Notes under the pieces: model-generated
The model's database searches: none
Seen by the model: only the letters and a program-made list of their open reading frames with translations
What the model was told of the DNA's origin: nothing
Translations under genes and position numbers: made by a program
Source: Candidatus Eremiobacterota bacterium
GTDB taxonomy: Bacteria; Vulcanimicrobiota; Vulcanimicrobiia; Vulcanimicrobiales; Vulcanimicrobiaceae
Assembly (NCBI GenBank): GCA_019235885.1
Contig: JAFAKB010000026.1
Coordinates: 1-64,000, forward strand
DNA: 64,000 nt
Reading direction: 5' to 3'
In this document: one piece after another, positions 1 through 64,000 of the stretch
How the letters are laid out: each line of letters opens with the position of its first letter
How positions within the stretch are numbered: position 1 is the stretch's first letter

Positions 1-144
1 GTCCATCACGGCCCCGCCCGCGACTCCCGATACTCCATCCATGACCCGCCCATTCTCCCACGAACGGGCAGGCGAGCGCAAGCCCTCCGGCGGCGGATGA
101 AACACCCGATTCGCGGGCACGGTACCTGGAGCCGGAGGCTTTGA

Positions 145-336
145 ATGGGGTTGTTCGTTCGGGTCACCGCGGTCGTCGCGGTCGCCATCGTCCTGCTGAT
201 CGCGCTCGCGTTCTTGGTGAAGATTCTCTTCGTCGCGGCGCTGATCGCCGCGCTCGTGATCGCCGCGCTGGCGATCGGCAACTTCTTCAAACGCCGCCGC
301 CCCAGCCAGGTCACCTACATCCAACGCCGCTGGTAG
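145..336 (+). CDS. Small membrane protein of unknown function
   Basis: This 63-residue protein is almost entirely hydrophobic from residue 3 to about 48, enough for one long or two closely spaced membrane helices. It ends in a basic tail (KRRR near residue 50, then RRW), which suggests a cytoplasmic C-terminus. A purine-rich ribosome-binding sequence (GGAGCCGGAGG) lies just upstream of the ATG and supports this start. I recognise no family and see no catalytic residues. It stands alone ahead of a lipoprotein gene, so its context gives no clue to function. The gene is probably real because hydrophobicity, the charged end and the ribosome-binding site agree. The 144 bases before it hold nothing I can name. 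Confidence 0.55.
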   Translation: MGLFVRVTAVVAVAIVLLIALAFLVKILFVAALIAALVIAALAIGNFFKRRRPSQVTYIQRRW

Positions 337-408
337 CCGGCGCGCGACCGTACATTCTCCGCTGCTCGCCGCGGGGGAGTGCGCTTCCACTCCGCTAACA
401 CGGCCGCA

Positions 409-1482
409 ATGCGAACGGGGATGCGCTTCGCCGCCGCGCTTCTGGCCGCGGCCCTTTCCGCGTGCGGCGGCGGAAGCAGCGGCGCGCCGCCCGTCGCCGC
501 GACGCCGACGCCCGTCTCCCCGCCGGTGTACACGACCACGGCGATCGCGAACACCAGCGGATTCCGCATGACCCCTATTGCCGGCGACCGCCTCGCGATG
601 GCCGTGGCAGCCGACGGCCGCATCGCGTTCGCGTCGACCTTCATCTTCGGCGTCCTGGTCGTCAACGGACCGCTCAGCACGTTCACCGGATCGCTGCTTC
701 GCTCGGCGCCCGCCGACGGGCCGATCACCTACGGCCGCGGGGCCGACGGCGACTTGTACTCGGCCTGGACCAACGGGTCGGCGCCGCCGACGGTCTTCAA
801 GGAGTCGTCGGGCGCGAAGTGGACCTTGGTCCCGCCGCGCTGCGGCGCCGGCTGCGATCCGGTTGCGCAGGCGTGGCCGCTGGCGATCTTGGCCGGGCCG
901 GACGGCGCGACGTGGGTCGTCGTCACCGGCGGGCTGCTGCGGCTAAACGCGGACGGCACGACGACCGGTCTCGCGCCGGCCGCGACGCAAACGGTCCTGT
1001 GGGATGCCGTCGTCGGCCCCGACAACGCGTTCTGGGCCGTCGACGGCCTCGGCGCGATCGAGCGCATCCCGCTCTCGGGCGCGCCGGCGGCGTTTGCGGT
1101 CGGCGGGCACCCCACGCGCATCGCGCCGGGATGGGACGGCACGCTGTGGTTCCTCGACCTCGTGAACGGCGTTCGCCGGATCACCACCTCCGGCGCCGTC
1201 ACGACGGTGGTCCCGCCGCCGAGCGGCAGCTTCAGCGAGGGGGACGCGATCGCGCAGGGCCCGGACCACGCGCTGTGGTTCGCCGAGGCGAATGCGAACA
1301 AGCTCGGCCGCGTCTCGCTGAGCGGCGCGCTGAACGAGTTTTCCGTCCCGGCGGCCGGCGACGCGCCGGCCGGGATCGCCGCCGCGCCGGACCAGTCGCT
1401 GTACTTCATGGAACAGAACCGCGCCGGCGTGCTGGTCGTGCACGCGATCGTGCCGCAGTCCTTCGTCTCCGCCGGCTTCTGA
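409..1482 (+). CDS. Lipoprotein with Vgb/NHL-like beta-propeller
   Basis: The product begins with a short basic segment, a hydrophobic stretch and a lipobox ending LSAC followed by GGGSS, so it should be a lipoprotein. A Pro/Thr-rich linker follows. The remainder (about residues 45-357) is built of repeated units with motifs such as GPDGATWVV, GPDNAFWAV, GWDGTLWFL and GPDHALWFA, the signature of virginiamycin-B-lyase/NHL-type propellers. I see no evidence that it cleaves an antibiotic; such propellers are usually binding modules. The ATG at 409 places the lipobox correctly; a GTG at 379 is an in-frame alternative. It is followed 38 bases later by another secreted propeller protein. Two related lipoproteins lie at 35.4-39.0 kb. 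Confidence 0.75.
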   Translation: MRTGMRFAAALLAAALSACGGGSSGAPPVAATPTPVSPPVYTTTAIANTSGFRMTPIAGDRLAMAVAADGRIAFASTFIFGVLVVNGPLSTFTGSLLRSAPADGPITYGRGADGDLYSAWTNGSAPPTVFKESSGAKWTLVPPRCGAGCDPVAQAWPLAILAGPDGATWVVVTGGLLRLNADGTTTGLAPAATQTVLWDAVVGPDNAFWAVDGLGAIERIPLSGAPAAFAVGGHPTRIAPGWDGTLWFLDLVNGVRRITTSGAVTTVVPPPSGSFSEGDAIAQGPDHALWFAEANANKLGRVSLSGALNEFSVPAAGDAPAGIAAAPDQSLYFMEQNRAGVLVVHAIVPQSFVSAGF

Positions 1483-1520
1483 ACCGCAGGACGCGCTCGC
1501 GTTCCCGCGTAGGACGCGAG

Positions 1521-4500
1521 GTGCTTCGTCCGACGTTCCGCGCCGCTTTGGCGGCGCTCTTCTTCTCTTCGTGCGGCGCCGCCGCGCTCGCGCAGGCCAC
1601 CGCGCCGGAGTCGAACCCGTCCGCGCCGCCGGTCCCGGCGGCCTCGCCGAGCCCGAGTCCGAGCCCGACCGCCTCGCCGACGCCGCCGTACAACCGGGTC
1701 GCGTTTCGCGAGGTCGGGCCGGCGGTCGCGGGCGGGCGCGTCGCCTCGGTGGTCGGCGTCGTCGGCGATCCGAAGCTCTACTACCTCGGCTCGGCCGGCG
1801 GCGGGGTGTGGAAGACGGCGAACGGCGGGACGACGTGGTCGCCCGTCTTCGACAAGCAGGACGTCGCCGCGATCGGCGCCGTCGCGATCGATCCGAAGCG
1901 CCACGACGTGGTGTGGGTCGGGACCGGCGAGACGAACCCGCGCAACGACGTCTCTTGGGGCGACGGCGTCTACAAGTCGACCGACGCCGGCAAGACGTGG
2001 ACGAACGTCGGGCTCGGCGCGACGCGCGCGATCGCCTCGATCGTGATCGACCCGCGCGATCCGAACGTGGTGCTGGTCGGCGCGCTGGGCGACGTGTTCG
2101 CCGACTCGCCCGAGCGCGGCGTCTACCGCACGAGCGACGGCGGCAAGACGTGGACGAAGACGCTCTACGTCGGGCCGCGCAGCGGCGTGAGCGAGATGGT
2201 CGCCGATCCGAAGAACCCAAATGTCGTCTACGCGGGCATCTGGCAGTTCCAGCGGCGCCCGTGGACGTTCACCTCCGGCGGCAACGAGGACGGGATCTGG
2301 AAGTCGACCGACGGCGGCAACACGTGGAACCGGTTGAGCGGACACGGCCTGCCGGACGGAATGACGGGCCGCGTCGGGCTCGCGAGCGCGCCCTCGAACC
2401 CGCAGCGCGTCTACGCGCTGATCGAGTCGAAGGCCGGCATCCTGTGGCGCTCCGACGACGGCGGCGCGAGCTGGAAAGTGGTTTCGAAGGACACGCTGGT
2501 CAATCAGCGGCCGTTCTACTTCTCGCACGTGCGCGTCGACCCGGCGAACCCCGATCACGTCTACGGCGTCTCCGAGTTTCTCTCGGAGTCGAAGGACGGC
2601 GGGAAGACGTTCAAAGAGATCGCGCACCCGGTGCACGTCGACTACCACGACATGTGGATCGCGCCGGACGATCCGAAGCGCATGATCGTCGCCGAAGACG
2701 GCGGCTACGCGCTCAGCGTCGACGGCGGCAATGCCTGGGCGTTCTCGCGGAATCTCGCGATCGGTGAGATCTACCACGTCGGCTACGACGACGAGACGCC
2801 GTACCGCATCTGCGTCGGCTTGCAGGACAACAACGGGTTCTGCGGCCCCTCGAACAGCCTCAACCCCGAAGGAATCATCGACGAGTCGTGGGAGCGCGTG
2901 ATCGGCGGCGACGGGATGTGGGCGTGGCCCGATCCGCGCGATCCGAATCTCGTCTGGACCGATCTGCAGACGGGCCGGCTCTCGCTCTACGACCGCACCT
3001 CGCAGCGCGGGCGCTTCATCCAGCCGTGGCGCTCGCGCAGCGCCGACGAGTTCGCGCTGAACAAGGCGCGCTACCGCTTCAACTGGGACTCGCCGATCGC
3101 GTTCGATCCGTTCGACAAGGCGACGGCGTATTTCGGTGCGGACGTCGTGTTCGCCACGCGCGACCGCGGCGCCAACTGGCGCGTCATCTCGCCCGACCTG
3201 AGCCGCAACGACAAGAGCCATCAGATTCCGTCCGGCGGGCCGCTCGCGCTCGACGTCTCGAGCGCGGAGTTCACCGGCACCCTGCTCGACATCGAGCCCT
3301 CGCCGAAGACGCGCGGCGAGATCTGGACCGGCAGCGACGACGGTTTGATTCACGTTACGCGCGACGGCGGCAAGCATTGGGCGAACGTGACCCCGCCCGG
3401 CGTCGCGCCCGACGGCCGCGCCGAGATGATCTCGCCTTCGCCGCTCGTCGCCGGAACGGCGTACGCGGTGATCGACCGCCACCTGCTCGGCGACGACGCG
3501 CCGTACGTCTTCGTGACGCACGACTGGGGCGCGCACTGGACGAGCATCGCGGCAGGCCTGCCGGCCGAGCCGGCGCGCTCGATTCGCGCCGACACGCGCA
3601 ATCCCGGCCTCGTCTACGCGGGCTTCGAGACGACGTTCCGGCTCTCGTACGACGGCGGCGTACACTGGCGCAAGCCGGCGCTGGGGCTGCCGCCGGTCGC
3701 CGTCTACGACATCCGCGTGCAGCCGCGCTGGAACGATCTTCTCCTGGCGACGCACGGGCGCGCGGTCTGGATCCTCGACGATCTCACGCCGCTGCAGCAG
3801 CTGCCGCAGGCTGAAGCGGCCGGCGCGATGCTCTTCGCGCCGCGGACCGCGTACCTGTTCGCGACGCACGCGAACGATGAGGGGCTCTACACGCGCTACG
3901 GCGGCAAGAACCCGCCCTCCGGCGCGATGATCGCGTTCTATCAAGGGAAGCCCGCCGCGAAAGCGCCGGAGATCGAGATCCTCGACGCGGCCGGCCACGT
4001 GATTCGGCACCTGCGCGGGACGCAGCGCGTCGAGGAGCGCGAGATCCCCGTCGTCACGAACTTCGCCGGGATCAACCGCATCACGTGGGACTTGCGCGAG
4101 GACGGTCCGGTGCGCTGGCGGCTCGCGGCGAAGGAAGAGTATCGCGGCCCGCGCGTCGGCGCGTTCGTCGTCCCCGGCCGCTACACCGCGCGCATCGTGC
4201 TCGCCGGGAAAACGATCACGCAGCCGATCCGCGTCGAGCCCGACCCGCGCGTGCACTTCACCGCCGCGGACTACCGGGCGGCGTACGCGTTCTCGAAGGC
4301 GCGCCTGGCCGAGTACTCGCAGGTCGACGCCGCGCTGAACCGGCTTGACGGCTACGCCGGGGTCGCGGGCGGGCTGGCCGAGGAGAAACCGGCCTCGCCG
4401 CTGGCCGCGCAGCTGCGCGCGGTGCGCGCGAAAGCGTTGGCGCTGCGCGGCGAGCTGACCGCCGACTACACCAACGACGAAGACAGTATCCAGCGGCCGG

Positions 4501-4775
4501 GACGGCTGCGCGAAGACATGGAGGGGCTGTTCTTCGCCGCCGGCGCGCCGCCGTCGGCGGCGACCCGCGACTACGCCGCGCGCGTGCGCGCGACGTACCT
4601 CGCCGTCATGCGCGACGTCGCGGCGTTCGAGCGCGACGACGTCGCGCGCGCCGACGCCGCGTTGCGCGCTGCGGGGTTCGCGCCGCTCGGCGCCGGGACC
4701 GTCAACATCAAGCGCGCCGACGTCGTCGGCACGGACAGCGCCGGCGCAGCGAGCGGCGGCGAGGAGGACGATTGA
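1521..4775 (+). CDS. Secreted BNR/sortilin-like repeat protein
   Basis: A protein of about 1084 residues with an N-terminal signal sequence (hydrophobic AALAALFF ending ALAQA), a Pro/Ser/Thr-rich linker and then many Asp-box repeats of the form S/T-x-D-G-G-x-T/S-W: STDAGKTW, TSDGGKTW, STDGGNTW, SDDGGASW, TRDGGKHW and others. These mark sortilin/VPS10-type and sialidase-like propellers, here probably two stacked propellers (about residues 55-790). The C-terminal 300 residues form a beta-rich then helical extension often attached to such proteins. No sialidase arginine triad is evident, so hydrolase activity is not claimed. The GTG start at 1521 follows AGGA at good spacing and gives a proper signal peptide; the open frame extends further upstream without one. 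Confidence 0.8.
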   Translation: MLRPTFRAALAALFFSSCGAAALAQATAPESNPSAPPVPAASPSPSPSPTASPTPPYNRVAFREVGPAVAGGRVASVVGVVGDPKLYYLGSAGGGVWKTANGGTTWSPVFDKQDVAAIGAVAIDPKRHDVVWVGTGETNPRNDVSWGDGVYKSTDAGKTWTNVGLGATRAIASIVIDPRDPNVVLVGALGDVFADSPERGVYRTSDGGKTWTKTLYVGPRSGVSEMVADPKNPNVVYAGIWQFQRRPWTFTSGGNEDGIWKSTDGGNTWNRLSGHGLPDGMTGRVGLASAPSNPQRVYALIESKAGILWRSDDGGASWKVVSKDTLVNQRPFYFSHVRVDPANPDHVYGVSEFLSESKDGGKTFKEIAHPVHVDYHDMWIAPDDPKRMIVAEDGGYALSVDGGNAWAFSRNLAIGEIYHVGYDDETPYRICVGLQDNNGFCGPSNSLNPEGIIDESWERVIGGDGMWAWPDPRDPNLVWTDLQTGRLSLYDRTSQRGRFIQPWRSRSADEFALNKARYRFNWDSPIAFDPFDKATAYFGADVVFATRDRGANWRVISPDLSRNDKSHQIPSGGPLALDVSSAEFTGTLLDIEPSPKTRGEIWTGSDDGLIHVTRDGGKHWANVTPPGVAPDGRAEMISPSPLVAGTAYAVIDRHLLGDDAPYVFVTHDWGAHWTSIAAGLPAEPARSIRADTRNPGLVYAGFETTFRLSYDGGVHWRKPALGLPPVAVYDIRVQPRWNDLLLATHGRAVWILDDLTPLQQLPQAEAAGAMLFAPRTAYLFATHANDEGLYTRYGGKNPPSGAMIAFYQGKPAAKAPEIEILDAAGHVIRHLRGTQRVEEREIPVVTNFAGINRITWDLREDGPVRWRLAAKEEYRGPRVGAFVVPGRYTARIVLAGKTITQPIRVEPDPRVHFTAADYRAAYAFSKARLAEYSQVDAALNRLDGYAGVAGGLAEEKPASPLAAQLRAVRAKALALRGELTADYTNDEDSIQRPGRLREDMEGLFFAAGAPPSAATRDYAARVRATYLAVMRDVAAFERDDVARADAALRAAGFAPLGAGTVNIKRADVVGTDSAGAASGGEEDD

Positions 4776-4781
4776 AGCGCG

Positions 4782-5186
4782 CTAGCGCGCGTTGTGCAGC
4801 TCGACGCTCTGCGCCATGAGCGGCTCACTGCGGCCGCGGCGCGCGACGATCTTGATCGCGGGTGCCGTCGACGCGCGGAGCAGCGCGAGCGCGCTCGGCG
4901 GAAGCTCGACGTGGACGCGCAGATCGTGCACTTCCGGTGCTGCCGGACCTTCGATCGAGAGCTTGCCGATCAGCACCGAGTTCGCCGGTGCCTTGGGGTC
5001 CAGGAGATAGAACTGGAACGAGCCGCCACCGGCCGGGATCCGCGCGTGCGAAAGCGTGAGCTCGGCGGTTTGCGTCGCGGTGCTGCCTTGTGCCGCGCGA
5101 AATGCCGGGGCGACCTTGAGCGGGCGCACGACGGCGGCGCTCGCGCTCACGTGAGCGGCGTACGGGGGGACGGTGGCGCAGAACAC
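4782..5186 (-). CDS. Small secreted protein downstream of tyrosinase
   Basis: This roughly 134-residue product has a hydrophobic N-terminus (PVVFCATV...) that resembles an export signal, followed by an alternating, beta-rich sequence with the segment SFQFYLLDPKAP near the middle. It lies 70 bases after the tyrosinase stop codon on the same strand. I recognise no domain. Plant polyphenol oxidases carry a separate C-terminal beta domain covering the copper site, and a stand-alone equivalent is possible but unproven. The GTG start used here is uncertain; the true start may lie slightly upstream, since the signal-like segment begins before it. The 3' end overlaps a short GC palindrome shared with the end of the convergent BNR gene. 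Confidence 0.55.
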   Translation of the reverse strand: MFCATVPPYAAHVSASAAVVRPLKVAPAFRAAQGSTATQTAELTLSHARIPAGGGSFQFYLLDPKAPANSVLIGKLSIEGPAAPEVHDLRVHVELPPSALALLRASTAPAIKIVARRGRSEPLMAQSVELHNAR

Positions 5187-5255
5187 GACCGGTAAACGCC
5201 CGCGCGGCGGCTCCCGGTTCCCCGGGCGCCTCGCGCGGGCGTTCGCGGTCTCACC

Positions 5256-6644
5256 TCATTCGACCAGCAGCGTCGCCGAGGTCGCCTGCAGCACGGCACC
5301 CTTTGCCGGCGGCACGACGCCGAACAGCTGGTGCGTCCCGCCGGCGCGCTCCGGAACGATGCGCCAGGACGCGCCGGATTTCAGCACCGGAGCCGCCGCG
5401 GGGTCGATGCGCGCGAGCACGTTCGTCGTGATCCCCTCCGTCATCGGGTGCGAGAAGAGCGCGAAGTGCCCGACGCGGCGCGGCCGGCCGTTGACCGTCG
5501 CGACGAGATCGAACCGCCCCGTCCCGGGCGCGGGAACCTGCACGCCTCGGAGCACCATCGAAACCGGACGCGGCGCTGCCGTCGCGTTGGCCGCTTCCGG
5601 CGGCAGCCGTAGTTCCGCGCGGGCGAGCGCGAGCGGGAACACCCGGATCGGACGCGTCCCGGGCGCCGGCGGATACACGTAGCGCAAGTTGTTGCGGTAG
5701 TCGATCACGTCGGCCGGTCCGATCGAATAGCACTTGCCGTCGTAGTCGTAGAAGTACCACACGTTCTTGATCCACGCGGGATCGTACGGCTGGCCGGTGT
5801 TGGGATCGGTCGAGTTGGGCGTCTTGTTTCCGTGGAGCTGTTGCCACCACGCCCACACCTTGTCGATGTTGCCGTGGTGCGCGCAGAACACCGGATCGAG
5901 CGCGGCCGTCGGAAGCGCGCCCATATCGTGATACGGCGGCGTCTGGAACCCCGTGTCGACGTGAATTTGGCCGTGCGAGGCGTTTTCCAGCACCGGGCTG
6001 CCGCCGCCGCCGCCGACCGGGTTGCCGTACAACGTGAAAACGTCGTTCGTCGCGAGCGCGGCGGTGATGTCGCCGTCGCCCGGCGAAAACGTCGGCTGCC
6101 GGTTCGGATCGACGAGCGATCCGGTCGTGAACGCGACCGGGAACGTCGGCGTCGTCGTCGCGCCCTCCCAGTCCCAAACCGCGAGACGGAACGTCGGATC
6201 GAGGCTGACGCCGCCGGTAGAACCGTACGCGGCGATGCGTTCCTGAAAGTACACGAAGCAGCGGTGCCACGCGAGGAAGCGATCGGACTGGTGTACCTCG
6301 CGCGGGCCGCCCGCGCACATGATCTTGTGAATGTTCCCTTGCTGCACCAGGCTCCGCGGATCGCTCGCGGGAAGCGAGCGCATCCACTTGTAGCCCGCAT
6401 GCATCTTCGCCAGCCACGCGCTGTCCGCGGCGAGCTGTTCGACGGTGCGGCGCATCGTAATCGGGCGCTTGTCCATCCCCGGCTTGAACGGCCGCGGGGT
6501 GGTGCTGCAGCGCGTCGGGTCGACCTTGGCGCTCGGCAGCATACGCATCTGCGCGACGGCAGCGCCGGAACCCAGCGCGAGGACCCCGCTCGCGCCGAGA
6601 ACACCGGCGACGAATCCCCGGCGGTCTAGAGACTGATCGGACAT
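5256..6644 (-). CDS. Tat-exported tyrosinase / polyphenol oxidase
   Basis: A 462-residue type 3 copper enzyme, expected to oxidise phenols to quinones outside the cytoplasm. The N-terminus has a twin-arginine signal (SLDRRGF at residues 5-11, hydrophobic run, AVAQ), as expected for export after folding with copper. CuA ligands are visible as H106, H118 and H127 (HQSDRFLAWHRCF). CuB ligands lie in SHGQIH (H224, H228) and FCAHHGNIDKVW (H256/H257). The C-terminal ~150 residues form a separate beta-rich domain of the type that shields the copper site in polyphenol oxidases. The start follows a GGAGAGG ribosome-binding site. A small secreted gene follows downstream and may be an accessory protein. 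Melanin formation or detoxification of phenols are both possible roles. Confidence 0.9.
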   Translation of the reverse strand: MSDQSLDRRGFVAGVLGASGVLALGSGAAVAQMRMLPSAKVDPTRCSTTPRPFKPGMDKRPITMRRTVEQLAADSAWLAKMHAGYKWMRSLPASDPRSLVQQGNIHKIMCAGGPREVHQSDRFLAWHRCFVYFQERIAAYGSTGGVSLDPTFRLAVWDWEGATTTPTFPVAFTTGSLVDPNRQPTFSPGDGDITAALATNDVFTLYGNPVGGGGGSPVLENASHGQIHVDTGFQTPPYHDMGALPTAALDPVFCAHHGNIDKVWAWWQQLHGNKTPNSTDPNTGQPYDPAWIKNVWYFYDYDGKCYSIGPADVIDYRNNLRYVYPPAPGTRPIRVFPLALARAELRLPPEAANATAAPRPVSMVLRGVQVPAPGTGRFDLVATVNGRPRRVGHFALFSHPMTEGITTNVLARIDPAAAPVLKSGASWRIVPERAGGTHQLFGVVPPAKGAVLQATSATLLVE

Positions 6645-6754
6645 AAAAACCTCTCCTTCGTTCACCCAAAGCAGGAGCACAAGCGAGCCTTCCCACGCCC
6701 CCTGGACAATCCCTCCAGACGTGCTGCAGAAGCGCTCACCGCGCCGGGCGCGGG

Positions 6755-7549
6755 CTAGCGCTTCGGTGCGCCGAACGAGTCCGAGGTCAGCGTGATCGCG
6801 ATGGTGGTGTGCGTGGTGTCGTACGCGCCGCGCACCTGCCGGCGCGACTCGGTCTCGAAGTTCGCTTTGAGCGGCACGACGAGCGCGGTGTCGTAAACCA
6901 GCGAGCCGGCACGCGACGCCTCGTAGCCGGTGACGCCGGCGACCTTTTCGTCGAGCGTGTAGTCGAGCGTGACGCGCTGCGCGTCGTGACCGACGACCTT
7001 GTAGTGCTCGACGTCGGTGCGCCCTTGCGCGCTCTGGTCGACGGTCCACGCCGTTCCGGTCTCGGTCGGGTGGTCGCCGAAGAAACCGCGCGCCAGCCAG
7101 CGCGCGACGGCGAGCTCCTCTTCGGTGAGGTTCTCGCCGTTCTTCGGATCGTACAGCAGCGTGCCGTCCTGCGCGATCGCGAGCCGCACCTTCGGACGCG
7201 TGCGGTCGGCGGCGTTCTCGGCGACGTCGACGACGAGCCCCGCGTCATCGGTCGCTTGAAGCACCTCGACGACGATCGAGCCCTGCGCTTTGAACGTCCG
7301 CTTCACGGCCGCCTCGCCGGCACCGCGCGTCTGCCGCGGCGGCCCCGAGACGATACGCCCCTTCACGACAACCGAGGCTTGGCGTCCCGGCTCGACGGCA
7401 CCGCCGGGTGTCTCGCTCAGCACGGCGACGGAGAGATCGAGATCGAAGCTGAGCGTGCGCACGGGCCGGGCGGTCTCGGCGGCGCCGGCCGCCAGCGGCG
7501 CCGCGGCGAGAACGGCGAAGAGAGCGAACACCGGCGCGCGGGTGCCCAT
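6755..7549 (-). CDS. Secreted protein of unknown function
   Basis: A 264-residue protein with a clear signal peptide (RAPVFALFAVLAAAPLAAGAA). The mature part is rich in beta strands and hydrophilic, with no cysteines, no transmembrane segment and no motif I recognise. Segments such as VARWLARGFFGDHP followed by GTAWTVDQ recall large families of secreted proteins that measure or bind amphiphiles, but that resemblance is too weak for a name. It reads in the same direction as the tyrosinase gene, 110 bases upstream of it, so co-expression is possible; it is divergent from the aromatic operon at 7.6 kb. The ATG start gives an ideal signal peptide. Confidence 0.65.
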   Translation of the reverse strand: MGTRAPVFALFAVLAAAPLAAGAAETARPVRTLSFDLDLSVAVLSETPGGAVEPGRQASVVVKGRIVSGPPRQTRGAGEAAVKRTFKAQGSIVVEVLQATDDAGLVVDVAENAADRTRPKVRLAIAQDGTLLYDPKNGENLTEEELAVARWLARGFFGDHPTETGTAWTVDQSAQGRTDVEHYKVVGHDAQRVTLDYTLDEKVAGVTGYEASRAGSLVYDTALVVPLKANFETESRRQVRGAYDTTHTTIAITLTSDSFGAPKR

Positions 7550-7610
7550 GGCCCAGGTTTCGCTGCCCCGCCCGGCAGGCTCCTAGCCGCCGCGCTGCAT
7601 AGGAGAACGC

Positions 7611-8558
7611 ATGCAGATCGAGCGCTTCCGCGACCGCTTCAAGGACGTGATCGGGCTGATCGTGACGCCGATGGACCGCAGCTACGCGGTCGACGAGGGC
7701 GCGTTGCGCGCGCAGATCGAGTGGTGCTTCGCGCAGGGCGCGACCGGGATCGTCGCGACCGGCTCGATCGGCGAGTTTCTGCACTTGGAGGACGCCGAGC
7801 GCCGCCGCGTCCTCGAGGTCGTTCTCGAGCAGACGCGCAAGCGTCCCGGCGCGAGCGCGTTCGCGATGACGTCCGGCGCGACGACCCTGCAAGCGCTGAA
7901 GTGGACGAAGCTCGCCGCCGAGCTGGGCTACGACTGCGCGGTCGTGATCGCGCCGTACTACTGGAAGGTCGGCGAGCGCGAAGTGTTCGAGCACTTCCGC
8001 GCGATCGCGGAAGCGAATCTGCTTCCGATCTGTGTCTACCACAATCCGGCGCTCTCGAAGTTCCACATCCCACCGGCGCTCTTCCGCAAGCTCGCCGAGC
8101 TGGAGAACGTCGTCTGCGTCAAAGAGGTCGAGACCGAGCTGCAGCATCTCGAGCAAGTCGCCGACGCGCTCGAAGGCCGCGCGATCTACCTGCAGACGTT
8201 CCGCGCGTATCTGACGGGACGGCTGCTGGGCTCGAACGGCGGCCAGATCAACGTCTTCGCGATCCCGGCCTGCGTCGCGATCGACGCGGCGTGGCGCGGC
8301 GACGTCGCGCTCGCCGAGGAGATCCAGCGCCGGCTGAACCGCGTCTTCCCGCGCGGCGGCGAAGCGGCGCTCGGCGCGCTCGGGATGACGAAGGTCACCG
8401 CTTCGGTCGTCACCGGGATCGAGATGGGCCCGGCGCGACCGCCGTACCTCGCCCCGGACGACGCCGAAGAACGGATCGCCAAACGTCTGCCCGAATTGTA
8501 CGAGCTCGTCCCCGCGATGCGCCCACAGAAGCGCACCGCCGTGCACGCGGTGTCGTGA
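7611..8558 (+). CDS. DapA/NanA-superfamily lyase (catabolic aldolase type)
   Basis: A 315-residue class I aldolase of the dihydrodipicolinate synthase family. It has the family TGSxGE loop (residues 50-55), the catalytic tyrosine in VYHNP (Y143) and the Schiff-base lysine in CVKEV (K171). The family makes or breaks C-C bonds using pyruvate. The gene starts a tight operon (GTGA overlap with the next gene) with an aldehyde dehydrogenase, a diiron protein and an extradiol dioxygenase, so a catabolic pyruvate-releasing or hydratase-aldolase step is more likely than lysine synthesis. In known homoprotocatechuate pathways this step is done by the unrelated HpcH/HpaI aldolase, so this would be a substitution (inference). 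A good AGGAGA site precedes the ATG. Confidence 0.85.
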   Translation: MQIERFRDRFKDVIGLIVTPMDRSYAVDEGALRAQIEWCFAQGATGIVATGSIGEFLHLEDAERRRVLEVVLEQTRKRPGASAFAMTSGATTLQALKWTKLAAELGYDCAVVIAPYYWKVGEREVFEHFRAIAEANLLPICVYHNPALSKFHIPPALFRKLAELENVVCVKEVETELQHLEQVADALEGRAIYLQTFRAYLTGRLLGSNGGQINVFAIPACVAIDAAWRGDVALAEEIQRRLNRVFPRGGEAALGALGMTKVTASVVTGIEMGPARPPYLAPDDAEERIAKRLPELYELVPAMRPQKRTAVHAVS

Positions 8559-10051
8559 TTCCCGACGAAACGATCGCCGGCCCGCCATCGACGACGCAGC
8601 TCTGGATCGACGGCGCATACGCCGACGCGGCGGACGGCGCAACGTACGAGGACGTCGATCCGGCGAGCGGCGAAGCGTTCGCGCGGATCGCGCGGGGCGG
8701 CGCCGCCGACGTCGCGCGGGCCGTCGGCGCGGCGCGGCGCGCGTTCGACGACGGGCCGTGGCCGCGCACCACCGCCGCCGAGCGCGCGAAGGTGCTGCGC
8801 ACGCTCGCCGCGCTGCTGCTCGAGCACCGTGAAGAGCTCGCGCGGCTGGAGTCGCGCGACGCCGGGAAACCGTTCCGCGAAACCGCCGACCGCGACGTGC
8901 CGCGCGCGGCCGACAACTGCGCGTTCTTCGCGAGCGCGGTCGAGCAGCGCGAGCAGAGCGCGTTCTTCGACCGCAAGCCGTTCCTCGGCGAGCAGCGCGA
9001 GATCGCCTCGATCGTGCGCGAGGAGCCGGTCGGCGTGTGCGCGCTGCTGACGCCGTGGAACTCGCCGCTGATGCAGGCGACCTGGAAGATCGCGCCGGCG
9101 ATCGCCGCCGGCAATACCTGCGTGCTGAAGCCTTCGGAGCTGACGCCGCTCTCGACGCTGCGCCTCGCGGAGCTGTGCGCCCAAGCCGGCGTCCCGGACG
9201 GCGTCGTGAACGTCGTGACCGGGTTCGGCCCGGAGGCCGGCGCGCCGCTGGTCGCCGACCCGCGCGTCGACGCGGTCGCGTTCACCGGGAGCGAGCCGAC
9301 CGGGATCGCGATCAACCTCGCCGCCGCGCCGACCCTCAAGAAAGTCACCCTCGAGCTCGGTGGGAAATCGGCGAACGTCGTCTGCGACGACGCCGATCTC
9401 GAGCTCGCGGTCGAAGGGAGCGTGCTGGCGATGTTCCGGCACAGCGGGCAAGTCTGCCTCGCCGGCACGCGCTTGTACGTGCAGCACAAGATCTACGACC
9501 GTTTTCTGGAGCGCTATCTCGAGCGCGTGCGAAACCTGCGCGTCGGCGATCCGCAGTCGCGCGAGAGCGACCTCGGCCCGCTCATCACCGCGGGCCACCG
9601 CGAGCGCGTCGAGCGCTTCTGCGCGCAAGCCGACGACGAAGGCGTTCCGGCGCTGCTGCGCGGGCGGCGGCCGGACGAAGCGTCGCTCGCGGCGGGGAAC
9701 TATCTCGGCCCGACGATCTTCGCGCCGCGCGACGAGTCGCAGGCGGTCGCGCGCGAAGAGGTCTTCGGCCCGGTGCTTTCCGTCTTCCGCTTCGAGACGC
9801 TCGACGAGGTTGTCGCGCGCGCCAACGCGACGCGCTACGGGCTCTCCTCGTACGTGTGGACGGCGAGCATCGCGAACGGGCTGCGCTTCGCCGAGCGCGT
9901 CCGCGCCGGAATGTGCTGGATCAACGGCTACTTCCTGCGCGACCTGCGCCAGCCGTTCGGCGGCGTCCGGATGAGCGGGCTCGGCCGCGAAGGCGGCCGC
10001 TGGTCGCTGGACTTCTTCACCGAACCGAAACTGGTGTGCATCTCCTATTGA
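8555..10051 (+). CDS. Aldehyde dehydrogenase, semialdehyde type (HpaE/XylG-like)
   Basis: A 498-residue NAD(P)-dependent aldehyde dehydrogenase. Visible catalytic features are PWN (N169), the lysine in LKPSE (K192), the general base in LELGG (E267) and the nucleophile in SGQVCLAGT (C301). Family and operon suggest oxidation of a ring-fission product such as 2-hydroxymuconic or 5-carboxymethyl-2-hydroxymuconic semialdehyde. The GTG start overlaps the stop of the upstream lyase gene (GTGA), implying translational coupling. The diiron protein gene follows 22 bases after the stop. Length is normal for the family and no key residue is missing. Exact substrate specificity cannot be read from the sequence. 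Confidence 0.88.
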   Translation: MIPDETIAGPPSTTQLWIDGAYADAADGATYEDVDPASGEAFARIARGGAADVARAVGAARRAFDDGPWPRTTAAERAKVLRTLAALLLEHREELARLESRDAGKPFRETADRDVPRAADNCAFFASAVEQREQSAFFDRKPFLGEQREIASIVREEPVGVCALLTPWNSPLMQATWKIAPAIAAGNTCVLKPSELTPLSTLRLAELCAQAGVPDGVVNVVTGFGPEAGAPLVADPRVDAVAFTGSEPTGIAINLAAAPTLKKVTLELGGKSANVVCDDADLELAVEGSVLAMFRHSGQVCLAGTRLYVQHKIYDRFLERYLERVRNLRVGDPQSRESDLGPLITAGHRERVERFCAQADDEGVPALLRGRRPDEASLAAGNYLGPTIFAPRDESQAVAREEVFGPVLSVFRFETLDEVVARANATRYGLSSYVWTASIANGLRFAERVRAGMCWINGYFLRDLRQPFGGVRMSGLGREGGRWSLDFFTEPKLVCISY

Positions 10052-10073
10052 TCGTCTCGAGGTACATCCCGTC

Positions 10074-10964
10074 ATGTCGTACGTGAGCCCGCTGACCGTC
10101 ATCCCGAAGCACGTTCCGGAAGAACAGCTGCGGACGTTCGGGACGCTGGAGTCGTACGAAGCGTACATCGAGCACCAGTACCGCGACAGCAAGGCGCTGC
10201 TCGAGAAGTACCGCGCGCACAAGACGCACGATCCGGAGCTGAGCGCCGAGTACCGCCGCGCGATGGCGCCGATCATGCTGACGACCTGCTGGGGCGAAGC
10301 GCAGACGACCGCGCAGGTCGCGCAGATCATCACCAAGACGAACCGTCCGACCATCCAGTATTTCTACGCGACCCACGCGCTCGACGAGGTCCGCCACACC
10401 CAGATCGAGTGGCGCCGCATCCGCGACCTCGACCTCGCCGACTCGCTCGACGTTCCGTACGAGCAGACGGAGCTGTTCCGATTCGTCAACGGGCTCCCGT
10501 CGTTCGTCGAGATCGTCTACGGCCAGGTCTGCACGCTCGAGGCGTACTCCGCGCACGTGCTGTTCAACTCGATCGCCGACCTCGCCCGCAAGTACGGCGA
10601 TCTCGCGACCGCGGTGACGTACGAGTACGTGATGCACGACGAGGTCCGCCACATCAGCACCGGCCTCAAAGTCGTGCGCGAAGCGATCGAGACCGCGCCC
10701 GATCCCGAAGAAGCCGTCTTTCGCATCCTCGACCTGGAGGAGCGGCTGCTGCCCATAACTATCCGCAAGCTGGGCCGCGACTCGGCGATCGCGGGAAACC
10801 TCTACGAAGCGGGGATGATCGCCGACAAGCGCGCCTTCGAGCTCGACGGCTTTCGCCAGTACCTGATCTTCCGCTCGAAGATTCCGAGCCTGCCGCCGAT
10901 GCGCTACAAAGGCCCGGACGGCTGGACCGCCGCCGACACCGCCGCGGCCGCCGCATCATCCTGA
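10074..10964 (+). CDS. Diiron (ferritin-like) oxygenase-type protein
   Basis: A 296-residue all-helical protein with a complete carboxylate-bridged diiron pattern: E75, E105xxH108 (DEVRHTQ), E156 and E190xxH193 (DEVRHIS). This is the ligand set of ribonucleotide-reductase-R2-like and toluene/phenol-hydroxylase-like oxygenases. Its position inside an aromatic cleavage operon, between an aldehyde dehydrogenase and an extradiol dioxygenase, suggests that it hydroxylates the ring before cleavage, but no reductase or coupling protein gene is adjacent. N-oxygenation (AurF-like) or another oxidation is possible. Its last codons and TGA stop lie inside a copy of a dispersed repeat. Substrate is unknown. 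Confidence 0.7.
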   Translation: MSYVSPLTVIPKHVPEEQLRTFGTLESYEAYIEHQYRDSKALLEKYRAHKTHDPELSAEYRRAMAPIMLTTCWGEAQTTAQVAQIITKTNRPTIQYFYATHALDEVRHTQIEWRRIRDLDLADSLDVPYEQTELFRFVNGLPSFVEIVYGQVCTLEAYSAHVLFNSIADLARKYGDLATAVTYEYVMHDEVRHISTGLKVVREAIETAPDPEEAVFRILDLEERLLPITIRKLGRDSAIAGNLYEAGMIADKRAFELDGFRQYLIFRSKIPSLPPMRYKGPDGWTAADTAAAAASS

Positions 10965-10980
10965 GCTTGTCGAAGGACGA
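10956..10980 (+). repeat. Dispersed 25-bp REP-like element, copy 1
   Basis: The element reads TCATCCTGAGCTTGTCGAAG followed by GACGA and has partial inverted symmetry. Related copies occur at 34257, 51533, 61342 and 63333. This copy supplies the final serine codons and the stop codon of the diiron gene. Very similar short palindromic elements are common in many GC-rich bacterial genomes. Confidence 0.75.
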
Positions 10981-10989
10981 GCCACCACC

Positions 10990-11856
10990 GTGATCGCGGC
11001 CGGCCTCTTCTCCACCCACGTTCCGCGCCTGATGATTCTCGACCCCGAAGCGCGCCGGCGGTACATGGGCCAGAACGTCACGACGTTCTACGACGCGCTC
11101 CCGCAGATCAAGCGCGAGCGGATCGACGCGCTGGAGTTCGACACCTTCGTCGTGATCGACACCCACTGGCACTCGACGCTCGAGTTCATCCTGAACGCGC
11201 ACGCGCGCCACGAAGGGCTCTACACCTCCGACGAGATCCCGTGGATGATCCACGAGTACGCGTACGACTACCCGGGCGATCCGGAGCTGGCCGCGCTGAT
11301 CGCGCAAGAGTCGAAAGCGCGCGGCGTGCCGGCCGAAGCAGCCGCGCACCGCGGCTTGCCGGTGCATTACGGCACGCTCAACCCGATGCACTACTACAAC
11401 CCCGGCCCGAGCAAGAAGCGCGTCCTGCCGGTCTCGGTGCTCGACACGGCGGAGGTCGAGCCGAACCTGCGCTTCGGCGAAGCGGTCACGGCGGCAGCGG
11501 AGCGCTGCGGGCGGCGGGTGCTGCTGGTCGCCTCGGGCGGGATGTCGCACCGCTTCTGGCCGCTGGCGACGATCCGGCAGCGGGCCGGCGCCGATCCGAG
11601 CGACATCAGCGATCCGGCGCTGCGCGCGTTCGACGAGCGGATCATGGCGTGGTGGCGCGCCGGCGACCACGCCGCGGTGCTCGCGCACGCCGACGAGTTC
11701 CGCCGCACCTGCTCGCCCGAAGGCCGCTTCGCGCACTACCTCGTCCTGGCCGGCGCGCACGGCGGCGCGGCGTGGCGCGCGCGCGGCGAGCAGTTCGGCC
11801 GCTACGAAGCCGCGATCGGGACCGGCCAGTCCAACTTCTGGTTCGCCGCGCGCTGA
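10990..11856 (+). CDS. LigB-type extradiol ring-cleavage dioxygenase
   Basis: A 288-residue class III extradiol dioxygenase, expected to open a catechol ring next to the hydroxyls using non-haem Fe(II). The metal-binding histidines of this family correspond to H10 in FSTHVP and H59 in DTHWHS. The overall sequence, with GLYTSDEIPWMIHEY and SGGMSHRFWPL, most resembles homoprotocatechuate/2,3-dihydroxyphenyl-type enzymes of the LigB superfamily. It is the last gene of the four-gene operon and is followed by a strong hairpin. The GTG start comes 9 bases after the dispersed repeat. Natural substrate (homoprotocatechuate or another catechol) is inferred only from family resemblance and neighbours. 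Confidence 0.82.
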   Translation: MIAAGLFSTHVPRLMILDPEARRRYMGQNVTTFYDALPQIKRERIDALEFDTFVVIDTHWHSTLEFILNAHARHEGLYTSDEIPWMIHEYAYDYPGDPELAALIAQESKARGVPAEAAAHRGLPVHYGTLNPMHYYNPGPSKKRVLPVSVLDTAEVEPNLRFGEAVTAAAERCGRRVLLVASGGMSHRFWPLATIRQRAGADPSDISDPALRAFDERIMAWWRAGDHAAVLAHADEFRRTCSPEGRFAHYLVLAGAHGGAAWRARGEQFGRYEAAIGTGQSNFWFAAR

Positions 11857-11865
11857 GCACATGAA

Positions 11866-11906
11866 ATGAAGAAGCTCGCGGCGTGCGCGCGCGCGAGCTT
11901 CTTCAT
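11866..11906. terminator. Bidirectional hairpin between convergent genes
   Basis: A perfect 15-bp inverted repeat (arms 11866-11880 and 11892-11906, beginning ATGAAGAAGCTCGCG) with an 11-base loop. It sits between the ends of the convergent dioxygenase and CAP genes. There is no long T tract, but location and symmetry support a two-way terminator. Confidence 0.7.
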
Positions 11907-11931
11907 CGTTGCCGGGACGCGTCTACCGGGC

Positions 11932-12471
11932 TTACTTCCCGGAGAAGTCCTCGACGTAGAACGTCTCGTCGTTGCCGACCGTCACCACCGCGACGCCGAG
12001 CTTGTGCTCGTTGGCGTCGAGCACGTTCTGCGCATGCGGCGGGCTGTTCATGAACGCCGCGTGCGCGCGCGGCTCGTCGTAGTCGAAGGCGATGTTCTCG
12101 CCGGCGTACGTTCCCGCCATGTGCCAGGCCGCCAGCCGGTCGTAGAACGAGACGCCGTTGGGGTCGGTGTGCCCGAAGTAGCCGCGCGCCGCCATCTCGA
12201 CGGCTTTGGCGTACGCGAACCGGTCGAGCGTGTCGTCCCGCTGGAGCGCCGGGATCCCGCGCTTCGCGCGCTCGGCGTTGACGTCCGCGGCCAGCGCGTT
12301 CGCCGCGTCGGCCTCGTTCTCCGGATAATGCGGGTTGTACAAAGCGAGCGTGATCGCCGCTTCGCCGTGATGCGAGGAGCTCACCAGCCGCGGCAGCGGC
12401 TGCAGCGCCGGAGCCGATGAAAGCGGTAGAAGCGTCAGCGTCGCTGCCATGAAGGCCGTGATCTGCTTCAA
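11932..12471 (-). CDS. Secreted CAP/SCP-domain protein
   Basis: A protein of about 179 residues with a signal peptide and one CAP (cysteine-rich secretory/antigen 5/PR-1) domain. The characteristic core is visible: a helix with LAADVNAERAKRGIPAL, then AAARGYFGHTDPNG, the cleft motif AGENIAFDY, and a terminal HKLGVAVV strand. In bacteria these domains are secreted and their biochemical role is mostly unknown. I choose a TTG start because it gives a basic n-region (KQ) before the hydrophobic segment and follows GAGG at suitable spacing; the ATG seven codons later is the alternative. The 250 bases upstream to the next gene hold nothing I recognise. Confidence 0.8.
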   Translation of the reverse strand: MKQITAFMAATLTLLPLSSAPALQPLPRLVSSSHHGEAAITLALYNPHYPENEADAANALAADVNAERAKRGIPALQRDDTLDRFAYAKAVEMAARGYFGHTDPNGVSFYDRLAAWHMAGTYAGENIAFDYDEPRAHAAFMNSPPHAQNVLDANEHKLGVAVVTVGNDETFYVEDFSGK

Positions 12472-12719
12472 AGCGGTGAACCTCGGTGAGTCGGCGAACC
12501 GCCGCACGCGCGCTGAACACAACGCCGTACGAGCGGAACGTGCGGAAACCAAACTGCTCGAGCGTCCTCTGCGAACCAGGCGCTTCGGGTGCACCACCGG
12601 CCCTGCTATCGAGCGAAGCAGGAGCGGACGTGTCCGCGAGAGGTCGTATGAGAGCTATCGACGCGGCCCGGCCGATTGTTTAGAGCCGGGCAAGCGCGTC
12701 CGTCAGAGGGTGAGCGCGA

Positions 12720-13796
12720 TCACCCTCGGGCGGGCGTTCCGTCCAGCGCCACGCCGGCGCGGTCGTGCGCGGCGCGCGCTTCGCGCATCAAATTCGCCAC
12801 GATCTCGGCAGCCGGCAGCGGCTTGGCCAGCGCGACCGCCTGCCCGCTCCAGAGGCTGAGCAGCTCAGGCCGCTCCTGCGCGGTGGCGGCGTCGCGGACG
12901 TCGCGGGTCAGCCCGTTCTGATACGGATACGGCGCGATCTCGGCCGCGCCGGTCATCTCCTCGATGAAGCGGTTGATCACGCCGCGCGCGTGCTTGCCGG
13001 AGAAGACCGTGGTAAGCGTCGTGCGCCGCGCGGCCTCGCTCGCCAGCAGGCCGCGCGCGGCGGGCGAGAGCGACGACTCGTCGCTGAGCAGAAACGCGGA
13101 GCCGACTTGCGCCGCGCATGCGCCGAGCGCGAGCACCGCCGCGACGCCGCGGCCGTCGCCGATTCCGCCGGCCGCAAGCACCGGAACCGAGACGGCATCG
13201 ACGACTTGCGGAACGAGCGCGAGCGTCCCGATCAGCGACTCCTCGAGCGGCGCGAGAAACGCACCGTGGTGGCCGCCGGCTTCGTAGCCTTGCACGCACA
13301 CGGCGTCCACGCCGGCGCGCTCGAGCGCGACGGCTTCGGCGACCGTCTTCGCGGTGCCGATCGTGAAGATCTCGAGCTCGCGGCAGCGCGCGAGCGCTTC
13401 CGCCGGCGGAATCCCGAAGGTGAAGCTGAACACCGCCGGACGCGCTTCGGCGACGACTTCGAACTGTGCGCGAAAGCTGGTAGCCGAGACGGGCGGCGCG
13501 TCGGGATGCGGGATCCCGAGCTCGTCGCGATAGCGGCGCAATCGCTCGTGCGCGCGCTGCATGACGTCAGCCGGCGGCGGCGCGTACTCGCCGACGAACA
13601 GGTTCACCGCGAACGGGCGATCGGTCAGCGCGCGCACCTGCGCGATCTGCTCGCGAATCTTCGCCGGCGCGTTGTAGCCGCCGGGGAGCGAGCCGAGCCC
13701 GCCGGCGCTCGAGACCGCCGCGACGAGCCGCGGCGTCGTCGCACCGGCCATCGGTGCCTGCACGATCGGAACGGCGAGCGTCTGCAGCGGGTTCAT
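12720..13796 (-). CDS. Nitronate monooxygenase / 2-nitropropane dioxygenase family
   Basis: A 358-residue FMN-dependent TIM-barrel protein. It has the family N-terminus (IVQAPMAGATTPRLVAAVS), a VCVQGYEAGGHHGAF segment bearing the active-site histidine region, and phosphate-binding glycine motifs VLAAGGIGDGRG and GACAAQVGSAFL. Family members oxidise alkyl nitronates such as propionate 3-nitronate; some paralogs are enoyl-ACP reductases (FabK), so a reductase role cannot be excluded. The ATG at 13796 begins directly with the conserved barrel strand. The gene is transcribed divergently from an acetyltransferase gene; the space between contains short inverted repeats that could be an operator. 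Confidence 0.85.
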   Translation of the reverse strand: MNPLQTLAVPIVQAPMAGATTPRLVAAVSSAGGLGSLPGGYNAPAKIREQIAQVRALTDRPFAVNLFVGEYAPPPADVMQRAHERLRRYRDELGIPHPDAPPVSATSFRAQFEVVAEARPAVFSFTFGIPPAEALARCRELEIFTIGTAKTVAEAVALERAGVDAVCVQGYEAGGHHGAFLAPLEESLIGTLALVPQVVDAVSVPVLAAGGIGDGRGVAAVLALGACAAQVGSAFLLSDESSLSPAARGLLASEAARRTTLTTVFSGKHARGVINRFIEEMTGAAEIAPYPYQNGLTRDVRDAATAQERPELLSLWSGQAVALAKPLPAAEIVANLMREARAAHDRAGVALDGTPARG

Positions 13797-13854
13797 GGTG
13801 CTCGGATCGTACGCCGCCCCGCGGCACACGGCTAAGACGGAGGTCTGAGCGCTC

Positions 13855-13897
13855 GTAGACGCGTCGGTCTACCGCGTAGGTATACAGGTCTGTCTAC
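13855..13897. promoter_or_regulatory. Inverted GTAGAC/GTCTAC repeats, possible operator
   Basis: GTAGAC at 13855-13860 is inverted as GTCTAC at 13867-13872 and the half-site GTCTAC recurs at 13892-13897, beside TATACA. The repeats sit between divergent genes for nitronate monooxygenase and an acetyltransferase. Such spacing is typical of TetR-type operators, but no regulator gene is adjacent, so this is tentative. Confidence 0.3.
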
Positions 13898-13946
13898 TTT
13901 CACGAGGCAAAGCGGCCGTACGACCCACGTGTCAAGGAGACGGTCA

Positions 13947-14450
13947 ATGATCGCGGCAGCGATCCATCCCCATCCGGCGCGCCCCGCACGCCATCCCGAC
14001 TATCGTCTGCGGCCGTTCACCGAGGGCGACGTCCCGCGCTACGGCGCGCTGCTCGCCTCGCTTTCGCCGGAAGACGTGCGGCTGAGGTTCCACTCCGTCA
14101 CCGCGCCCTCGGATCCCGAGCAGATTCGCGGCGCGCTGCTCGGCGCCGGCTCGCTCGGCGCGGTTCTCGTCGAGACGTGCGCGGGCGAGCTCGTGGGCGT
14201 CGCGCACGCGGCGCCGGCGAACGTGGAACGGCGCGGGGAGTTCGGGATCCTGGTCGCCGCGGCGCACCGCCGACGCGGGCTCGGCGGGGCGCTGGCGGAC
14301 ATGCTGCTGCACGGGATGGCAGCACGCGGGGTCACCCGCGCCGAAGCGTACACCGCCTGGGAGAACCGCGCCGCGGCGGCGCTGCTGCGCTCGCGCGGCT
14401 TCCGAGCGCAGCACGTCGGCGGCGGGCTCGTCCGCTGGCTGCGCGGCTGA
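13947..14450 (+). CDS. GNAT-family N-acetyltransferase
   Basis: A 167-residue single-domain GNAT protein. The acetyl-CoA-binding segment is visible as FGILVAAAHRRRGLGGALADML (consensus Q/RxxGxG/A), followed by the terminal helix and ENRAAAALLRSRGF strand typical of the fold. The N-terminal RLRPFTEGDVPRYGALLASLSPEDVRLRF segment matches acetyltransferases of the Pat/RimI-like class that accept protein lysines or small amines, but the substrate cannot be read here. ATG 13947 is chosen because AAGGAGA lies 7 bases upstream. It is monocistronic, followed by the S41 protease gene after 58 bases. Confidence 0.8.
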   Translation: MIAAAIHPHPARPARHPDYRLRPFTEGDVPRYGALLASLSPEDVRLRFHSVTAPSDPEQIRGALLGAGSLGAVLVETCAGELVGVAHAAPANVERRGEFGILVAAAHRRRGLGGALADMLLHGMAARGVTRAEAYTAWENRAAAALLRSRGFRAQHVGGGLVRWLRG

Positions 14451-14508
14451 ACCGTTTCCGAACGCGACGCGCCAGGCGCCCTCCGCGGAGCGCCCGAACG
14501 TCCCGCCG

Positions 14509-15810
14509 ATGACGTTTCGCACCGGAACCGGCGCGCTGGCGCTCGCCGTCGCCTTCAGCTGTGTCGCGCCGGGATCGGCGGACGCGCTCACGCTGCAGCA
14601 CCTCGACGACGTGCGCAGCGGCTACCGTGCGCTGACGACGACGTTCTACCGCGGCGTCACCCCGTCGAAGCTGGTCGCCGGCGCGCGCGCCGCGCTCGCC
14701 GAGGCGCTGCGCAAGAACGGCCAGACGCTGCCGCCGCTTGCGGCGCACTCGGGCGACGAGCTCGCGCAGATCGTCGCCACGATCGACGCCGCGCGCGGCC
14801 GCGGCAAGCTCTCCGAAACCGACCTGACCTTCACGGCGCTGAGCGGGATGGCGCATGCGGCGGGCGACCGCTACACCGTCTTCCTGACGCCGAAAGAGCT
14901 GACCGGATTTCAAACGCCGCTGAACCCGCCGCACGTGTTCGGGATCGGCGTGCTGCTGCAGCAGGACGAGACGACGAAAGACGTGAGCGCCTCGTACGTC
15001 GCGCCCGGCACGCCGGCCGACGGCGCGGGCGTGCAGAACGGCGACGTCTTCGAAGCGATCGACGGCGTCAGCGTCCGCGGCGAGGACGTCGCGCACGTGC
15101 GCGCGCGCCTGCTCGGGCGCACCGGAACGGTCGTGCGCGTGCGCATGCTGCGCAACGGCAAGACGCATGCGGAGTTTTCGATCGTGCGCGCCGAGGTGCA
15201 TCCGCCGACGGTCTACCAGAAGCTGCTGGCGAACGGCGTGGGTTACATCGCCGTCGGCGTCTTCGGCGAGCCGACCGCTGAAGAGTTCGGCGCCGCGCTC
15301 AAGCACCTGCAGCAGCAGAACGCGCGCGCGTACGTCATCGACCTGCGCAACAACGGCGGCGGCTACGTCAACGCGGCGGTCGCGATCGCCGGCCACTTCA
15401 TCCACTCCGGCCCGATCGTCTCGGTCGCCGAACGCTCGGGAACGACCGAGTTCGACGCCGAGGCGAATGCCGACGTCGCGCGGCCGGTCGCGGTGCTCGT
15501 CAACCACTACTCCGCCTCCGCCTCGGAGATCACCGCCGGCGCGCTGCAGGACGCCGGCGTCGCGACGCTGGTCGGGAGCCGCACCTACGGCAAAGGCGTC
15601 GTGCAGCAGATCACCTACAACAACGACGGCTCGGCGATGAAGGTCACCACCGCGCGCTACCTGACGCCGCGCAACCGGATCATCGACGGCGTCGGGCTCG
15701 TCCCCGACGTCACCGTGAACGAGAACGCGCACGCGCGCTTCGGCGATCCGTCCGCCGACGCACAGCTCGCTGCGGCGATCGCGGCGGTTCAGGCGAAAGC
15801 GAGGCTCTAG
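14509..15810 (+). CDS. Secreted S41 C-terminal processing peptidase
   Basis: A 433-residue periplasmic serine protease of the CtpA/Tsp family. It has a signal peptide, a helical N-terminal region, a PDZ domain (about residues 140-225, with GIGVLLQQDE and GDVFEAIDGVSV), and the S41 catalytic domain with IDLRNNGGGYVNAAV, the serine motif HYSASASEITAGAL (catalytic serine about 337) and TYGKGVVQQ (lysine 362). Such enzymes trim or degrade envelope proteins by recognising C-termini. Length and domain order are normal. It is probably expressed on its own; a tiny gene with a strong ribosome-binding site follows. Confidence 0.9.
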   Translation: MTFRTGTGALALAVAFSCVAPGSADALTLQHLDDVRSGYRALTTTFYRGVTPSKLVAGARAALAEALRKNGQTLPPLAAHSGDELAQIVATIDAARGRGKLSETDLTFTALSGMAHAAGDRYTVFLTPKELTGFQTPLNPPHVFGIGVLLQQDETTKDVSASYVAPGTPADGAGVQNGDVFEAIDGVSVRGEDVAHVRARLLGRTGTVVRVRMLRNGKTHAEFSIVRAEVHPPTVYQKLLANGVGYIAVGVFGEPTAEEFGAALKHLQQQNARAYVIDLRNNGGGYVNAAVAIAGHFIHSGPIVSVAERSGTTEFDAEANADVARPVAVLVNHYSASASEITAGALQDAGVATLVGSRTYGKGVVQQITYNNDGSAMKVTTARYLTPRNRIIDGVGLVPDVTVNENAHARFGDPSADAQLAAAIAAVQAKARL

Positions 15811-15857
15811 CCGCCAAGCGACGCCGAGATGCACCTACGAATGGAGGAACGTTCCGC

Positions 15858-15998
15858 ATGTGGTACGTCTACACAACTGCCGATCGGAAAAGATACACGG
15901 TCGCACAACAGCCGACCGGCGAGTATGCCTTCCAAGTCGTCGGGCCAATGTCGTACCAGGACGCGTGGGCCTGGATGAAGGCTAACGGCCACGGCTAG
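15858..15998 (+). CDS. 46-residue hypothetical protein
   Basis: A very short reading frame (begins MWYVYTTADRK, ends WMKANGHG) with a strong ribosome-binding site (GGAGGAAC, 7 bases before the ATG). Four aromatic residues in the first strand and the segment FQVVGPMSYQDAWAWMKANG give it a compact beta-beta-alpha look rather than random composition. Its codon usage is less GC-biased than its neighbours (ACA, AAA, AGA, TAT), which may point to transfer together with the adjacent IS21 remnant. No family is recognised. Confidence 0.55.
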   Translation: MWYVYTTADRKRYTVAQQPTGEYAFQVVGPMSYQDAWAWMKANGHG

Positions 15999-16027
15999 GT
16001 CATTGAGGCGCGCGCTGCGCGAAAACG

Positions 16028-16393
16028 TCAGGCTGCGAGCATCAACGTCGTCGAAGTGGCCGGCGACGAGCGCCGCGTGCGCGCGTAGCGTTTGAGCGTG
16101 CTGTAGCTGCCGCGGAAGGCGTCGCGCTCGACGAGCTCGTTGTAGAGCTCGCGCAGCGAGGCGCCGCTCGCGAGCGCGTCGTCGATCCGCTCGCGATGGG
16201 GTTCGCACACCGACTGCGGCTCACGCAGCTCGTGCAACTGCGCAACCTCGCCGTCGAGTAGGCCGGCGCGGCGGCCGTAGGCCGCGACCGTCTCGCGGCG
16301 GTGCCCCGTCTCGTGCTCGATCCGGCGGAGCGACTTCCCTTCGCGGAGCAAGGCCAGGACCCGGTCCCGCTGCGCCTCGGTCAGCGTGTTCAT
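16028..16393 (-). pseudogene. IS21-type transposase N-terminal remnant (IstA-like)
   Basis: A 121-residue product with a helix-turn-helix (residues 3-40, [30 protein letters not shown]) followed by a second helical segment, ELVERDAFRGSYSTLKRYART, that matches the DNA-binding N-terminus of IS21 IstA transposases (RG-YxGSYxTLKxY). The rnase-H-like DDE domain that should follow is absent, and no IstB gene is adjacent. It is therefore either a truncated insertion-sequence relic or a domesticated DNA-binding protein. No terminal inverted repeats were recognised. The reading frame is intact over its length, so expression is possible. Confidence 0.65.
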
Positions 16394-16501
16394 GCCGGGC
16401 GCTTCGCGCGCCGGCGCGCGCGGGACCTGCGCGGCGTGGCCGCTTTTGAGTGCCCGGCCGCTTTCGGCGGCCCGAAACGCCCGCACGCTGCCGCGCGCCG
16501 C

Positions 16502-16507
16502 TATACT
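16502..16507 (+). promoter_or_regulatory. -10 element for clpP, probably leaderless
   Basis: TATACT lies only 6 bases upstream of the clpP ATG (16514), and no ribosome-binding site is present. This geometry predicts transcription starting at or next to the start codon, that is, a leaderless mRNA. No clear -35 element is visible. Confidence 0.45.
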
Positions 16508-16513
16508 GCGCGC

Positions 16514-17137
16514 ATGAGCCACCTGGTTCCGATCGTCGTCGAGCAGACCGCGCGCGGCGAACGCTCGTACGATATCTACTCGCGGCTGCTGCAGGAGCGG
16601 ATCGTTTTCGTCACCGGCCAGATCGACGACGCGCTGGCGAACACCGTCATCGCGCAGCTGCTGTTCCTCGAGCGCGCCGACGCCGACAAGGACATCGACC
16701 TCTACATCAACAGCCCGGGCGGCAGCGTGAGCGCGGGGCTCGCGATGTACGACACGATGCAGCTGATCAAGCCGAACGTCGCGACGATCTGCGCCGGCCT
16801 CGCCGCCTCGGCCGCGTCGATCCTGCTGACCGGCGGTGCGCCCGGAAAGCGCATGGCGCTGCCGTACAGCAAGGTCCTGATCCACCAGCCGTGGATCGGC
16901 CAGATCGGCGGCCAGGCGACCGACATCGAGATCCACGCCCGCGAGCTGCTCGCGACGCGCCGCCTCCTCGCCGAGATCTATCACCGCACGACGAGCAAGC
17001 CGGTCGACGAGATCCTGCGCGACCTCGAGCGCGACTTCTACATGAGCGCCGACGAAGCGAAGGCGTACGGGATCATCGACGTCGTGCTGGACGGCGCAAA
17101 CCGCAACGGCAACGGCGCAGTGCCGGCGTCACCTTGA
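16514..17137 (+). CDS. clpP: ATP-dependent Clp protease proteolytic subunit
   Basis: A 207-residue ClpP serine peptidase that forms the tetradecameric chamber fed by Clp ATPases. Conserved blocks include [39 protein letters not shown], the serine region [13 protein letters not shown], and the histidine in VLIHQPWIG. No clpX or trigger-factor gene is nearby, so this may be one of several ClpP paralogs. The start follows a promoter hexamer directly (see the -10 entry). The gene ends at a strong hairpin shared with the convergent exporter operon. A decayed copy of its last ~45 codons is found at 21.1 kb. Confidence 0.92.
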
Positions 17138-17140
17138 TCC

Positions 17141-17177
17141 ACGCGTCTCTCGCCGCCATGCCCGGCGAGAGACGCGT
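17141..17177. terminator. Bidirectional hairpin terminator
   Basis: A perfect 14-bp inverted repeat (arms 17141-17154, ACGCGTCTCTCGCC, and 17164-17177) with a 9-base loop, located between the convergent clpP and permease stop codons. Confidence 0.75.
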
Positions 17178-17189
17178 TCTCCGCGGACT

Positions 17190-18407
17190 CTACTCGAACC
17201 GCAGGGCGCGGATCGGGTCGAGCGCGGCAGCTTTGCGCGCCGGCCAGTAGCCGAAGAAGACTCCGACCGCGGCGCTGAACGCGAGCGCGAGCACCACCGA
17301 GACGAGCGGGACGCTCGCCGGCCAGTGCGCGAACAGCACGATCGCCGTAGCGCCCGCGATGCCGAGGACGACGCCGATCGCGCCGCCGCCGGTCGAGAGC
17401 ACGACCGCTTCGATCAGGAACTGGCGCAGGATCGCCGCGCCGCGCGCGCCGAGCGCGACGCGCAAGCCGATCTCGCGCGTGCGCTCGGTGACCGAGACCA
17501 GCATGATGTTCATGATCCCGATCCCGCCGACGATCAGCGAGACCGCCGCCACCGCGGCCAGCAGCAAGCCCAGGATCGACGCGGTCGCCGAGGCGGCCTG
17601 CGCGATGTCTTGCAGGTTGCGCACCTGGAAGTCGTCCTGGCCGTTCGTGATGCCGTGGCGCTGCTCCAGCAAACCGGTGATCTGCGTCTGCACCGAGTCG
17701 ATGTGCGTTCCGTCGACCGCCGAGACCATCAGCGACCCGATCGTCGTGCCGCCGGTGAGGCGCTCGAGCGCCGAGGTGTAGGGAATCAGCGCGGTGTCGT
17801 CCTGATCCTGACCGCCGCCGCTCTGTCCTTTTGCGATGAGCGTTCCGATCACGGTGAACGGCACGTTGCGGATCTCGATCGTCCGCCCGATCGGATCGCT
17901 GCCGTCGGGAAAGAGTTGGCGCACGACGGTTTGACCCAGCACGACGACCTTCGCTGCCGCGTCGGTCTCCGACTGCGTGAAGAACCGGCCGCTCGAGACG
18001 TCCCAGCTGCGCACGACGGTGTACGTCGGAGCGACGCCGGTGACTTGGGTCTGCCAGTTCTGCCCGCCGGCGACCAGCTGGCCGCGCACGTTGACGCTCG
18101 GCGAAACCGCGCTGACGCCGGGCAGCTTCGCGATCGCGAGCCCGTCCGCGACGGTGAGCGTCGAGGCGCCGCCGTTTCCAGTGCGCGCGCCGCTGGTCTG
18201 CACGCTCCCCGGAATGACGATGATCAGGTTCGAGCCGAGCGAGTTGATCTGGTTCGCGACCGAGCTCTTCGCGCCGGTGCCGAGCGCGACGGTGACGATC
18301 ACCGCCGCGACGCCGATCACCACCCCGAGCATCGTGAGCATCGAGCGCGAGCGGTTGCGGACCAGCGCCTGCATCGCCAGACGCAGCGTTTGCACGAGGG
18401 AGATCAT
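17190..18407 (-). CDS. MacB/FtsX-type ABC exporter permease
   Basis: A 405-residue permease of the MacB/LolC superfamily: one N-terminal transmembrane helix (MLTMLGVVIGVAAVIVTVA), a large periplasmic domain (about residues 50-275), and three C-terminal helices containing VSLIVGGIGIMNIMLVSVTERTREIGLRVALGA, the family hallmark. Unlike MacB itself the ATPase is a separate gene. It overlaps the ATPase gene by 4 bases and completes a minus-strand adaptor-ATPase-permease operon. The operon start has a Fur-like box, which suggests iron-regulated export, for example of a siderophore as in PvdRT. No outer-membrane channel gene is nearby. A fragment resembling its C-terminal coding region recurs at 28.4 kb. 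Confidence 0.87.
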   Translation of the reverse strand: MISLVQTLRLAMQALVRNRSRSMLTMLGVVIGVAAVIVTVALGTGAKSSVANQINSLGSNLIIVIPGSVQTSGARTGNGGASTLTVADGLAIAKLPGVSAVSPSVNVRGQLVAGGQNWQTQVTGVAPTYTVVRSWDVSSGRFFTQSETDAAAKVVVLGQTVVRQLFPDGSDPIGRTIEIRNVPFTVIGTLIAKGQSGGGQDQDDTALIPYTSALERLTGGTTIGSLMVSAVDGTHIDSVQTQITGLLEQRHGITNGQDDFQVRNLQDIAQAASATASILGLLLAAVAAVSLIVGGIGIMNIMLVSVTERTREIGLRVALGARGAAILRQFLIEAVVLSTGGGAIGVVLGIAGATAIVLFAHWPASVPLVSVVLALAFSAAVGVFFGYWPARKAAALDPIRALRFE

Positions 18408-19111
18408 ACGAGTACTTTCTCGCGAACGGGTTCGTCGGAGATGATGTGGCCGTCGCGGAAGGTGACGAGCCGGCGCGCGTGCGCGGCGACGTCCGCTTCG
18501 TGGGTGACCAGCATGACCGTCATTCCGCGCTCGGCGTTCAAGCGCTGAAAGAGCGCCATCACGTCTTCCGAGGAGGCGGTGTCGAGCGCGCCGGTCGGCT
18601 CGTCGGCGAGGATCAGCTGCGGCTGGTTCACGATCGAGCGCGCGATCGCGACGCGCTGCTGCTGGCCGCCCGAGAGCTGGTTCGGCTGGTGCTGCGCGTA
18701 CTTCGCCAAACCGACCGCGTCGAGCGCCTCCAGCGCGGCGCGCTTGCGCTCCGCGGCCGGAACGCCGGCGTAGATCATCGGCAGCTCGACGTTCTCGATC
18801 GCCGTCGTGCGCGGCAGCAAGTTGTAGGCCTGGAAGACGAAGCCGAGCGCGCGCGAGCGCAGGTCGGCGAGCGCGTCGGCGTCGAGCGAGGTCAGCTCGT
18901 GGCCGGCGAAGCTGTACGTCCCCGAGGTCGGCCGGTCGAGCAGGCCGACGATGTGCATGAACGTCGACTTCCCCGATCCCGACGGCCCCATCACCGCGAC
19001 GAACTCGCCCGGCTCGATGGTGAGGTCGACGCCGCGCAGCGCGACGACGTCCTCACCTCCTTCGAGCGGATAGACTTTGCGCAGATCGCGCACCTGAACG
19101 ACGGGCGTCAT
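18404..19111 (-). CDS. MacB/LolD-type ABC exporter ATPase
   Basis: A 235-residue ABC ATPase. Walker A is GPSGSGKST (residues 42-50), the Q-loop lies in [12 protein letters not shown], the signature is LSGGQQQR, Walker B is [12 protein letters not shown], and the switch histidine is in VTHEAD. The conserved PTGALD block and FQAYNLL place it in the MacB/LolD exporter ATPase group. It lies between the adaptor gene (4 bases upstream) and the permease gene (ATGA overlap), which indicates a single transcript. It should energise the mechanotransmission-type permease rather than classic transport through the ATPase dimer. Confidence 0.9.
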
Positions 19112-19115
19112 CGCG

Positions 19116-20879
19116 CTACCCGCCCGGCCCGCGGCCGCCACCGCGCGGTCCGCCGCCGCCGCCGCCAAAGAGATTGCGCGTGCTGCCGTTCGACGAAGCG
19201 CTGCTGCGCGAGGTGTTGTCGCCGGTGACGACCTGATCGTTCTCGCTCAGCGTTCCGCGCAGCGGCGTGACCGAGGCTTGCGTGTCGCCGACCAGGCCGA
19301 CGCGCACCGGAACCGGCTGCAGCTTGTTCCCGCGCAGGACGAAGATTCGCCCGAACGCGCCTGCCGTGACCGCGCCGCCGCTCGACGCGCTCGTCGAACC
19401 CCACGGCGATGCCGAGGACGCACCGTTGCGCGCGCCGCCTTGCGCTGCGCCGTTCTGCGCTGCGCCGCGCTGCGATCCGCCGCTCTGCGATCCGCCGTTC
19501 TGCGAGCCGCCGTTCTGCGAGCCGGCGCCGCGGTTGCGGCGGTTGCCGCGCGTGAACGAGCCGGCCGGCGGGCTGTAGGTGAACGCCGCGAGCGGGACGA
19601 GCGTCGCGTTGTCGACGTGCGCGACCTTGATCGTCGCGTTCGCCGTCATCCCGGGGCGCAGCGCGCCGTCCTTGTTGTCGACGTAGACGACGACCGTGTA
19701 CGTCACCACGTTCGAGACGGTGGTCGGGTTCTGCCGCACCTGTGCGACGGTCGCGTTGAAGGTGCGGTTCGGGTACGCGAGGACGCCGAAGCTGACCGCG
19801 TCGCCCGGCGCGACGTGCCCGATGTCGGGCTCGCCGACCGAGAGGTCGAGCTCCATCTTGCCGAGATCTTGCGCGATCGTGAAGAGGGTCGGCGTGTTGA
19901 ACGACGCCGCGACCGTCTGTCCGACCGAGACCGCGCGCGAGATCACCGTGCCGTCGACCGGCGAGGTGATGATCGTGTGCGCGAGGTTCGCTTCGGCGGT
20001 CTTCACCTGCGCCTGCTGAATCCCGATCGCCGCGACGCCCGCGTCGTGCTGCGCCGCCTGGCTCTGCGCGGTCGCGTTCGAGACGCCGGCCTGCGCCGAC
20101 TGCGCCTGCTCCTGCGCGTTCGCCTGCGCGATCTGCGCCTGCGAAGCTTGGGCCTGCGCCTGCGCCTGCGTCACCGCGGTGCGCGCGGCGTCGAGCGCGC
20201 TCTGCGCTGCGACCTCGTTCGACTTGTCGGCGTCGGCTTGCGCCTGCGCGATGTAGCCTTGCGAGAGCAATTGGTTGTCGCGCGCGACCGTCTGCTGCGC
20301 GAGCGCGAGCGCGCTCTGCGCTTTGGCGACGTTGGTCTGCGCGGTCGCGATCGCCGCGGTCGAGGCGTTCGCCGTCGCCTGCGCGACGCGCGCGCTCGCG
20401 GCGGCCGCTTGGGCCTGTGCTTGCGCGGCGGCGACCGCGGAGGGCCCGCCGCTCGCGGTCGCGCCGGAGGCCTGCGCTTGCGCTTCGCTCTGCGCGAGCG
20501 ACGCGCGCGCTTGGTCGAGCGCCGCCTGCAGCGTCGTCGGGTCGAGCTTCGCGAGCACCTGGCCCTTCTTCACGTGCGAGTTGAAGTCGGCGTCGATCTC
20601 GGCGATCGTCCCCGACTCCTGCGTGCCGACGCTGATCGTGTTCTGCGGGTTGAGCGTCCCGCTTGCGGTTACGGTTTGCGCGAGCGAGCCCGTCTGCACC
20701 GGCACGGTCGTGTACGTCACCGCCGACGCGCGCGAGCGCACGACGACGATCGACGCGACGATCGCGACGACGACGATGAGAGCGGCTGTGACGAACCACC
20801 ACCGCGGGCGACGGCGCGGGGCGTTCAGGATGACGGTTGAGACGCGGCCGTTGGTCGCCGGCCGTTCCAGTGTATGCAT
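19116..20879 (-). CDS. MacA/HlyD-type periplasmic adaptor, long hairpin form
   Basis: A 587-residue membrane-fusion protein. It has a cytoplasmic N-terminus, one transmembrane helix (residues 27-48), a lipoyl-like half-motif near GTIAEIDADFNSHVKKGQVLAKLD, a very long Ala/Gln-rich coiled-coil hairpin (about residues 115-315), the second half-motif TIITSPVDGTVISRAVSVGQTV, a beta-barrel domain, and a C-terminal region. The hairpin is about twice the usual MacA length and has strikingly repetitive AQAQAQA composition. The C-terminal domain is interrupted by a low-complexity insert of GSQNGGSQ-type repeats (about residues 455-500), and the protein ends in a glycine-rich tail. First gene of the exporter operon; a Fur-like box lies 51 bases upstream of the ATG. 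Confidence 0.87.
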   Translation of the reverse strand: MHTLERPATNGRVSTVILNAPRRRPRWWFVTAALIVVVAIVASIVVVRSRASAVTYTTVPVQTGSLAQTVTASGTLNPQNTISVGTQESGTIAEIDADFNSHVKKGQVLAKLDPTTLQAALDQARASLAQSEAQAQASGATASGGPSAVAAAQAQAQAAAASARVAQATANASTAAIATAQTNVAKAQSALALAQQTVARDNQLLSQGYIAQAQADADKSNEVAAQSALDAARTAVTQAQAQAQASQAQIAQANAQEQAQSAQAGVSNATAQSQAAQHDAGVAAIGIQQAQVKTAEANLAHTIITSPVDGTVISRAVSVGQTVAASFNTPTLFTIAQDLGKMELDLSVGEPDIGHVAPGDAVSFGVLAYPNRTFNATVAQVRQNPTTVSNVVTYTVVVYVDNKDGALRPGMTANATIKVAHVDNATLVPLAAFTYSPPAGSFTRGNRRNRGAGSQNGGSQNGGSQSGGSQRGAAQNGAAQGGARNGASSASPWGSTSASSGGAVTAGAFGRIFVLRGNKLQPVPVRVGLVGDTQASVTPLRGTLSENDQVVTGDNTSRSSASSNGSTRNLFGGGGGGPRGGGRGPGG

Positions 20880-20930
20880 GGCTTGTACTCCGGGTACGCC
20901 CGACCGGGACCGGAAGTGCTAAGCCCTAGA

Positions 20931-20945
20931 TGAGAATTATTCTCA
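20931..20945. promoter_or_regulatory. Fur-box-like palindrome upstream of exporter operon
   Basis: TGAGAATTATTCTCA is a perfect 7-1-7 inverted repeat, the geometry of Fur/Zur-type operators, and its GAGAAT half-sites match known Fur boxes. It lies 51 bases upstream of the adaptor start codon on the minus strand, an appropriate place to block the promoter when iron is abundant. In a 70% GC region such an AT-rich palindrome is unlikely by chance. Confidence 0.7.
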
Positions 20946-20962
20946 GGTAGCTGCCAGAAATG

Positions 20963-21104
20963 CTGCGCTACGCGAACTGCGAGAAGAACGCGTCGGCCGC
21001 CGCTGCGCTCGCCCCCACGGCGACCGCCCGCTCGCGCATGTTCCTCAGATTCGGTGCACGACGAGCGCGCGTCGGCGCACCGCCCGGGATTAGCGCGATC
21101 CGCC
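20963..21104 (-). pseudogene. Decayed fragment of manA 3' end
   Basis: These bases are clearly homologous to the last ~48 codons of manA at 28480-28620, in the same orientation. The shared blocks include CTCGCGCAT and GCGCGATCCGC, and the stop codon TAG and a C-terminus FFSQFA (manA: FFAQFP) are preserved. Several substitutions and small indels break the reading frame. It joins abruptly to a clpP fragment at about 21104. No promoter or start is attached, so it is non-functional debris marking a rearrangement. Confidence 0.75.
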
Positions 21105-21245
21105 CGGTCGACGAGATCCTGCGCGAACCTCTAGAGCGACGTCTACATGAGCGCGCTCGATGCGAAAGCGTACGGCATCATCGACGCCGTCCTCGACGGC
21201 ACGCACCGCAACGGCGAGGCCGCCGCTCAGAGCGAGCGTTCTTGA
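21105..21245 (+). pseudogene. Decayed fragment of clpP 3' end
   Basis: The sequence matches the final ~45 codons of clpP at 17000-17137. It reads PVDEILRE, then after a frameshift continues as [20 protein letters not shown] and THRNGEAA before a TGA at 21243-21245 (true Clp[22 protein letters not shown]). It is fused to a manA fragment on its left. The catalytic part of ClpP is absent. Source may be the clpP of this window or another paralog. Confidence 0.78.
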
Positions 21246-21317
21246 CGCCGCACGCTTTGTTGATTACGATGAGCTACCAGGCGAAAGGCCTGGACTCCAA
21301 CGGAAAGGAGGAATCGC

Positions 21318-21536
21318 GTGGCTAGCGATGAGACCCGACCGGAGTTGGAGCTCGTCCGGCAGCTGTCCGAGAGGATACGGGCTCTGGCGACGCTCAACGC
21401 CGATAACGTCAGGCAGCTAGCCGAGAGGAGCGCTCTCTTGGCTAGGATGCACAACGAAGCCGTCACGCAATTTGCAAGGGCTTCCGAGCTCCTGCAAAGG
21501 TTCGCCGAAAGGCTAGACGCCCGCCGAGCGACCTAG
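21318..21536 (+). CDS. Small helical (coiled-coil) protein
   Basis: A 72-residue, wholly helical, charged protein with heptad-like leucines (LVRQLSERIRALATLNADNV and on to LLQRFAERLDARR). The GTG start is supported by an excellent ribosome-binding site (AAAGGAGGA, ending 5 bases upstream). A small hairpin (21277-21293, CCAGGC/GCCTGG) lies just before it. It is the first intact gene inside the island that continues with the interrupted tRNA and the RiPP operon, but nothing links it directly to either. No family recognised. The following 248 bases up to the tRNA hold no gene that I can support. Confidence 0.6.
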   Translation: MASDETRPELELVRQLSERIRALATLNADNVRQLAERSALLARMHNEAVTQFARASELLQRFAERLDARRAT

Positions 21537-21784
21537 CAGACGCCTCGTTGTCGCTCGCCCCGTTCCCAGCACGGTGTGGGCATTGGCGGCCGAACGGACT
21601 CGCTCGACCCCCCCCCAGCACTCGAGCGGACGAGGCCGTACAGTTGCGGTGGATGCGTCGCGGTTCTCCCCAGCAAGAACGGACCCGCCTCCGTACGCCG
21701 TCGTCCGGACCACCCCAGCATCCGGACGGCCAAAAAGCAGACCCACGTCGCGACGCATTTCGCGGCGCCAGTATCGCAATCCAT

Positions 21785-22070
21785 GCGCCCGTAGCTCAAT
21801 GGTAGAGAAGGGGACCTGATAGGTGGGGTTCGTCACTCGAGCAATTGCAGGTCGCGGACGAAGGTTCGACACGTGGTTCGCCGCTGGGGGCGTCGTGCGT
21901 GGTCGGTCTGCAGCCTTTCGATCCCCGGCAATCGGCGCACGACGGTGCGAACGCGGCCGGAACATGCTTCGAGGGGTTCGGGTGTGCGAGCTCGGAACGA
22001 CCGGCCGCCCTTTGAGAGCAACGGCCTCCTAAGCCGTTGGTTGCGGGTTCGAATCCCGTCGGGCGTACCA
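21785..22070 (+). tRNA. tRNA-Arg(CCU) gene interrupted in the D arm
   Basis: Exon-like part 1 (21785-21803, plus AGAG) gives the acceptor 5' strand GCGCCCG, the D-stem GCTC and D-loop AATGGTA. Part 2 (from 22015) gives the rest: D-stem GAGC, anticodon arm ACGGC-CTCCTAA-GCCGT with anticodon CCT, T arm GCGGG-TTCGAAT-CCCGT, acceptor CGGGCGT and ACCA. Joined across the AGAG repeat they form a canonical 75-nt tRNA-Arg(CCU) with encoded CCA. The 211 intervening bases are structured. Whether the RNA is spliced or the gene is dead cannot be decided from sequence; every paired position is intact, which argues against old decay. The RiPP precursor begins 28 bases after it. Confidence 0.75.
21804..22014 (+). 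other. 211-bp structured insertion within tRNA-Arg
   Basis: The insertion is bounded by a 4-bp direct repeat AGAG (21804-21807 and 22015-22018). Its ends are complementary (AAGGGG near the left, CCCTTT near the right). Internal perfect helices include TTCGTC/GACGAA, CGTCGTGCGT/GCGCACGACG (10 bp with one G-U) and GCGGCCGG/CCGGCCGC (8 bp), plus a UUCG-capped hairpin GTGG-TTCG-CCGC. If it is an intron, the boundaries T|A...G|A would satisfy the group I end rule, but I could not find a convincing P7/guanosine-binding core. A small non-autonomous mobile element with a 4-bp target duplication is the main alternative. No protein-coding frame in it is credible. Confidence 0.6.
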
Positions 22071-22097
22071 TTTTCATTCAGAAGCTGGAGGTTCTGC

Positions 22098-22256
22098 ATG
22101 TCCAAGAAGGCCGACGTGCGTGAAGACGCCGCCAAGAGCGCACCGGAAGGGACCACGTCGTACGTGAAGCCCGAGGTGAAAACGCTCGACCAGCGCGACG
22201 TCTTGCGCGCGGTCGCGAAAGGATCGAAGTTCCCGGCACGCGGCTTCGCCGGCTGA
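22098..22256 (+). CDS. Candidate RiPP precursor peptide
   Basis: A 52-residue peptide with its own strong ribosome-binding site (GGAGG, 6 bases before ATG). The first ~40 residues are charged and leader-like. They contain SYVKPEVKTLDQRDVLRA (residues 21-38), a YxxP motif with following hydrophobic positions, which is the type of segment bound by PqqD-like recognition domains. The C-terminal tail KGSKFPARGFAG is small, Gly/Phe-rich and cysteine-free, and is the likely core. A hairpin separates it from the modification genes, and the next gene encodes a PqqD-like protein. It has no similarity that I know beyond the YxxP pattern. The precursor role is inferred from size, motif and context. Confidence 0.72.
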   Translation: MSKKADVREDAAKSAPEGTTSYVKPEVKTLDQRDVLRAVAKGSKFPARGFAG

Positions 22257-22279
22257 GATCTTCGAGGCCATGAGGTAGC

Positions 22280-22343
22280 CTCGGGCGCCGGCGCTCGGCT
22301 CGTCCGCAGCCAGCGTCGGCGCCCGAGCACCGTTGTTTCTTTT
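22280..22343 (+). terminator. Hairpin between precursor and modification genes
   Basis: A perfect 11-bp inverted repeat (CTCGGGCGCCG at 22280-22290, complement at 22317-22327) with a 26-base loop is followed by a T-rich stretch ending 22343. It should partly terminate transcription after the precursor gene, giving more precursor than enzymes, as in many RiPP operons. Confidence 0.62.
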
Positions 22344-22360
22344 CACGTGAGGAGACGAGG

Positions 22361-22630
22361 GTGTACCCGCTGCGTTCCGAGGGCGTGCAGGCTCGCAAAG
22401 TCGGACCCGACACGCTGATCCTACACTCCCTGCTCAAGCAATACCACGTGCTGAACCACGTCGCGGGCCGTATCTGGGATTTGGCCGACGGAACGCGCGG
22501 CGCCGACGAGATCGGCTCGATCGTCGCCGCCGAGTTCGCGGTCGACGAAGCGACCGCGCGCGCCGACGTCGTCAGCACGCTCGAGGCGCTCGCCGCGCTG
22601 CGCATCGTCGAGCTGGAACCGGCGCGGTGA
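22361..22630 (+). CDS. PqqD-like RiPP recognition element protein
   Basis: An 89-residue protein of the PqqD family. It has the N-terminal strand region, the conserved LILHSLLKQYHVLNHVAGRIWDLADGTR segment and the three-helix bundle ending in LAALRIVEL. PqqD-like proteins bind leader peptides and present them to radical SAM enzymes. The GTG start follows GAGGAGA. Its end overlaps the next gene by GTGA, implying coupled translation with the SPASM radical SAM enzyme. The YxxP segment of the peptide encoded just upstream is the probable ligand (inference). Confidence 0.85.
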   Translation: MYPLRSEGVQARKVGPDTLILHSLLKQYHVLNHVAGRIWDLADGTRGADEIGSIVAAEFAVDEATARADVVSTLEALAALRIVELEPAR

Positions 22631-23991
22631 GCGCGCAGCGCTATTTCGCCGCGCCAGTCCGCTGGCTGCGCAGCGACGAGACGCTGCTGGCCGTCAGCCG
22701 CGTCCGCCCGCGCTGGGCGTCGGTGAACGAGACGGCCGCCGCGATCGTGCAGTACTGCGAGAGCGACGGCGGTCGTTCGGCCGACGAGATCCACGCCGAC
22801 TTCGAAGCGCGCTTCGGCCCCGTCGCGCGCGGCGACCTCGGCGATTGGCTCGCCACGCTGGTGCGCACGGGGCTGCTCGCGGGCGAACGGGATTTCGCCG
22901 CCCAGGCGCCGCTCGGCTTCGACGCCTATCGGGTCGAGCATCTGTACGTCGAGCTACTCGCGCGCTGCAATTTGCGGTGCGTGCACTGCTTCATGGGCGG
23001 CGCGCCCGAGCGCACCGAGCGGCTGAGCGCGAACGAAGTGTTCGCGCTGCTCGAAGAGTTCGCCGCGAGCGGCGGGCGCTACGTCACGCTCTCCGGCGGC
23101 GAGCCGCTGATCTATCCCGAGTTCGAGGAGGTCGCGCGGCGCGTCGTGCAGCTCGGGATGTACGGCACGGTGATCACCAACGGCGTGAGGCTGCGCGCGC
23201 CGCAGCTCGCGCTGCTCGACGAGCTCGGATTCAACGTCGCGATCAGCCTCGACGGGATCACGCCGGAGGTCAACGAGCGCATCCGCGGGCGCAGCTCGCT
23301 ACCGACGATGGCGACGATCGAGCGCGCGCTCGCGGTGCTCGGACCCGACCGCGTCGTCCTCTCGTTCACGCCGGTGAAAGCGAACCTCGGCGAGCTCGAG
23401 AAGCTCTTCAGCTTCGTCGAGGAGCGGGGGATCCGCCGCCTCAACCTCTCGATCTACGAAGAGGTCGGGCGCGCGTCCGAGTTCGCCGGCACGCTCGCGC
23501 TCGACGACGCCGACCGGCTTCGCTTGATGCGCACCGTCTACCACAAAGCCGTCGAATTGGCGGGGCGGGTCGAGATCGACCTGAACGACACGCGCGACAT
23601 CTTGAGCCAGTTCAGCGTCGACCGCACGTCGGCCGAGCTGCACCCGCTCTGGCGCGGCGTGCGCGTCACCTCGTCGGGCGACGTCTACCCGAGCACGTTC
23701 GGAGCGGTCGAGCGCTTCCACCTCGGCAACGTGCGTGAGGTGCCGTTTCGCACCGTCCTCGCCTCCGGCGTGCTGCGCGAGCTGTACGCGGCGCTGATCG
23801 ACCGCGACGCGAAGACGCCGAAGTGCCGCGAGTGCACGTGGCGGCAGATCTGCCGCGGCGGCAGCGTCGCGTCGGCATATTGCGCGACCGGCGAGCTCTA
23901 CTCGCCCGATCCCTACTGCGAAGCGTACCTCGACGTCTTTCCGAGCATCGCCGCGGCGCTCGCCGAGCTCGCGCCCGCGCCGGTCGCATGA
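22627..23991 (+). CDS. Radical SAM/SPASM peptide maturase with PqqD-like N-domain
   Basis: A 454-residue radical SAM enzyme. Residues 1-95 resemble a second PqqD-like winged-helix domain (NETAAAIVQYCESDGG). The SAM-cluster motif is C114xxxC118xxC121 (CNLRCVHC), followed by TLSGGEPL. The C-terminal SPASM domain carries C400, C403, C409, C419 and C431 (KCRECTWRQICRGG), enough for auxiliary iron-sulfur clusters. Such enzymes install C-C, C-S or C-O crosslinks or epimerise residues in ribosomal peptides. The core candidate has no Cys, so thioether formation is unlikely; a carbon-carbon or other side-chain modification is more plausible (inference). The gene overlaps its neighbours on both sides. 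Confidence 0.88.
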   Translation: MSAQRYFAAPVRWLRSDETLLAVSRVRPRWASVNETAAAIVQYCESDGGRSADEIHADFEARFGPVARGDLGDWLATLVRTGLLAGERDFAAQAPLGFDAYRVEHLYVELLARCNLRCVHCFMGGAPERTERLSANEVFALLEEFAASGGRYVTLSGGEPLIYPEFEEVARRVVQLGMYGTVITNGVRLRAPQLALLDELGFNVAISLDGITPEVNERIRGRSSLPTMATIERALAVLGPDRVVLSFTPVKANLGELEKLFSFVEERGIRRLNLSIYEEVGRASEFAGTLALDDADRLRLMRTVYHKAVELAGRVEIDLNDTRDILSQFSVDRTSAELHPLWRGVRVTSSGDVYPSTFGAVERFHLGNVREVPFRTVLASGVLRELYAALIDRDAKTPKCRECTWRQICRGGSVASAYCATGELYSPDPYCEAYLDVFPSIAAALAELAPAPVA

Positions 23992-24905
23992 AAGCCTGCT
24001 TCGCGATCCCGAACCGCGAAGCGTTGTTCGCCCAGTGCGCGCGGCGCGCACCGGTGCGCGCCGCGTTCGAGTTCTTCGGAGCGGCGGTCGAGGTGCGCGC
24101 GAGCTCGGAGGCGCTGATCGAGCGGCTGCGCCGCGTCTACCGCCACTTCAGCGTTGCGCGCGCGGTCCCGTCCGCGCGGTTGATCCTGCTGGAACCCGGC
24201 GCCGGTTTTGACGACTACGTGCTGCTGGCGGACTGGTTCGGCTGGGGCATGCGCATCGCGAACGACGCGCTGCTGCACTACTACGCCTCGAAGCTGCTGC
24301 GGCTGTGGGTCGCCGAGCGCAGCGATCCCGAGTACGCGACCTTGCACGCGGCCTCGCTGGCCGGGCCGTCGGGCGGCGGCGTCGTGCTGATCGGCGAGGC
24401 GGCGGCCGGGAAGACGACGCTGACGCTGCGGCTGCTCGAGCGCGGATTCCGCTACCTCTCCGACGACACGACGGTGATCCGGCGGCGCGATCTCACCTGC
24501 GTTCCGTTCCCGATGGCGTTCGTGCTGCGCGCTGGCGAGGGGCAGCCCGACATCGCGCTGCTCGACGAGCCGCGCTGGCTCCTCGAGCGCTGGGACGCGA
24601 GCGGCGCGGCGTTCGCGCCCACCGTGCTCTACTTTCTCGGCGACCATCCGGCGCTCGGGCCGGGCGGTTTTCGCCGCATCTCGCCGGTCGAGACGGCACT
24701 GCGCGTGCTGCGCAACCTCGTCATGCCGCTCGGCAGCGACGCAAGCGCGTACACGGCGGCGCCGCAGAACTTCGACTTCGCGTGCCGGCTCGCGCTCGCG
24801 GCCGACGGTACGGAGATGAGCTCCAACGACCTCGACCGCGCGCTCGACGCGCTGGTCGCCGACTACCGGCTGCGGTTCCCGATTCGATCGGAAGGAGCGG
24901 CATGA
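23988..24905 (+). CDS. HprK-like P-loop kinase/phosphatase-type protein
   Basis: A 305-residue protein with a C-terminal HPr-kinase-like fold: P-loop GEAAAGKT (residues 136-143), LRLLERGFRYLSDDTTVI with the SDD motif (158-160) typical of HprK-related proteins, and a preceding helical domain that lacks the HPr-kinase sensor region. HprK-like proteins occur in RiPP loci together with PqqD proteins; some phosphorylate the peptide (as in paeninodin lasso peptides), others have unknown roles. ATGA overlaps at both ends place it firmly in the operon. Its substrate here might be the precursor, whose core contains a serine. That is inference only. Confidence 0.8.
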   Translation: MKACFAIPNREALFAQCARRAPVRAAFEFFGAAVEVRASSEALIERLRRVYRHFSVARAVPSARLILLEPGAGFDDYVLLADWFGWGMRIANDALLHYYASKLLRLWVAERSDPEYATLHAASLAGPSGGGVVLIGEAAAGKTTLTLRLLERGFRYLSDDTTVIRRRDLTCVPFPMAFVLRAGEGQPDIALLDEPRWLLERWDASGAAFAPTVLYFLGDHPALGPGGFRRISPVETALRVLRNLVMPLGSDASAYTAAPQNFDFACRLALAADGTEMSSNDLDRALDALVADYRLRFPIRSEGAA

Positions 24906-26263
24906 GCGACATCACCTTGGTGAACACGGTCCTTCCGAGCGAGGTGAAGGTCCCACCGCAGGGGATTCTCTACCTCACTGCGGCGCTCGAAGCCGCTGGG
25001 TTCGACGTCGATATCCGCGACTATCAGCTCTGCGAGTTCGACGCGCCGTGGGAGCCGGCGACGCTCGCGCGCTTCGTCGAGGGTTCGGCACCCGTGATCG
25101 GTTTCAGCGCGATGAGTTATGCGCTCCCGCTGGTCATCGCCACGGCGCGGCTCGTCAAGGAGCGCGCGCCGGAGAAAATCATCGTCGCCGGCGGGATCGG
25201 ACCGTCCGGCGCGGGCGCGCCGCTGCTCGACTACTGCCCGGCGATCGACGTCATCGTCGACGGCGAAGGCGAGCGCACGATCGTCGAGCTGATGCAGGCG
25301 ATTCGCGACGGGCGCGAGCTCGGCTCGGTGGCGGGGATCATCCACCGCGCCGGCGGGCGCGCGCGCGCGAACGCGCCGCGTCCGCGCATCGCCTCGATGG
25401 TCGAGCTCGCGCCGCCGGCGTACCATCGCGTCGACTTCTCGCGATACCGGCTGGTCGACAGCCAGTTCGGGCGCGGCTGCCCGTTCCGGTGCACGTTTTG
25501 CGACATCGCGCCGTTCTGGAACCGGCTCAACACGCACCGCCCGATCGAGCACTACGCCGACGAGCTGGAGCGCTTGGTCAACGTGCACGGCGCGCGCGAC
25601 GTCTTCATCGTCGACGACACGTTCGTTCTCGCGCGCAAGTCGATCCTACAGTTCTGCGGCGAGATCGAGCGGCGCGGTATTGAGTTCGAGTGGGGCTGCT
25701 ACGCGCGCGTCGACCTGATGGACGAAGAGCTGATCGAGCGCATGGCCGCCGCGGGATGCCGCAAGGTGTTCTACGGCGTCGAGTCCGGCTCGGACGCGGT
25801 GCTCGGCGAGATCGTCAAGGACACGACCGTGCAGATGATCATCGACGCGGTGACGCGCTCGCTGCGCCACTTCTCGTTCGTCACCGCCTCGTTCATGTGG
25901 GGCTTCCCCGGCGAGTCGCTCGACGATCTGCGGCAGACCGTGGCGTTCTTGCTCTACCTCACCTCGCTCGGCGCCTCGCCGCAACTCAACCTGGTCCTAC
26001 CGTACTCGTACTCGACGCTCTACAAGCAGTACCGCGACCAGATCCGCTTCGATCCGCGGTACTCCTCGCAGCTCCAGTTCTACGAAGGCGACGACCGCGA
26101 GTGGCTGTGCGCGATGATCGCCGAGCGCCCGGATCTCTTCTCGGCGTTCTACCAGCTCCCCACTCAGGCGTTCGAGGAGAAATGGAGCTACCTCGAAGAG
26201 ATCGGGCTTTCGCCGCACGAGCTGCAGTACGCGTACGATCACCCGGTGCCGGCGGCGCGATGA
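24902..26263 (+). CDS. B12-binding-domain radical SAM enzyme
   Basis: A 453-residue radical SAM protein of the B12-binding class. The N-terminal ~150 residues form the cobalamin-binding Rossmann domain (PPQGILYLTAALEAAGFDV ... VIVDGEGERTIVELM). The SAM-cluster motif is C193xxxC197xxC200 (CPFRCTFC), and the barrel includes VFYGVESGSDAVL and MWGFPGES. Such enzymes typically methylate unactivated carbons or rearrange substrates. The B12-domain signature DxHxxG is not obvious, as in many family members that still bind cobalamin base-off. ATGA overlaps link it to the HprK-like gene and to the synthetase-like gene. Peptide methylation or rearrangement is a reasonable guess. Confidence 0.88.
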   Translation: MSDITLVNTVLPSEVKVPPQGILYLTAALEAAGFDVDIRDYQLCEFDAPWEPATLARFVEGSAPVIGFSAMSYALPLVIATARLVKERAPEKIIVAGGIGPSGAGAPLLDYCPAIDVIVDGEGERTIVELMQAIRDGRELGSVAGIIHRAGGRARANAPRPRIASMVELAPPAYHRVDFSRYRLVDSQFGRGCPFRCTFCDIAPFWNRLNTHRPIEHYADELERLVNVHGARDVFIVDDTFVLARKSILQFCGEIERRGIEFEWGCYARVDLMDEELIERMAAAGCRKVFYGVESGSDAVLGEIVKDTTVQMIIDAVTRSLRHFSFVTASFMWGFPGESLDDLRQTVAFLLYLTSLGASPQLNLVLPYSYSTLYKQYRDQIRFDPRYSSQLQFYEGDDREWLCAMIAERPDLFSAFYQLPTQAFEEKWSYLEEIGLSPHELQYAYDHPVPAAR

Positions 26264-28413
26264 GGTACGACGCCGCGGCGGTCGAGGCGAAGTGGCAGGC
26301 GCGGTGGGCGGAGGAGCGCTGCTTTGCAGCCGACGCCGTGCCGGACGGCGAGCCGTTCTTCAACTTCGACGGCGGACCGTTTCCGAACGGTCCGCTGCAC
26401 ATGGGGCACGTGCGCACGTTCACGCTCGGCGACGTCATGGCGCGCTACCAGCGGATGCGCGGGCGGCGCGTCCTCTACTGTTTCGAGTTCGACGCGTTCG
26501 GGCTCCCCAACGAGCTCGCGGCGGAGGCGCTGGGCGTCACGCCGGAAGAGCTGACGCAAGCGAACATCCTGCGGATGCAGCGGCAAATGGTCCGCTTGGG
26601 TCTGAGCTACGACTGGGAACACGTCCCCGCGACGTGCGAGCCGCGCTATTACCGCTGGACGCAATGGCTGTTCCTTGCGCTGCGAGAGCGCGGCCTCGTC
26701 TACCGCGCCGCGGCGGACCTCAACTGGTGCCCCAGCTGCAGCACGACGCTCGCGCACATGCAGGTCGAGGACGGCCGGTGCTGGCGCTGCGAGAGCGCCG
26801 TCGAGACGCGCACGCTCACCCAGTGGTACGTCGCGATCTCGCGCTACTCGGCGATCCTTGCCGAAGGCCTCGACGAGCTCAGCGGGTTCAGCGACCGCGT
26901 CCGCAACGTGCTGCGCGGATTTCTCGGCGCGACGAGCGGGATCGAGGTCGAGCTCGCGCCGGCGGACGCTTCGGGCCTTGCGCTCAGAGCGTTCGTCGCG
27001 GACGAGCTTGCGAACGCCGCACCGGCGTACGCCGCCGTCGCTCCGGGACACCCCGTGCTCGCGGCGCTGCTTCCGGACGCGAGCGGCGAGCTCGCCGAAT
27101 GGTCGCGGCCGGCCGGCCGCGCGCGCCGGCGAACCGGGGGGCGCGCGGACGACGCGCTCGACGGATTCGACACGGGCCTGCGCGTCCGGTTGCCGGATCG
27201 CACGACGGTGATTCCGGTCTTCGTCGCGCGTTACGCCGAGCAGGGCTTCGCGACCGGAATCGAACTCGGCGTCCCGGCGAAGAGTCCGCGCGACCGCGCG
27301 TTCGCCGAACGGCACGGGCTCGCGTGGCGCGGCGGCGATGCGGCGCCGCTTCGCGGCCGGCGCGCGACGCACTATCACGTTCACGACTGGCTCGTCTCGC
27401 GCCAGCGCGCATGGGGAACGCCGATACCGATCGTGCACTGCACGGCGTGCGGCGAGGTGCCGGTCCCGGAGGATCGGCTTCCGGTGCGCGTTCCATCGCG
27501 TCCGCCGAACGGCGAGCCCGGCGGTCTTGCGGCGGTGCCGGGATTCGCCGAGACGGTGTGCCCGCGTTGCGATGCGCCCGCGCGGCGCGAGACCGATACG
27601 CTGGATTGCTACTTCGACGTCGTCTGGTGTTTTCTCGGCTGCGCCGCGCGGCTCGACGACGGCTTCCGCTTCTCGGCAGCGGACTTCGCGCCGTGGATGC
27701 CGGTCGACTGGTTTCACAACGGCCTGGACTCGTTCTTCTACATGCACCTCTACCGTTTCATCGGCCGGGTGCTCTACGAGATGGGAATCCTGGCGGAGCC
27801 CGAGCCGATTCGCCGCTACGCCGGGCACGACGCGGTGCTGCTCGCTGGCCGCAAAATGAGCAAGCACCACGGCAACACCGTCGCGCCGGACGAGATCGTC
27901 GAACGCGTCGGCGCCGACGTCTTGCGCTTGCAGATCCTCGGCGCGGCGAATCCGCTCAAGAGCGTCGAATGGTCGGCGTCGGGCGTGGAGCGCGCGCAGC
28001 GTTTCCTCGCGGATGCGTGGTCGCTCGTCTGCCGCGTCGCGGAAGACGTGCGTGACGGCGACGGCCCGTTGCGCGCTGCCGGCGACGAGCGCCGCCTACC
28101 GCTCGAGGACGCGGTCGATCAAAGCGTTCGCCGCATCACCGCATTCGTGGAGCGTTACCAGTACGCCGGCTGCATCCGCGAGTTGCAGAGCCTCTTGCGG
28201 CGCTTGCGCGCCGGGCTCGAGCGGCTCGAGCGGCGGCCCGACGACGAGCGGCTGCGCGCTGCGCTGGTCGCGAGCGCACGCCGGTTCGTGCAGGTGCTCG
28301 CACCGTTCGCACCGCACGCGGCCGAAGAGATGTGGGAACGCCTCGGCGGCGATGGTCTGGTCGCGGTCGCGCCGTGGCCCGGCGTCCTCCCCGCGTTCGG
28401 CGCGGCAGCCTGA
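26260..28413 (+). CDS. Leucyl-tRNA-synthetase-like protein in RiPP operon
   Basis: A 717-residue class Ia aminoacyl-tRNA synthetase homolog, closest in layout to LeuRS. It keeps HMGH (residues 47-50), KMSKH (532-536), WDAFGLP-like FEFDAFGLPNELAAEA, and zinc-type Cys pairs (157/160, 174/177, 394/397, 434/437). The CP1 insertion is present but eroded: the TTRPDT editing motif of LeuRS is replaced by unrelated sequence. The protein is shorter than true LeuRS (about 860) because the C-terminal portion is reduced. Start overlaps the radical SAM stop (ATGA). The context makes a housekeeping role unlikely. It may activate an amino acid, or transfer one from tRNA, for peptide tailoring. Confidence 0.85.
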   Translation: MRYDAAAVEAKWQARWAEERCFAADAVPDGEPFFNFDGGPFPNGPLHMGHVRTFTLGDVMARYQRMRGRRVLYCFEFDAFGLPNELAAEALGVTPEELTQANILRMQRQMVRLGLSYDWEHVPATCEPRYYRWTQWLFLALRERGLVYRAAADLNWCPSCSTTLAHMQVEDGRCWRCESAVETRTLTQWYVAISRYSAILAEGLDELSGFSDRVRNVLRGFLGATSGIEVELAPADASGLALRAFVADELANAAPAYAAVAPGHPVLAALLPDASGELAEWSRPAGRARRRTGGRADDALDGFDTGLRVRLPDRTTVIPVFVARYAEQGFATGIELGVPAKSPRDRAFAERHGLAWRGGDAAPLRGRRATHYHVHDWLVSRQRAWGTPIPIVHCTACGEVPVPEDRLPVRVPSRPPNGEPGGLAAVPGFAETVCPRCDAPARRETDTLDCYFDVVWCFLGCAARLDDGFRFSAADFAPWMPVDWFHNGLDSFFYMHLYRFIGRVLYEMGILAEPEPIRRYAGHDAVLLAGRKMSKHHGNTVAPDEIVERVGADVLRLQILGAANPLKSVEWSASGVERAQRFLADAWSLVCRVAEDVRDGDGPLRAAGDERRLPLEDAVDQSVRRITAFVERYQYAGCIRELQSLLRRLRAGLERLERRPDDERLRAALVASARRFVQVLAPFAPHAAEEMWERLGGDGLVAVAPWPGVLPAFGAAA

Positions 28414-28469
28414 GCGGGACGCCGGCCGGCCAGTGCGCGAGCCACACGATCACTGCCGCGCCCGCGACG
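28412..28469 (-). pseudogene. Fragment resembling exporter permease gene
   Basis: About 58 bases between the synthetase-like gene and manA match the permease coding region at about 17304-17362, same orientation. Translated on the minus strand it reads VAGAAVIVWLAHWPAGVPL against IAGATAIVLFAHWPASVPL in the permease. It has no start or downstream domain. It mirrors the manA/clpP debris at the other end of the island. Confidence 0.7.
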
Positions 28470-28479
28470 GGACGCTGCG

Positions 28480-29550
28480 CTAAGGGAACTGCGCGAAGAA
28501 CGCATCGGCCGCCGCCCGGTCCACGGCAGCGGTCGCCCGCTCGCGCATCTTCCGCAGATTCGGCTGCGGGTGGACGACGAGCGCGCGCGTCGGCTCGCCG
28601 CCCGGGATCAGCGCGATCCGCTCGAAGCTCGCCGGCGTCACCACGCTCTGCCACGGCTCGAGCACGGCGCTCGGGCCGGGCGCGTCGACGGCGGGCCCGT
28701 CGATCCGCAGGTGCGCTTCCATCGCGGTGATCGTGAGCGGCAAACCGTCGGTCACGAGGTACGCTTCGTCGCGCGTGATCGCGACACGCTCGACCAGGAA
28801 GTTGCGGTCGGCGACCAGCAGCGCGCGCTCGAGCCCTTCCTCGCGAAACTCCAGCGGCGCCACCGCGCCGGGAAACGTCGCGCGGAAGTCGAGCACGTCG
28901 CCGGCTTTTTGCAGGTGCAGCTCGCGCGGCTTGCCGTCGGCGCCGACCCGGTTCCAGTCGAAGATGCGGTACGTCAGATCGCTGGCTTGCTGCGTCTCGA
29001 ACAGCTGAATCCCGGCGCCGATCGCGTGCAGCGTTCCGGCCGGCAGATAAAATACGTCGTGCGGATGGACGGCGATGCGGCGCAACACGTCGCCGAGCGT
29101 CCCGTCGGCGACGCGGCGCTCGTACTCCGCGCGCGTCACGTCGCGCGTCCAGCCGAGCACCAGCTCGGCGCCGGGCTCGCAGGCGAGGATGTACCAGCAC
29201 TCCGTCTTGCCGTTCGGCTGGCCTTCGACGCGCTGCGCGTACGCGTCGTCCGGATGGACTTGCACCGAGAGCGGCTCGCGCGCGTCGATGATCTTCGTCA
29301 GCACCGGAAACCTGCGCGCCGGATCGATCGCTCCCGTCAGCGCCTCGTGCAGCTCGCCGCGCAGGTCTGCGAGCGTCTTGCCGGTGAGGGCGCCGTTCGC
29401 GACGCGGTTCTCGTCCCAGCACTCCCACGACTCGCCGAGCCGCTGGTGCGGATCGCCCGCCTTTCCGTAGTGCTTGACCAGGGCGTCGCCGCCCCAGATC
29501 GCGGGCGCCTCTTTCGGTTCCAGAATGTAGGGATAGAGCCGGACACTCAC
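28480..29550 (-). CDS. manA: Mannose-6-phosphate isomerase, type I
   Basis: A 356-residue zinc-dependent cupin-fold isomerase that interconverts fructose-6-phosphate and mannose-6-phosphate. Metal-site motifs are visible: LSVQVHPDD (Q and H), TECWYIL (E) and PAGTLHAIG (H). The N-terminal IWGGDALVKHYGK and GESWECWDEN segments match short bacterial ManA enzymes. The GTG start has no strong ribosome-binding site; TAGGGT lies 7 bases upstream, so this gene too may be leaderless. It probably supplies GDP-mannose or related precursors for envelope sugars. A decayed copy of its 3' end lies at 20963-21104. Confidence 0.9.
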   Translation of the reverse strand: MSVRLYPYILEPKEAPAIWGGDALVKHYGKAGDPHQRLGESWECWDENRVANGALTGKTLADLRGELHEALTGAIDPARRFPVLTKIIDAREPLSVQVHPDDAYAQRVEGQPNGKTECWYILACEPGAELVLGWTRDVTRAEYERRVADGTLGDVLRRIAVHPHDVFYLPAGTLHAIGAGIQLFETQQASDLTYRIFDWNRVGADGKPRELHLQKAGDVLDFRATFPGAVAPLEFREEGLERALLVADRNFLVERVAITRDEAYLVTDGLPLTITAMEAHLRIDGPAVDAPGPSAVLEPWQSVVTPASFERIALIPGGEPTRALVVHPQPNLRKMRERATAAVDRAAADAFFAQFP

Positions 29551-29643
29551 GTGGCCGACCCTAATCGATTCGGCGCTGCCGAATCCTCCCCGTGCGGCCT
29601 GCGGCCGAGCCGGCGCGCTTCACCGGCTCGGCATCCTGCCGTG

Positions 29644-29976
29644 TTAGTCGCGCCGGACGGTCGTGCTCGTCGAGCTGGAACGGTTGTTCGACATCGCGAC
29701 CAGGCCGACGATGACGACGAGGACCACCGCGCCGACCACGATCCAGGTCCAGTTGATCCCGTTCGCGTTGGCGTTCTGATCGGTCGTGGTCGTGGTCGTG
29801 GTGCCGTTCGTGCTCGTCCCGCTGGTGCTGCTGCCGGACGTGCCGCCGCCGCCGGTCGTGCTGCCGCTGGTCGTGCCGCCACCGCCGCCGCCCGTCGTCT
29901 GCGCGAGCGCGAACGTCGGGGCGAAGGCGAGGAACAGCGCGATGACGAGGACTGAGATTCGAGTGATGATTCGCAA
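29644..29976 (-). CDS. Gly/Ser/Thr-rich exported protein with C-terminal membrane helix
   Basis: A 110-residue protein with an N-terminal signal (VLVIALFLAFAPTFALAQ), a low-complexity Gly/Thr/Ser stretch (about residues 27-66), a single transmembrane helix (WTWIVVGAVVLVVIVGLVAM) and a short Ser/Thr-Arg tail. The predicted topology is a surface-exposed flexible segment anchored by its C-terminus. The TTG start has GGAGGGG 5 bases upstream, which is strong support. No sorting signal (such as LPxTG) is present. Function unknown; it could serve as an envelope spacer or glycosylation substrate. Confidence 0.7.
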   Translation of the reverse strand: MRIITRISVLVIALFLAFAPTFALAQTTGGGGGGTTSGSTTGGGGTSGSSTSGTSTNGTTTTTTTDQNANANGINWTWIVVGAVVLVVIVGLVAMSNNRSSSTSTTVRRD

Positions 29977-29994
29977 CGTGCCCCTCCAGAAAGC

Positions 29995-30132
29995 TCAGGC
30001 TGCGATGCCCATCGGTTCCGGATCGCCGCCCGGCGGCGTCGGATCGGCGGGGATCCCGGGCAGGTCTGGCGGGGCGTCCGGCATCGCGGGGACGTCCGGG
30101 ACCGACTCCGGGACCACATATTCCGCATACAT
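29995..30132 (-). CDS. 45-residue Pro/Asp-rich peptide
   Basis: A short frame directly upstream of the Gly/Thr-rich gene encodes a peptide beginning MYAEYVVPESVPDVP and continuing as acidic proline repeats (PxxPDxP, PPGGDPEP). It has neither a signal peptide nor a hydrophobic helix. Non-random composition and position within a likely transcript suggest that it is real, but the ribosome-binding site is weak. No function can be proposed. Confidence 0.4.
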   Translation of the reverse strand: MYAEYVVPESVPDVPAMPDAPPDLPGIPADPTPPGGDPEPMGIAA

Positions 30133-30222
30133 CGCGCCCGAGACGTTCCCGGGGGCCGCTTCCTCGAAACTTGGGCGCCGTGGGCAGCAACCTAGCCCGG
30201 CCGAAGCGGGTCTTGCCGCTCG

Positions 30223-30864
30223 ATGCGCCCCGCAGTCTACCGCGCCGCTATGATCGTCGCGTCCATCGGCTTGCTTGCTGAAGCCCCCGCCCCGTCGGCG
30301 CCGGCCGAGGAGGCCGCCCGCATCTTCGCCGTCACCGGAGCCCGCTCGGCGCCGGTGCAGTCGTACACTTCGAAGCTGCACGTCGACTTCGCGCTGCGGA
30401 CCTTTCCGTACCTGAAGTTCCACCTCGAAGGACGCATCGCGTACAAGCGCCCGAACCTCTACTCGGTGCACTTCGACCACGTGCCGTGGTTCGGCAAGGG
30501 CTTCGAGGACATGAAGATGGACCCGCTGCAGCCCCACACCTGGCCGGAGCACTACGACGTCGCGAGCATCGCGCGTGACGGCGAGCGCACCTCGGTCGAG
30601 ATGCGCGACAAGGTGGCGGGAAACATCAAAGGCGTGCACGCCGAGCTCGACGGCGACGGACTGCGGCGGATCGAGTGGCGCTACGTGAACGGCGGGCGCA
30701 TCGAGGTGAAGGTGAACCCGGTCGTCCTCGAAGGCGTCCCGGTTCCGGCGAGCGAGGACGCGGAGATCAAGCTGCCGGCGTATCACGTCGTCGCGCACGC
30801 GACCTTCTCCGACTACAAGATCGTCACCGACCAAACCGCCTCGGCAACCGCCTCCGCGCGCTGA
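30223..30864 (+). CDS. Exported LolA-like/outer-membrane lipoprotein-sorting-type protein
   Basis: A 213-residue exported protein: short signal-like N-terminus (AAMIVASIGLLAEA), then an antiparallel beta-rich domain with SYTSKLHVDFALRTFPYLKFHLEGRIAYKRPNLYSVHFD, reminiscent of LolA/LolB-like half-barrels that carry lipid or lipoprotein. It immediately precedes the hopanoid genes (hpnG 52 bases downstream), so a role in moving a lipid is conceivable, but the fold assignment rests on pattern only. ATG 30223 is used; a second in-frame ATG at 30250 is an alternative. Confidence 0.6.
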   Translation: MRPAVYRAAMIVASIGLLAEAPAPSAPAEEAARIFAVTGARSAPVQSYTSKLHVDFALRTFPYLKFHLEGRIAYKRPNLYSVHFDHVPWFGKGFEDMKMDPLQPHTWPEHYDVASIARDGERTSVEMRDKVAGNIKGVHAELDGDGLRRIEWRYVNGGRIEVKVNPVVLEGVPVPASEDAEIKLPAYHVVAHATFSDYKIVTDQTASATASAR

Positions 30865-30916
30865 GCGGCACAGCCCGGACGGAAACTTCGCAGCCGCGCT
30901 GAATTGGTGCGGCCCA

Positions 30917-31555
30917 ATGTCGCGAACGACGCTCCTCGTTCCGTCCGGTCCCGAAGCCGCCGCCGTCCACCGCGCGCAGCCGCCGGCGCGCGTCCTTGAG
31001 ATTCCGGCCGGCGCGGCGGCTGCGCTGGCGCTGCCGGAGTTCGAGCCGGACGAGACGGTGATCGCGCTGGGGCTGTGCGGTGCGCTGTGGCGGATGAAAG
31101 CCGGCGACGTCGCGATCTACGGGCGCGTCGTCGATGCGACGAGCTCCTTCGAGCTCGATCCGGATCTGGTGGACGAGCTCAGCGGGGCGCTGCCGGGCGC
31201 GAAGGTGGTCAACGCGTGCACGACGCGGCGCGTCGTGACCGCCGTCGATGCGCGCACGGTGCTCGCGCAGCGCTTCAACGCCGACGTCGTCGACATGGAA
31301 GGCACGCATCTCGCCGCCGCGCTGGCCGCGCGCGGCGCGCGCTTCGCAATCGTCCGCGTCGTCAGCGACGACGCGTCGCGCAACCTTCCGCCGATCGAGG
31401 ACGCGATCGACGCCGGCGGACGGCTCCAGCCGTGGCCGATCGCACTCGCCTTCGCGCGCGCGCCGCTCGCCGCGCTTGCGTTCGTCCGCAACGCGCGCGC
31501 GGCGATGGACGTGCTGACCGCGGTCGCGCGCGCGGTCAGCGGCGTTCCGGCCTGA
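30917..31555 (+). CDS. hpnG: Hopanoid-associated nucleoside phosphorylase HpnG
   Basis: A 212-residue protein of the purine nucleoside phosphorylase/MTA nucleosidase superfamily: ALGLCGAL (phosphate/ribose loop), VVDMEGTHLAAAL (the MEG motif that contacts ribose) and VRVVSDDAS with the catalytic aspartate region. In hopanoid producers HpnG removes adenine from adenosylhopane to give ribosylhopane. The surrounding hpnB, shc, hpnA and hpnH support this name over housekeeping phosphorylase. Its last 20 bases overlap the convergent hpnB gene. A dedicated ribosome-binding site is not evident. Confidence 0.8.
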   Translation: MSRTTLLVPSGPEAAAVHRAQPPARVLEIPAGAAAALALPEFEPDETVIALGLCGALWRMKAGDVAIYGRVVDATSSFELDPDLVDELSGALPGAKVVNACTTRRVVTAVDARTVLAQRFNADVVDMEGTHLAAALAARGARFAIVRVVSDDASRNLPPIEDAIDAGGRLQPWPIALAFARAPLAALAFVRNARAAMDVLTAVARAVSGVPA

Positions 31556-32711
31556 ACGTCCGGCCTTTCCATGCGCCGCCCGCGCCGTGCAGGTGGCGCC
31601 GGGCCGAGTCGATCGTCATCCCCGTGTAGAGCAGCGCGGCAAGCGGAAGCGCGAGCGCGTTCATCGGCCGCATGCCGTAGAGCCGCAGCGTCGGCGCGTA
31701 CGCGAGCGCCATCGTTCCCCACGCGATGATTCCAGGAAACGCCACGTCGGCGCGGCGGCGGCGCGCGCCGGCGAACGTCGCCGCGACCGGGACGTAGGAG
31801 AGCAGCAGCATCCCCGCGACCGTGCCCGCGAGCACCAGCGGTGAATAGCGCAGCTGCGTGTACGCGGTGCGCGCGACCATCGACCAAATCTCCTGGAGCG
31901 AGCGGTACGGGCGCACGCTGCGCGAGCGCGTCGTCAACTCGAGCCGCAGCCCGCCGCCCTGCGCTTTCACCGCGGTCGCGAGGGCGCAGTCGTCGATCAG
32001 CTCGTCTTTGATGCGCTCCAGTCCGCCGATTCCGCGCAGCGCTTCGTCGGCGATGAGCACGCAGCCGCCGGCCGCGCCCGCGGTCGCGCGGCGATCGTCG
32101 TTCACCCATGCGAACGGGTACAGCATCCGAAAGAAAAAGACGAACGCCGGAATCAGCAGACGCTCCCACGGCGTGACGGAGTGCAGCGCGACCATCTGCG
32201 AGACGAGCGCGCGCCGTTCGCCGAGCGCGGTTGCGACGAGTCTGGCGAGCGTGTCGGGATCGTGCTCCACGTCGGCGTCGGTGAACCACCAGAACACGGG
32301 ACGCGCGCCGGCTGCGCGCGCCGCTTCGACGCCGCTCGCGAGCGCCCACACCTTGCCGGTCCAACCGTCGGGAGTCGGCGTGCCGTCGACCATGCTCGCG
32401 GGGTGCTGCGCCGCCGATGCGGCGATCGTCGCGCGCGCGACGGCGCCGGTGCCGTCGTCGCTGCGGTCGTCGACCAGCGTGATCGCGAACCGGCCGGGAT
32501 AGCGTTGCGCGAGCAGCGAGGAGAGCGTTTGCGCGACGACGTCGGCCTCGTTTCGCGCCGGCACGACGGCGTGCACGTCCGGCGCCGGGTCGCCGGGCGC
32601 CGGATCGCGGAGGCCGTCGGCACGCGAATCCCAAAACCGTCCTCGAGCGACGACCAGCCCCACCCACGCCGCCGCCGAGATCCACGCCGCGACCTTCAAC
32701 GCCTTGACCAT
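31536..32711 (-). CDS. hpnB: Hopanoid-associated glycosyltransferase HpnB
   Basis: A 391-residue family 2 glycosyltransferase with membrane anchors. An N-terminal helix precedes the GT-A domain: VHAVVPARNEADVVAQTLSSLL, VDDRSDDGTGAVAR, the DxD-type WWFTDADVEHD, and KDELIDDCAL (QxxRW-region equivalent). Three to four hydrophobic helices follow (about residues 275-370). This layout matches hopene-associated HpnB proteins. It would modify extended hopanoids or a related lipid; the sugar donor is unknown. Its start codon overlaps the start region of shc, transcribed in the opposite direction, and its end overlaps hpnG. Confidence 0.82.
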   Translation of the reverse strand: MVKALKVAAWISAAAWVGLVVARGRFWDSRADGLRDPAPGDPAPDVHAVVPARNEADVVAQTLSSLLAQRYPGRFAITLVDDRSDDGTGAVARATIAASAAQHPASMVDGTPTPDGWTGKVWALASGVEAARAAGARPVFWWFTDADVEHDPDTLARLVATALGERRALVSQMVALHSVTPWERLLIPAFVFFFRMLYPFAWVNDDRRATAGAAGGCVLIADEALRGIGGLERIKDELIDDCALATAVKAQGGGLRLELTTRSRSVRPYRSLQEIWSMVARTAYTQLRYSPLVLAGTVAGMLLLSYVPVAATFAGARRRRADVAFPGIIAWGTMALAYAPTLRLYGMRPMNALALPLAALLYTGMTIDSARRHLHGAGGAWKGRTFRPERR

Positions 32712-34686
32712 TCACGCAACGCCTTCGAATCGCGAGTCCGACCGCCCCGCCGCGCCGGCGCTGGACGACGCGATCGCGCGCGCGGTCGACGCGCTCTTTC
32801 AGCTCCAGCATCCGGACGGGTACTGGTGGGCCGAGCTGCAGTCGAACGTCTCGATCACGGCGGAGGTCGTGCTGCTGCACCACGTGTGGGGACGCTTCGA
32901 AAAGGTGCCGCGTGCGGCGGCGGAGCGGTACTTTCGCGGCGAGCAGCGCGAGCACGGCGGGTGGGAGCTCGCTTTCGGCGACGGCGGCGAGCTGAGCGTC
33001 ACCGTCGAGGCGTACATGGCCCTGCGCCTGCTCGGCGTTGCGGCCGACGATCCGGCCTTGCGGCGCGCGCGTGAGTTCGTGCTCGCGCGCGGCGGAATCA
33101 CGCGCACGCGCATCTTCACCAAGATGCACCTCGCGCTGATCGGCGCGTACGAGTGGGCGGGGCTGCCCGCGCTGCCGCCGTGGCTGATGGTCCTTCCCGA
33201 GCGCGGTCCGTTCTCGATCTACGAGCTTTCGAGCTGGGCGCGCGGCAGCACCGTGCCGCTGATCCTGCTCTTCGACCGCAAGCCCGTCTACGCGCCGGTG
33301 CTGCAGCTCGACGAGCTGTACGCCGAAGGCCGTGCGAACGCGCAGTTTGCGCTTCCAGCCGCGAACGGCGCCACCGAGCGCTTCTTCAACGGCGTCGACC
33401 GCGTGCTGAAATGGAGCGAGCGAACAGGACTCGTGCCGTTTCGCGCGCGCGGCATCGAGCTGGCCGAGCAGTGGACGGTCGAGCGGCAAGAGCACACCGG
33501 CGACTGGGGCGGGATCATCCCCGCGATGCTCAACGCGATGCTGGCGCTGCGCGCGATCGGCTACGACGCCAGCGATCCCGTCGTCGTGCGCGGCTGGTCG
33601 GCGATCGACGCCTTCACGATCACCGCGAACGGCGCGTACCGCGTGCAGCCGTGCATCTCGCCGGTCTGGGACACCGGCTTGGCGGTGCGCGCGCTGACCG
33701 ACGCCGGCGTGCCGCGCGACGATCCGCGGCTGGTCAGCGCCGCGACGTGGCTGCTCGAGAAGCAGATCGTCGCGCGCTACGGCGACTGGTCGGTGAAGAA
33801 CCGCACCGGAAAACCGGGCGGCTGGGCGTTCGAGTTCGAGAACTCCTGGTATCCCGACGTCGACGACACCGCGGTCGTCGCGATGGCGCTCGCCGCGGTC
33901 GAGCATCCGCAGCCCGAGCGCGTGCGCGGCGCGATCGCGCGCGCGGAGGAGTGGGTCGCGACGATGCAGTGCAGGACCGGCGGCTGGGCCGCCTTCGACG
34001 TCGACAACGACCAGGACTGGCTCAACCGCATCCCCTACGGCGACCTGCGGGCGATGATCGATCCGAGCACCGCCGACGTCACCGCGCGCGTGCTCGAGAT
34101 GCTCGCGCGCTGCGAGCTGCACGGCTTCGGCCGCGCGCGCGTCGAGCGCGGTCTGCGCTTTTTGCTGAACGAGCAGGAAGCCGACGGCGCCTGGTTCGGC
34201 CGCTGGGGCGTGAACTACGTGTACGGCACGAGCGGCGCGCTCGCCGCGTTGTGCGCCCTTCGACAAGCTCGGGATGACGTGGAGCCGGCTCAAGACGACG
34301 CGACGCTGCGGGCGATCGTGCGCGGCGCGGTGTGGCTGAAGAGCGTGCAGCAAGCGAACGGCGGTTGGGGCGAAACGACCGACAGCTATCGCGATCCTGC
34401 GCTGCGCGGGAGCGGTCCGCCGACGGCGAGTCAAACGGCGTGGGCGCTGATCGGCCTGATCGCGAGCGCGCAGCGTTTGCCGCAGATCGCGGAGGCGTTC
34501 GTGCCGTCGATCGAGCGGGGCGTCGAGTACCTGCTGCGCGCGCAGCGTGCCGACGGCAATTGGGATGAGCCGGAGTTCACCGGCACCGGCTTCCCGCAGC
34601 ACTTCTACTTGAACTACCACGCCTACCGGCTGTACTTTCCGCTCGCCGCGCTCGGGCGCTACGCGGCGTTCGCAGCCGCCCGTTAA
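32704..34686 (+). CDS. shc: Squalene-hopene cyclase
   Basis: A 660-residue class II triterpene cyclase that converts squalene to hopene/hopanol at the membrane. The protonating DxDD motif is DVDD (residues 385-388, in YPDVDDTA). Multiple QW-type repeats are visible (QxxDGxW near 34-41, GGWAFEFENSW, QCRTGGWAAFD, QQANGGWGE, QRADGNWDE). Length is normal. The TTG start overlaps the divergent hpnB start by 8 bases; no other start is available before the conserved N-terminal helix. A copy of the dispersed REP-like element lies in frame within the variable loop near residue 520. Confidence 0.93.
   Translation: MTIHATPSNRESDRPAAPALDDAIARAVDALFQLQHPDGYWWAELQSNVSITAEVVLLHHVWGRFEKVPRAAAERYFRGEQREHGGWELAFGDGGELSVTVEAYMALRLLGVAADDPALRRAREFVLARGGITRTRIFTKMHLALIGAYEWAGLPALPPWLMVLPERGPFSIYELSSWARGSTVPLILLFDRKPVYAPVLQLDELYAEGRANAQFALPAANGATERFFNGVDRVLKWSERTGLVPFRARGIELAEQWTVERQEHTGDWGGIIPAMLNAMLALRAIGYDASDPVVVRGWSAIDAFTITANGAYRVQPCISPVWDTGLAVRALTDAGVPRDDPRLVSAATWLLEKQIVARYGDWSVKNRTGKPGGWAFEFENSWYPDVDDTAVVAMALAAVEHPQPERVRGAIARAEEWVATMQCRTGGWAAFDVDNDQDWLNRIPYGDLRAMIDPSTADVTARVLEMLARCELHGFGRARVERGLRFLLNEQEADGAWFGRWGVNYVYGTSGALAALCALRQARDDVEPAQDDATLRAIVRGAVWLKSVQQANGGWGETTDSYRDPALRGSGPPTASQTAWALIGLIASAQRLPQIAEAFVPSIERGVEYLLRAQRADGNWDEPEFTGTGFPQHFYLNYHAYRLYFPLAALGRYAAFAAAR
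34257..34278 (-). repeat. REP-like element inside shc coding sequence
   Basis: CCTTCGACAAGCTCGGGATGAC is a copy of the dispersed element in reverse orientation. It is translated in the cyclase frame as part of ALRQARDDV, a loop between QW-repeat helices, and does not interrupt the gene. Confidence 0.6.
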
Positions 34687-35417
34687 AGCTTGATGCCGAC
34701 GCCGGCGTACGGATCGGAGCGGATGAAGCGGTTCAGGTTCGAGAGGTTGCGGCCGGTCCGCACTTCGCTCGCGTAGCCCAAGACGCCGTAGAGCGGCGTG
34801 CGCGCGCCGCGCAGGACCGCGCCCAGCTCGATCTTCGAGATGTCGAAGGCAGGCGTCATCGTTCGCGTGGGAAGCGTCTCGGTGACGTACGTGCCGGACG
34901 CCGCAGGATAGTAGTACATCGACGCGAACGGCCGCACCCCCGGCGCGGTCGACGGCCGCAGCTCGAGGCCGAGCCCGGCGCCGGTGAGCTGCGGGTAGTG
35001 ATAGTTCGTCGTCGTGTGCACGACGCCCAGGCCGGCGTACAGCGGAAGGACGCGCGCGATTCGCCGTTCGAGGTGCGCTTCGAACGAGGAGTCGCGCGCC
35101 AGGAACGGGCGCACCGTGCCGAACCCGCCTTCGAGCCGCGCGTAGCGCGTGAGCGAGCCCGGGCCGGCGCTCTCGGTCAGGTAGACGCTGCGCCAGTACT
35201 GCAGCATGACGGCGTAGTCGCCGAACGCCACGCCGGCCCGCACGCCGAGCGACTGCGGGTATTGGTCGCCATCGCTCGAGCGCTCATTGTAGGTATCGCC
35301 GAGCGGGCGGATCAGCTCGAGCGATGCGGTCGGTTCAGGCTGCGCCGCGCACGGCAGCGCGCCGCAAGCGGCGGCCGCAAGCGCTGCAACCGCAGCGGTG
35401 ACGATTCGGCGCTGCAC
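34683..35417 (-). CDS. Outer-membrane beta-barrel-like protein
   Basis: A 244-residue exported protein with a signal peptide (AAVAALAAAACGALPCAA) and a series of amphipathic strands with alternating aromatic residues (YAVMLQYWRSVYL, GLGVVHTTTNYHYP, PFASMYYYPAASG), ending in a strand GVGIKL. This is the layout of small outer-membrane barrels. No specific family is recognised. It converges on shc with a 4-base overlap of stop codons and is followed in the same direction, upstream, by two propeller lipoprotein genes that could share its transcript. Its position in the hopanoid locus is suggestive but not informative. Confidence 0.65.
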   Translation of the reverse strand: MQRRIVTAAVAALAAAACGALPCAAQPEPTASLELIRPLGDTYNERSSDGDQYPQSLGVRAGVAFGDYAVMLQYWRSVYLTESAGPGSLTRYARLEGGFGTVRPFLARDSSFEAHLERRIARVLPLYAGLGVVHTTTNYHYPQLTGAGLGLELRPSTAPGVRPFASMYYYPAASGTYVTETLPTRTMTPAFDISKIELGAVLRGARTPLYGVLGYASEVRTGRNLSNLNRFIRSDPYAGVGIKL

Positions 35418-35421
35418 CCGC

Positions 35422-37281
35422 TCAGTCGCCGAACGTGATGTAGGTCGGACCGCTCAGCTGCGTGTCGGCGCCCTGGTAGGTGAACGCCGGTGTCGAGCCG
35501 CTTACGGTCGGGTCGAAGATCGAGATGCTGTTGTTGCCGAAGTTGGTGACGTAGACGTCGATGAACGGCGGCATCTGCTCGCTCGCCGCGCTCGGGTGGC
35601 GGATCGCGATCCCCCACGGCTGGTTGAGGCCGGTGAAGGTGCGGGTGGGCGTCGCCGCCCCGTTCGCACCCGAAGCATAAACGAGCACCGTGTTGCTGTT
35701 GAAGCTCGCGACGTACAGGTTGTCGCTGCCGTCGAGCGCAACGCCGCGCGGGCCGCTCAGGCCGCTCGTCCCCGCCGTGATCTGCCGGTTCGGCGCGAAG
35801 CTTCCGTTCTGATCGGCCGGGAAGTAGACGTTGATCGTATTCGTCGTGAAGTTCGCCACGTAGAGATTCCCGGCGCTGTCGTACGCGATCCCCTCCGGGT
35901 TCACCAGCTGCGTGGACGGGCCGGCGAGCGTCGCAACCGGGGGACCGCTCATGCCCGGTGCAAACGTCAACACCGCATCGAACAACGACGGCGCCTCCGG
36001 AACGCGGCGAGAGCTGGAGAGATTGGCGGTCGCGCACAGGTGGCAGACGACGCTGACGTTCCCGTTCGGCGCGGTCGCGACGCCGTACCCGGACGTGGCG
36101 ACGCTGTCGGTGAAGTCCGGCGGCTCGTTTCCGTTGGGACACGTGTTCGGCGGGTTGTAGCCGTTGAGCGTCGTCATGGACGAGCCGGCGACGTACAAAA
36201 TTCCGCTCGTGTCGTAGCTGACGCCGCGCGGCGCGTTCAGCCCCGTGGCGGCGCCGCCCAGCACGCGCGTCGGCGCCTCGTCCATTCCGTTCGCGACGGT
36301 GGGGAACGCGGTGTTTCCGTAGTACGGGAAGTACGAGGTCACCGTGTTCGAGGTCGAGTTCGACACCGTGATGTTACGGTTGTTGAACACCCCCGAGATG
36401 TTGTCGATCTGCAGCGCGTTCGTGCCGGTCGCGACGTTCGGAGTCGTCGCCGAGATGCCGCGTGACGTCCCCGGGACGATGACGACGCCGCGCCCGCTCG
36501 GCGTCGGGTCGTCGACCGAACCCCGCCGGCAGGCGATCGCGGTCAGCGGGCTGCGGCCGTTGTAGCGCACCGTCACCGGGGTTCCGGGCGCGGAGATCGT
36601 TGACGGCGACAACGCATCGAGATCTGTCGTGCCGGAACTCGTGTCCTCGCTCAGCGTAATGGTGACCGGGTTGCCGGCGGTATCGGAGTACCCGCCCGGA
36701 CCGACGATCGTGTTCCCGCTCGCGTCCTGCGCGTTGACAAGCACGCCGATCGTCATCGGAACGTTCTCGACCGCCGCACCCTGACCGTTGGGGTAGCTGA
36801 AATCGACGGTGATGTGCTGGACGACGCCGTTCATCACGACGTTCAGCGGGTTCACCGCGCCGGCGGTGATCGTCGCGTTCATCGACGCGGTCGACAGTTT
36901 GTTGCCCAGCCCGCCGGGCTGGTCGTAGGCGGTGAAGGTCAGGGTCGACGTCCCACCGTTCAGATCCGCGTTGACGGTGCACTGCAGCGCGCCGCTTCCG
37001 AGTGTCGTGCAACCCGGCGAGCTCGCGCTCAGGTTCGCGACGGTCACCACCGAACCGCCGGAGGAGATGACGAGCGATTTCGTCGCGCTGCTCACGTAGC
37101 GCGTGCGGCGCACGCCGCTGGTGGTCTTCCCGGACGGAACCGTGATGATAATCTGCGCGGTGCCCTTCGCGGCACCGCCACCCGGCGGGGACGGCGCACC
37201 GGGAGCCGATGAACCACCGCCACTGCCGCCGCACCCGGCAAGCATCACGAACGCGGTCAAGACTGAGAGCCGGCGCGTCAT
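35422..37281 (-). CDS. Lipoprotein with Ig-like region and NHL propeller
   Basis: A 619-residue lipoprotein: lipobox VMLAGCGGSGG, a Ser/Gly/Pro linker, a conserved module with IIITVPSGKTTSGVRRTRYVS...SLVISSGG that is also present in the next gene, one or two Ig-like beta domains (about residues 60-290), and an NHL-type propeller (about 330-619) with repeats such as GIAYDSAGNLYVANF and GVALDGSDNLYVASF. Probable surface protein for binding or scaffolding. It follows its paralog with an ATGA overlap and ends 4 bases before the barrel gene start, so three genes likely form one operon. Confidence 0.75.
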   Translation of the reverse strand: MTRRLSVLTAFVMLAGCGGSGGGSSAPGAPSPPGGGAAKGTAQIIITVPSGKTTSGVRRTRYVSSATKSLVISSGGSVVTVANLSASSPGCTTLGSGALQCTVNADLNGGTSTLTFTAYDQPGGLGNKLSTASMNATITAGAVNPLNVVMNGVVQHITVDFSYPNGQGAAVENVPMTIGVLVNAQDASGNTIVGPGGYSDTAGNPVTITLSEDTSSGTTDLDALSPSTISAPGTPVTVRYNGRSPLTAIACRRGSVDDPTPSGRGVVIVPGTSRGISATTPNVATGTNALQIDNISGVFNNRNITVSNSTSNTVTSYFPYYGNTAFPTVANGMDEAPTRVLGGAATGLNAPRGVSYDTSGILYVAGSSMTTLNGYNPPNTCPNGNEPPDFTDSVATSGYGVATAPNGNVSVVCHLCATANLSSSRRVPEAPSLFDAVLTFAPGMSGPPVATLAGPSTQLVNPEGIAYDSAGNLYVANFTTNTINVYFPADQNGSFAPNRQITAGTSGLSGPRGVALDGSDNLYVASFNSNTVLVYASGANGAATPTRTFTGLNQPWGIAIRHPSAASEQMPPFIDVYVTNFGNNSISIFDPTVSGSTPAFTYQGADTQLSGPTYITFGD

Positions 37282-38999
37282 CGGACGTTCACCCGTCCGA
37301 CGCCCGGGATGAGATTTTCGGTGAACCACACGTTCCCGTCCGAGCCCGGCGCGATCCCGAGCGGCTCGGACGACACCGTGATCCCGTAGCCGCTCCCCGG
37401 CGGCGGCTGCGGATACAACGTCAGCGTCCCGGACGGCGTCACCTTGCCGATCTCGTCGAAGAACGTTCCGGTGAACCACAGGTTGCCGTCGGGGCCTGCG
37501 GCGATGCAGCCGTTCGTGTCGTTCCCGGTGAAGCGCGTGATCGTTCCGGACGGCGTGATCCGCGCGACGTCCGAACCTTCGGTGAACCAGACGTTGCCGT
37601 CCGGTCCCGGAGCGACGCCGGAGACGAACGTCTGCGTCAGCGCGTACTCCGTCACCGCACCGGCCGGCGTGATCTGCGCGATCTTCGGCGGGTTTCCGCT
37701 GGTGACGTCTTGCTCGAGCCACCACACGTTGCCGTTCGGACCCTTCGCCATCGAGCACGGCCCCAGAAAGGCTGCCACGGCGCTGTAGGTGATCCCGGTC
37801 GTGAACATCGTCACCGCCCCGGAGGTGGTAATCCGGCCCACCGCAGGATGCGCCTCGTCGGTGAACCACAGGTTGCCGTCGGCGGCGGCCGCGATCGACG
37901 CCGGTTTCGTTCCGGCCGGGATCCCCGTGCTGAACTCGGTGATCGTCCCGTTCATCGTGATCCGGCCGATCCGCCCGGCGCCTTCGGCGAACCACATGTT
38001 ACCGTCGGGGCCGGCCGTGATCCCGGCCGCCGACGAGAACGGCGTCATGCCGCCCGAGAACTCCGTCACCTTGCCGTGCGGCGTGATGCGGCCGACGCGA
38101 TCGCCGGCGGTCTCGGTGAACCAGACGTTGCCGTCGGGACCGAGCGCTGCGCCGGACGGGCCGCTGTTCGCCGAGATGCCGCTGCGGAACTCGGTCACTA
38201 GCGCGCTGGTCCCGCCGATGGTCAGGGTTGCGTTCTTCGACGTCACGCCCGGCGCCGAAGCGGTGATCGTCGCGCTCGCCAGCGCGCCGCCGGTGTAGTG
38301 CAGCGTGACGTCGCCGGTCGGCGCGGTAAAGGTGTGCTGCGCGGGGAGCGTCGTCGCGCCGCTCGCGTCGGAGTCGCTGAGCGTGACCGTAAGCGCGTTC
38401 CCGCTCGCGTCGGCGAACGGCTGCGGGCCGACGATCACGTTCCCGTCGGGATCGAGCGCGTTCAAGATGATCGCCGTATCCGCGGCCGTTCCGGACGGGA
38501 GCGTTGCGGGGTCGAGCGCGAGCGCGAGCGAGGCGACGATCCCGCTCAGGGTCAGATTGATCGTCGTCGGCCCGCTCGGCGCGGCGGTCACTTGCAGCGC
38601 CGCGACGGCGACCTTGGTCCCGGTCCCGCCGGGATGGTCGTAGGTCGCGATGGTCAACGTGTTCGTTCCGGACGGAACGGTCGCGCTCACCGTGCAGGTC
38701 AGCGGGGTCGATCCGGTCGGCGGGGTGCAGCCCGGCGACTGCGGCGTCAGATTGGCGGTGACGATCACCGGCCCGCCGTTCGCGATCGTCAGCGACTGCG
38801 TCGACGGGCTCACGTACGCGGGGCGCCGTCGCGCGGCGGACGAGCTCGAACCCGACGGGACGCGGATGACGAAGGTCAGGCTCGCGGGCGCGCGCGGACC
38901 CGCCGGCCCACTCGTCGCCGGAGCGACGGACACGCCACCGCCGCCGCAGCTACAGAGCACGGCGGCGAACGCTATGAATGCGACGACTCGACGAACCAT
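37278..38999 (-). CDS. Lipoprotein with Ig-like region and Vgb-type propeller
   Basis: A 573-residue paralog of the preceding lipoprotein in N-terminal architecture: lipobox VLCSCGGGG, then the shared module [28 protein letters not shown] (split here for length: [11 protein letters not shown] and [11 protein letters not shown]), Ig-like domains, and a C-terminal seven-bladed propeller with repeats [30 protein letters not shown] and [10 protein letters not shown]. This repeat is typical of virginiamycin B lyase-like proteins, here more likely a binding module. First gene of the three-gene minus-strand group. The promoter region lies between it and the divergent TP-repeat lipoprotein gene. Confidence 0.78.
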
Positions 39000-39160
39000 G
39001 TGCGGTCCTCTCGGACAGGATCCCGTCTCGCTGCAATACGCAGCGTCCTTGGCCGAATCCCTTGCACGCCCCGGCGAGGCAAAGGAAAACCTGCCGGCTT
39101 CCGCTTACTCATGGGCCAAGCGTTCGCGGCGGGACGGCGCGCGCCGAAAAGGAGATCGCC

Positions 39161-39757
39161 ATGGCGTTGCGCCGCGATCCGGCGTTCATTCTGCGGTGGT
39201 TCGTTTTGGTCGGTGCCCTCTTCGTCGGCGCCGGTCTTCCCGCGTGCAGCGGCTCGGGCGGAACCGCATCGGTCGTCGTGCCGACTCCGACACCGTCGCC
39301 GTCGCCGACGCATTCACCAACGCCGACACCATCCGCGACGCCTACGCCGTCGCCGACTCCAACTCCAACTCCAACTCCGACGCCGACTCCAACGCCGACG
39401 CCGACGCCGACGCCGACACCGACACCGACACCAACGCCAACACCGACCCCGACGCCGGTGCCGGCGAATCCCGTCGCATCGCCGAACCCGATGTTCTTCA
39501 GCAACACCGGCGCGGCGCACAATCAGACGTTGACGGTGACCGAGCAGAACTACACGGGTTCGCTTACGGTTTCCAACGGCAGCCCGTCGTGCAGCGGCAT
39601 CGTAACCGTCTCACCGAGCTCCTCACCCAGCACGCCGGCCGCGTTCACCGTGACGCCGGTCGCGGCGGGAATGTGCAATCTCGTCGTGACCGATAGCGGC
39701 GGACGCAGCGTCACCGTGAACGTGACCGTGACGGTCACGCCGGTAACGGTTACGTAG
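39161..39757 (+). CDS. Lipoprotein with long Thr-Pro repeat
   Basis: A 198-residue lipoprotein: signal segment [22 protein letters not shown] with lipobox-like LPAC, then about 60 residues of TP/SP repeats, and a small C-terminal Ig-like beta domain (residues 105-198; [27 protein letters not shown] and [12 protein letters not shown]). The repeat should form an extended rod lifting the domain off the membrane. AAGGAGA lies 6 bases before the ATG. The last 8 bases overlap the convergent diiron protein gene. Specific role unknown. Confidence 0.75.
39281..39462 (+). repeat. Thr-Pro-encoding simple repeat
   Basis: A run of ACNCCN hexamer units (about 180 bases) coding for TPTPTP in the lipoprotein gene. 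Synonymous third positions vary (ACG CCG, ACT CCA, ACA CCG), so the repeat is old rather than freshly expanded. Confidence 0.8.
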
Positions 39758-40652
39758 CGGCGTTCTCCGCGCCGGCTCGTGCCGTCGCCGCGCGCACGCC
39801 GTTGTGCGGCGGTGCCGGTGCGTTTGCGTCGCGGCGCGGCGGCAGCATGCGAATTCCGAGCAGCAGCGCGGTCGCGACCGCGGGCATGATCGTTGGTTTC
39901 AGCAGCCGGCGGTCGAGCCGCGCCATCACGCGGCGGTTCTCGGCGAGCGCCGCTTCGAGAAACATCAGCGGCGTAATGCTCTTCACGATGGCGTCGAGCT
40001 CGGGATCGTCCAGCCTGCTCGGAATCAGCGGCGCCGCGGCGGCGCCCTGCGCGGTTCCGAGGATCGCGCGCACGTGGTACCGCAGCGAGGTGAAGGTGCG
40101 CAGGAACGGCTTGTCGCGTCCCGCGAGCGCTTCTTCGTAACGCCACCAGTTGATGAAGAACGCGATGTGGCGCGCCTCTTCGTAGAGCACGTTCTCGAAG
40201 ATCGCCATCAGCGGCTCCGGAAAGAGCCCTTTCTCCCTGGCCAGGGCAAAGGCGCCGAAACCAACGAACGAGTCGCTGCACTCACCGAAACCGAAGATGC
40301 AGAAATCGTCCCTGCGGGCGGGCGGGTCCTCGATCGGGATCTCCGGGACGTCGATCTGGTAGCGCTCGACGACGTGCGACATCAAGCGCCCGTGGCGGGT
40401 CTCCTCGACGCCCTGCAGCGCGACCGCTTCGCGGATCAGCGGGTCCTCCAGCGTGCGCGCGAACGCGGTCACCATCCGCCCGGCGCGCTGCTCGATCGAG
40501 CGCGCGTAGCTCCAGAACGGGAAGGCGCGCAGCCGTGCCAGGTGGGCGGCGCCGAGCACCGGCCACGGCAGCTCGGCCGGCTCGAACGGGACGTGCGTGT
40601 CGATGAACGTCCGGCAAAAAACGTCGCGGTGCTGAGGCGTCCCGACGAGCAT
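39750..40652 (-). CDS. Ferritin-like diiron protein of hopanoid locus
   Basis: A 300-residue helical protein with diiron motifs E84xxH87 (EETRHGR) and E159xxH162 (EEARHIAFF), plus further glutamates in the helices between. It belongs to the ferritin-like superfamily, distinct from the diiron protein at 10.1 kb. It is divergent from the squalene synthase gene with 83 bases between them, and converges with the TP-repeat lipoprotein. An oxygenase or desaturase-type role on hopanoids or other lipids is possible given the setting, but no member with known function comes to mind. ATG 40652 is chosen; the open frame continues upstream without conserved sequence. Confidence 0.65.
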
Positions 40653-40735
40653 GTCGCTCCTAGTGCGCCGTCTCGGCAAGGCCCCTCCTGCCCGAGGGAG
40701 AGGCCCGGACGCTTGGACGACGGAAGAGGCATGCC

Positions 40736-41800
40736 GTGGAGGTAGCACGGCAAGGCGCGGTCGGCCAGGGACCGACGACGCCGGGAGATGCCGAGCGCGC
40801 TTCGCGGCTCTTATTGCCGCGGGTGTCGCGCACGTTCGCGCTCGGGATCAAGATGCTCTCGCCGAAGCTCGAGGCGCCGGTGCGGACCGGCTACCTGCTG
40901 TGCCGGATCGCCGACACGATCGAGGACGATCGCGCGATCTCGCCCGAGCGCAAGGCCGAGCTGCTCGACGGGTTCCTCGCCTGCTTCGACGACGCCGCGC
41001 TGGCCGAGGAGTACGCCGCCTGCGGCGCCGAGCTGAGCGCGAACGACGACTACCTCGACTTGATCGCGCAGACCGGCAACGTCTTTCTGACCTACCGCGA
41101 GCTCGACGCGCCGGCGCGCGCGATCCTGCGCCGCTGGGTCACCGAGATGGTCTTCGGGATGCGGCGCTTCGTGATCGACCATCCCGGCGGCATCCGCATC
41201 GCGAGCGTCGCCGAGCTGCGCGAGTACTGCTATTTCGTCGCCGGAACCGTCGGCCATCTGCTGACCGAGCTGTGGTTCGAGCACTCCGCGTTCGTCGGCA
41301 AGTCGACGTATGCGCGGCTGCTCGAAGACTGCGAAGCGTTCGGCGAAGGGCTGCAGACGGTGAACATCCTCAAGGACATCGCCTGGGATGCGGAGCGCGA
41401 GAACGCGATCTACGTCCCGGCCGAGCTGCTGCGCGCCGCCGGAAGCAGTCACGAGACGATCCTGGACCCGGGCTTCCGCGCCGCGAACCGGGCTGCGCTC
41501 GAACCGCTGATCGCGCTCGCACACCAGGACGTCGAGCGCGCGCTCCGCTACATCGAGGCGATCCCCGCCGCGGCGCTGCGCGTCCGGCTCTTCTGCGTCC
41601 TGCCGGTGCTGCTCGCGATCGCGACGATCCGCGAGCTCGAGCAATCCGAGGAGATGCTCGTCCCGGGCGGCGCCGTGAAGGTCTCGCGGGCCGAGGTGCG
41701 CGCGCTCATCATCGCCGGCTCGACCTCGACGCTGACGAACCGGACGCTGCGCTGGCTGGCCGAGCGCGTCCGCAAGCGTCCGTTCACGCTCCCGTACTGA
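40736..41800 (+). CDS. Squalene synthase (single-enzyme type)
   Basis: A 354-residue trans-isoprenyl diphosphate synthase of the squalene/phytoene synthase family. Both Mg-binding motifs are present: DTIED (residues 60-64) and DIAWD (214-218, in NILKDIAWD). The sequence CRIADTIEDD, together with YFVAGTVGHLLTELW, resembles the one-step, NADPH-using squalene synthases of eukaryotes and some bacteria. The window contains no hpnC/hpnD/hpnE, the alternative three-enzyme route, which supports squalene as the product. C-terminal membrane anchoring is weak. GTG start; hpnA follows 7 bases after the stop. Confidence 0.85.
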   Translation: MEVARQGAVGQGPTTPGDAERASRLLLPRVSRTFALGIKMLSPKLEAPVRTGYLLCRIADTIEDDRAISPERKAELLDGFLACFDDAALAEEYAACGAELSANDDYLDLIAQTGNVFLTYRELDAPARAILRRWVTEMVFGMRRFVIDHPGGIRIASVAELREYCYFVAGTVGHLLTELWFEHSAFVGKSTYARLLEDCEAFGEGLQTVNILKDIAWDAERENAIYVPAELLRAAGSSHETILDPGFRAANRAALEPLIALAHQDVERALRYIEAIPAAALRVRLFCVLPVLLAIATIRELEQSEEMLVPGGAVKVSRAEVRALIIAGSTSTLTNRTLRWLAERVRKRPFTLPY

Positions 41801-41807
41801 GCGCACC

Positions 41808-42839
41808 GTGCAGACCGCCTTCGTCACCGGCGCCTCCGGCTTCGTCGGCGCGAACCTCGTGCGCGCGCTGCTCGCCGGCGGCTGGCACGTGCGCGCGCTG
41901 GTGCGCGGCGATGCGCCTTCGCTCGCGGGGCTCGACGTGGAGCTCGTCCACGGCGATCTTTTCGCCGACCTGCTGCCGGAGGCGATGTCGGGCTGCGACG
42001 TGCTGTTCCACCTCGCGGCCGCGTACAGTCTTTGGCGCCGCGACCAAAGAGACGTCCTGCTCACGAACGTTCTTGGAACACGCCATGCGCTGCAAGCGGC
42101 GGTGCGGGCGGGCGTTCCGCGGACGGTCTACACCAGCTCGGTCGCGGCGATCGGCGTCCGGCGCGACGGGATTCCGGCCGATGAGACGCATCAGATCTCG
42201 TTCGACGAGCTGATCGGAACCTACAAGCGCTCGAAATACCTGGCCGAGCTCGAAGCCCGGCACGCCGCGGCGGGCGGCCAGGACGTGGTGATCGTGAACC
42301 CCACGACGCCGGTCGGCCCCTGGGACGCCAAGCCGACCCCGACCGGCGAGATCGTCGTGCGCTTCCTGAACGGCCGCATGCCGGCCTACGTCGACACGGG
42401 GCTCAACGTGATCGACGTGCGCGACGTCGCGGTCGGGATGATACGCGCGTACGAGCGGGGGGCGAGCGGCGAGCGCTACATCCTCGGACACGAGAACCTG
42501 ACGCTGCGCGAGCTGCTGGAACGGCTCGCCGCCGTCGCCGGGCGGCGCGCGCCGCGGCTCCGGCTTCCGCATGCGATTCCGCTGGCCTACGCGGCGCTGG
42601 GGGAGCACGTTCTGGCGAGGTTCGGGATCGCCCCGGACGTCTCGGTGGAGAGCGTCCGGATGGCGAAGCAGCGAATGTTCTACGACGCGCAGAAGGCAGT
42701 GCGCGAGCTGGGTCTGCCGCAGAGCTCCGTCGCCGAAGCGCTCGCCGATGCGGTCAGCTGGTTCCGAGATCACGGGTACGTCGCCCGCGACTCGCGCTCC
42801 GCGGAGGATCGATGGCGCTCTCTCTCAAGCAAGCAGTAG
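41808..42839 (+). CDS. hpnA: Hopanoid-associated sugar epimerase HpnA
   Basis: A 343-residue extended short-chain dehydrogenase/epimerase. The NAD-binding motif is [12 protein letters not shown] (residues 6-17), the catalytic YxxxK is YKRSK (about 142-146) with upstream TSSVAAIG, and [18 protein letters not shown] matches HpnA proteins. HpnA is found in hopanoid loci, but its exact reaction is unresolved; a sugar-nucleotide or hopanoid head-group reduction is assumed. It sits between squalene synthase and hpnH; its 3' end overlaps hpnH by 28 bases. Confidence 0.87.
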
Positions 42840-43831
42840 CGGTCGGCTCGTACGTGGTCCGGCAACGGATCGCCGGGCGCAAGCGCTATCCGCTCGTCCT
42901 GATGCTGGAGCCGCTCTTCCGCTGCAACTTGGCTTGCGGCGGCTGTGGGAAGATCCAGCATCCGATCGAGGTGCTGCGCCGCCATCTCACCCCGGAGCAG
43001 TGCTTCCGAGCCGTGGAAGAATGCGGCGCGCCGGTCGTCTCGATCCCCGGCGGCGAGCCGCTGCTGCACCCGCAGATCGACGAGATCGTGCGCGGGCTGA
43101 TCGCGCGCAAGAAGTACGTCTACCTCTGCACCAACGCGATTCGGCTGGAGCAGAGCCTCGACAAGTTCAGGCCCTCGCCCTACTTCTCGTTCAGCGTCCA
43201 CCTCGACGGGCCGCGCGAGGTGCACGACCACGCGGTCGCGCGCGACGGAATCTTCGACGTCGCGGTGAAGGCGATCAAAGCCGCGAAGGCGCGCGGCTTC
43301 CGCGTCACCACGAACACGACGATCTTCGACGGCGCCGATCCGGCGACGTTCCAGGCGTTCTTCGACTACGTAACCGACGAGCTGAAGGTCGACGGGATGA
43401 TGATCTCGCCCGGCTACCGTTACGAGAAAGCGCCCGACCAAGACCACTTCCTCGCCAAAGAGCAGACGCGGGCGCTGTTCCGCGCGATCCTCGCCCCGTA
43501 CAAGGCCGGGAAGAAAAAGTGGGAGTTCAACGCCAGCCCGTTCTTCCTCGACTTCCTCACCGGCGAGAAAGACTACGACTGCACGCCGTGGGGAATGCCG
43601 AGCTACAGCCTCTTCGGCTGGCAGAAACCGTGCTATCTGCTCGGCGAGGGCTATGCCGAAACGTACCAGCAGCTGCTCGACGAGACCGAGTGGGACAAGT
43701 ACGGCCACGCCAGCGGCAACCCGAAGTGCGAGGACTGCATGGTGCACTCCGGCTTCGAGGCGACGGCGGCGGCCGACGCGATGCGCTTGCCGAACGTCGT
43801 GCGCTCGGTGAGGGGCGTTCTCGCGCGCTAG
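42812..43831 (+). CDS. hpnH: Radical SAM adenosylhopane synthase HpnH
   Basis: A 339-residue radical SAM enzyme that joins a 5'-deoxyadenosyl radical to diploptene to form adenosylhopane, the first step of side-chain extension. The cluster motif is C38xxxC42xxC45 (CNLACGGC), followed by [23 protein letters not shown] and [12 protein letters not shown], all typical of HpnH. The C-terminal [14 protein letters not shown] carries an additional Cys pair. It overlaps hpnA and precedes the prenyl synthase gene by 16 bases, indicating one transcript from squalene synthase onward. Length is normal and no residue is missing. Confidence 0.93.
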
Positions 43832-43847
43832 TGGGTTCACGTCCGTC

Positions 43848-44867
43848 GTGACCACCGCCGTCTCGCCGGATGCGTTCGAGGCGTATCTCGAGCGCGCGGT
43901 CGAGCGCCTCGACGCGTCCTCGCCGGTGCGCTCGCTCGTGCGCGAGCACTTCGCATTCGGCGACCCGCAGGCGAAGCGCGGGAAGCGGTTGCGCCCGCGC
44001 ATCCTGCTCGCGGTCGCCGAGACCGAAGGCGCGCGCGCGGAAGAGGCGTTCGCCGCCGCGGCGGCGGTTGAGCTGCTGCACAATTTCTCGCTCGTCCACG
44101 ACGACATCGAGGACGGCGACGAGCTGCGCCGCGGCCGTCCGGCGCTGTGGGCGCGCTACGGGATTCCGGCGGCAATCACCGCTGGCGACGCGATGTGCGC
44201 GCTGGCGTTCACGATGCTTCTCGACGGTGCGCCCGGCACGTCGCATGCGGCGGGGGCGCCCGGAGCGGAACGGGCGCTCGCGATGTCCGCCGCGCTGCAC
44301 CGAGCGCTGTACGCGCTCTGCCGCGGTCAGGGTGCGGACATCGGTTTCGAGACGTCGCCGTCGGTGACGTTCGGCGAGTACCTGGCGATGATCGAAGGAA
44401 AGACCGCGGCGCTGTTCGCCGCGTCGTGCGAGCTCGGCGCGCTCGCGGCCGGCGCCGCGCCCGAACGCGCGGCGGCATACGGGCGCATGGGGCGCGCCTA
44501 CGGGCTCGCGTTTCAAGTGCGCGACGACGTCCTCGGCACGTGGGGAACGCCGGCCGAGACCGGCAAACCGGCCGGCGCGGACATCAGGCGGCGGAAATGG
44601 TCGTTCCCGGTCGCGTGGGCGATGAGCGGATCGGCCTCGCCGGACCGCGACACCGTCGCGCAAGCGTACGCCTCGATCGGGGAGCTCGCCGGCGCGGACG
44701 CAGACGCCGTGATCGCCGCGCTCGAGCGGCTAGGCGCGCACGACGCCGCCGACGCAGCCTGCGACGCCTACATCGCCGACGCCGTCGCCACCGCCCAGGC
44801 CCACGACTTGGACCGCGAACGCCGCCTCGCGAACATCTTCTCCTCAACCGCCCGCCGCACGGCGTAG
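43848..44867 (+). CDS. Polyprenyl (farnesyl/geranylgeranyl) diphosphate synthase
   Basis: A 339-residue trans-prenyltransferase. The first aspartate-rich motif is DDIED (residues 85-89, in LVHDDIEDGDELRRG), and the second is DDVLG (226-230) followed by TGKPAGADIRRRKWS. The DDxLG form of the second motif is found in actinobacterial-type enzymes making FPP or GGPP. At the end of the hopanoid operon, farnesyl diphosphate for squalene synthase is the most likely product. Chain length cannot be settled from sequence by eye. GTG start; a GC-poorer module begins 85 bases downstream. Confidence 0.87.
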   Translation: MTTAVSPDAFEAYLERAVERLDASSPVRSLVREHFAFGDPQAKRGKRLRPRILLAVAETEGARAEEAFAAAAAVELLHNFSLVHDDIEDGDELRRGRPALWARYGIPAAITAGDAMCALAFTMLLDGAPGTSHAAGAPGAERALAMSAALHRALYALCRGQGADIGFETSPSVTFGEYLAMIEGKTAALFAASCELGALAAGAAPERAAAYGRMGRAYGLAFQVRDDVLGTWGTPAETGKPAGADIRRRKWSFPVAWAMSGSASPDRDTVAQAYASIGELAGADADAVIAALERLGAHDAADAACDAYIADAVATAQAHDLDRERRLANIFSSTARRTA

Positions 44868-44952
44868 TACGTCGCGGAGCACGCCGGTTTTCCGAGAATG
44901 GTAACATCGGCGACACGCCGCAGTGCTCGGTCACCGTTAACCTCGCTAAGCG

Positions 44953-45681
44953 ATGGTACACCGGAATCACCCGATCGGGTCCGCTTCAAACTCGTATTCG
45001 CCGACCGACGAGGAACGACGGCGAAGCTATGCTGCACTCCGGGCCACTGTTGCGGAAGTGGGTACCCTGCGCCCCGGTGCGGTCGAAACAGCGTCGTTTC
45101 TGCTCGATGAGGCGAAGACGAGCTTTGAGCGCGCTCGCTCTCTTTCGGGAACACTAGAGAACAAGGCAACGATGTTACTCGGTGTCGTGGCCGGCGCATC
45201 GGGAGCTTTAGGAGTCCTCGGCTTTGCTCGCGACAGCAAGGAGACGATCTTCACGCCTCTCTTAGTAGCCGCCCTCGGTTGTGCCGTCGGCGCGATTCTC
45301 TGCTTGCTGTACGTACTGCGGATGAAGTCGCTCGAGGACCCGGATATTGGTCCATTCATCTCCGTCGCAATGCTGGCCAAGGATAATCGTCCGGGACTAG
45401 CGCTCGCGCTGGCAAACGCATACAATGACATGGCGCAGCAGCAGCTCCATGACGTTCGGCATGAACCCCGAGCGTGGCTCGCCGCTTGTCTGGCAACCGC
45501 CGCCGCAGCTGTTCTTATCGTCATCAACGCAATATCGTATCAAGGCGTCGCACCTCGGCCGTATTCGAACGGCGCGACGAGCGCGCATTTGGTATTGCAA
45601 TATTCAAAAAAGGCCACTACAATGTGCTATCCCCAATGCGGCTCATCAGGAAGCACAGCGAAACCAGGAGCGAGACCATGA
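44953..45681 (+). CDS. Three-helix membrane protein of unknown function
   Basis: A 242-residue protein with a soluble helical N-terminus (residues 1-75, containing LLDEAKTSFERARSLSGTLENKA), two adjacent membrane helices (MLLGVVAGASGALGVLGF and PLLVAALGCAVGAILCLLYVL), a cytoplasmic helical stretch, and a third helix (WLAACLATAAAAVLIVINAI). The layout resembles small membrane effectors such as SLATT or other 2-4TM proteins of defence systems, but I see no diagnostic motif. The region is clearly lower in GC, with codons such as TTA and TCA, unlike its neighbours, suggesting transfer. The next gene overlaps its stop (ATGA). Confidence 0.6.
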   Translation: MVHRNHPIGSASNSYSPTDEERRRSYAALRATVAEVGTLRPGAVETASFLLDEAKTSFERARSLSGTLENKATMLLGVVAGASGALGVLGFARDSKETIFTPLLVAALGCAVGAILCLLYVLRMKSLEDPDIGPFISVAMLAKDNRPGLALALANAYNDMAQQQLHDVRHEPRAWLAACLATAAAAVLIVINAISYQGVAPRPYSNGATSAHLVLQYSKKATTMCYPQCGSSGSTAKPGARP

Positions 45682-45836
45682 ACGAACGGAAGGACGCCGA
45701 CCGGGAGGACGCGGAGTCCCTGAACGCATGTGAGCGGGATGCAAGCGACGAGTCAGATGAGATCGAAACGCTCTGGAAGCGTGGTGCCTTCGCGGCGCCT
45801 CCAAAAATGAAAACGACAAGGGTCTATTACAACTGA
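45678..45836 (+). CDS. 52-residue acidic companion protein
   Basis: A small, highly charged protein (first half rich in D/E/K; DREDAESLNACERDASDESD) ending in KMKTTRVYYN. It starts within the stop of the membrane-protein gene (ATGA) and has AGGAG 7 bases upstream, so the two are probably translated together. It has no signal or hydrophobic helix. An inhibitor or regulatory partner of the membrane protein is a natural guess, as in two-gene effector modules; the sequence itself shows no known family. Confidence 0.55.
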   Translation: MNERKDADREDAESLNACERDASDESDEIETLWKRGAFAAPPKMKTTRVYYN

Positions 45837-45959
45837 CAGCGGGCGCCGCGGCGGGCCGAACGACCAAACCTGACCGCCGACGACGCACGTTCCGGGCGCC
45901 GAGAATGCTTGTCGCTGGTCACTGCCGGGAGCAGTTCGACCGGTGGCGTAGTACCGCGC

Positions 45960-47237
45960 ATGATCTTCCAGCCCGAGTACGAGACGCTCGAACGGCCCGC
46001 GCTCGAGGCTCTCCAGCTCGAGCGGCTGCAGGCGCTGGTCGAACGGCTGCGCGGCGCGAACGAGATCTACCGCGAGCGCTTGCGCGGCGTCGCCGCGCCG
46101 CGTTCGCTCGAAGAGCTCGCGGAACTGCCCTTCAGCACCAAAGCCGACATGCGCGACGCCTACCCGCTCGGGCTGCTCGCAGTCTCGCCGGAGCGGCTCG
46201 CGAGGATTCACGCCTCGTCGGGAACGACCGGCAATCCCACCATCGGCGCGTACACCGAAGAAGATATCCGGATCTTCAACGAGGTCGTCGCGCGCTGTTT
46301 CGCGGCCGGCGGGATTCAGCCGGGCGAAATGTTTCAGGTCGCGTGGGGTTACGGCTTGTTCACCGGCGGGCTCGGCGGCCACGGCGGCTGCGAGGCGCTC
46401 GGCGCCTGCGCAATTCCCGCCTCCAGCGGGAACACGGCGCGGCAGCTGCAGCTGCTGTGCGATCTGCCGGTCGTCGGGATCGGCTGCACGCCTTCGTACG
46501 CGCTCGTCCTCGCCGAGCGGCTGCGCGCGGAGAAGCGCACGGCGAAAGCGCTGAAGTACGCGATCTGCGGCGCCGAAGCGTGGACGCGCGAGATGCGCGC
46601 GGAGCTGGAAGAGCTCTTCGGAGTGACCGCGACGAACATCTACGGGCTGACCGAGATCATCGGCCCGGGCGTCGCGCAAGAGTGCCTGGAAAAGCAAGGC
46701 CTGCACGTTCAGGAAGATCACTTCCTGGCCGAGATCATCGATCCGGAGACGGGCCGGCCGCTGGCCGACGGCGAGCGCGGCGAGCTGGTGCTGACCACGC
46801 TCACGCGCGAGGCGATGCCGGTGCTGCGCTACCGCACGCGCGACCTCACCTCGATCGTGCGCGAGACGTGCGCCTGCGGGCGAACGACCGCGCGCATCGA
46901 CTGGTTCACCGGGCGGGTCGACGACATGCTGGTCATCCGCGGCGTCAACGTCTTTCCCTCGGCGATCGAAGAAGTGCTCCTGCGCTTCCCGGAGCTCTCG
47001 CCGAACTACCGCATCTTCGTCGACCGGCCGCCGAACGGGCTCGACACGCTGCTGGTCGAGGTGGAGCACCACTCCGGCGCGGCGATCGGCGACGCCGACG
47101 CGTTCGCGCGCGCGGTCGCGAAGCGGCTCTCGGAGACGCTGCTGGTCTCGCTGCAGGCGCGCGTCGTAACCCCGGGGACGATCGAGCGGATCGAAGCCGG
47201 CAAAGCGAAACGCGTCATCGACCGGAGAACGAGCTGA
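45960..47237 (+). CDS. paaK: Phenylacetate-CoA ligase
   Basis: A 425-residue adenylate-forming enzyme that activates phenylacetate to phenylacetyl-CoA with ATP and CoA. Typical PaaK features are FSTKADMRDAYP, the phosphate loop HASSGTTGNPT, GAEAWTREMRAELEELF, and NIYGLTEIIGPG, followed by a C-terminal mini-domain (RGVNVFPSAIEEVLL) that carries the catalytic lysine region (EAGKAKRVID). The ATG follows no strong ribosome-binding site. Downstream are two crotonase-family genes of the same pathway. The oxygenase genes paaABCDE are not in this window. Confidence 0.92.
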   Translation: MIFQPEYETLERPALEALQLERLQALVERLRGANEIYRERLRGVAAPRSLEELAELPFSTKADMRDAYPLGLLAVSPERLARIHASSGTTGNPTIGAYTEEDIRIFNEVVARCFAAGGIQPGEMFQVAWGYGLFTGGLGGHGGCEALGACAIPASSGNTARQLQLLCDLPVVGIGCTPSYALVLAERLRAEKRTAKALKYAICGAEAWTREMRAELEELFGVTATNIYGLTEIIGPGVAQECLEKQGLHVQEDHFLAEIIDPETGRPLADGERGELVLTTLTREAMPVLRYRTRDLTSIVRETCACGRTTARIDWFTGRVDDMLVIRGVNVFPSAIEEVLLRFPELSPNYRIFVDRPPNGLDTLLVEVEHHSGAAIGDADAFARAVAKRLSETLLVSLQARVVTPGTIERIEAGKAKRVIDRRTS

Positions 47238-47238
47238 G

Positions 47239-47991
47239 ATGGAAGAGATCGTCCTGACCGAACGCCCGCACGAGCACGTCGCGCTGGTGCGGCTGAACCG
47301 GCCCAAGGTGCTCAACGCGCTTTCGAACGAGCTCGCCGACAAGCTCGCGACCGCGCTCGAGGCGCTCGACGCCAACGGTGTCACGCGCGCAATCGTGCTG
47401 ACCGGTGATGAGCGCGCCTTCGCGGCCGGTGCCGACATCGCCGAGTTCGCCGCCGAAGGGCCGCGCCTCGAGGTGTGGGACCGGCTGTGGTCGGTCGGCC
47501 TTCCGCTGATCGCGGCGGTGCGCGGCGTCGCGCTCGGCGGCGGGCTGGAGCTTGCGATGTCGTGCGATCTGATGGTCGCCGCCGACGACGCGCGCTTGGG
47601 ACAGCCGGAGATCAACCTCGGCGTGATGCCGGGCGCCGGCGGAACGCAGCGGCTAACCCGCGCGGTCGGCAAGACGCTCGCCGCCGAGATGATCCTGCTC
47701 GGGCGCGAGCTGAGCGGGCGCGAAGCGGAAGCGCACGGGCTCGCGAACCGCGCCGTCCCGCCCGAGCGCGTCCTCCCCGTCGCGCTCGAGCTCGCCAAAG
47801 AGATCGCGAAGAAGGCCCCGCAAGCGGTGCGCGCGGCGAAGCGCGCGATCGGCCGCGCGTTCGAGGACTCGCTGCACGCCGGTTTGGTCGACGAGCGGCG
47901 CGCGTTCTACGCGCTTCTGCAAACCGAGGACGCCCGCGAAGGCGTCACCGCGTTTCTGGAAAAGCGCAAGCCGGCATGGAGCGGACGCTGA
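47239..47991 (+). CDS. paaF: Enoyl-CoA hydratase (PaaF-like)
   Basis: A 250-residue crotonase-fold enzyme. It has the oxyanion-hole motifs AFAAGADIAEFA and GVALGGGLELAMSCD, and the two glutamate positions of enoyl-CoA hydratases (LGQPEINLGVMPGAGG). In phenylacetate degradation PaaF hydrates 2,3-dehydroadipyl-CoA. Placement 1 base after paaK and overlapping the next crotonase gene supports that role, though ordinary fatty-acid beta-oxidation is an alternative. Length and motifs are complete. Confidence 0.82.
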   Translation: MEEIVLTERPHEHVALVRLNRPKVLNALSNELADKLATALEALDANGVTRAIVLTGDERAFAAGADIAEFAAEGPRLEVWDRLWSVGLPLIAAVRGVALGGGLELAMSCDLMVAADDARLGQPEINLGVMPGAGGTQRLTRAVGKTLAAEMILLGRELSGREAEAHGLANRAVPPERVLPVALELAKEIAKKAPQAVRAAKRAIGRAFEDSLHAGLVDERRAFYALLQTEDAREGVTAFLEKRKPAWSGR

Positions 47992-48794
47992 TGGATCGCA
48001 CGCCAAAGCAGCCCGTCGACCACCGCGCCGAAACCGCGGACGGCGTCGCGACGATCACCCTGGCGCGGCCGCAGTCGTACAACGCCCTGACCGCGGATCT
48101 GCTGGAGTCGCTGCTCGCGACGTTTCGCGCGCTCGAGCGCGACGCCGGGGTGCGCGCGATCGTGCTGACCGGCGAAGGGAAAGGGTTCTGCGCGGGCCAG
48201 GCGCTCGACGATCCGCGCACGCTTCCGCCGGGCGGGAAGCCCGACCTCGGCGCGACGGTGGAGCGCCGCTACGGCCCGCTGCTGCTGAAAATTCTCACCA
48301 TCGAAAAGCCGGTGATCGCGGCGGTGAACGGCGTCGCCGCGGGCGCCGGAATGGGGCTCGCGTGCGCGTGCGACTTCCGGATCGTCGCCGAGAGCGCGTC
48401 GTTCACGACCGCGTTCGTGAAGATCGGGCTCGTCCCCGACAGCGGCCTCTCGCTCACGCTCCCGAAGCTGATCGGGTACGCGAAAGCGCTCGAGCTGTGC
48501 ATGCTCTCCGACAAGATCGACGCCGCGCGCGCCGACGCGCTCGGCCTGTGCACGAAGGTCGTGCCGCTCGAGCGCTGTCTCGCCGAGGCGCAGTCGCTCG
48601 CCGCGACGCTCGCAAAAGGACCGCGCGCGCTCGGCTTGATCAAGCGCGAGCTGATTCGCAACGGGCTCGGCGAGGTGCAGCACGCGCTCGCGTACGAGGC
48701 GCACCTGCAGAGCGTCGCCGGCGCGACCGAGGACTTCGCCGAAGGGCTCGCGGCGTTCGCCGGCAAGCGCGCGCCGAAGTTTCGCGGCGCGTAG
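47991..48794 (+). CDS. paaG: Crotonase-family isomerase (PaaG-like)
   Basis: A 267-residue crotonase homolog. The oxyanion-hole motifs are FCAGQALDD and GVAAGAGMGLACACD. Unlike hydratases it has FVKIGLVPDSGLSLTLP, where an aspartate (VPDSG) serves as the acid/base, the pattern of PaaG, the 1,2-epoxyphenylacetyl-CoA isomerase that forms the oxepin. ATG overlaps the paaF stop (TGATG). An ATG 15 bases earlier is possible. Together with paaK and paaF it forms a partial phenylacetate operon that continues into panE and panB. Confidence 0.82.
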   Translation: MDRTPKQPVDHRAETADGVATITLARPQSYNALTADLLESLLATFRALERDAGVRAIVLTGEGKGFCAGQALDDPRTLPPGGKPDLGATVERRYGPLLLKILTIEKPVIAAVNGVAAGAGMGLACACDFRIVAESASFTTAFVKIGLVPDSGLSLTLPKLIGYAKALELCMLSDKIDAARADALGLCTKVVPLERCLAEAQSLAATLAKGPRALGLIKRELIRNGLGEVQHALAYEAHLQSVAGATEDFAEGLAAFAGKRAPKFRGA

Positions 48795-48810
48795 CGCACG
48801 CGACGAGACG

Positions 48811-49740
48811 ATGAAGATCGGAATCGTCGGCGCCGGCGCGATCGGCTTGACGCTCGGCGCCGCGCTCGCGAAAGCGCACGACGTGCTGGTGCTCGCACGC
48901 CGCGCCGCGACGGCGGAGCTGCTCGCGCGCGACGGGATCACGGTCGCCGGCGAGGCCGAGGCCAAGCAGGTTCGGGTACACGCGACGATCGAGCCGGAGC
49001 GTTTCGCGGACCGCGACGCCGTGCTCGTCGCGGTGAAAGCCTACGCGACCGCCGACTCGCTCGCGCCGCTGCGCGGCGTGCTGCCGGCCCACGCGCTCGT
49101 CGCCTCGGTGCAGAACGGGATCGACAACGCCGCGCACGCGCGCGCCGCGCTGCCGGAGAACCGGGTGATCGCCGGTTCCACGATGCAGGGCGCGATCTCG
49201 CTGGGCGAAGGCCGCGTGCGCGTCGTCAACCGCGGCGAGACGACCTTCGCGCGCGACGACCGCGCGCTGCCGACCAGCTTCGATCTCGCCCACGCGTTTA
49301 TCGAGGCCGGGCTCGAGGCGCGCGTCGTGGACGACGTCGAGCCCGTGCTGTGGCGCAAGCTGCTCGTCAACGCCGCGCTCAACCCGCTCGGCGCGCTCGC
49401 CGCGCGCACGAACGGCGCCGTCGCGACCGATCCGGACCTCGCCCCGCTCGCTGAGATCCTCGCCGCCGAAGCGGCCGCGGTCGCCGCGTCGGAAGGCGTC
49501 GAGGCCGGCGACCCCTGGGGGACGGTCGAAGCAGCGGCGCGAGCCTCGGCGGCGAACCGGAACTCGATGCTCCAGGATTTGGACGCCGGCCGCCCGACCG
49601 AGATCGACGCGATCTCCGGCGCGATCCTCCGGCGCGCCCGCGCGCACGGAATCGCCGTGCCGCTGACCGAGACGATGCTGCGGCTGGTGCGCGGCCGCGA
49701 GCGCTCCGCGCTCAGGGCCGGCCACGGAGACGAGCCGTGA
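48811..49740 (+). CDS. panE: 2-dehydropantoate 2-reductase
   Basis: A 309-residue NADPH-dependent ketopantoate reductase (ketopantoate to pantoate, pantothenate/CoA pathway). The N-terminal Rossmann motif is GIVGAGAIGLTLG; SVQNGIDN and the catalytic-lysine segment PVLWRKLLVNAALNPL match PanE, and NRNSMLQDLDAGRPTEIDAISG is the characteristic C-terminal block. It overlaps panB by 4 bases (GTGA), making a panE-panB unit at the end of the paa genes. Increased CoA demand during aromatic CoA-thioester metabolism gives a plausible reason for the linkage. Confidence 0.92.
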   Translation: MKIGIVGAGAIGLTLGAALAKAHDVLVLARRAATAELLARDGITVAGEAEAKQVRVHATIEPERFADRDAVLVAVKAYATADSLAPLRGVLPAHALVASVQNGIDNAAHARAALPENRVIAGSTMQGAISLGEGRVRVVNRGETTFARDDRALPTSFDLAHAFIEAGLEARVVDDVEPVLWRKLLVNAALNPLGALAARTNGAVATDPDLAPLAEILAAEAAAVAASEGVEAGDPWGTVEAAARASAANRNSMLQDLDAGRPTEIDAISGAILRRARAHGIAVPLTETMLRLVRGRERSALRAGHGDEP

Positions 49741-50543
49741 GCCGCCGGATCGGCGCGGCGGAGATCGCCGCGCGCAAAGGCGCCGCCTTTCCCGTCGTCA
49801 CCGCGTACGACGCGCCGTTCGCGCGCTGCGCCGAGGAGGCCGGGATCGACGTGATCTTGGTCGGTGACTCGCTCGGCATGGTCGTGCTCGGCTACGACTC
49901 GACGGCGCCGGTCGAGTTGAACGACATGATTCGCCATTGCGGAGCGGCGGTGCGCGGAACGCAGCGCGCGCACGTGATCGCCGATCTGCCGTTCGGGACG
50001 TACGAAGCCTCGGACGAGCTGGCGGTCGCGAGCGCGACCGAGCTGGTGAAACGCGGCCGCGCCTCCTCGGTGAAGCTCGAGGGCGGGGTCAACGCAGCCG
50101 CGCGCATCCGGGCGATCGTGCGCAGCGGCATCCCGGTCTGCGCGCACATCGGCGTGCTGCCGCAAACTGCCTCGCTGGGCAGCGGATTTCGCCTCAAGCG
50201 CGAGCGAGAGCGGCTCGTGCGCGACGCCGACGCGGTCGCCGAAGCGGGCGCGTTCGCGGTGGTGCTCGAGATGGTGGAAGACACGCTCGCGGCGGAGATC
50301 ACGCAGCGCAGCCCGATCCCGACGATCGGAATCGGCGCCGGACCGAGTTGCGACGGCCAAGTGCTGGTGCTGCACGACCTGCTCGGGCTCTATCCCGACG
50401 CCCCGCCGTTCGCGAAACGGTACGCGAACCTGGGCGAAGCCGCGACCGGCGCGCTGCGCGCGTACGCCGACGACGTCCGGGCGCACGCGTTTCCGCCGGC
50501 GCGCGTGAAGATCGCCCACGACGGGAACGGCTATCGTCCCTGA
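49737..50543 (+). CDS. panB: 3-methyl-2-oxobutanoate hydroxymethyltransferase
   Basis: A 268-residue TIM-barrel enzyme that adds a hydroxymethyl group from methylene-THF to 2-oxoisovalerate to give ketopantoate. Conserved blocks are VVTAYDAPFA, DVILVGDSLGMVVLGYDST, HVIADLPFGTYE, VKLEGG, PVCAHIGVLPQ, ETEAGAF-like AVAEAGAFAVVLEMV, and IPTIGIGAGPSCDGQVLVLHDLLGL. Catalytic aspartates and glutamate (V-L-E-M) are retained. The GTG start is translationally coupled to panE. No panC or panD is present here. Confidence 0.94.
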   Translation: MSRRIGAAEIAARKGAAFPVVTAYDAPFARCAEEAGIDVILVGDSLGMVVLGYDSTAPVELNDMIRHCGAAVRGTQRAHVIADLPFGTYEASDELAVASATELVKRGRASSVKLEGGVNAAARIRAIVRSGIPVCAHIGVLPQTASLGSGFRLKRERERLVRDADAVAEAGAFAVVLEMVEDTLAAEITQRSPIPTIGIGAGPSCDGQVLVLHDLLGLYPDAPPFAKRYANLGEAATGALRAYADDVRAHAFPPARVKIAHDGNGYRP

Positions 50544-50591
50544 CCCCTCCCACGGAGGGCACCCGGGCGTGTGCGCCGTAAGGTGAACGTC

Positions 50592-51524
50592 ATGTACCTT
50601 CGCAGGATCGCGTTCTTTTCGTTGGTCGCGCTGTTGGTCGCGCCGGCTGCCGCTTCGGCGGAGTTCGACAACACCGTCCCGTGGCGGAACCTGAGCACGA
50701 ACGCGCCGCTGGTGATCACGCGGACGTCGACCTGGTTCAACTCGGACGGAACGATCCGGTTGTGCGTGAACTTCCGCAACGTCTCGAACAAGGCCGCCTC
50801 GCGCGCGCGCATCACCTTCGAGTTCGACGACTCGTTCGACCGCCCGCTGCGCGACGCGGTCCTCGAGCGCTCCGGCTCGTTCGGGCCCGGAATCCTGATC
50901 GAAGGGAAGATGGACGTGCTCGGCGGCAACACCGACTCGTTCAACAACTGCGTCGACCGCGTCCAAGGCACTTCGATCAAGCCGAGGATCGAAAAGATCG
51001 ACGTCACGGACGTCATCTTCGAAGACGGCACGCGCTGGAAGAAAGGCGAGCCGTTCGTGCGGGCGTTCGACAACGGCGGCAACCGCGTCATCGCCACCAC
51101 GACGCCGGGCGCGAGCCCGAGCCCCGGGCCGGCCGGATCCGCTCCGGTCGTCACGATCAGCGGCGCGACGGCGACCGGCGGGATGGTTGGACCGGCGGGC
51201 GCGCTGTACGGCACGATCGCTTGGGTGCCGGGCTCGCGAACCGCGTACGGCGTCGCGACCGACCAGCAGTCGCAGGACCAGGCCGACTTCGCCGCCATGA
51301 CGCTCTGCACGAAGTTCACCAACGGCGCCGGCGGCTGCAAGCCGGTCGAGCGCATGACGGGTACGTCAAAGTGCGCGGCGATCGCGACCGACGGAACCCA
51401 CATCGCGACGGCGCACGGCGGCGACTCCGGCTCGACGATTCAGGCGGTCCTGACGCTGCTCGCGCAAGAGGGCGGCACGGTCGATGCGAACAGCGTCGTT
51501 GCGAGCAAGTGCAACTCACACTGA
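50592..51524 (+). CDS. Secreted protein with C-terminal DUF4189-like domain
   Basis: A 310-residue exported protein. A signal peptide (RIAFFSLVALLVAPAAASA) is followed by a beta-rich domain with paired cysteines (C56 and C119 region, NNCVDRV), a Pro/Ser linker (TTPGASPSPGPAG), and a C-terminal domain beginning IAWVPGSRTAYGVATDQQSQDQADFAAMTLC that resembles DUF4189 (repeat of A-x-A-Y-G ... A-x-A-L-x-C). Such domains are secreted and of unknown function. ATG 50592 has AAGGTGA 6 bases upstream. Monocistronic; a dispersed repeat follows 8 bases after the stop. Confidence 0.7.
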   Translation: MYLRRIAFFSLVALLVAPAAASAEFDNTVPWRNLSTNAPLVITRTSTWFNSDGTIRLCVNFRNVSNKAASRARITFEFDDSFDRPLRDAVLERSGSFGPGILIEGKMDVLGGNTDSFNNCVDRVQGTSIKPRIEKIDVTDVIFEDGTRWKKGEPFVRAFDNGGNRVIATTTPGASPSPGPAGSAPVVTISGATATGGMVGPAGALYGTIAWVPGSRTAYGVATDQQSQDQADFAAMTLCTKFTNGAGGCKPVERMTGTSKCAAIATDGTHIATAHGGDSGSTIQAVLTLLAQEGGTVDANSVVASKCNSH

Positions 51525-51532
51525 AAACCCTG

Positions 51533-51557
51533 TCACCCTGAGCTTGTCGAAGGGCGA
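51533..51557 (+). repeat. REP-like element between convergent genes
   Basis: TCACCCTGAGCTTGTCGAAG plus GGCGA, a copy of the dispersed element, lies between the convergent secreted-protein and thiolase genes. It could serve as a terminator or an mRNA-stabilising hairpin. Confidence 0.72.
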
Positions 51558-51572
51558 CCGAACGACGTCGTC

Positions 51573-52766
51573 CTAGAGCCGCTCGAAGATCGTCGCGATT
51601 CCCTGGCCCATTCCGATGCACATCGTCGCCAAGCCGTAGCGGCCGCCGCGGCGCTTCAGCTCGTGCAGCAGCGTCGTCGCGATGCGCGCGCCGCTGCAGC
51701 CGAGCGGGTGGCCGAGCGCGATCGCGCCGCCGTTGACGTTGACGATCGCCGGGTCGATCCCGAGCTCCTTGACGCAGGCGACGCTCTGCGCGGCGAACGC
51801 TTCGTTCAGCTCGACCAAGTCGAGATCGCGAACGTCGAGCTTCGCGCGCGCGAGCGCTTTGCGCGTCGCGCCGATCGGGCCGATCCCCATCACGCTCGGA
51901 TCGACGCCGAACGTCGCCGACGTCACCACCCGCGCGAGCGGCTGCCAGCCGCGCTGCTCCGCCGCCTCGGCGCTGCACAGCAGCAGCGCCGCGGCGCCGT
52001 CGTTGAGCGGTGAGGAGTTGCCGGCCGTCACCGTCCCGTTCGCCTTGAACGCAGGCTTCAAGTTCGCCAGCGCTTCGAGCGTCGTCTCGGGGCGCGGCGG
52101 CTCGTCCTGGGTCATCTCGTAGCTCTTCTTCCCCTGCTCGACGCGCACCGGGACGAGCTCCGCGCCGAACTTTCCGCTCGCGACGGCGGCCTTGCACTTC
52201 ATCTGGCTCTCGTAGGCGAAGCGGTCCTGGTCTTCGCGCGTCACGCCGAACTGCTCCGCGACCTTTTCCGCCGTCTCGCCGAGCGTGAGCGGCGGGTACA
52301 TCGCGGCGAGCCGCGGGTTCACCATGCGGTTGCCCAGCGTCGTGTCGTGGATGTCCGGCGCGCGGTCGTACGGCTTCTCGGACTTGAGGATCACGAACGG
52401 CGCGCGCGTCATCGACTCGGCGCCGCCGGCGACCGCGACGTCGATCACGCCGGCCGCGATCGCATGGTAGGCCGAGTTCAGCGCTTGCAGCCCGCTGCCG
52501 CAGAGCCGGTTCAGCGTCGTGCCGGGGACGCTCGGCGGGAGGCCCGCGAGCAGGCTCGCCATCCGGCCCCCGTTGCGGCAGTCCTCGCCGGCCTGGTTCG
52601 CCGCGCCCCAGAAGAGGTCGTCGAGCGACTCGGGGTCGAGCTTGGTGCGCTCCACCAGGGCGCGGATCGCGTACGAGGCGAGGTCGTCGGGGCGAACGGG
52701 GGCGAGGGCGCCGCCGTACCGCCCGATCGGCGTGCGGAGCGCGTCGACAACAACTGCGTGGGCCAT
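51573..52766 (-). CDS. Acetyl-CoA C-acyltransferase (PaaJ/PcaF-type thiolase)
   Basis: A 397-residue thiolase. The acyl-accepting cysteine is C89 in LNRLCGSGLQAL; the other catalytic residues lie in ELNEAFAAQ, GGAIALGHPLGCSGAR (His) and LATMCIGMGQG (Cys 383). The segment with AGGAESMTRAPFV and the overall layout fit beta-ketoadipyl-CoA/3-oxo-5,6-didehydrosuberyl-CoA thiolases as well as acetyl-CoA acetyltransferases. With paaK, paaF and paaG nearby (on the opposite strand), a phenylacetate-pathway thiolase is likely but not proven. Confidence 0.88.
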   Translation of the reverse strand: MAHAVVVDALRTPIGRYGGALAPVRPDDLASYAIRALVERTKLDPESLDDLFWGAANQAGEDCRNGGRMASLLAGLPPSVPGTTLNRLCGSGLQALNSAYHAIAAGVIDVAVAGGAESMTRAPFVILKSEKPYDRAPDIHDTTLGNRMVNPRLAAMYPPLTLGETAEKVAEQFGVTREDQDRFAYESQMKCKAAVASGKFGAELVPVRVEQGKKSYEMTQDEPPRPETTLEALANLKPAFKANGTVTAGNSSPLNDGAAALLLCSAEAAEQRGWQPLARVVTSATFGVDPSVMGIGPIGATRKALARAKLDVRDLDLVELNEAFAAQSVACVKELGIDPAIVNVNGGAIALGHPLGCSGARIATTLLHELKRRGGRYGLATMCIGMGQGIATIFERL

Positions 52767-52814
52767 CTCAGCCGCACCACGTTCGCGCGCGGGGAGACGG
52801 CGCCTCGCGGAGCG

Positions 52815-53030
52815 TCAGCGCGAGGAGACCGGCCGAACCCGCGCGCGGTGCAGCTCGACGACCGGCCCGTGCCGCCAGGCCGACTCCAGCAGGCGCGCCT
52901 TCTTGCAGGCGCAGTAGCTCTTCAGGTGCGCGGTGCGCGGAAAAGCACCGAGAAACGCCGCACACCCGTGCGCGTCATGCAGCCGAAATGAATGGCCGCA
53001 CGAGCACGAAATTTCGGTCGGCTCGGTCAT
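52815..53030 (-). CDS. Small cysteine-rich, zinc-ribbon-like protein
   Basis: A 71-residue protein with two metal-binding-type clusters, CSCGHSFRLHDAHGC (residues 9-23) and YCACKKAR (about 39-46). The Cys/His pattern suggests one bound zinc. It has no signal or membrane segment. The ribosome-binding site is not evident, and the gene stands between the thiolase and the divergent flavin monooxygenase genes. Similar short Cys-rich proteins are widespread in GC-rich bacteria and uncharacterised. Confidence 0.55.
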   Translation of the reverse strand: MTEPTEISCSCGHSFRLHDAHGCAAFLGAFPRTAHLKSYCACKKARLLESAWRHGPVVELHRARVRPVSSR

Positions 53031-53150
53031 CGGAGGAACAGCATAGCGCCGCGGCGCGCTCGCGTCGGCCCGCTACCGCACCGTCCGCCGGCCGATTTTC
53101 GGGGCTGGTCGGGGGGCGTTCGGGCGCGCGGCGGTCGAACGGTCGGCAGC

Positions 53151-54395
53151 ATGGCGACGATGAACGTGCGATGCTGCATCGCGGGCGGCGGCCCGGCCGG
53201 GATGATGCTCGGCTTCCTGCTGGCCCGGGCCGGCGTCGAGATCGCCGTGCTCGAGAAGCACGCGGACTTTCTGCGCGACTTCCGGGGCGACACGGTGCAC
53301 CCGTCGACGCTCGAGGTCATGGGCGAGCTGGGCCTGCTCGACGACTTTCTCAAGCTCCCGCACACCGAGGTCAGCACGATCGGCGGCATGGTCAACGACG
53401 TCGCGGTCGAGATCGCCGATCTGCGCCCGCTGCGAACGCGCTGCAACTTCATCGCCCTCATGCCGCAATGGGATTTCTTGAACTTCTTGGCGGAGCGCGG
53501 CGCGCGGTATGCGACGTTCCGCGTGCTCATGCGCGCGGAAGTGACGGAGCTCATCCTCGAGGGCGGGCGCGTCGCGGGGGTTCGCGCCGCCACTCCGGAC
53601 GGGCCGTTGGAGGTCCGAGCCGACCTCGTGGTCGGCGCCGACGGCCGGCATTCGACCGTGCGCGCGCGAGCCGGCTTCGCGGTGCAGGATCTCGGCGCGC
53701 CGATCGACGTGCTGTGGATGCGGCTGCCGAAACACGCCGACGACCCGATCTCGCGGTTCGGATACTTCGAGGCGGGACGGCTGCTGGTGACGCTCGACCG
53801 CGGCGACTACTGGCAGTGCGCGTACGTCATCGCGAAAGGCGGCTTCGCCGCGCTGCAGGCCCGTGGGCTTCAGACGCTGCGCGAGGAGATCGTCGCGCTC
53901 GCGCCGTTCCTTCGCGAGCGGGTCGAGCAATTGCACGACTGGGACGACGTGAAGCTGCTGACGGTCGTCGTCGACCGCCTTTCGCGCTGGTACCGGCCGG
54001 GGCTGCTGTGCATCGGCGACGCCGCGCACGCGATGTCGCCGATGGGCGGCGTCGGGATCAACCTCGCCATCCAGGACGCCGTCGCCACCGCGAACATCCT
54101 GGCCCAGCCGCTTTCGACCGGGAGCGTGACCGAACGCGATCTGCGCGCGGTGCAGCGGCGGCGAACGTTTCCGATGCGCGCGATCCAGGCGATGCAGGTG
54201 TTCGTCGCCGGCCGCGCGTTCCGCAACATCGGCGCAGCGCAGCCCGGGCCTTCGCGACCCGGCTGGGTTCCCTGGCCGGTGCGGCTGCTGCTGCGCTTTC
54301 CGTTCCTGCGGCGGTTGCCGGCGTGGTTCATCGGCGTCGGCCCGCGCCCCGAGCACGTCCGCACGCCGGAGCGCGCTACACCGCGATCCGGGTAG
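53151..54395 (+). CDS. FAD-dependent aromatic-type monooxygenase (PHBH fold)
   Basis: A 414-residue flavoprotein of the p-hydroxybenzoate hydroxylase/UbiH group. Motifs are the dinucleotide fold GGGPAGMMLGFLLARAG, the DG motif LVVGADGRHSTVR, and GDAAHAMSPMGGVGINLAIQDA (GD motif). This class hydroxylates or epoxidises aromatic or polyketide-like substrates with NAD(P)H and O2. The ATG at 53151 begins directly with the fold; upstream frame has no conservation. The final 20 bases overlap the convergent Ldh2-family gene. The substrate is unknown; proximity to phenylacetate genes gives only a weak hint. Confidence 0.83.
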   Translation: MATMNVRCCIAGGGPAGMMLGFLLARAGVEIAVLEKHADFLRDFRGDTVHPSTLEVMGELGLLDDFLKLPHTEVSTIGGMVNDVAVEIADLRPLRTRCNFIALMPQWDFLNFLAERGARYATFRVLMRAEVTELILEGGRVAGVRAATPDGPLEVRADLVVGADGRHSTVRARAGFAVQDLGAPIDVLWMRLPKHADDPISRFGYFEAGRLLVTLDRGDYWQCAYVIAKGGFAALQARGLQTLREEIVALAPFLRERVEQLHDWDDVKLLTVVVDRLSRWYRPGLLCIGDAAHAMSPMGGVGINLAIQDAVATANILAQPLSTGSVTERDLRAVQRRRTFPMRAIQAMQVFVAGRAFRNIGAAQPGPSRPGWVPWPVRLLLRFPFLRRLPAWFIGVGPRPEHVRTPERATPRSG

Positions 54396-55467
54396 GCGGC
54401 GCGATGCCGAGCTCGTGCGCGAGCGAATCGAGGTCGTCGATCACCGGGGCGATCAGCGGGATGCCGTCGCGCCGGAACGCGATCTCGTTCTCGTGCTCGA
54501 TCTCTCCCGCGACGTACACGCGGCTTTGCGCCGGCGCCGGCGCGCTGCGCTTGAACGCGCGCAGCTCTTCGTCCATCTGCCGCTTGAACTCGGCGACGTC
54601 GCGCAGCGCGTCGATGCGGATCGCGCCGAAGAAGTGCGAGGTGATTCCCGCCGGCGCGTCGGGGCTCTCGCGCAGCGTCAGCGCCGGACCGAACCAGCCG
54701 GCGGCGAGAACGCCCGTCAGCAATTCCGCGAGCACCCCCAGGCCGTAGCCTTTGTGGCCGCCGTTCTCGGTGCCGAACCCGCCGAGCGGGAGCAGCGAAC
54801 CGCCGGTGTGGCGCACCGCGGGATCGGTCGTCGACGCGCCTTCTTCGTCGACCGCCCAGCCCGGCTTGAGCGGAAGGCCTTTGCGCTCGTAGACCTCCAG
54901 CTTGCCGTACGTGACGGTCGTGGTCGCGAAGTCGAGCACGAAGGGCGGCTCTTCGCCGGCCGGAACGGCGAACGCGAACGGGTTCGTCCCCTGCATCTTC
55001 GTGCGCCCGAACGTCGGCACGGCGAAGTGCGCGGAGTCGGTCGTGCAGATCCCGATCATGTCCTGCTCGAGCGCCATCATCGCGTAATAGCCCGCAATGC
55101 CGTAGTGGTTGGAGTTGCGCACCGCGGCGAACGCGATCCCGCTGCCGCGCGCCTTGTCGATCGCGCGCGTCATCGCGTAATGCGAGGCTGGATGGCCGAG
55201 CCCGTTGCCCGCGTCGAGCAGCAGCGAGGAGTCCGTCTCGCGCGCGACCTCGTAGCGCGGGCGCGCGGCGATGCGGCCGTTGCGGATGCGGTCGACGTAG
55301 AACCAGCGCAGCCGCGCGACGCCGTGCGACTCGATCCCGCGCCGGTCCGCGGCGACGAGCACGTCGGCGACGATCTTCGCCTGTGCTTCGTCGACGCCGG
55401 CGCGGGTGAGCGCGCGCTCGACGAACGCGATCAGATCGCCTTCGCGGACGCGAGCCGTTTCAGCCAA
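54376..55467 (-). CDS. Malate/L-lactate dehydrogenase (Ldh2) family oxidoreductase, copy 1
   Basis: A 363-residue member of the Ldh2/MDH-II family (not related to Rossmann lactate dehydrogenases) that oxidises 2-hydroxyacids with NAD(P). Family blocks are ADRRGIESHGVARL, NGLGHPASHYAM, VRNSNHYGIAGYY (catalytic His), PTFGRTKMQGTNPFAFAVP and GFGTENGGHKGYGLGVL. Candidate substrates include malate, sulfolactate, ureidoglycolate and 2,3-diketogulonate. It lies directly downstream of a paralog (8-base overlap), so two related enzymes are co-produced. Its end overlaps the monooxygenase gene. Confidence 0.85.
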   Translation of the reverse strand: MAETARVREGDLIAFVERALTRAGVDEAQAKIVADVLVAADRRGIESHGVARLRWFYVDRIRNGRIAARPRYEVARETDSSLLLDAGNGLGHPASHYAMTRAIDKARGSGIAFAAVRNSNHYGIAGYYAMMALEQDMIGICTTDSAHFAVPTFGRTKMQGTNPFAFAVPAGEEPPFVLDFATTTVTYGKLEVYERKGLPLKPGWAVDEEGASTTDPAVRHTGGSLLPLGGFGTENGGHKGYGLGVLAELLTGVLAAGWFGPALTLRESPDAPAGITSHFFGAIRIDALRDVAEFKRQMDEELRAFKRSAPAPAQSRVYVAGEIEHENEIAFRRDGIPLIAPVIDDLDSLAHELGIAPPTRIAV

Positions 55468-56563
55468 CGGTGAAGCGCTCCAGCTTCTCGATGCCGAGGC
55501 GCTCGGCCAGCGCGTCGATCCCGTCCCACACTTTCGGATCGATCGGCACGCCTTCGCGGCGATAGCGTTCGGTGTTCAGCCGCTCGGGCTCGCCGGCGGT
55601 CATCACGCGTTCAGCGCCCGGTGCCGGCGCGCTCTCTTCGAACGCGCACAGCTCGCGCGCGAGGTCGCGCTGGAACACGGCGCCATCCCGCAGCGCGTCG
55701 ATCTTGAAGGCGGCGAAGAAGTGGCCCACCGAGCCGCCGTGCAGGCCGCGCTCGTCGAGGCGCAGGTCGGTGCCGAACATGCCGCCGGAGAGCACGCCGC
55801 ACAGAATTTCCACCAGCGCGCCGAGCCCGTAGCCTTTGTGGCCGCCGTTCTCGGTGCCGTAGCCGCCGAGCGGAAGCAGCGCGCCGCTCGTCATCGCGAG
55901 CGCGGCGTCGAGCGTCTCGCGGCCGTCCGCGTCGACCGCCCAGCCGGGCTTGAGCGGCTTTCCCTTGCGGTCGCTGACTTCGAGCCGGCCGAACGTCACG
56001 CCGGTCGTCGCCATGTCGAGCACGTACGGCGGGTGGCCGTCGGCCGGGATCGCGACGGCGATCGGGTTCGTCCCTTGCGTCTTCTGCCGGCCGAACGTCG
56101 GCACCGCGAGGTGCGTCGAGTTGGTCATCGAGAGCCCGATCATGCCGTGCTCGAGCGCCATCATCGCGTAGTACGCGGCGATCCCGTAGTGGTTCGAGTT
56201 GCGGACCGTCGCGAACGCCAGCCCCTGCTCGCGCGCCTTCTCGAGCGTCTTGCGCATCGCGAAGATGCCGGCCGGGTGCCCGAGCCCGTTGCCGGCGTCG
56301 AGCGCGAGCTGGGTCGGCCGGTCGCAGAGCGCCGTGTACGCCGGCCGCGGCACGACGACGCCGGCTTCGATGCGGCGCACGTAGAACAGGTCGAGCCGCG
56401 CGATCCCGTGCGACTCGACGCCGCGCAGATCGGCCGCGACCAGCACCCCGGCGACGTCGTTCGCGTCGGGCTCGCTCACGCCGACCGCGCGCAGCGCGCG
56501 CACGATGAAGTCGTGCTCGTCCGCTTCACGGGCGCGGATGGGTGAAGGCGCTTCGCCGATCAT
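55460..56563 (-). CDS. Malate/L-lactate dehydrogenase (Ldh2) family oxidoreductase, copy 2
   Basis: A 367-residue paralog of copy 1 with the same blocks (ADLRGVESHGIARL, NGLGHPAGIFAM, VRNSNHYGIAAYY, PTFGRQKTQGTNPIAVAIP, GYGTENGGHKGYGLGAL). The two differ in residues lining the substrate pocket, for example NSTHLAVP in place of DSAHFAVP, and might form a heteromer or act on different hydroxyacids. ATG 56563 is chosen; the frame extends upstream without conserved sequence. It is divergent from the repeat-peptide/JmjC gene pair with 140 bases between them. Confidence 0.83.
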   Translation of the reverse strand: MIGEAPSPIRAREADEHDFIVRALRAVGVSEPDANDVAGVLVAADLRGVESHGIARLDLFYVRRIEAGVVVPRPAYTALCDRPTQLALDAGNGLGHPAGIFAMRKTLEKAREQGLAFATVRNSNHYGIAAYYAMMALEHGMIGLSMTNSTHLAVPTFGRQKTQGTNPIAVAIPADGHPPYVLDMATTGVTFGRLEVSDRKGKPLKPGWAVDADGRETLDAALAMTSGALLPLGGYGTENGGHKGYGLGALVEILCGVLSGGMFGTDLRLDERGLHGGSVGHFFAAFKIDALRDGAVFQRDLARELCAFEESAPAPGAERVMTAGEPERLNTERYRREGVPIDPKVWDGIDALAERLGIEKLERFTVG

Positions 56564-56659
56564 CCCGGCGTGGTTGCGCGGGCCGAACGGCGTCCTCCTC
56601 GCCGAGCGCGTTTGCCGGACGAGCTCCAATGGGAAGAGAACCGTACCGTCCCGGCCCAC

Positions 56660-56691
56660 GGCTCCGCTCCTCGGAGCCCGGCTTTTCTTTT
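56660..56691 (+). terminator. Intrinsic-terminator-like hairpin in leader of repeat-peptide gene
   Basis: GGCTCCG (56660-56666) pairs with CGGAGCC (56672-56678) around a 5-base loop, then CGGC and TTTTCTTTT (to 56691). It reads as a + strand terminator but lies between divergent genes, only 13 bases before the next start codon. It would therefore act as an attenuator in the leader of that gene. Confidence 0.5.
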
Positions 56692-56703
56692 CGGAGCAGG
56701 ACC

Positions 56704-56925
56704 ATGCAGAGCAAGACCCGCTATGACGATTCCGACGTCCGGACTATCTGGCCGAACGGCCCGCGCGCGAGCGTCGCCCCGGACGACGCCGGACGCGACG
56801 ACGGCAGCGCGCCGCAGCCCGACGATGCCGGACGCGACGACGGCAGCGCGCCGCAGCCGGACGACGCCGGACGCGACGACGGGAGCGCGCCGCAGCCGGA
56901 CGACGCGGGGCGCGACGACACCTAG
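56704..56925 (+). CDS. Small protein with 13-residue tandem repeats (possible RiPP precursor)
   Basis: A 73-residue protein. The first 25 residues (MQSKTRYDDSDVRTIWPNG and on) look like a leader; the rest is three exact copies of PDDAGRDDGSAPQ followed by a partial fourth (PDDAGRDDT). There is no signal peptide. GGAGCAGG lies a few bases before the ATG. The stop codon is 3 bases before the GTG of a JmjC/cupin-4 oxygenase gene, so the two are almost certainly co-translated. Repeated cores next to a modifying enzyme are a hallmark of multi-core RiPP precursors. Each repeat has one Arg and four Asp as possible hydroxylation sites. The role is an inference. Confidence 0.62.
   Translation: MQSKTRYDDSDVRTIWPNGPRASVAPDDAGRDDGSAPQPDDAGRDDGSAPQPDDAGRDDGSAPQPDDAGRDDT
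56779..56922 (+). repeat. 39-bp tandem repeat encoding PDDAGRDDGSAPQ
   Basis: Three full 39-bp units (56779-56817, 56818-56856, 56857-56895) and a partial fourth (56896-56922). The units differ by a few synonymous bases (for example GAC/GAT, GGC/GGG), while the encoded peptide is constant, suggesting selection on the protein sequence. Confidence 0.8.
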
Positions 56926-56928
56926 CCG

Positions 56929-58158
56929 GTGCTGACGCACGAGCCGCACGTGCGCGCGAGCGGTGCGCGCGCGCTGGAGCGCTGCGTCCGCTCGGACGTC
57001 CGGCGCTTCTTCGCGGACGTCTGGTCGCAGCGGCCGCTGCTGATCGAGCACCGTGACGACGCGGCGTTCGGCGATCTCTTCTCGCTCGAAAGCGTCGACC
57101 GCATCCTGTCCGGAACCTTTCCGCGCCGCCCCGCGGTGCGGCTGGTCAAGGACGGGGCGGAGCTTCCGCCGAGCACGTACGTGCGCACCGTCAGCCTTGG
57201 CTCCGAGTGGCTGCACGACGTCATCGACGCAGGCCGGGTCTACGACGCGTTTCAAAAGGGCGCGACGATCGTCGTGCAAGGCTTGCAGCGCTATTGGGAA
57301 CCCGTCATGCGCTTCACGCGCGACCTCGAGCTGGAGCTCTCGCATCCGGTTCAGGTGAACGCGTACGTCTCGCCGCCCGGCGAGCGCGGCTTGGGCGTCC
57401 ACTACGACACGCACGACGTCTTCGTGCTTCAGATCAGCGGCTCGAAGCGCTGGAACGTCCACGAGCGCGCCGTCGAGTTTCCGCTCCCGCACCAGCGCTC
57501 GCGCGCCGCCCCGGTTGCGGCGCAGTCGCTGATCGAGCACGAGCTCCTCGCCGGCCAGTCGCTCTACGTCCCGCGCGGCTTTCTGCACGAAGCGATCGCG
57601 ACGACGCAGGTCTCCGTCCATCTCACGGTCGGCATCTTGTGCTACACCTGGAAAGACCTGTTCGACCAAGTGTTCCGGGACACCGAGGACGTCGCGGCCT
57701 TTCGCGAGGCGCTGCCGGCCGGGTTCGCGCACGACGTCGCCGCGCACGCGCCGGCGATCGCCGCGAAACTGCGCGCGCTTGCCGAATGGGTGGAGGAGCG
57801 TGACCCGCACGCGCTCGGCGAGCGGCTCGCGAACCGCTTTCTCTCCTCGCGCGCGCCGATCCGGTTCGGCCAGTTCGAACAGCTCCCGCTGATCGCCGCG
57901 CTCGATGCGCGCAGCGCGGTGCGGCTGCGGCCCGGCAACGTCTTCGGCGTCCGCGCCGCCGAGGCGGACGAGATCGCGGTCGCGCTCGGCGACCGCACGC
58001 TGGTGATGCCGGCGGCGCTCGAGCCGGCGCTGCGCTTCGTCGCGCGCGGCGAGCCCTTCACGCCGGCCGAGCTCGAGATGTTCGAAGACCTCGAGAGCGC
58101 GATCGCGTTCGTGCGCCGCTTGGCGCGCGAAGGCGCGCTCGAGATCCTCAGCCTGTGA
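56929..58158 (+). CDS. JmjC/cupin-4 2-oxoglutarate oxygenase (ROX-like)
   Basis: A 409-residue Fe(II)/2-oxoglutarate dioxygenase. The double-stranded beta-helix holds H158xD160 in GVHYDTHDVFVLQISGSKRW and the distal histidine H220 in YVPRGFLHEA, the metal triad of ribosomal oxygenases (YcfD, MINA53, NO66). The C-terminal part is the helical and winged-helix-like dimer domain of that group. Known members hydroxylate Arg or His in ribosomal proteins. Here the gene begins 3 bases after the repeat-peptide stop, making the peptide a good candidate substrate; ribosomal protein uL16 is the alternative. GTG start without a clear ribosome-binding site fits coupled translation. Its end overlaps the E2 gene by 11 bases. 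Confidence 0.83.
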   Translation: MLTHEPHVRASGARALERCVRSDVRRFFADVWSQRPLLIEHRDDAAFGDLFSLESVDRILSGTFPRRPAVRLVKDGAELPPSTYVRTVSLGSEWLHDVIDAGRVYDAFQKGATIVVQGLQRYWEPVMRFTRDLELELSHPVQVNAYVSPPGERGLGVHYDTHDVFVLQISGSKRWNVHERAVEFPLPHQRSRAAPVAAQSLIEHELLAGQSLYVPRGFLHEAIATTQVSVHLTVGILCYTWKDLFDQVFRDTEDVAAFREALPAGFAHDVAAHAPAIAAKLRALAEWVEERDPHALGERLANRFLSSRAPIRFGQFEQLPLIAALDARSAVRLRPGNVFGVRAAEADEIAVALGDRTLVMPAALEPALRFVARGEPFTPAELEMFEDLESAIAFVRRLAREGALEILSL

Positions 58159-58969
58159 CGGAACCGAACGCGGCGAGGCGCGCGGCGACGTCGGCCAGCA
58201 GCCGGTCCGCGCCGTACTCGTCGTAGCGCGCGCGATCGTAGCAGAGCGCGAGCCAGCAACGGCCGTCGTCGATGGCGCCGGGCGCGAGGATCGCCGGCTC
58301 GCCGGGCGCGATCAGCGGAAACGCGAGCAGCGTCCCGGCTGCGCCGACGTTCGTCACCGTTGCCGCTGCGCCGCCGACATCGGCCGGTTTGAGCGCGCTG
58401 CGGCGCGCGCGCTCGGCGAAGTCCGCGATGCGCACCGAGATGTCGTGCAGCGCGGCGTCGCGCGCGTCGGGGACGACCGGAACGACGAGCCCGCCGGGCA
58501 CTTCGACGGCGACGCCGATGCGGTCGGCTTCGAGCGCCTGCGCGAACGCTTTGACGAAGTACGCCGTCCACGACACGCCGTGGCGTTCGATGCTGCTCAG
58601 ATCGACGAGCCGCGCGCAAGAACCTTGAGTGATCGTCGCGCGCGCTTCGGCCATCCGCTCCGCGATCCGGCGGCGCATCGAAGAAAGGCCGCCGTCCGAC
58701 GACGCCGGCGCGGCGAGCGGACGCGCTTCGATCACGCCGGCAGAGGCGAAGCGCGCGAGGAGCTGGCCGACCCCGGCGCGCTCGCCCGCCGGCACGAGAA
58801 TCTCGGCGAGCACGCCGTCGTGCGGCGACTCGACGTCGGCGTTCACTTTGTCGGTCTCGACGGCGAAGAGCGGCTCGCCCTTCTTGACGGCGTCTCCGGG
58901 TTGCTTGTACCAAGCCGAGACGATCCCATCGACGAGCGTGTCGGCCAGCTTGGGAAATTCGACGCTCAT
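58148..58969 (-). CDS. 2-oxoacid dehydrogenase E2, lipoyl domain with truncated catalytic domain
   Basis: A 273-residue protein. Residues 1-75 are a standard lipoyl domain with lipoyl-lysine in VETDKVNAD (K41). No peripheral-subunit-binding domain follows. A shortened acyltransferase domain begins LSSMRRRIAERMAEARATITQ and includes IGVAVEVPGGLVVPVVPDARD, but lacks the PxxNAS segment and the HxxxDG active-site motif; the corresponding end reads LCYDRARYDEYGAD. The missing parts occur as a C-terminal extension of the E1beta encoded by the gene upstream. It overlaps that gene by 4 bases (ATGA). The two proteins may jointly form the E2 active site. Confidence 0.8.
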   Translation of the reverse strand: MSVEFPKLADTLVDGIVSAWYKQPGDAVKKGEPLFAVETDKVNADVESPHDGVLAEILVPAGERAGVGQLLARFASAGVIEARPLAAPASSDGGLSSMRRRIAERMAEARATITQGSCARLVDLSSIERHGVSWTAYFVKAFAQALEADRIGVAVEVPGGLVVPVVPDARDAALHDISVRIADFAERARRSALKPADVGGAAATVTNVGAAGTLLAFPLIAPGEPAILAPGAIDDGRCWLALCYDRARYDEYGADRLLADVAARLAAFGSVTG

Positions 58970-60399
58970 TGGAGCACGACGTGGTCGCGAAACGCGGCGA
59001 GGAAGCGGCCGACGTCGGCGCCGTCGACCGCGCGGTGATCGACGGCGCAGGTGACGTAGGCTTTGCCGTTGCGCACCGCGCCGATGCGGACCGCGGCGGT
59101 TTGGTTCGGGCGGACGAACGGGATCGCGAGATCGCTTCCCGACGGCCCGTAGTCGACGAGCGTGATGGTGCCGCGACCGCTCGCCGGCGCGGTCGGGCCG
59201 AGGTCGAGGTCGACGACGACCTCGTCGTGCTCGACGATGCCGGTCCAGGCGAAGCTTGCGTTGAAGCGCGGATACGCTCGCGCGGCCTCGACGAGCGCGT
59301 CGACGGCGAGCCGCGTATGCTCTTCGGGGAGCGAAATCTCGACGACGCTCGACGCTTGCGGAATCGCCGGATCGTACGAACGCTGCGCGGTGGGGTTCGC
59401 GCGCGAACGTTCGCGCGAGACGAGCCGCACGAGCGCGTCGCGAATCGCGGTTCGGTTGGGAAGCACCGCGTCTTCCAGGTTGTCGTCGACCGGGATCCCC
59501 GGGATGTCCGGTGAGGTGACGCGCACCGGCGGGACGTCGAGAACCCCGGCTTCCGCCGCGAGCGCACACAGCTCCGCGCCGAGGCCCATCGTGAGCGTGT
59601 CCTCGTGGACGACGCACAGCCGTCGCGTCTTTGCGAGCGAGGCGAGGATCGTCTCGCGGTCGAGCGGGAGCAGCGTGCGCAGATCGACTACCTCGACGTC
59701 GATCCCTTCGCGCGCGAGCGACTCGGCCGCGGCGAGCGACTCGTGCAGCATCATCCCGTACGCCAGCACCGTTGCGTCGCTACCCGCGCGCGCGATTTCG
59801 GCGCGGCCGATCGGCACGACGTAGTCGCCGGCGGGAACGTGGCCGCGGATCGCGCGATAGGTTCGCTTGTGCTCGAGCACGAGCACCGGATCGGGATCGC
59901 GAATCGCCGCCAGCAGCAGGCCCTTCGCGTCGGCGGGCGTCGACGGCGCGACGACCTTCAAGCCCGGCGCGTGTGCGTAGTACGCTTCGACGCTCTGCGA
60001 GTGGTACGGGCCGCCGCGGAAGCCGCCGCCGTACGCCGTTCGCAGCACCATCGGGCAGCTCCAGTCGCCGCCCGTGCGCCAGCGAATCTTCGCGGCCTCG
60101 CCGACCAGATGGTCCATCGCGGCGTGGATGAAGTCGGCGAACTGAATCTCAGCGACCGGCCGCAGCCCGCGCATCGCCAGGCCCACCGCCACGCCCGCGA
60201 TGAGCGTCTCCGCCATCGGCATGTCGACGACGCGCGCCGCCCCGAACCGCGCGTACAACCCTTCGGTCGCGCGAAATACGCCGCCGAGCACGCCGACGTC
60301 TTCGCCGAGCACGATCACGCGCTCGTCGCGCGCCATCTCCTCGGCGAGCGCCTCGCGCACCGCCTCGAGCACCGTCAGCTCGCGTGCCGCGTCAGCCAT
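58966..60399 (-). CDS. 2-oxoacid dehydrogenase E1 beta fused to E2-like catalytic segment
   Basis: A 477-residue protein. Residues 1-330 are a normal E1beta (transketolase central and C-terminal domains; ALAEEMARDERVIVLGEDVG, GGFRGGPYHSQSVEAYYAH, VVDLRTLLPLD). E1beta proteins normally end near 330, but here about 130 more residues resemble parts of an E2 acyltransferase: RAYPRFNASF (cf. PEVNAS) and VTCAVDHRAVDGADVGRFLAAF with the active-site HxxxDG (H455, D459, G460). The separate E2 gene lacks exactly these motifs. E1alpha, E1beta and E2 lie in one operon below Liv transporter genes; a branched-chain 2-oxoacid is the likely substrate. Confidence 0.85.
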   Translation of the reverse strand: MADAARELTVLEAVREALAEEMARDERVIVLGEDVGVLGGVFRATEGLYARFGAARVVDMPMAETLIAGVAVGLAMRGLRPVAEIQFADFIHAAMDHLVGEAAKIRWRTGGDWSCPMVLRTAYGGGFRGGPYHSQSVEAYYAHAPGLKVVAPSTPADAKGLLLAAIRDPDPVLVLEHKRTYRAIRGHVPAGDYVVPIGRAEIARAGSDATVLAYGMMLHESLAAAESLAREGIDVEVVDLRTLLPLDRETILASLAKTRRLCVVHEDTLTMGLGAELCALAAEAGVLDVPPVRVTSPDIPGIPVDDNLEDAVLPNRTAIRDALVRLVSRERSRANPTAQRSYDPAIPQASSVVEISLPEEHTRLAVDALVEAARAYPRFNASFAWTGIVEHDEVVVDLDLGPTAPASGRGTITLVDYGPSGSDLAIPFVRPNQTAAVRIGAVRNGKAYVTCAVDHRAVDGADVGRFLAAFRDHVVLQ

Positions 60400-60410
60400 C
60401 GGCGCGCTGC

Positions 60411-61364
60411 TCAGGCATACGCGTGATCCAGCGCGGTCGCCGGGTCGCCGAGCGGCTGCGCTTCCGCCCACGCCGCGGCCTGCTCCGCGGCGGCGGCGTT
60501 CTCTTCGTCAACGCCCGCCGCCCACGCCGCGTCGACCAGCGTGCGCGCGCGCAGCAGCGGATCGAAGCGCGCGCGCTGCGCCTCGAGCGCGGCGCGGTCG
60601 CGGTAACGCGAGTCGTCGTCGTTCGAGGTGTTCGGGCCGAAGCGCACGCACGCCGCGTCGATCAGCGTCGGCCCCTCGCCCGCGCGCGCTCGCGCGAACG
60701 CCTCGCTCACCGCGGCGTAGACCGCTTCGGCGTCCGCTCCGTCGACCGCGATCCCGGCGATCCCGTAGCCCGCGGCGCGGGCGACGAGCGTCTCGGTCGC
60801 GTACTGATCGCTCTGCTTCACCGACTGCGTCCAGCCGTTGCGCTCCACGACGAAGACGCACGGCAGCTTGTGAACCGCGGCCAGGTTCATCGACTCGTGC
60901 GCTTCCCCTTTCTGCGCGCCGCCGTCGCCGAACGCGATCACCGTGACGCTGCCGTCCTGCAGCAGCTGCGAGCCCCACGCGCACCCGACGCCGTGCGAAA
61001 CGTGGTTCGGCTGCGGGCCTTGCAGCGAGAGCACGTGGAGCCTGCGCGAGCCCCAGTGCGAGTACGGCTGCCGCCCGCGCGCGTTCGGATCGGAGGGCCG
61101 CGAGAAGTAGCACAGCATCGCCTCGCGCGCCGTCATTCCGAGCAGGAGCATTGCCGCCAGGTCCCGGTAGTGCGGCGCGGCCCAGTCGACGCCGGGCCGC
61201 ATCGCGAGCGCATATCCCGCGCCGATCGCTTCGTGGCCGCTGCACGGAACCGCGAAGTGCCCGCGGCCCGCGCGCGCGAGCCGCCACATGCGGTCGTCGA
61301 GCGCGCGCGCGAGCGAGATCGCACCGTAGGCCCGCTCGCGATCATCCTTCGAGAGCCGCAGGAT
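60411..61364 (-). CDS. 2-oxoacid dehydrogenase E1 alpha; non-standard start
   Basis: A roughly 318-residue thiamine diphosphate enzyme subunit. The ThDP motif is FGDGGAQKGEAHESMNLAAV; the phosphorylation-loop equivalent and HYRDLAAMLLLGM are conserved, as is GHEAIGAGYALAMRPG near the start. Conserved N-terminal sequence (LSKDDRERAYGAISLARALDDRMW) continues upstream of the first in-frame ATG (61289). Between an in-frame TAG (61374-61376) and that ATG there is no ATG, GTG or TTG. AGGAG (61371-61375) is placed to use ATC at 61362-61364. A REP-like element overlaps this region. Decarboxylates a branched-chain-type 2-oxoacid with E1beta. Confidence 0.82.
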   Translation of the reverse strand: MLRLSKDDRERAYGAISLARALDDRMWRLARAGRGHFAVPCSGHEAIGAGYALAMRPGVDWAAPHYRDLAAMLLLGMTAREAMLCYFSRPSDPNARGRQPYSHWGSRRLHVLSLQGPQPNHVSHGVGCAWGSQLLQDGSVTVIAFGDGGAQKGEAHESMNLAAVHKLPCVFVVERNGWTQSVKQSDQYATETLVARAAGYGIAGIAVDGADAEAVYAAVSEAFARARAGEGPTLIDAACVRFGPNTSNDDDSRYRDRAALEAQRARFDPLLRARTLVDAAWAAGVDEENAAAAEQAAAWAEAQPLGDPATALDHAYA

Positions 61365-61366
61365 GA
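61342..61366 (-). repeat. Divergent REP-like element at E1alpha start
   Basis: TCATCCTTCGAGAGCCGCAG plus GATGA matches the dispersed element with about 4 differences in 25 bases and keeps the outer inverted TCATCC/GGATGA ends. It covers the first codons of E1alpha. Confidence 0.5.
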
Positions 61367-61373
61367 CGTTCTC

Positions 61374-62543
61374 CTATTTGACGATGGTGAACTTGCCGTT
61401 TTCGATCTGCGTGAGGACCAGCGAGAAGACGGAGAGGCCGTTGTGGTCGCCGCCGGACATGCGGAACTGGCCGGTCACGCCGAGGTAGTCGGTGTGCTCC
61501 AGCGCGGCGCGCAGCTTCTCGCCATCGGTGGTCTTGGCGCGCTGCAGCGCCTGCTTGAGCACGTAGACGCTGTCGTAGCCGAAGCCGCCGAAGATGCTGA
61601 CCGGAGCGTCTTTCGGATAGCCCTTCACGAAGGCGTCGATGTAGTGGACGAGCAGCTTCTTCTGCGGGTCGCCGTTCGGCAGCGCGTCGGCGACGTTGAT
61701 CTTCGTGCTGGCGATGTACGCGCCGTTGAGCGCCGAGCCGGCCTGCTGCGGGAAGACCCCCGTCGCCGCGCCGTCCGAGTAGTAGATCGGGACGTTGAGC
61801 CCGAGCTCGCGGTAGCCTTTGATGATGACCGCCGCCGACGGCAGCGTCGTCCACGCGACGATCGCCTGCGGGTTGGCGGCTTTGACGTGCGTTAGCTGCG
61901 TGGTCGCGTCGCTGGCGCGCGCGTCGATCGCCTCGGCGTCGACGACGTCGAAGCCGAAGTTCTTGCCGGCGTCCTTGAAATGGGAGAGCCCAGTCTTGCC
62001 GTAGTCGTCGTTGCGGTAGATCACCGCGACGTGCGTCTGCTTGCGCTTGCGCATGTACTCCTGCATCGCTTGCGCGACGTGGAAGTCGGTGATCGGCATC
62101 TTGAAGATCCACTGCCGCTCGGGGACGGGCTGGATCACCTGCGAGCTGGAGGCGAGCGAGATCAGCGGCACCTTCGCCTGCGTCACCAGCGGGATCATCG
62201 CCAGCGAGGTCTGCGTGAGCGAGGAGCCGACGATCGCGACGACGTGCTGGTCGAGCAGCTTGCGCGTGTTGTTCACGGCGGTCGTGGCGCTCGACTCGTC
62301 GTCGAGGATCGAGGCCTGCAGCGGGCGCCCGTTGATGCCGCCCGACTTGTTGATCTCGTCCACCGCGAGCTGAATGCTGTCGGCTTCGGGGCGGCCGAGC
62401 GTCGCACCCGGGCCGCTCTCCGAGAGCGTCGCGCCGATCAGGATCGGCTCGCCCGCGGCGACGCCCGGCCGCGGCGGCGCGGCGGAGACGATGAGGAACG
62501 ACGCGAGCGCGAGTGCGCCGAGACGGACGGCCGTCGAACGCAT
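61374..62543 (-). CDS. livK: Branched-chain amino acid ABC transporter substrate-binding protein
   Basis: A 389-residue periplasmic binding protein of the Leu/Ile/Val family (PBP1-type). Signal peptide LGALALASFLIVSAAPPRPGVAA is followed by IGATLSESGPGATLGRPEADSIQLAVDEINKSGGINGRPLQ, then VVAIVGSSLTQTSLAMIPL, VAVIYRNDDYGKTGLSHF and GYDSVYVLKQAL. It should deliver branched-chain amino acids or related acids to a LivFGHM importer. The ATG has an excellent ribosome-binding site (AAGGAGGT, 7 bases away). It lies between livF and E1alpha on one probable transcript. Confidence 0.87.
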   Translation of the reverse strand: MRSTAVRLGALALASFLIVSAAPPRPGVAAGEPILIGATLSESGPGATLGRPEADSIQLAVDEINKSGGINGRPLQASILDDESSATTAVNNTRKLLDQHVVAIVGSSLTQTSLAMIPLVTQAKVPLISLASSSQVIQPVPERQWIFKMPITDFHVAQAMQEYMRKRKQTHVAVIYRNDDYGKTGLSHFKDAGKNFGFDVVDAEAIDARASDATTQLTHVKAANPQAIVAWTTLPSAAVIIKGYRELGLNVPIYYSDGAATGVFPQQAGSALNGAYIASTKINVADALPNGDPQKKLLVHYIDAFVKGYPKDAPVSIFGGFGYDSVYVLKQALQRAKTTDGEKLRAALEHTDYLGVTGQFRMSGGDHNGLSVFSLVLTQIENGKFTIVK

Positions 62544-62604
62544 GAACGAAACCTCCTTATGAACGCGTGCGGTCTGCCTTCTGCGGGTGCGCCCGTTCAC
62601 CCGT

Positions 62605-63327
62605 TCACCCCTGCGTTTCCAAGTAGACGGTGCGGGCCGAGCGCGCCAGCTCGTCCGAGGACTCGGTCCCGACGACGCGGCCGCGCTGCATGAGATACGC
62701 GCGCCCGCAGATGCGCGCCGCGAGCCGCAAGTTCTGCTCGACGAGCAGGATCGTCACGCCGCGCTCGGCCAGCCGCGCGAGCACACCGAAGATCTCGGCG
62801 CGCACTTTGGGCGCCAGCCCGAGGCTCGGCTCGTCCAGGAGAAGCAACTCGGGCTTCGCCATCAGCGCGCGCCCGACGGCGACCATCTGCTGCTCGCCGC
62901 CGGAAAGCGACCCGGCGGTGGCGTCGCGATAGCGCACCAGCGGCGGAAACAGCGCGAAGACGTCGGCGAGATCCGCGTTGAGCTCGGCGCGCTTCGCGGG
63001 GCGTGCGTACGCCCCCAGCAGCAGGTTCTCGCGCACGGTGAGCGGCGCGAAGATGCCTCGCCGCTCGGGACAGAGCGCGACCCGGCGCGCGGCGAGCTTG
63101 TCGGGCGGCGTGCCCGTCACGTCGGCGCCGTTGATCCGCACGCGCCCCGACTTCGGGGGGATCAGCCCGGTGATCGATCCGACCAGCGTCGTCTTCCCGG
63201 CGCCGTTCGGCCCGACGATCGCGACCGTCTCGCCGCGCTGCACCGTCAAGCTGACGTCCCACAAGATCTGCACGCGCCCGCGAATCGTCGAGACGTTCTC
63301 GACGTCAAGCACGGGTGTGCCCGCCAT
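62605..63327 (-). CDS. livF: Branched-chain amino acid ABC transporter ATPase LivF
   Basis: A 240-residue ABC ATPase. Walker A is VGPNGAGKTT, the signature is LSGGEQQM, Walker B is LLLLDEPSLGLAP, and the H-loop region is LLVEQNLRLA, all matching LivF. The start is probably ATG 63327 (TMAGTPVLD); an ATG at 63336 lies in frame inside a REP-like element. The gene is 34 bases after livG. LivH and LivM permeases must lie beyond the window or elsewhere. Confidence 0.9.
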   Translation of the reverse strand: MAGTPVLDVENVSTIRGRVQILWDVSLTVQRGETVAIVGPNGAGKTTLVGSITGLIPPKSGRVRINGADVTGTPPDKLAARRVALCPERRGIFAPLTVRENLLLGAYARPAKRAELNADLADVFALFPPLVRYRDATAGSLSGGEQQMVAVGRALMAKPELLLLDEPSLGLAPKVRAEIFGVLARLAERGVTILLVEQNLRLAARICGRAYLMQRGRVVGTESSDELARSARTVYLETQG

Positions 63328-63332
63328 CGTCG

Positions 63333-63357
63333 TCATCCTGACCTTGTCGAAGGACGA
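63333..63357 (+). repeat. REP-like element between livG and livF
   Basis: TCATCCTGACCTTGTCGAAG plus GACGA lies between livG and livF. The minus strand of the element contains an ATG in frame with livF (63336), so it may contribute the translation start. Confidence 0.7.
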
Positions 63358-63361
63358 AGCG

Positions 63362-64000
63362 TCATTCGAGCTCGTCTCCGATGTACGCGTCGACCACCAG
63401 CGGGTCCGCCGCGACGGCTTGCGGCGCGCCTTCGGCGATCTTGCGGCCGTGGTCGAGCACGACGACGCGGTCGGCGACCGCGAGCAGCTCGCCGACGGCG
63501 TGCTCGACGAGCAGCACCGCGACACCGTTCGCGCGCGCGCTGCGAATCGACGCCAGCACCGCCTCGATCTCGTCGGGATTCAAACCGGAGAGAGGCTCGT
63601 CGAGGAGCAGCACGGCGGGTGCGACCGCGAGCGCGCGCGCGAGCTCGAGCAGCCGTTCTTCGCCGAACGCGAGCGACTCCGTCGGGCGATCTGCCATCGC
63701 GGCGATCCCGGCTTGCTCGAGGAGGGCGCCGGCGCGCTCGCGCAGCGCCGCGTCGTGCCGGCGGCTTTCGCGAACGCCGAGCCCGCACGGGATCAGCTCG
63801 CGCGGCGCGGCCGGCGGATACGTTCCGCCGGCGTCGAGCGCGGCCAGCGCCACTTCGACGCTCTCGCGCACGCTGAGCCCCCAGAACATCACCGGCGTTT
63901 GAAACGTGCGCGTCACGCCGAGCGCGGCGACGGCGTCGACGTCGCGCCCGGTGAGCCGCGTCTCGCCGAGCAGCACTTCCCCGGCGGTCGGCTTCTGCAC
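63362..64000 (-). CDS. livG: LivG-type ABC transporter ATPase, partial (cut by window edge)
   Basis: The last 212 residues of a LivG-like ATPase; the N-terminus with Walker A lies beyond position 64000. Visible are the LivG-specific RTFQTPVMFWGLSVRESVEVAL, the signature region LAFGEERLLELARAL (LSFG in most relatives), Walker B AVLLLDEPLSGLNPDEIEAV, and VLLVEHAVGELLAVADRVVVLDHG. It pairs with LivF as the two ATPases of a branched-chain amino acid importer and is the first visible gene of the operon leading through livF and livK to the E1/E2 genes. Confidence 0.87.
   Translation of the reverse strand: MQKPTAGEVLLGETRLTGRDVDAVAALGVTRTFQTPVMFWGLSVRESVEVALAALDAGGTYPPAAPRELIPCGLGVRESRRHDAALRERAGALLEQAGIAAMADRPTESLAFGEERLLELARALAVAPAVLLLDEPLSGLNPDEIEAVLASIRSARANGVAVLLVEHAVGELLAVADRVVVLDHGRKIAEGAPQAVAADPLVVDAYIGDELE

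Follow-up and report, generated by a model that had tools for sequence, protein, structure and literature searches.

The question raised by this locus is what becomes of a tRNA whose gene is interrupted in the D-loop: is it a dead gene, is the insert removed from the transcript, or does the whole form a functional RNA? In the stretch of DNA that was analysed (64,000 nucleotides, hereafter the window), a tRNA-Arg(CCU) gene at 21785-22070 on the plus strand has its D-loop split by exactly 211 bp. The 5' part of the tRNA (21785-21803, start GCGCCCGTAGCTCAATGGT) comprises the acceptor 5' strand, positions 8-9, the D-stem 5' strand GCTC (21794-21797) and the D-loop bases A14 A15 T G18 G19 T20. It is followed by the 211-nt insert (21804-22014), a structured RNA domain whose conservation is described below, and by the 3' part (22015-22070), which contains the D-stem sequence GAGC (22016-22019), the anticodon arm with CCT, the T arm, the acceptor 3' strand and an encoded CCA (22068-22070). 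Deletion of the 211 nt gives a 75-nt tRNA-Arg(CCU) with all four arms and CCA, as seen both with ARAGORN and in the fold of the joined sequence, and once the insert is removed the gene classifies as a tRNA (RF00005) of the isoacceptor Arg(CCU). This confirms the interruption recognised in the original prediction, which had also called the tRNA perfect after joining across the repeat AGAG; the four arms and the CCA are there, with a G1-U72 wobble as the sole imperfection.

Owing to the AGAG repeat (first copy 21804-21807, second copy 22015-22018) the borders of the insert are ambiguous by 4 bases, i.e. 21804-22014 can slide up to 21808-22018, and the junction falls in the D-loop or at the beginning of the D-stem 3' strand. 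Judging from the sequence, GCTC at 21794-21797 can pair with GAGC at 22016-22019 while the insert is still in place, so formation of the cloverleaf would not depend on removal of the insert. Since the D-stem can pair in this way, what had been termed a D-arm interruption is more exactly one of the D-loop. Genes of this kind are missed or misnamed by tRNA finders: ARAGORN without the intron option found no tRNA in the 64-kb window, with the intron option it named the locus tRNA-Ile, and an Rfam search of the locus detected the tRNA 3' half only.

The interrupted tRNA stands at the head of an island of ~7.5 kb (21.0-28.5 kb) in which all genes lie on the plus strand, a gene-cluster context that the original prediction had not noticed. 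The flanking sequences, up to ~21.0 kb and from ~28.5 kb onwards, lie next to each other with no more than a few dozen bases between them in at least five genomes of the same genus, which identifies 21.0-28.5 kb as an island; the comparison with close relatives that had been proposed thus showed the surroundings of the tRNA to be missing at the same site in related genomes. Origin from a contaminant contig was considered and rejected, as the clpP-macB region beside the island has its counterpart in same-genus genomes, where it is syntenic and 83% identical over 1.9 kb. Downstream of the tRNA, and 27 nt from its CCA to the ATG, follows a gene for a RiPP-type precursor peptide of 52 aa (22098-22256), for which family and profile searches gave no family match. 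The next genes encode a PqqD-family protein (peptide chaperone or recognition element; 22361-22630, Pfam PF05402, E 4e-13), a radical SAM/SPASM enzyme with an N-terminal PqqD-like domain (22627-23991), an HprK-related P-loop protein (23988-24905; weak HprK_rel_A and Hpr_kinase_C matches, below cut-off), a B12-binding radical SAM enzyme (24902-26263) and a leucyl-tRNA synthetase paralog of 717 aa (P0003, 26260-28413). A short precursor beside PqqD/RRE and radical-SAM enzymes, kept together as a set, makes this a RiPP cluster, and the cluster itself is thus of a known kind.

Several features of the flanking DNA were seen alongside. The end of the downstream gene is repeated imperfectly and in direct orientation on both sides of the island (20965-21103 and 28477-28620), which suggests integration or recombination at that gene's end, and at the left edge of the island (21104-21228) lies a diverged partial copy of the clpP 3' region (~16.98-17.11 kb). 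Another stretch, of about 5 kb (34670-39834), likewise has no counterpart at the syntenic position in five genomes of the genus.

Using the B12 radical SAM enzyme as query we scanned the genomes of 84,980 species and found one relative (67% identity), in a MAG titled Rhodobacter sp. that belongs to another phylum, one represented by more than 400 genomes in the set searched as compared to 149 for our own phylum. This second locus (L134) contains the same six genes in the same order, with identities of 45-67% (60% for the SPASM enzyme), and the same interrupted tRNA at its head. The tRNA is interrupted at the same place by an insert of 213 nt, compared with 211 nt in the window, the precursor ATG follows the CCA after 68 nt on the same strand, and the C-terminal end of the precursor, KGSKFPARGFAG, is identical in both loci. 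A normal tRNA-Arg(CCU) is also kept by the Rhodobacter MAG. Further searches with the B12 radical SAM enzyme around this MAG, in 390 genomes of its order, 385 of its class and 398 of its phylum, returned only the MAG itself, and about 1,100 further genomes around it thus gave no third locus. The SPASM enzyme was found in our own genome only among 117 genomes of its class, and neither radical-SAM enzyme had a relative in viral contigs. Two other candidates were set aside, a plasmid match for the precursor (E = 6), which was taken as chance, and an IMG/VR pattern match (L142) that consists of two ordinary neighbouring phage tRNAs.

The two halves of the tRNA are identical at 71 of 76 positions between the loci (19/20 bases on the 5' side, 21785-21804, and 52/56 in the 3' part), whereas the neighbouring genes are 61-77% identical at codon positions 1-2 and 43-57% at third positions. 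The few differences keep the cloverleaf: C31-G39 is changed to U31-G39, and the others are at positions 26, 32, 44 and 20, which are unpaired or tertiary. The tRNA halves are therefore under far stronger selection than the surrounding genes, and their conservation, set against that of the third codon positions, is not what would be expected of a dead or a recently transferred tRNA. A dead gene is accordingly refuted. What is conserved in two phyla is the tRNA halves together with the position, length and fold of the insert and the order of the genes.

In the structural alignment the two inserts share 92 of 220 columns (42% identity), and a plain local alignment of the two was not significant, as its score was reached by 179 of 1000 shuffles. 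This test was replaced by a joint fold-and-align program of the Sankoff type with base-pair probabilities from ViennaRNA, which gave a score of 111.7 for the two inserts as compared to a maximum of 94.7 over 900 controls. None of 600 shuffled controls (mean 62-69) and none of 300 natural segments of like GC (maximum 94.6) reached this score, and the antisense strands of the same insert pair scored 52.5. The common fold has 66 pairs, 33 of which are changed on both sides; as these pairs are counted in a pair-optimising alignment, the evidence lies in the control scores and not in the count. Enforcing the common fold costs 2.0 kcal/mol in the window and 0.7 kcal/mol in L134. The original prediction had described a structured insert with several perfect helices. 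The structure is borne out by the fold common to the second locus, but taken alone the window insert is no stabler than shuffled sequence (z 0.29), and at 66% GC the helices prove nothing by themselves; the L134 insert, in turn, is unusually stable (z -2.19).

The predicted architecture is a long interrupted closing stem that leads through a junction to two domains. The 5' strands of the closing stem (21807-21840; 6+5+3+11 bp) pair with 21978-22013, beginning with the complementary insert ends that had been pointed out before and that amount to 6 bp (21807-21812 with 22008-22013). This stem is common to L134, where 16 of its 25 pairs are changed on both sides. The first domain (21846-21912), with a 9-bp stem (21846-21854/21904-21912) and hairpins at 21855-21868 and 21870-21901, holds most of the conserved sequence of the insert, and the second (21913-21977) has a 9-bp stem (21913-21921/21969-21977) and an inner 5-bp helix. 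Outside the central domain the registers given by MAFFT disagree with the structural alignment, and for that reason a covariance model (R1) was built on the central domain (21846-21912) only. Taken together, the comparison of the two loci, which supplies the evidence for structure, shows that the insert has a conserved predicted RNA fold.

One explanation is that a small mobile element, bounded by inverted repeats and having duplicated 4 bp of its target, inserted into a spare tRNA-Arg(CCU) and killed it. The AGAG repeat and the pairing ends in the window fit such an event, and so does the intact tRNA-Arg(CCU) that a search of the genome for an uninterrupted copy revealed at G000:C20:31950. 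The insert itself, however, is single-copy in its own genome, and BLASTN in 98 related genomes found no relative of it; matches in G002:C28 and G065:C18 were rejected, being short and with no tRNA around them in the surrounding DNA. A search with R1 in 149 genomes of the same phylum returned the window and one weak match in another family of the class (G068:C6:45975-46037, 29 bits, E = 0.0135 for one genome), which is at chance level. Thus, of the two signs by which a mobile-element pseudogene was to be recognised, the intact tRNA was found and the dispersed copies, which also define a MITE or other small mobile element, were not. In addition, the 4-bp repeat is not intact in L134, and the recurrence of the insert at an identical site in another phylum, with the tRNA halves and the cluster conserved, contradicts the killing of a dispensable tRNA. 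We therefore regard this explanation as highly improbable, while noting that the insert may have begun as an ancient mobile-element insertion that was later put to use.

If the tRNA is functional, the insert could be an intron. To our knowledge the bacterial tRNA introns described so far are group I introns in the anticodon region, as in Azoarcus tRNA-Ile and Agrobacterium tRNA-Arg(CCU). The length of the insert and its tRNA-Arg(CCU) host recall the group I introns of alphaproteobacteria, and in the window one possible junction, GGT/AGAG...TTTG, has the U before the 5' site and the G at the end that group I splicing calls for. None of the four junctions allowed in L134 satisfies this rule, for lack of a U before the 5' site; moreover the group I core (RF00028) had no match at E<=10 in either the window or L134, and the site is in the D-loop and not in the anticodon loop. 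An unusual group I intron, which the original prediction had offered as a possibility, is thus very improbable. A parallel in position is the chloroplast trnG-UCC gene, whose D-arm is likewise interrupted, by a group II intron within the D-stem. The chloroplast intron has a domain V and exceeds the present insert in length several-fold, whereas the group II models of Rfam, including Domain V, had no match at E<=10 in either locus. In fact the covariance-model search with Rfam at E<=10 gave no meaningful match in either locus to any family other than tRNA, which excludes recognisable group I and group II introns.

We know of no archaeal-type tRNA splicing endonuclease in bacteria. Inspection of the junctions by eye revealed no consistent bulge-helix-bulge, in which the insert differs from archaeal tRNA introns; these can also lie outside the anticodon loop, at non-canonical sites, and are marked by a bulge-helix-bulge (reviewed in PMC4090602). 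Cyanobacterial tRNA-Leu and tRNA-fMet carry group I introns in the anticodon region, and none are found in other parts of cyanobacterial tRNAs (PMC5733544). The bacterial group I introns thus resemble the present insert in being structured RNAs of ~200 nt whose precise removal restores the tRNA, but differ from it in their anticodon-region site and in having a group I core, which was not found here. We conclude that the interrupted tRNA is a selected RNA and neither a pseudogene nor a known intron.

It is possible that the insert belongs to an undescribed class of intron, one of the options named in the original prediction, self-spliced or spliced by the host, and that the 75-nt tRNA thus formed serves the cluster or translation. 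At both loci a perfect tRNA results when the insert is cut out exactly, the two ends of the insert can pair, the conserved core sequence and fold could be those of a ribozyme, and the tRNA halves are strongly conserved. On the other hand, neither insert matches an intron or ribozyme family of Rfam at E<=10, the cluster has no recognisable gene for an endonuclease, a ligase or a maturase, and the cloverleaf can form without splicing. We consider a new intron to be one of two live explanations, though the less likely of them. Still less probable is that the insert is cut out without religation, as the intervening sequences of rRNA are by RNase III, so that a tRNA in two pieces remains, joined through the acceptor and D stems. 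The 25-bp closing stem in four blocks is the type of helix that RNase III cuts, and the 5' piece would, going by its sequence, stay bound by 7+4 pairs, but we know of no two-piece tRNAs of this kind in bacteria. As we recognise no machinery for splicing and the cloverleaf can form with the insert in place, we judge retention of the insert to be somewhat more probable than its removal by splicing.

Because an intact tRNA-Arg(CCU), of the type common to the genus, is encoded elsewhere in the genome, the interrupted tRNA is an extra one. A20 is a main identity base for ArgRS in E. coli and was present in 46 of 46 normal tRNA-Arg(CCU) gene calls examined. Both interrupted tRNAs lack it and so do not have the D-loop of a canonical arginine acceptor. 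The interrupted tRNA does retain C35 in its anticodon, which also serves ArgRS as an identity base. AGG, the codon read by the CCU anticodon, is absent from both precursor genes, and this speaks against a use of the tRNA in decoding the precursor.

The one gene of the cluster that would need a tRNA, going by its annotation, is the LeuRS paralog. The class I motifs HMGH and KMSK, corresponding to HIGH and KMSKS, are retained at both loci (26260-28413 and L134:9396-11534), and the catalytic half is highly conserved between them while the CP1 editing region has diverged, which suggests that the paralogs may have lost editing. The paralog is not a full bacterial LeuRS: it scores 477.5 bits, below the leuS_bact equivalog cut-off of 548.4, and has 717 aa as compared to 822-880 aa in solved LeuRSs, to which it aligns only as far as the anticodon-binding domain, the LeuRS C-terminal domain being missing. 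The leucine-pocket segment reads GGPFP in place of M-F/L-P-Y-P and is altered in the same way in both loci. An AlphaFold model of the paralog was poor (pLDDT 37) and was left unused. An extra LeuRS gene in a natural-product cluster is also known from agrocin 84, where the immunity protein AgnB2 (31.7% identical to P0003 over 99% of P0003) is a resistant LeuRS; the present paralog differs in its changed pocket motif, its missing C-terminal domain and the accompanying tRNA. Two plasmid LeuRS matches (H22, H23) were ordinary full-length LeuRSs without such a cluster.

The likeness to agnB2 also bears on a different role for the RNA, as a cis-acting leader or a decoy, i.e. a tRNA-like regulator of the RiPP operon, or self-protection against a product that attacks tRNA or its synthetase. 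The RNA lies directly upstream of the precursor gene in both loci (27 and 68 nt from CCA to ATG, same strand), and a synthetase paralog can be a resistance gene, as for agrocin 84. However, an encoded CCA and a complete, conserved tRNA are more than a leader needs, and the altered leucine pocket and the lack of a C-terminal domain speak against a paralog that replaces the normal LeuRS as a drug-resistant form, so we hold this role to be improbable.

The explanation that we prefer, and to which we give about an even chance, is that the locus encodes the dedicated tRNA of a horizontally transferred RiPP cluster, with the synthetase as its partner and a structured domain in its D-loop. The tRNA would be transcribed as the leader of the operon, given the 27 nt between its CCA and the precursor start codon, and set free by the usual processing of tRNA ends. 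It would fold into a cloverleaf in which the ~211-nt domain forms an extra D-loop arm at positions 20-22, closed by the long stem. Lacking A20, it would be charged mainly by the LeuRS-derived synthetase of the cluster, for which the arm on the elbow may mark it, and the same arm could bar it from the ribosome; the amino acid would then go to modification of the precursor peptide. More tentatively, and with less confidence than in the dedicated tRNA as such, we suggest a natural orthogonal synthetase-tRNA pair for a RiPP pathway, in which the D-loop domain acts as an element of both identity and sorting by binding the LeuRS-derived enzyme and barring the ribosome. If so, an amino acid, possibly a non-standard one, would be delivered to a peptide without translation.

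Several points count against the proposal of a dedicated tRNA. The ArgRS identity base C35 is kept, there are only two loci, the window insert on its own is not unusually stable, and precise excision would equally give a perfect tRNA. Its weak point is the acceptor step, which is left unexplained because no peptide-aminoacyl-tRNA ligase (LanB-like) was recognised among the six island proteins. In this the cluster differs from the pearlins, which use such a ligase and so define the PEARL systems to which the present cluster cannot be assigned. What pearlins and related peptide natural products that depend on aminoacyl-tRNA (PMC9303977, PMC11962472; review PMC12945691) otherwise have in common with our proposal is a scaffold peptide made on ribosomes, a set of tailoring enzymes and the requirement for aminoacyl-tRNA. 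The available text of PMC12945691 and PMC11962472 has no mention of a tRNA gene encoded in the cluster. The open-access literature yielded no RiPP cluster with these components and no D-loop insertions, which is weak evidence of absence.

Whether the domain is retained or spliced out as an intron, the RNA would be of no described family, a conclusion based on two loci. It would be either a bacterial tRNA with a large D-loop domain or a class of tRNA intron outside the anticodon region. Since at both loci it is linked to a RiPP precursor and a remodelled synthetase, the RNA may well belong to a natural, dedicated tRNA-synthetase pair that works outside translation, and such a pair might be of use for attaching unusual amino acids to peptides.

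Just upstream of the tRNA, at 21604-21735, we also observed three short hairpins with the common loop CCCCAGCA. This 8-mer occurs in 5 copies in the 64-kb window, 3 of them in these hairpins, where 0.8 would be expected for the whole window. Possibly, the hairpin trio is a small RNA with C-rich loops or a protein-binding array.

What the first reader, a model, noticed from the sequence alone, without database searches (positions are those of the whole stretch)
22098..28413. Unfamiliar RiPP-like operon: precursor, PqqD protein, two radical SAM enzymes, HprK-like protein and a tRNA-synthetase homolog
Six overlapping genes follow one another with ATGA/GTGA junctions after a 52-residue peptide gene that has its own ribosome-binding site, a YxxP leader motif and a short cysteine-free C-terminus. 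The combination of SPASM and B12 radical SAM enzymes with an HprK-like protein and a LeuRS-like enzyme matches no RiPP class that I can name. No protease, lanthipeptide, lasso-cyclase or exporter gene is adjacent. The product may be a small modified tail of the peptide.
Basis: partly seen in the sequence, partly recalled or inferred. Interest (0 to 1): 0.92.

Follow-up and report, generated by a model that had tools for sequence, protein, structure and literature searches.

The report
Peptide-maturation island with own tRNA–synthetase pair
A small mobile DNA island, found in two unrelated bacteria, carries a conserved mini-peptide with the enzymes to modify it, plus its own altered tRNA, its own altered tRNA-charging enzyme and a small gene crammed with the codon that tRNA reads; this looks like a natural way of building an extra amino acid into a protein, although that function is not yet tested.

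Summary
The operon is real: 52-aa peptide, PqqD, SPASM radical SAM, HprK-like, B12 radical SAM and LeuRS-like genes (five genes overlap, not six). It is part of a larger island (window ~21107–28473) inserted at the 3' end of a manA-like gene. A complete second copy lies in a Rhodobacter MAG of another phylum. The peptide is conserved, but its tail is invariant, not variable.

Upstream of the peptide, in both copies, lies a tRNA-Arg(CCU)-like gene whose D loop holds a ~211-nt insert and lacks the ArgRS determinant A20. Before it lies a 72–76-codon helical ORF in which AGG, the codon of that tRNA, makes up 7/12 and 6/9 of Arg codons (background 2.4% and 6%); the only codons identical between copies are three AGGs. 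The 'LeuRS' is a second paralogue without the C-terminal domain and most editing residues; its leucine pocket is changed where engineers mutate it for non-canonical amino acids.

Best reading: a pyl-like code-expansion cassette, in which a peptide-derived amino acid is charged onto the dedicated tRNA and inserted at AGG codons. The parts are shown; charging, amino acid and decoding are inferred. AGG/CGN swaps at two sites argue against strict reassignment.

The parts
20962..21106 (-). displaced, degraded copy of the 3' end of the manA-like (PMI) gene; left boundary of the island
   Evidence: 80% identical over 154 bp to the real end near 28474-28624; in six of nine same-genus relatives read, the HlyD gene lies directly next to PMI, i.e. 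an empty site
21242..21270 (+). sigma-70-like promoter before the AGG-rich ORF (consensus match only)
   Evidence: 1 found against 0.1 expected
21318..21536 (+). 'cc': 72-aa helical ORF, GTG start behind AAGGAGG, 7 of 12 Arg codons are AGG
   Evidence: gapless homologue at L039 4081-4311; AGG enrichment p 3e-9 and 3e-6
21565..21719 (+). four CCCAGC repeats behind cc (21565, 21614, 21669, 21714), possible pairing partners of CTGGG at 21884 in the tRNA insert
   Evidence: densest CCCAG cluster of the window; seven CCCAG at the same place in L039; pairing only suggestive
21785..22070 (+). tRNA*: tRNA-Arg(CCU)-like gene, exons 21785-21803 and 22015-22070 (CCA encoded), 211-nt insert 21804-22014 in the D loop; G1.U72, A73, no A20; exact insert ends ambiguous by 4 nt
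   Evidence: exons folded by ARAGORN as tRNA-Arg(cct); same in L039
22098..22256 (+). 52-aa precursor-like peptide, MSKK...SYVKPEVKTLDQRDVLRAVAKGSKFPARGFAG
22280..22327 (+). hairpin between the peptide gene and pqqD (16-nt arms, 94% complementary); a hairpin also at L039 5217-5246
22361..22630 (+). PqqD-family protein (GTG start)
   Evidence: Pfam PqqD E 4e-13
22627..23991 (+). SPASM radical SAM protein with N-terminal PqqD-like segment (CNLRCVHC motif)
23988..24905 (+). HprK-like P-loop protein (GEAAAGKTT)
24902..26263 (+). B12-binding radical SAM protein (RGCPFRCTFC motif), nearest model ApyD, below cut-off
26260..28413 (+). LeuRS*: 717-aa LeuRS paralogue with changed leucine pocket and decayed editing site
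28474..28624 (-). real 3' end of the manA-like gene (28480-29550); right boundary of the island

Best explanation
The island is a self-contained cassette that makes an amino acid and codes for it, organised like the pyrrolysine operon. (1) The PqqD protein recruits the 52-aa peptide; the SPASM and B12 radical SAM enzymes and the HprK-like protein modify its invariant C-terminal part, and host peptidases release an unusual amino acid. (2) LeuRS*, a LeuRS paralogue with an altered pocket and a decayed editing site, activates that amino acid and charges the dedicated tRNA* (anticodon CCU), which ArgRS should charge poorly because A20 is missing and the D loop is interrupted by the ~211-nt insert. 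(3) tRNA* inserts the residue at AGG codons of the small helical ORF 'cc', perhaps helped by pairing of CTGGG in the tRNA insert with the CCCAG repeats behind that ORF. Shown: anatomy, conservation in two phyla, mobility, AGG enrichment and retention, loss of A20, pocket and editing changes. Inferred: that LeuRS* charges tRNA*, the identity and origin of the amino acid, the decoding at AGG, and the recruiting role of the repeats.
For: Same order and same parts, including the AGG-rich ORF, the tRNA with insert, the peptide and all five enzymes, in a Rhodobacter MAG of another phylum. tRNA* exons are 93% identical, the insert 53%. Both hosts have a separate normal tRNA-Arg(CCU) with A20 and separate LeuRS genes. 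A20 is the main ArgRS determinant in bacteria (PMC9976931); the AGG-to-Met tRNA(CCU) of some Bacilli likewise lacks A20 and has A73 (PMC8629427). LeuRS* in both copies: M40G, L41G, Y43F, Y499C, Y527F, no His aligned at 537, T252 to A or I, D342 to S. Positions 40, 41, 499, 527, 537 plus T252A are those changed in engineered LeuRS for non-canonical amino acids (PMC11869211). Catalytic parts of LeuRS* are 66-72% identical between copies, the CP1 editing domain only 34%. AGG is 7/12 (p 3e-9) and 6/9 (p 3e-6) of Arg codons in cc. Of 23 identical residues in cc the only identical codons are three AGGs. AGG can be given to a non-canonical residue in E. coli with a CCU tRNA (PMC4652775). Peptide C-terminus invariant.
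Against: At aligned Arg sites of cc, AGG faces CGG (site 54) and CGC (site 69), and at site 32 it faces Lys: these behave like ordinary Arg/Lys exchanges. Both hosts keep a normal tRNA-Arg(CCU) and use AGG elsewhere, so decoding would be ambiguous without recruitment. AGG sites do not occupy a helix face distinct from CGN sites. D345 of the editing site is kept. Nothing shows that the insert is removed or tolerated. Complementarity of repeats and insert is only marginal against shuffled inserts (p 0.13 and 0.05), and similar CCCAGC arrays occur elsewhere in both genomes. Only two copies are known.
Confidence: 0.42

Rival explanations
1. tRNA-dependent peptide extension: LeuRS* charges tRNA*, and the amino acid is transferred not by the ribosome but to the C-terminus of the invariant peptide, which serves as a scaffold as in pearlins; the radical SAM enzymes then modify it. 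The HprK-like protein might activate the peptide carboxylate.
For: Invariant peptide C-terminus as in scaffold peptides; dedicated tRNA next to the peptide gene; [quoted passage not shown] abstracts).
Against: No LanB-like PEARL, GNAT or FemX-type transferase in either copy. Does not explain the AGG-rich ORF or why the dedicated tRNA keeps a complete CCU anticodon arm.
Confidence: 0.2
2. Regulation: AGG codons mean arginine. The AGG-rich ORF is a leader whose translation senses how much tRNA* is charged (attenuation-like), or tRNA* is an extra arginine tRNA that supports translation of the AGG-rich small protein. LeuRS* serves another purpose.
For: AGG exchanges with CGG and CGC at two aligned sites; the ORF is first in the unit behind a promoter-like site; AGG codons are many, as cognate codons are in amino-acid leader peptides (own knowledge).
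Against: The ORF is 72-76 codons with a conserved helical protein sequence, and AGGs are scattered over it rather than clustered. An extra arginine tRNA should keep A20 and an uninterrupted D loop. No terminator-like site follows.
Confidence: 0.17
3. Self-resistance: the modified peptide or its product poisons the host LeuRS, and LeuRS* is a resistant LeuRS that keeps charging tRNA-Leu (as for agrocin 84, from memory).
For: A second LeuRS inside a biosynthetic unit is a known form of immunity (own knowledge); pocket changes would fit resistance.
Against: The leucine pocket is rebuilt at five positions and the C-terminal domain is missing, which makes leucine charging of host tRNA-Leu doubtful. 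Does not explain tRNA* or the AGG ORF. No exporter in either copy.
Confidence: 0.1
4. Coincidence: an ordinary RiPP island whose tRNA is an intron-bearing housekeeping-type tRNA-Arg and whose LeuRS-like gene is a fellow traveller.
For: tRNA genes and stray synthetase paralogues do occur on mobile islands (own knowledge); insert of intron-like size at the same place in both copies.
Against: Order and spacing of all parts are kept over a divergence at which most synonymous sites of cc have changed. No group I or II intron match. Both hosts already have tRNA-Arg(CCU).
Confidence: 0.11

Closest known systems
Pyrrolysine (pyl) operon: PylS, tRNA-Pyl, PylBCD
   Same: One mobile unit holding a dedicated tRNA, a dedicated synthetase and radical SAM biosynthesis genes (own knowledge of pyl)
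   Different: Class I LeuRS-derived synthetase instead of class II PylS; sense codon AGG instead of UAG; a ribosomal peptide with PqqD instead of lysine as the starting point; candidate target ORF inside the unit; function not shown
AGG reassignment to methionine in uncultivated Bacilli (PMC8629427)
   Same: tRNA(CCU) without A20 and with A73 reads AGG as something other than Arg
   Different: Genome-wide code change with the ordinary MetRS; no dedicated synthetase, no biosynthesis genes, not on an island; here the hosts keep a normal tRNA-Arg(CCU)
Engineered E. coli LeuRS for non-canonical amino acids (PMC11869211) and engineered AGG reassignment (PMC4652775)
   Same: Same pocket positions changed (40, 41, 499, 527, 537) and T252 lost; AGG read by a CCU tRNA
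   Different: Laboratory constructs; natural LeuRS* also lacks the C-terminal domain and has its own tRNA with a D-loop insert
PEARL / pearlin pathways (3-thiaglutamate, ammosamide; PMC9303977, PMC11117183)
   Same: Conserved scaffold-like peptide, tRNA involvement, product made on the peptide
   Different: No LanB-like ligase here; PEARLs use housekeeping aminoacyl-tRNA, here tRNA and synthetase are encoded in the unit
PQQ and mycofactocin pathways (PqqA/D/E, MftA/B/C)
   Same: Invariant short peptide, PqqD protein, SPASM radical SAM enzyme, small-molecule-type precursor
   Different: Different peptide, additional B12 radical SAM and HprK-like proteins, tRNA and synthetase; no equivalog model reaches its cut-off

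Membership tests
RiPP (ribosomal peptide modified by PqqD/radical SAM enzymes) | small precursor gene conserved next to modifying enzymes | tested here: met
   52/51-aa frame conserved with identical last 15 residues in two phyla
RiPP (ribosomal peptide modified by PqqD/radical SAM enzymes) | peptide is actually modified | not testable with these tools
   needs mass spectrometry
PQQ, mycofactocin, lasso, sactipeptide systems | match to the curated equivalog models of their enzymes | tested here: not met
   best scores far below the cut-offs for all five enzymes
Housekeeping LeuRS | leucine pocket (M40, L41, Y499, Y527, H537 in E. coli numbering) | tested here: not met
   G, G, C, F and no aligned His in both copies
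Housekeeping LeuRS | C-terminal domain and complete editing motif | tested here: not met
   C-terminal domain absent and T252 lost, D345 kept; the leucine-specific insertion is absent too, but the host's own LeuRS also lacks it
Class I synthetase of the LeuRS lineage | HIGH and KMSKS signatures, anticodon-binding domain, lineage | tested here: met
   HMGH and KMSK kept; TIGR00396 E 8e-143 though below the equivalog cut-off; Anticodon_1 E 4e-11
Bacterial tRNA-Arg charged by ArgRS | A20 in the D loop | tested here: not met
   U20 or C20 followed by the insert; host tRNA-Arg(CCU) genes have A20
Group I or II intron in a tRNA | match to an intron covariance model | tested here: not met
   no Rfam intron hit in either copy
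Natural genetic code expansion cassette (as pyl) | dedicated synthetase, dedicated tRNA and amino-acid biosynthesis genes in one unit | tested here: inconclusive
   all components present and conserved together, but charging is not shown
Natural genetic code expansion cassette (as pyl) | codon with a new meaning in a target ORF | tested here: inconclusive
   AGG enriched and retained but exchanges with CGN at two sites
PEARL / pearlin pathway | LanB-like peptide aminoacyl-tRNA ligase | tested here: not met
   none among the genes of either copy

The most novel reading that the evidence does not exclude
A natural, horizontally mobile genetic-code-expansion cassette in which a non-canonical amino acid excised from a ribosomal peptide is charged by a LeuRS-derived synthetase onto a D-loop-expanded tRNA(CCU) and inserted at AGG sense codons of one dedicated small protein: a further genetically encoded amino acid beyond Sec and Pyl, read from a sense codon and made on a RiPP scaffold.
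Probability: 0.33. Interest if true: 0.98.

Novelty: categorically new. Interest (0 to 1): 0.9.

Why it matters
I found no described system that combines a RiPP maturation set with its own tRNA and its own synthetase. If the cassette recodes AGG, it is a new natural code expansion, on a sense codon, in a mobile unit of seven protein genes and one tRNA, and it would supply a ready LeuRS-derived orthogonal synthetase/tRNA pair. If it instead feeds a peptide ligation, it is still the first tRNA-dependent peptide pathway I know of with a dedicated tRNA. Either way it makes the question of how further amino acids enter the code directly testable.

Tried and rejected
Other copies: the whole phylum of the host (149 genomes), 397 genomes of the family, 385 of the class and 398 of the phylum of the Rhodobacter copy, its genus, 48 further proteobacterial genomes (no positive control in that set), plasmids and viral contigs gave no third copy. 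The B12 enzymes of G009 and G005 (L010, L011) have unrelated neighbours.

Group I intron: considered because exon ends and insert size fit in the window copy; rejected for lack of an Rfam match, and in L039 the exon would not end in U. tmRNA-like molecule: no tag ORF and no Rfam match.

Insert folding: not more stable than shuffles in the window copy (z 0.2), only mildly in L039 (z -2.0).

Helix-face test for AGG residues: no difference from CGN.

CCCAGC array as a genome-wide marker of further targets: not specific.

AlphaFold model of LeuRS* from two sequences: unusable, pLDDT 38; the HprK-like model was not finished.

Filing as a known lasso, sactipeptide or PQQ system: no matching equivalog.
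Full report
WHAT IS THERE. No exporter, protease, lanthipeptide or lasso gene is adjacent.

THE UNIT IS LARGER AND IS AN ISLAND. The 3' end of the manA-like gene occurs twice, as a degraded copy at 20962-21106 and as the real end at 28474-28624 (80% identical). In six of nine same-genus relatives read, the HlyD-type gene lies directly beside the manA-like gene, so the site is empty there. The inserted segment is therefore about 21107-28473.

A SECOND COPY IN ANOTHER PHYLUM. The only relative found in the 84,980-species collection is in a Rhodobacter MAG (L039). The phylum of the window's genome, as held, had no other. L039 has the same order and the same parts, with protein identities of 67% (B12 radical SAM), 61% (SPASM), 57% (peptide), 55% (PqqD), 54% (LeuRS-like), 43% (HprK-like) and 33% (small ORF). 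The peptide's last 15 residues, AVAKGSKFPARGFAG, are identical. That is not a variable core but the pattern of a cofactor precursor or scaffold.

THE tRNA. Between the small ORF and the peptide, both copies have the 5' part GCGCCCGTAGCTCAATGG(T/C) of a tRNA, about 211 nt of other sequence, and then the 3' part AGAGC...CGGGCGTACCA. With the insert left out, ARAGORN folds a tRNA-Arg(CCU) in both copies (G1.U72 in the acceptor stem). Exons are 93% identical, the insert 53%. ARAGORN finds nothing in the raw sequence; Rfam sees only the 3' part and no intron. D-loop position 20 is U or C, whereas the separate housekeeping tRNA-Arg(CCU) of each genome has A20. A20 is the main determinant for bacterial ArgRS (PMC9976931). 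In the Bacilli that reassigned AGG to Met, tRNA(CCU) also lacks A20 and has A73 (PMC8629427).

THE SYNTHETASE. The genome has a normal LeuRS as well (831 aa). Aligned with it and with E. coli LeuRS, LeuRS* of both copies keeps HMGH and KMSK. It changes M40 to G, L41 to G, Y43 to F, Y499 to C and Y527 to F, and has no His aligned at 537 (a one-residue gap lies close by). The threonine-rich editing motif is gone (T252 to A or I; D342 to S; D345 kept), as is the C-terminal domain. The leucine-specific insertion of the E. coli enzyme is also missing, but the host's own LeuRS lacks it too, so that absence is not diagnostic. Catalytic segments are 66-72% identical between the copies, the editing domain only 34%. 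Engineers of LeuRS for non-canonical amino acids randomise exactly M40, L41, Y499, Y527 and H537 and add T252A (PMC11869211). So LeuRS* probably does not handle leucine (inference).

THE AGG-RICH ORF. The ORF at 21318-21536, with a strong ribosome-binding site and a promoter-like site upstream, aligns without gaps to L039 4081-4311 (score 94, shuffle maximum 50). AGG, the codon of the dedicated tRNA, is 7 of 12 and 6 of 9 Arg codons, against 2.4% and 6% in surrounding genes (p 3e-9, 3e-6). Apart from Met, 23 residues are identical; 20 use different codons, and the three identical codons are AGG at 43, 61 and 65. Retention of one codon while all other identical residues have changed codon is the strongest sign that the codon itself matters. 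Against strict reassignment, AGG faces CGG at 54 and CGC at 69.

REPEATS. Four CCCAGC (window) and seven CCCAG (L039) lie just behind that ORF and are the densest clusters in either sequence. The tRNA insert has one CTGGG in each copy. In the window the next bases are GG and three of four repeats begin with C (the fourth with U, a wobble match); in L039 they are AA and six of seven repeats begin with T. Against shuffled inserts the excess is only p 0.13 and 0.05, and similar arrays occur elsewhere in both genomes. I treat pairing as a lead.

MECHANISM. I favour a pyl-like cassette: peptide-derived amino acid, LeuRS*, tRNA*, AGG in the small protein. Steps shown: composition, conservation, mobility, codon bias, loss of ArgRS and leucine determinants. 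Steps inferred: charging, chemical identity, decoding, recruitment. The main rivals are a PEARL-like use of the charged tRNA on the peptide, ordinary arginine decoding with a regulatory role of the AGG ORF, self-resistance, and coincidence.

LIMITS. Only two copies; both genomes are contig assemblies, and the second is a MAG with two further LeuRS genes. Literature searches in the open-access library found no such system, but most subscription papers and bioRxiv are not held. Structure prediction with two sequences failed.

Noticed in passing
window 20962-21106 and 28474-28624: About 150 bp at the 3' end of a manA-like gene is duplicated (80% identity) around the island although no integrase is encoded; how the island moves is unknown.
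   Followed up: partly
window 21804-22014; L039 4719-4930: A ~211-nt insert in a tRNA D loop at the same place in both copies with no Rfam match; could be an undescribed self-splicing intron or a retained RNA domain.
   Followed up: partly
window 22280-22327; L039 5217-5246: Strong hairpin between the peptide gene and pqqD in both copies, probably an mRNA processing or attenuation element that lets the peptide be made in excess.
   Followed up: partly
G149 contigs C7 and C23: The Rhodobacter MAG holds two further LeuRS genes besides LeuRS*, possibly contamination or an extra paralogue.
   Followed up: no
window 32704-34686: 660-aa ORF that looks like a squalene-hopene cyclase beside a glycosyltransferase-like ORF; judged from the sequence only.
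   Followed up: no

Follow-up and report, generated by a model that had tools for sequence, protein, structure and literature searches.

A mobile RiPP cassette encoding a remodelled LeuRS-like enzyme, an interrupted tRNA(CCU) and an AGG-rich open reading frame

We describe here a compact gene cassette in which a leucyl-tRNA synthetase-like (LeuRS-like) enzyme with a remodelled amino acid pocket is encoded together with RiPP genes, an interrupted tRNA gene and a small AGG-rich open reading frame. One copy lies in the window, the 64,000-nucleotide stretch of a Candidatus Eremiobacterota genome that was analysed, and the same cassette is present at two further loci, both alphaproteobacterial, in Roseibium marinum (L009) and in a Rhodobacter-labelled MAG (L010). 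Gene order is identical at the three loci (AGG-rich ORF, CCCAG repeats, tRNA(CCU), precursor, PqqD, SPASM radical-SAM, HPrK-like kinase, B12 radical-SAM and LeuRS-like genes), and the flanking genes differ. The reading that we favor, with a probability of roughly 0.4, is that the synthetase and the tRNA are a dedicated pair, the enzyme loading the cassette tRNA and the tRNA decoding AGG in the cassette's own ORF. No published description of such a cassette was found in the literature searched, the coverage of which is incomplete.

The LeuRS-like gene (26260–28413; this and all the other cassette features of the window are on the forward strand) encodes a 717-residue protein, and its ATG overlaps the TGA of the B12 radical-SAM gene just upstream. 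It shares the fold of bacterial LeuRS, is 35–37% identical to housekeeping LeuRS, and has the HMGH and KMSKH motifs that a first-pass annotation had reported, but its 477.5 bits with the leuS equivalog model TIGR00396 fall short of the curated cut-off of 548.4. Alignment also bears out the reported disappearance of the TTRPDT editing motif, which is replaced by FVADEL in the window, FVAADR in L009 and FVPDGQ in L010; the VPAHD..D motif is degraded, and the Pfam LeuRS editing domain scores 43.5 bits in the window enzyme, 53.7 in L009 and not at all in L010, compared with 220.9 in the housekeeping enzyme. The shortening described for the C-terminal part is explicit in that the protein stops directly after the anticodon-binding domain and the LeuRS C-terminal domain is absent. 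The absence of any other LeuRS from the genome had been set beforehand as the result that would make this the housekeeping enzyme; a full-length LeuRS is encoded on a separate contig (G000:C25:85159–87624) and scores 1014.8 bits, over the cut-off, such that 26260–28413 is a paralog and its being the housekeeping enzyme is ruled out. Ordinary LeuRS genes over the cut-off are also present in the L009 and L010 genomes, and thus all three genomes have a housekeeping LeuRS.

The amino acid pocket is extensively altered. By alignment to E. coli LeuRS (with pocket positions given as the chain numbering less 20) the three cassette enzymes have in common the changes L38F, M40G, L41G, Y43F, S45N, Y499C, Y500F, Y527F and H533S, whereas D80 is retained. 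Position 537 is not His in any of the three alignments, and the four positions taken as the test of a leucine pocket (M40, Y499, Y527 and H537) are therefore occupied by G, C, F and a residue other than His in every cassette enzyme. M40, L41, Y499, Y527 and H537 are the sites at which E. coli LeuRS has been altered so that it accepts other amino acids, with M40G in several of the variants (PMC6610526). As shared changes fall at these engineered sites, the LeuRS-like enzyme is likely to have a changed amino acid specificity. In having these pocket positions changed (40, 41, 499, 527 and 537) the cassette enzymes resemble the orthogonal E. coli variants for non-canonical amino acids, although the latter are engineered and work with an amber tRNA-Leu, whereas the cassette enzyme is natural and is accompanied by a CCU tRNA; the cassette thus provides a naturally remodelled LeuRS pocket for study.

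The genes between the tRNA and the synthetase encode a 52-residue RiPP precursor peptide (22098–22256, identified by alignment of the three loci) that ends in KGSKFPARGFAG, a PqqD-like RRE protein (22361–22630; PF05402, 4e-13), a radical SAM/SPASM enzyme with an N-terminal PqqD-like domain (22627–23991; PF04055, PF13186 and PF05402; 55–60% identity in the L009 and L010 loci), an HPr-kinase-like protein with a conserved GEAAAGKT Walker A motif (23988–24905; TIGR04352 and PF07475, below cut-off), and a B12-binding radical SAM enzyme (24902–26263; PF02310 and PF04055; 66–67% identity in the other two loci). The closest families to this last enzyme are ApyD and BchE, neither of whose cut-offs it reaches; the ApyD match is 6e-54. 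A precursor with a leader, an RRE and radical-SAM enzymes are encoded together, as in a radical-SAM RiPP cluster, and the LeuRS-like gene is translationally coupled to the radical-SAM, PqqD and kinase genes, in agreement with the coupling to peptide-modifying enzymes proposed in the first-pass annotation. The precursor C-terminus, KGSKFPARGF[A/S]G, is nearly invariant across hosts of different phyla, which suggests a single fixed product and not a diversifying toxin. No protease, exporter or PEARL is encoded among the conserved cassette genes, and a scan of the operon proteins found no LanB-like PEARL ligase domain. Such a gene content would be compatible with a product that stays in the cell and serves translation.

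A predicted tRNA gene interrupted in its D-loop is located downstream of the AGG-rich ORF and ahead of the precursor gene, on the same strand in all three loci. Its 5' part (21785–21804; acceptor strand, 5' D-stem and D-loop to position 21) has the sequence GCGCCCGTAGCTCAATGG, identical in the three loci, and is followed by an insert of about 211 nt (21805–22015; 198 nt in L009 and 213 nt in L010) and a 3' part (22016–22070) comprising the 3' D-stem, an anticodon arm with CCU, the T arm, the 3' acceptor strand, A73 and an encoded CCA. The Rfam tRNA model matches 21997–22067 with 36.7 bits. In the alignment the first 18 and last 31 nucleotides of the tRNA are identical in the three loci and the inserts have diverged, and the anticodon is CCU, which reads AGG, in each. 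Anticodon-stem pair 27–43 is A-U in the window and in L010 and C-G in L009, a paired change, and pair 31–39 is C-G, A-C and U-G in the window, L009 and L010 respectively. In predicted folding, enforcing the cloverleaf costs 3.5, 0.4 and 0.6 kcal/mol (window, L009 and L010), and the window insert folds no better than its shuffles (z 0.07). Bacterial tRNA genes may also contain group I introns, of a size (about 200 nt) similar to that of the insert, but the cassette insert is in the D-loop and not the anticodon loop, and in the window and L009 stretches no group I covariance-model match was obtained even with E values up to 5 allowed, such that a group I intron is rejected. A20 is a main identity element for ArgRS in E. 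coli, and in genomes G000 and G150 the host tRNA-Arg(CCU) genes carry GGATA in the D-loop and have other acceptor ends. The cassette tRNA instead has GG-Y-A at this place, with A20 replaced by C or U, and ends in GUACCA. Its G1-U72/A73 combination is also seen in the Roseibium tRNA-Leu(UAG), as well as in other host tRNAs, among them tRNA-Glu and tRNA-His, and is thus not specific to tRNA-Leu.

The AGG-rich ORF (21318–21536) encodes a small helical protein of 72 residues and is preceded by a sigma-70-like promoter, TTGACG-17-TACGAT (21242–21270), found by consensus scan (one site versus 0.1 expected), with no terminator-like site between the promoter and 22400. All of its AGG triplets are in frame, and AGG makes up seven of the 72 codons versus 10 of 7,293 in the background (p 1e-11). 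The homologues, 33–37% identical to the window protein, have eight AGG in 75 codons at L009:2519–2746 (p 4e-8; locus background 23 of 3,535) and six in 76 at L010:2656–2886 (p 3e-6; background 19 of 3,634), and in each of the three ORFs AGG is the most enriched codon. The proteins are predicted to be amphipathic, and helical-wheel analysis finds the AGG positions to be compatible with Arg in an amphipathic helix. When the ORFs are aligned, AGG exchanges with CGN at two positions and once with Lys (columns 54, 61 and 69), and elsewhere AGG encodes conserved Arg, as in GRKMSK of the L010 LeuRS-like enzyme, which rules out a global reassignment of AGG. A search for relatives of the ORF in the rest of the three genomes gave only weak hits (best E 0.003). 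All three ORFs end in a TAG stop, and the window ORF uses further codons that are rare in its neighbors (GCT, CTA and ATA), as DNA of recent acquisition would be expected to.

Behind the ORF are four CCCAGC repeats (21565–21570, 21614–21619, 21669–21674 and 21714–21719), to which a GCUGGG within the tRNA insert (21883–21888) is complementary. The window has four CCCAG motifs versus 0.70 expected, L009 has three and L010 seven, and shuffled sequences contained as many in 5, 14 and 0 of 2,000 trials for the window, L009 and L010 respectively. A single CTGGG occurs in every insert, its position varying only from +95 to +103, and variants of repeat and insert pair best within their own locus (UCCCCAGC with GCUGGGGA in L009, and UUCCCAGC with GCUGGGAA in L010). 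However, of 500 trials in which the inserts were shuffled and the repeats kept fixed, 61, 59 and 39 gave a 7-mer count at least as high as the observed one (about 8–12% per locus), and tethering of the insert to the repeats is thus only suggestive.

Placement of the enzymes in a LeuRS tree, which the first-pass annotation had called for, unites the three cassette proteins in a single, long-branched clade (100/100) that contains none of the other LeuRS sampled. The L009 and L010 proteins are 52–54% identical to that of the window, and the window enzyme groups with L010 (97/95), which fits horizontal transfer; the cassette is clearly mobile between phyla. The other LeuRS relatives retrieved (L011–L026) are without the remaining cassette genes, and none of those included in the tree belongs to the cassette clade. 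No further members were found in 149 genomes of the window's phylum or in samples of 397, 394, 385 and 398 genomes (about 1,570) around the two alphaproteobacteria, and the cassette is thus rare; the viral contigs, plasmids and phage records searched also contained none. Several LeuRS genes of other kinds came to light. A third LeuRS-like paralog (L043:8034–10364, in G150:C7) has ATQVAT at the editing motif and no C-terminal domain; the other cassette genes are absent, and its neighbors, judged by eye from translations, are apparent thioesterase, aminotransferase, dioxygenase and adenylation-type genes, surroundings that look like a natural-product cluster. A different paralog, in which the motif reads HLGH and the N-terminus is extended (L042:8838–11279, in G124:C330), is found in a genome of the window's genus that has no cassette. 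Several of the phage-collection records among hits H21–H39, assigned by label to Listeria, Staphylococcus, Enterococcus and Acinetobacter phages, carry full-length LeuRS genes of the ordinary kind, which are probably bacterial DNA. A squalene-hopene cyclase gene (32704–34686; TIGR01507, 839.7 bits) is situated a few kilobases downstream of the cassette in the window.

The arrangement suggests a series of steps. The LeuRS-like enzyme would activate an amino acid in its remodelled, probably non-leucine pocket and without editing; it would charge the cassette tRNA, set apart from the host tRNA-Arg by the G1-U72/A73 end and the missing A20; and the tRNA would read the AGG codons packed into the small helical ORF. 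We consider the odds of each of these three steps to be about even. More doubtful is the proposal that GCUGGG of the insert pairs with the CCCAGC repeats and holds the tRNA near its message, in which case AGG elsewhere would still be read as Arg by the host tRNA. To a similar degree we doubt that the two radical-SAM enzymes, together with the kinase, build the residue on the precursor, a route that may be compared with that of pyrrolysine, itself the product of a dedicated cassette. Taken to its full extent, the proposal is of a natural code-expansion cassette, in which a RiPP-derived non-canonical amino acid, a LeuRS-derived synthetase and a tethered tRNA(CCU) would recode AGG in the target ORF only. 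The cassette does have its own tRNA gene, interrupted and predicted at three loci, and a target gene enriched in the matching codon, but we regard this fuller proposal as unlikely, and charging, amino acid identity and recoding are all inferred from sequence. Against even the simpler dedicated pair stand the existence of only three cassette members and the prospect that a tRNA of ~270–290 nt may not be functional.

As for the amino acid charged, the foremost alternative to a RiPP-derived residue is Arg. An odd but ordinary tRNA-Arg(CCU), charged by the host ArgRS, could supply or regulate translation of an AGG-rich, and hence Arg-rich, protein, with the LeuRS-like enzyme serving the RiPP pathway in some other way. 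The tRNA body resembles alphaproteobacterial tRNA-Arg(CCU), and the interchange of AGG with CGN at two conserved ORF positions, together with AGG encoding Arg elsewhere, makes plain Arg decoding a serious rival; nonetheless the replacement of A20 by C or U and the G1-U72/A73 end are both unlike host tRNA-Arg, and the altered LeuRS in the same cassette is left unexplained, and we consider this account unlikely. It is also conceivable that the tRNA is merely an integration site, or was broken by an insertion, and is unrelated to cassette function, given that tRNA genes are common integration sites and the cassette moves between phyla. This is rather improbable in that strand, place and insert position are the same and the tRNA ends near-identical in three loci despite diverged inserts, and the paired change (A27-U43 versus C27-G43) preserves the anticodon stem.

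Other alternatives concern the enzyme. The first-pass annotation had proposed that a LeuRS paralog, encoded within a radical-SAM RiPP operon, takes part in aminoacyl-tRNA-dependent tailoring. The placement in the operon is confirmed, and the arrangement is kept in three genomes; PEARL-like tailoring is not favored, as no PEARL or LanB-like ligase was found in the operon. A wider version, in which the enzyme makes an aminoacyl-tRNA or aminoacyl-adenylate for tailoring of the precursor (PEARL-like or MshC-like) and not for decoding, draws on the coupling to peptide-modifying enzymes and on the tRNA-dependent peptide tailoring known from the PEARL papers. PEARL/pearlin pathways likewise combine tRNA-dependent chemistry with a carrier peptide of about 50 residues and an RRE-type leader, but the cassette has radical-SAM enzymes and a dedicated synthetase and tRNA in place of a PEARL ligase, no other aminoacyl-transferase was found in it, and the AGG-rich ORF and the CCU anticodon would go unexplained. 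We consider this improbable, and the interrupted tRNA(CCU) and AGG-rich ORF, which the earlier annotation had missed, make translation the likelier destination of the charged tRNA. For a LeuRS conferring self-resistance to the cluster's own product there is a precedent in AgnB2, which, like other resistance synthetases, is a second LeuRS near biosynthetic genes. However, AgnB2 retains the Leu-AMP pocket and the editing and C-terminal domains (PMC5059758), whereas here the enzyme has lost the three features that a replacement LeuRS would need, the Leu pocket, the editing site and the C-terminal domain; with neither the Leu-AMP pocket nor the tRNA-Leu-binding domains kept, we reject this explanation as having very little chance of being correct.

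Among known systems a close analogy is the pyrrolysine cassette (pylT/pylS/pylBCD), which, like the cassette described here, is a small, transferable unit that encodes a tRNA and a synthetase of its own along with biosynthetic enzymes, radical SAM enzymes among them. The differences are considerable, in that here the synthetase is a class I, LeuRS-derived enzyme, the codon is the sense codon AGG, the possible source of the residue is a RiPP precursor, the tRNA has a giant D-loop insert, and the target ORF is inside the cassette. The pyrrolysine system proper is ruled out by the class I fold and CCU anticodon, as it uses a class II PylRS and the amber codon. Roseibium marinum DSM 17023 is a culture-collection strain and a possible test organism. 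Even if AGG proves to encode Arg, a RiPP cassette with a LeuRS-like enzyme, a tRNA with a D-loop arm of ~200 nt and an AGG-rich ORF has no counterpart in the literature searched. Should the pair decode AGG with a new residue, it would represent a further naturally encoded amino acid, with a RiPP source and message-specific recoding of a sense codon.
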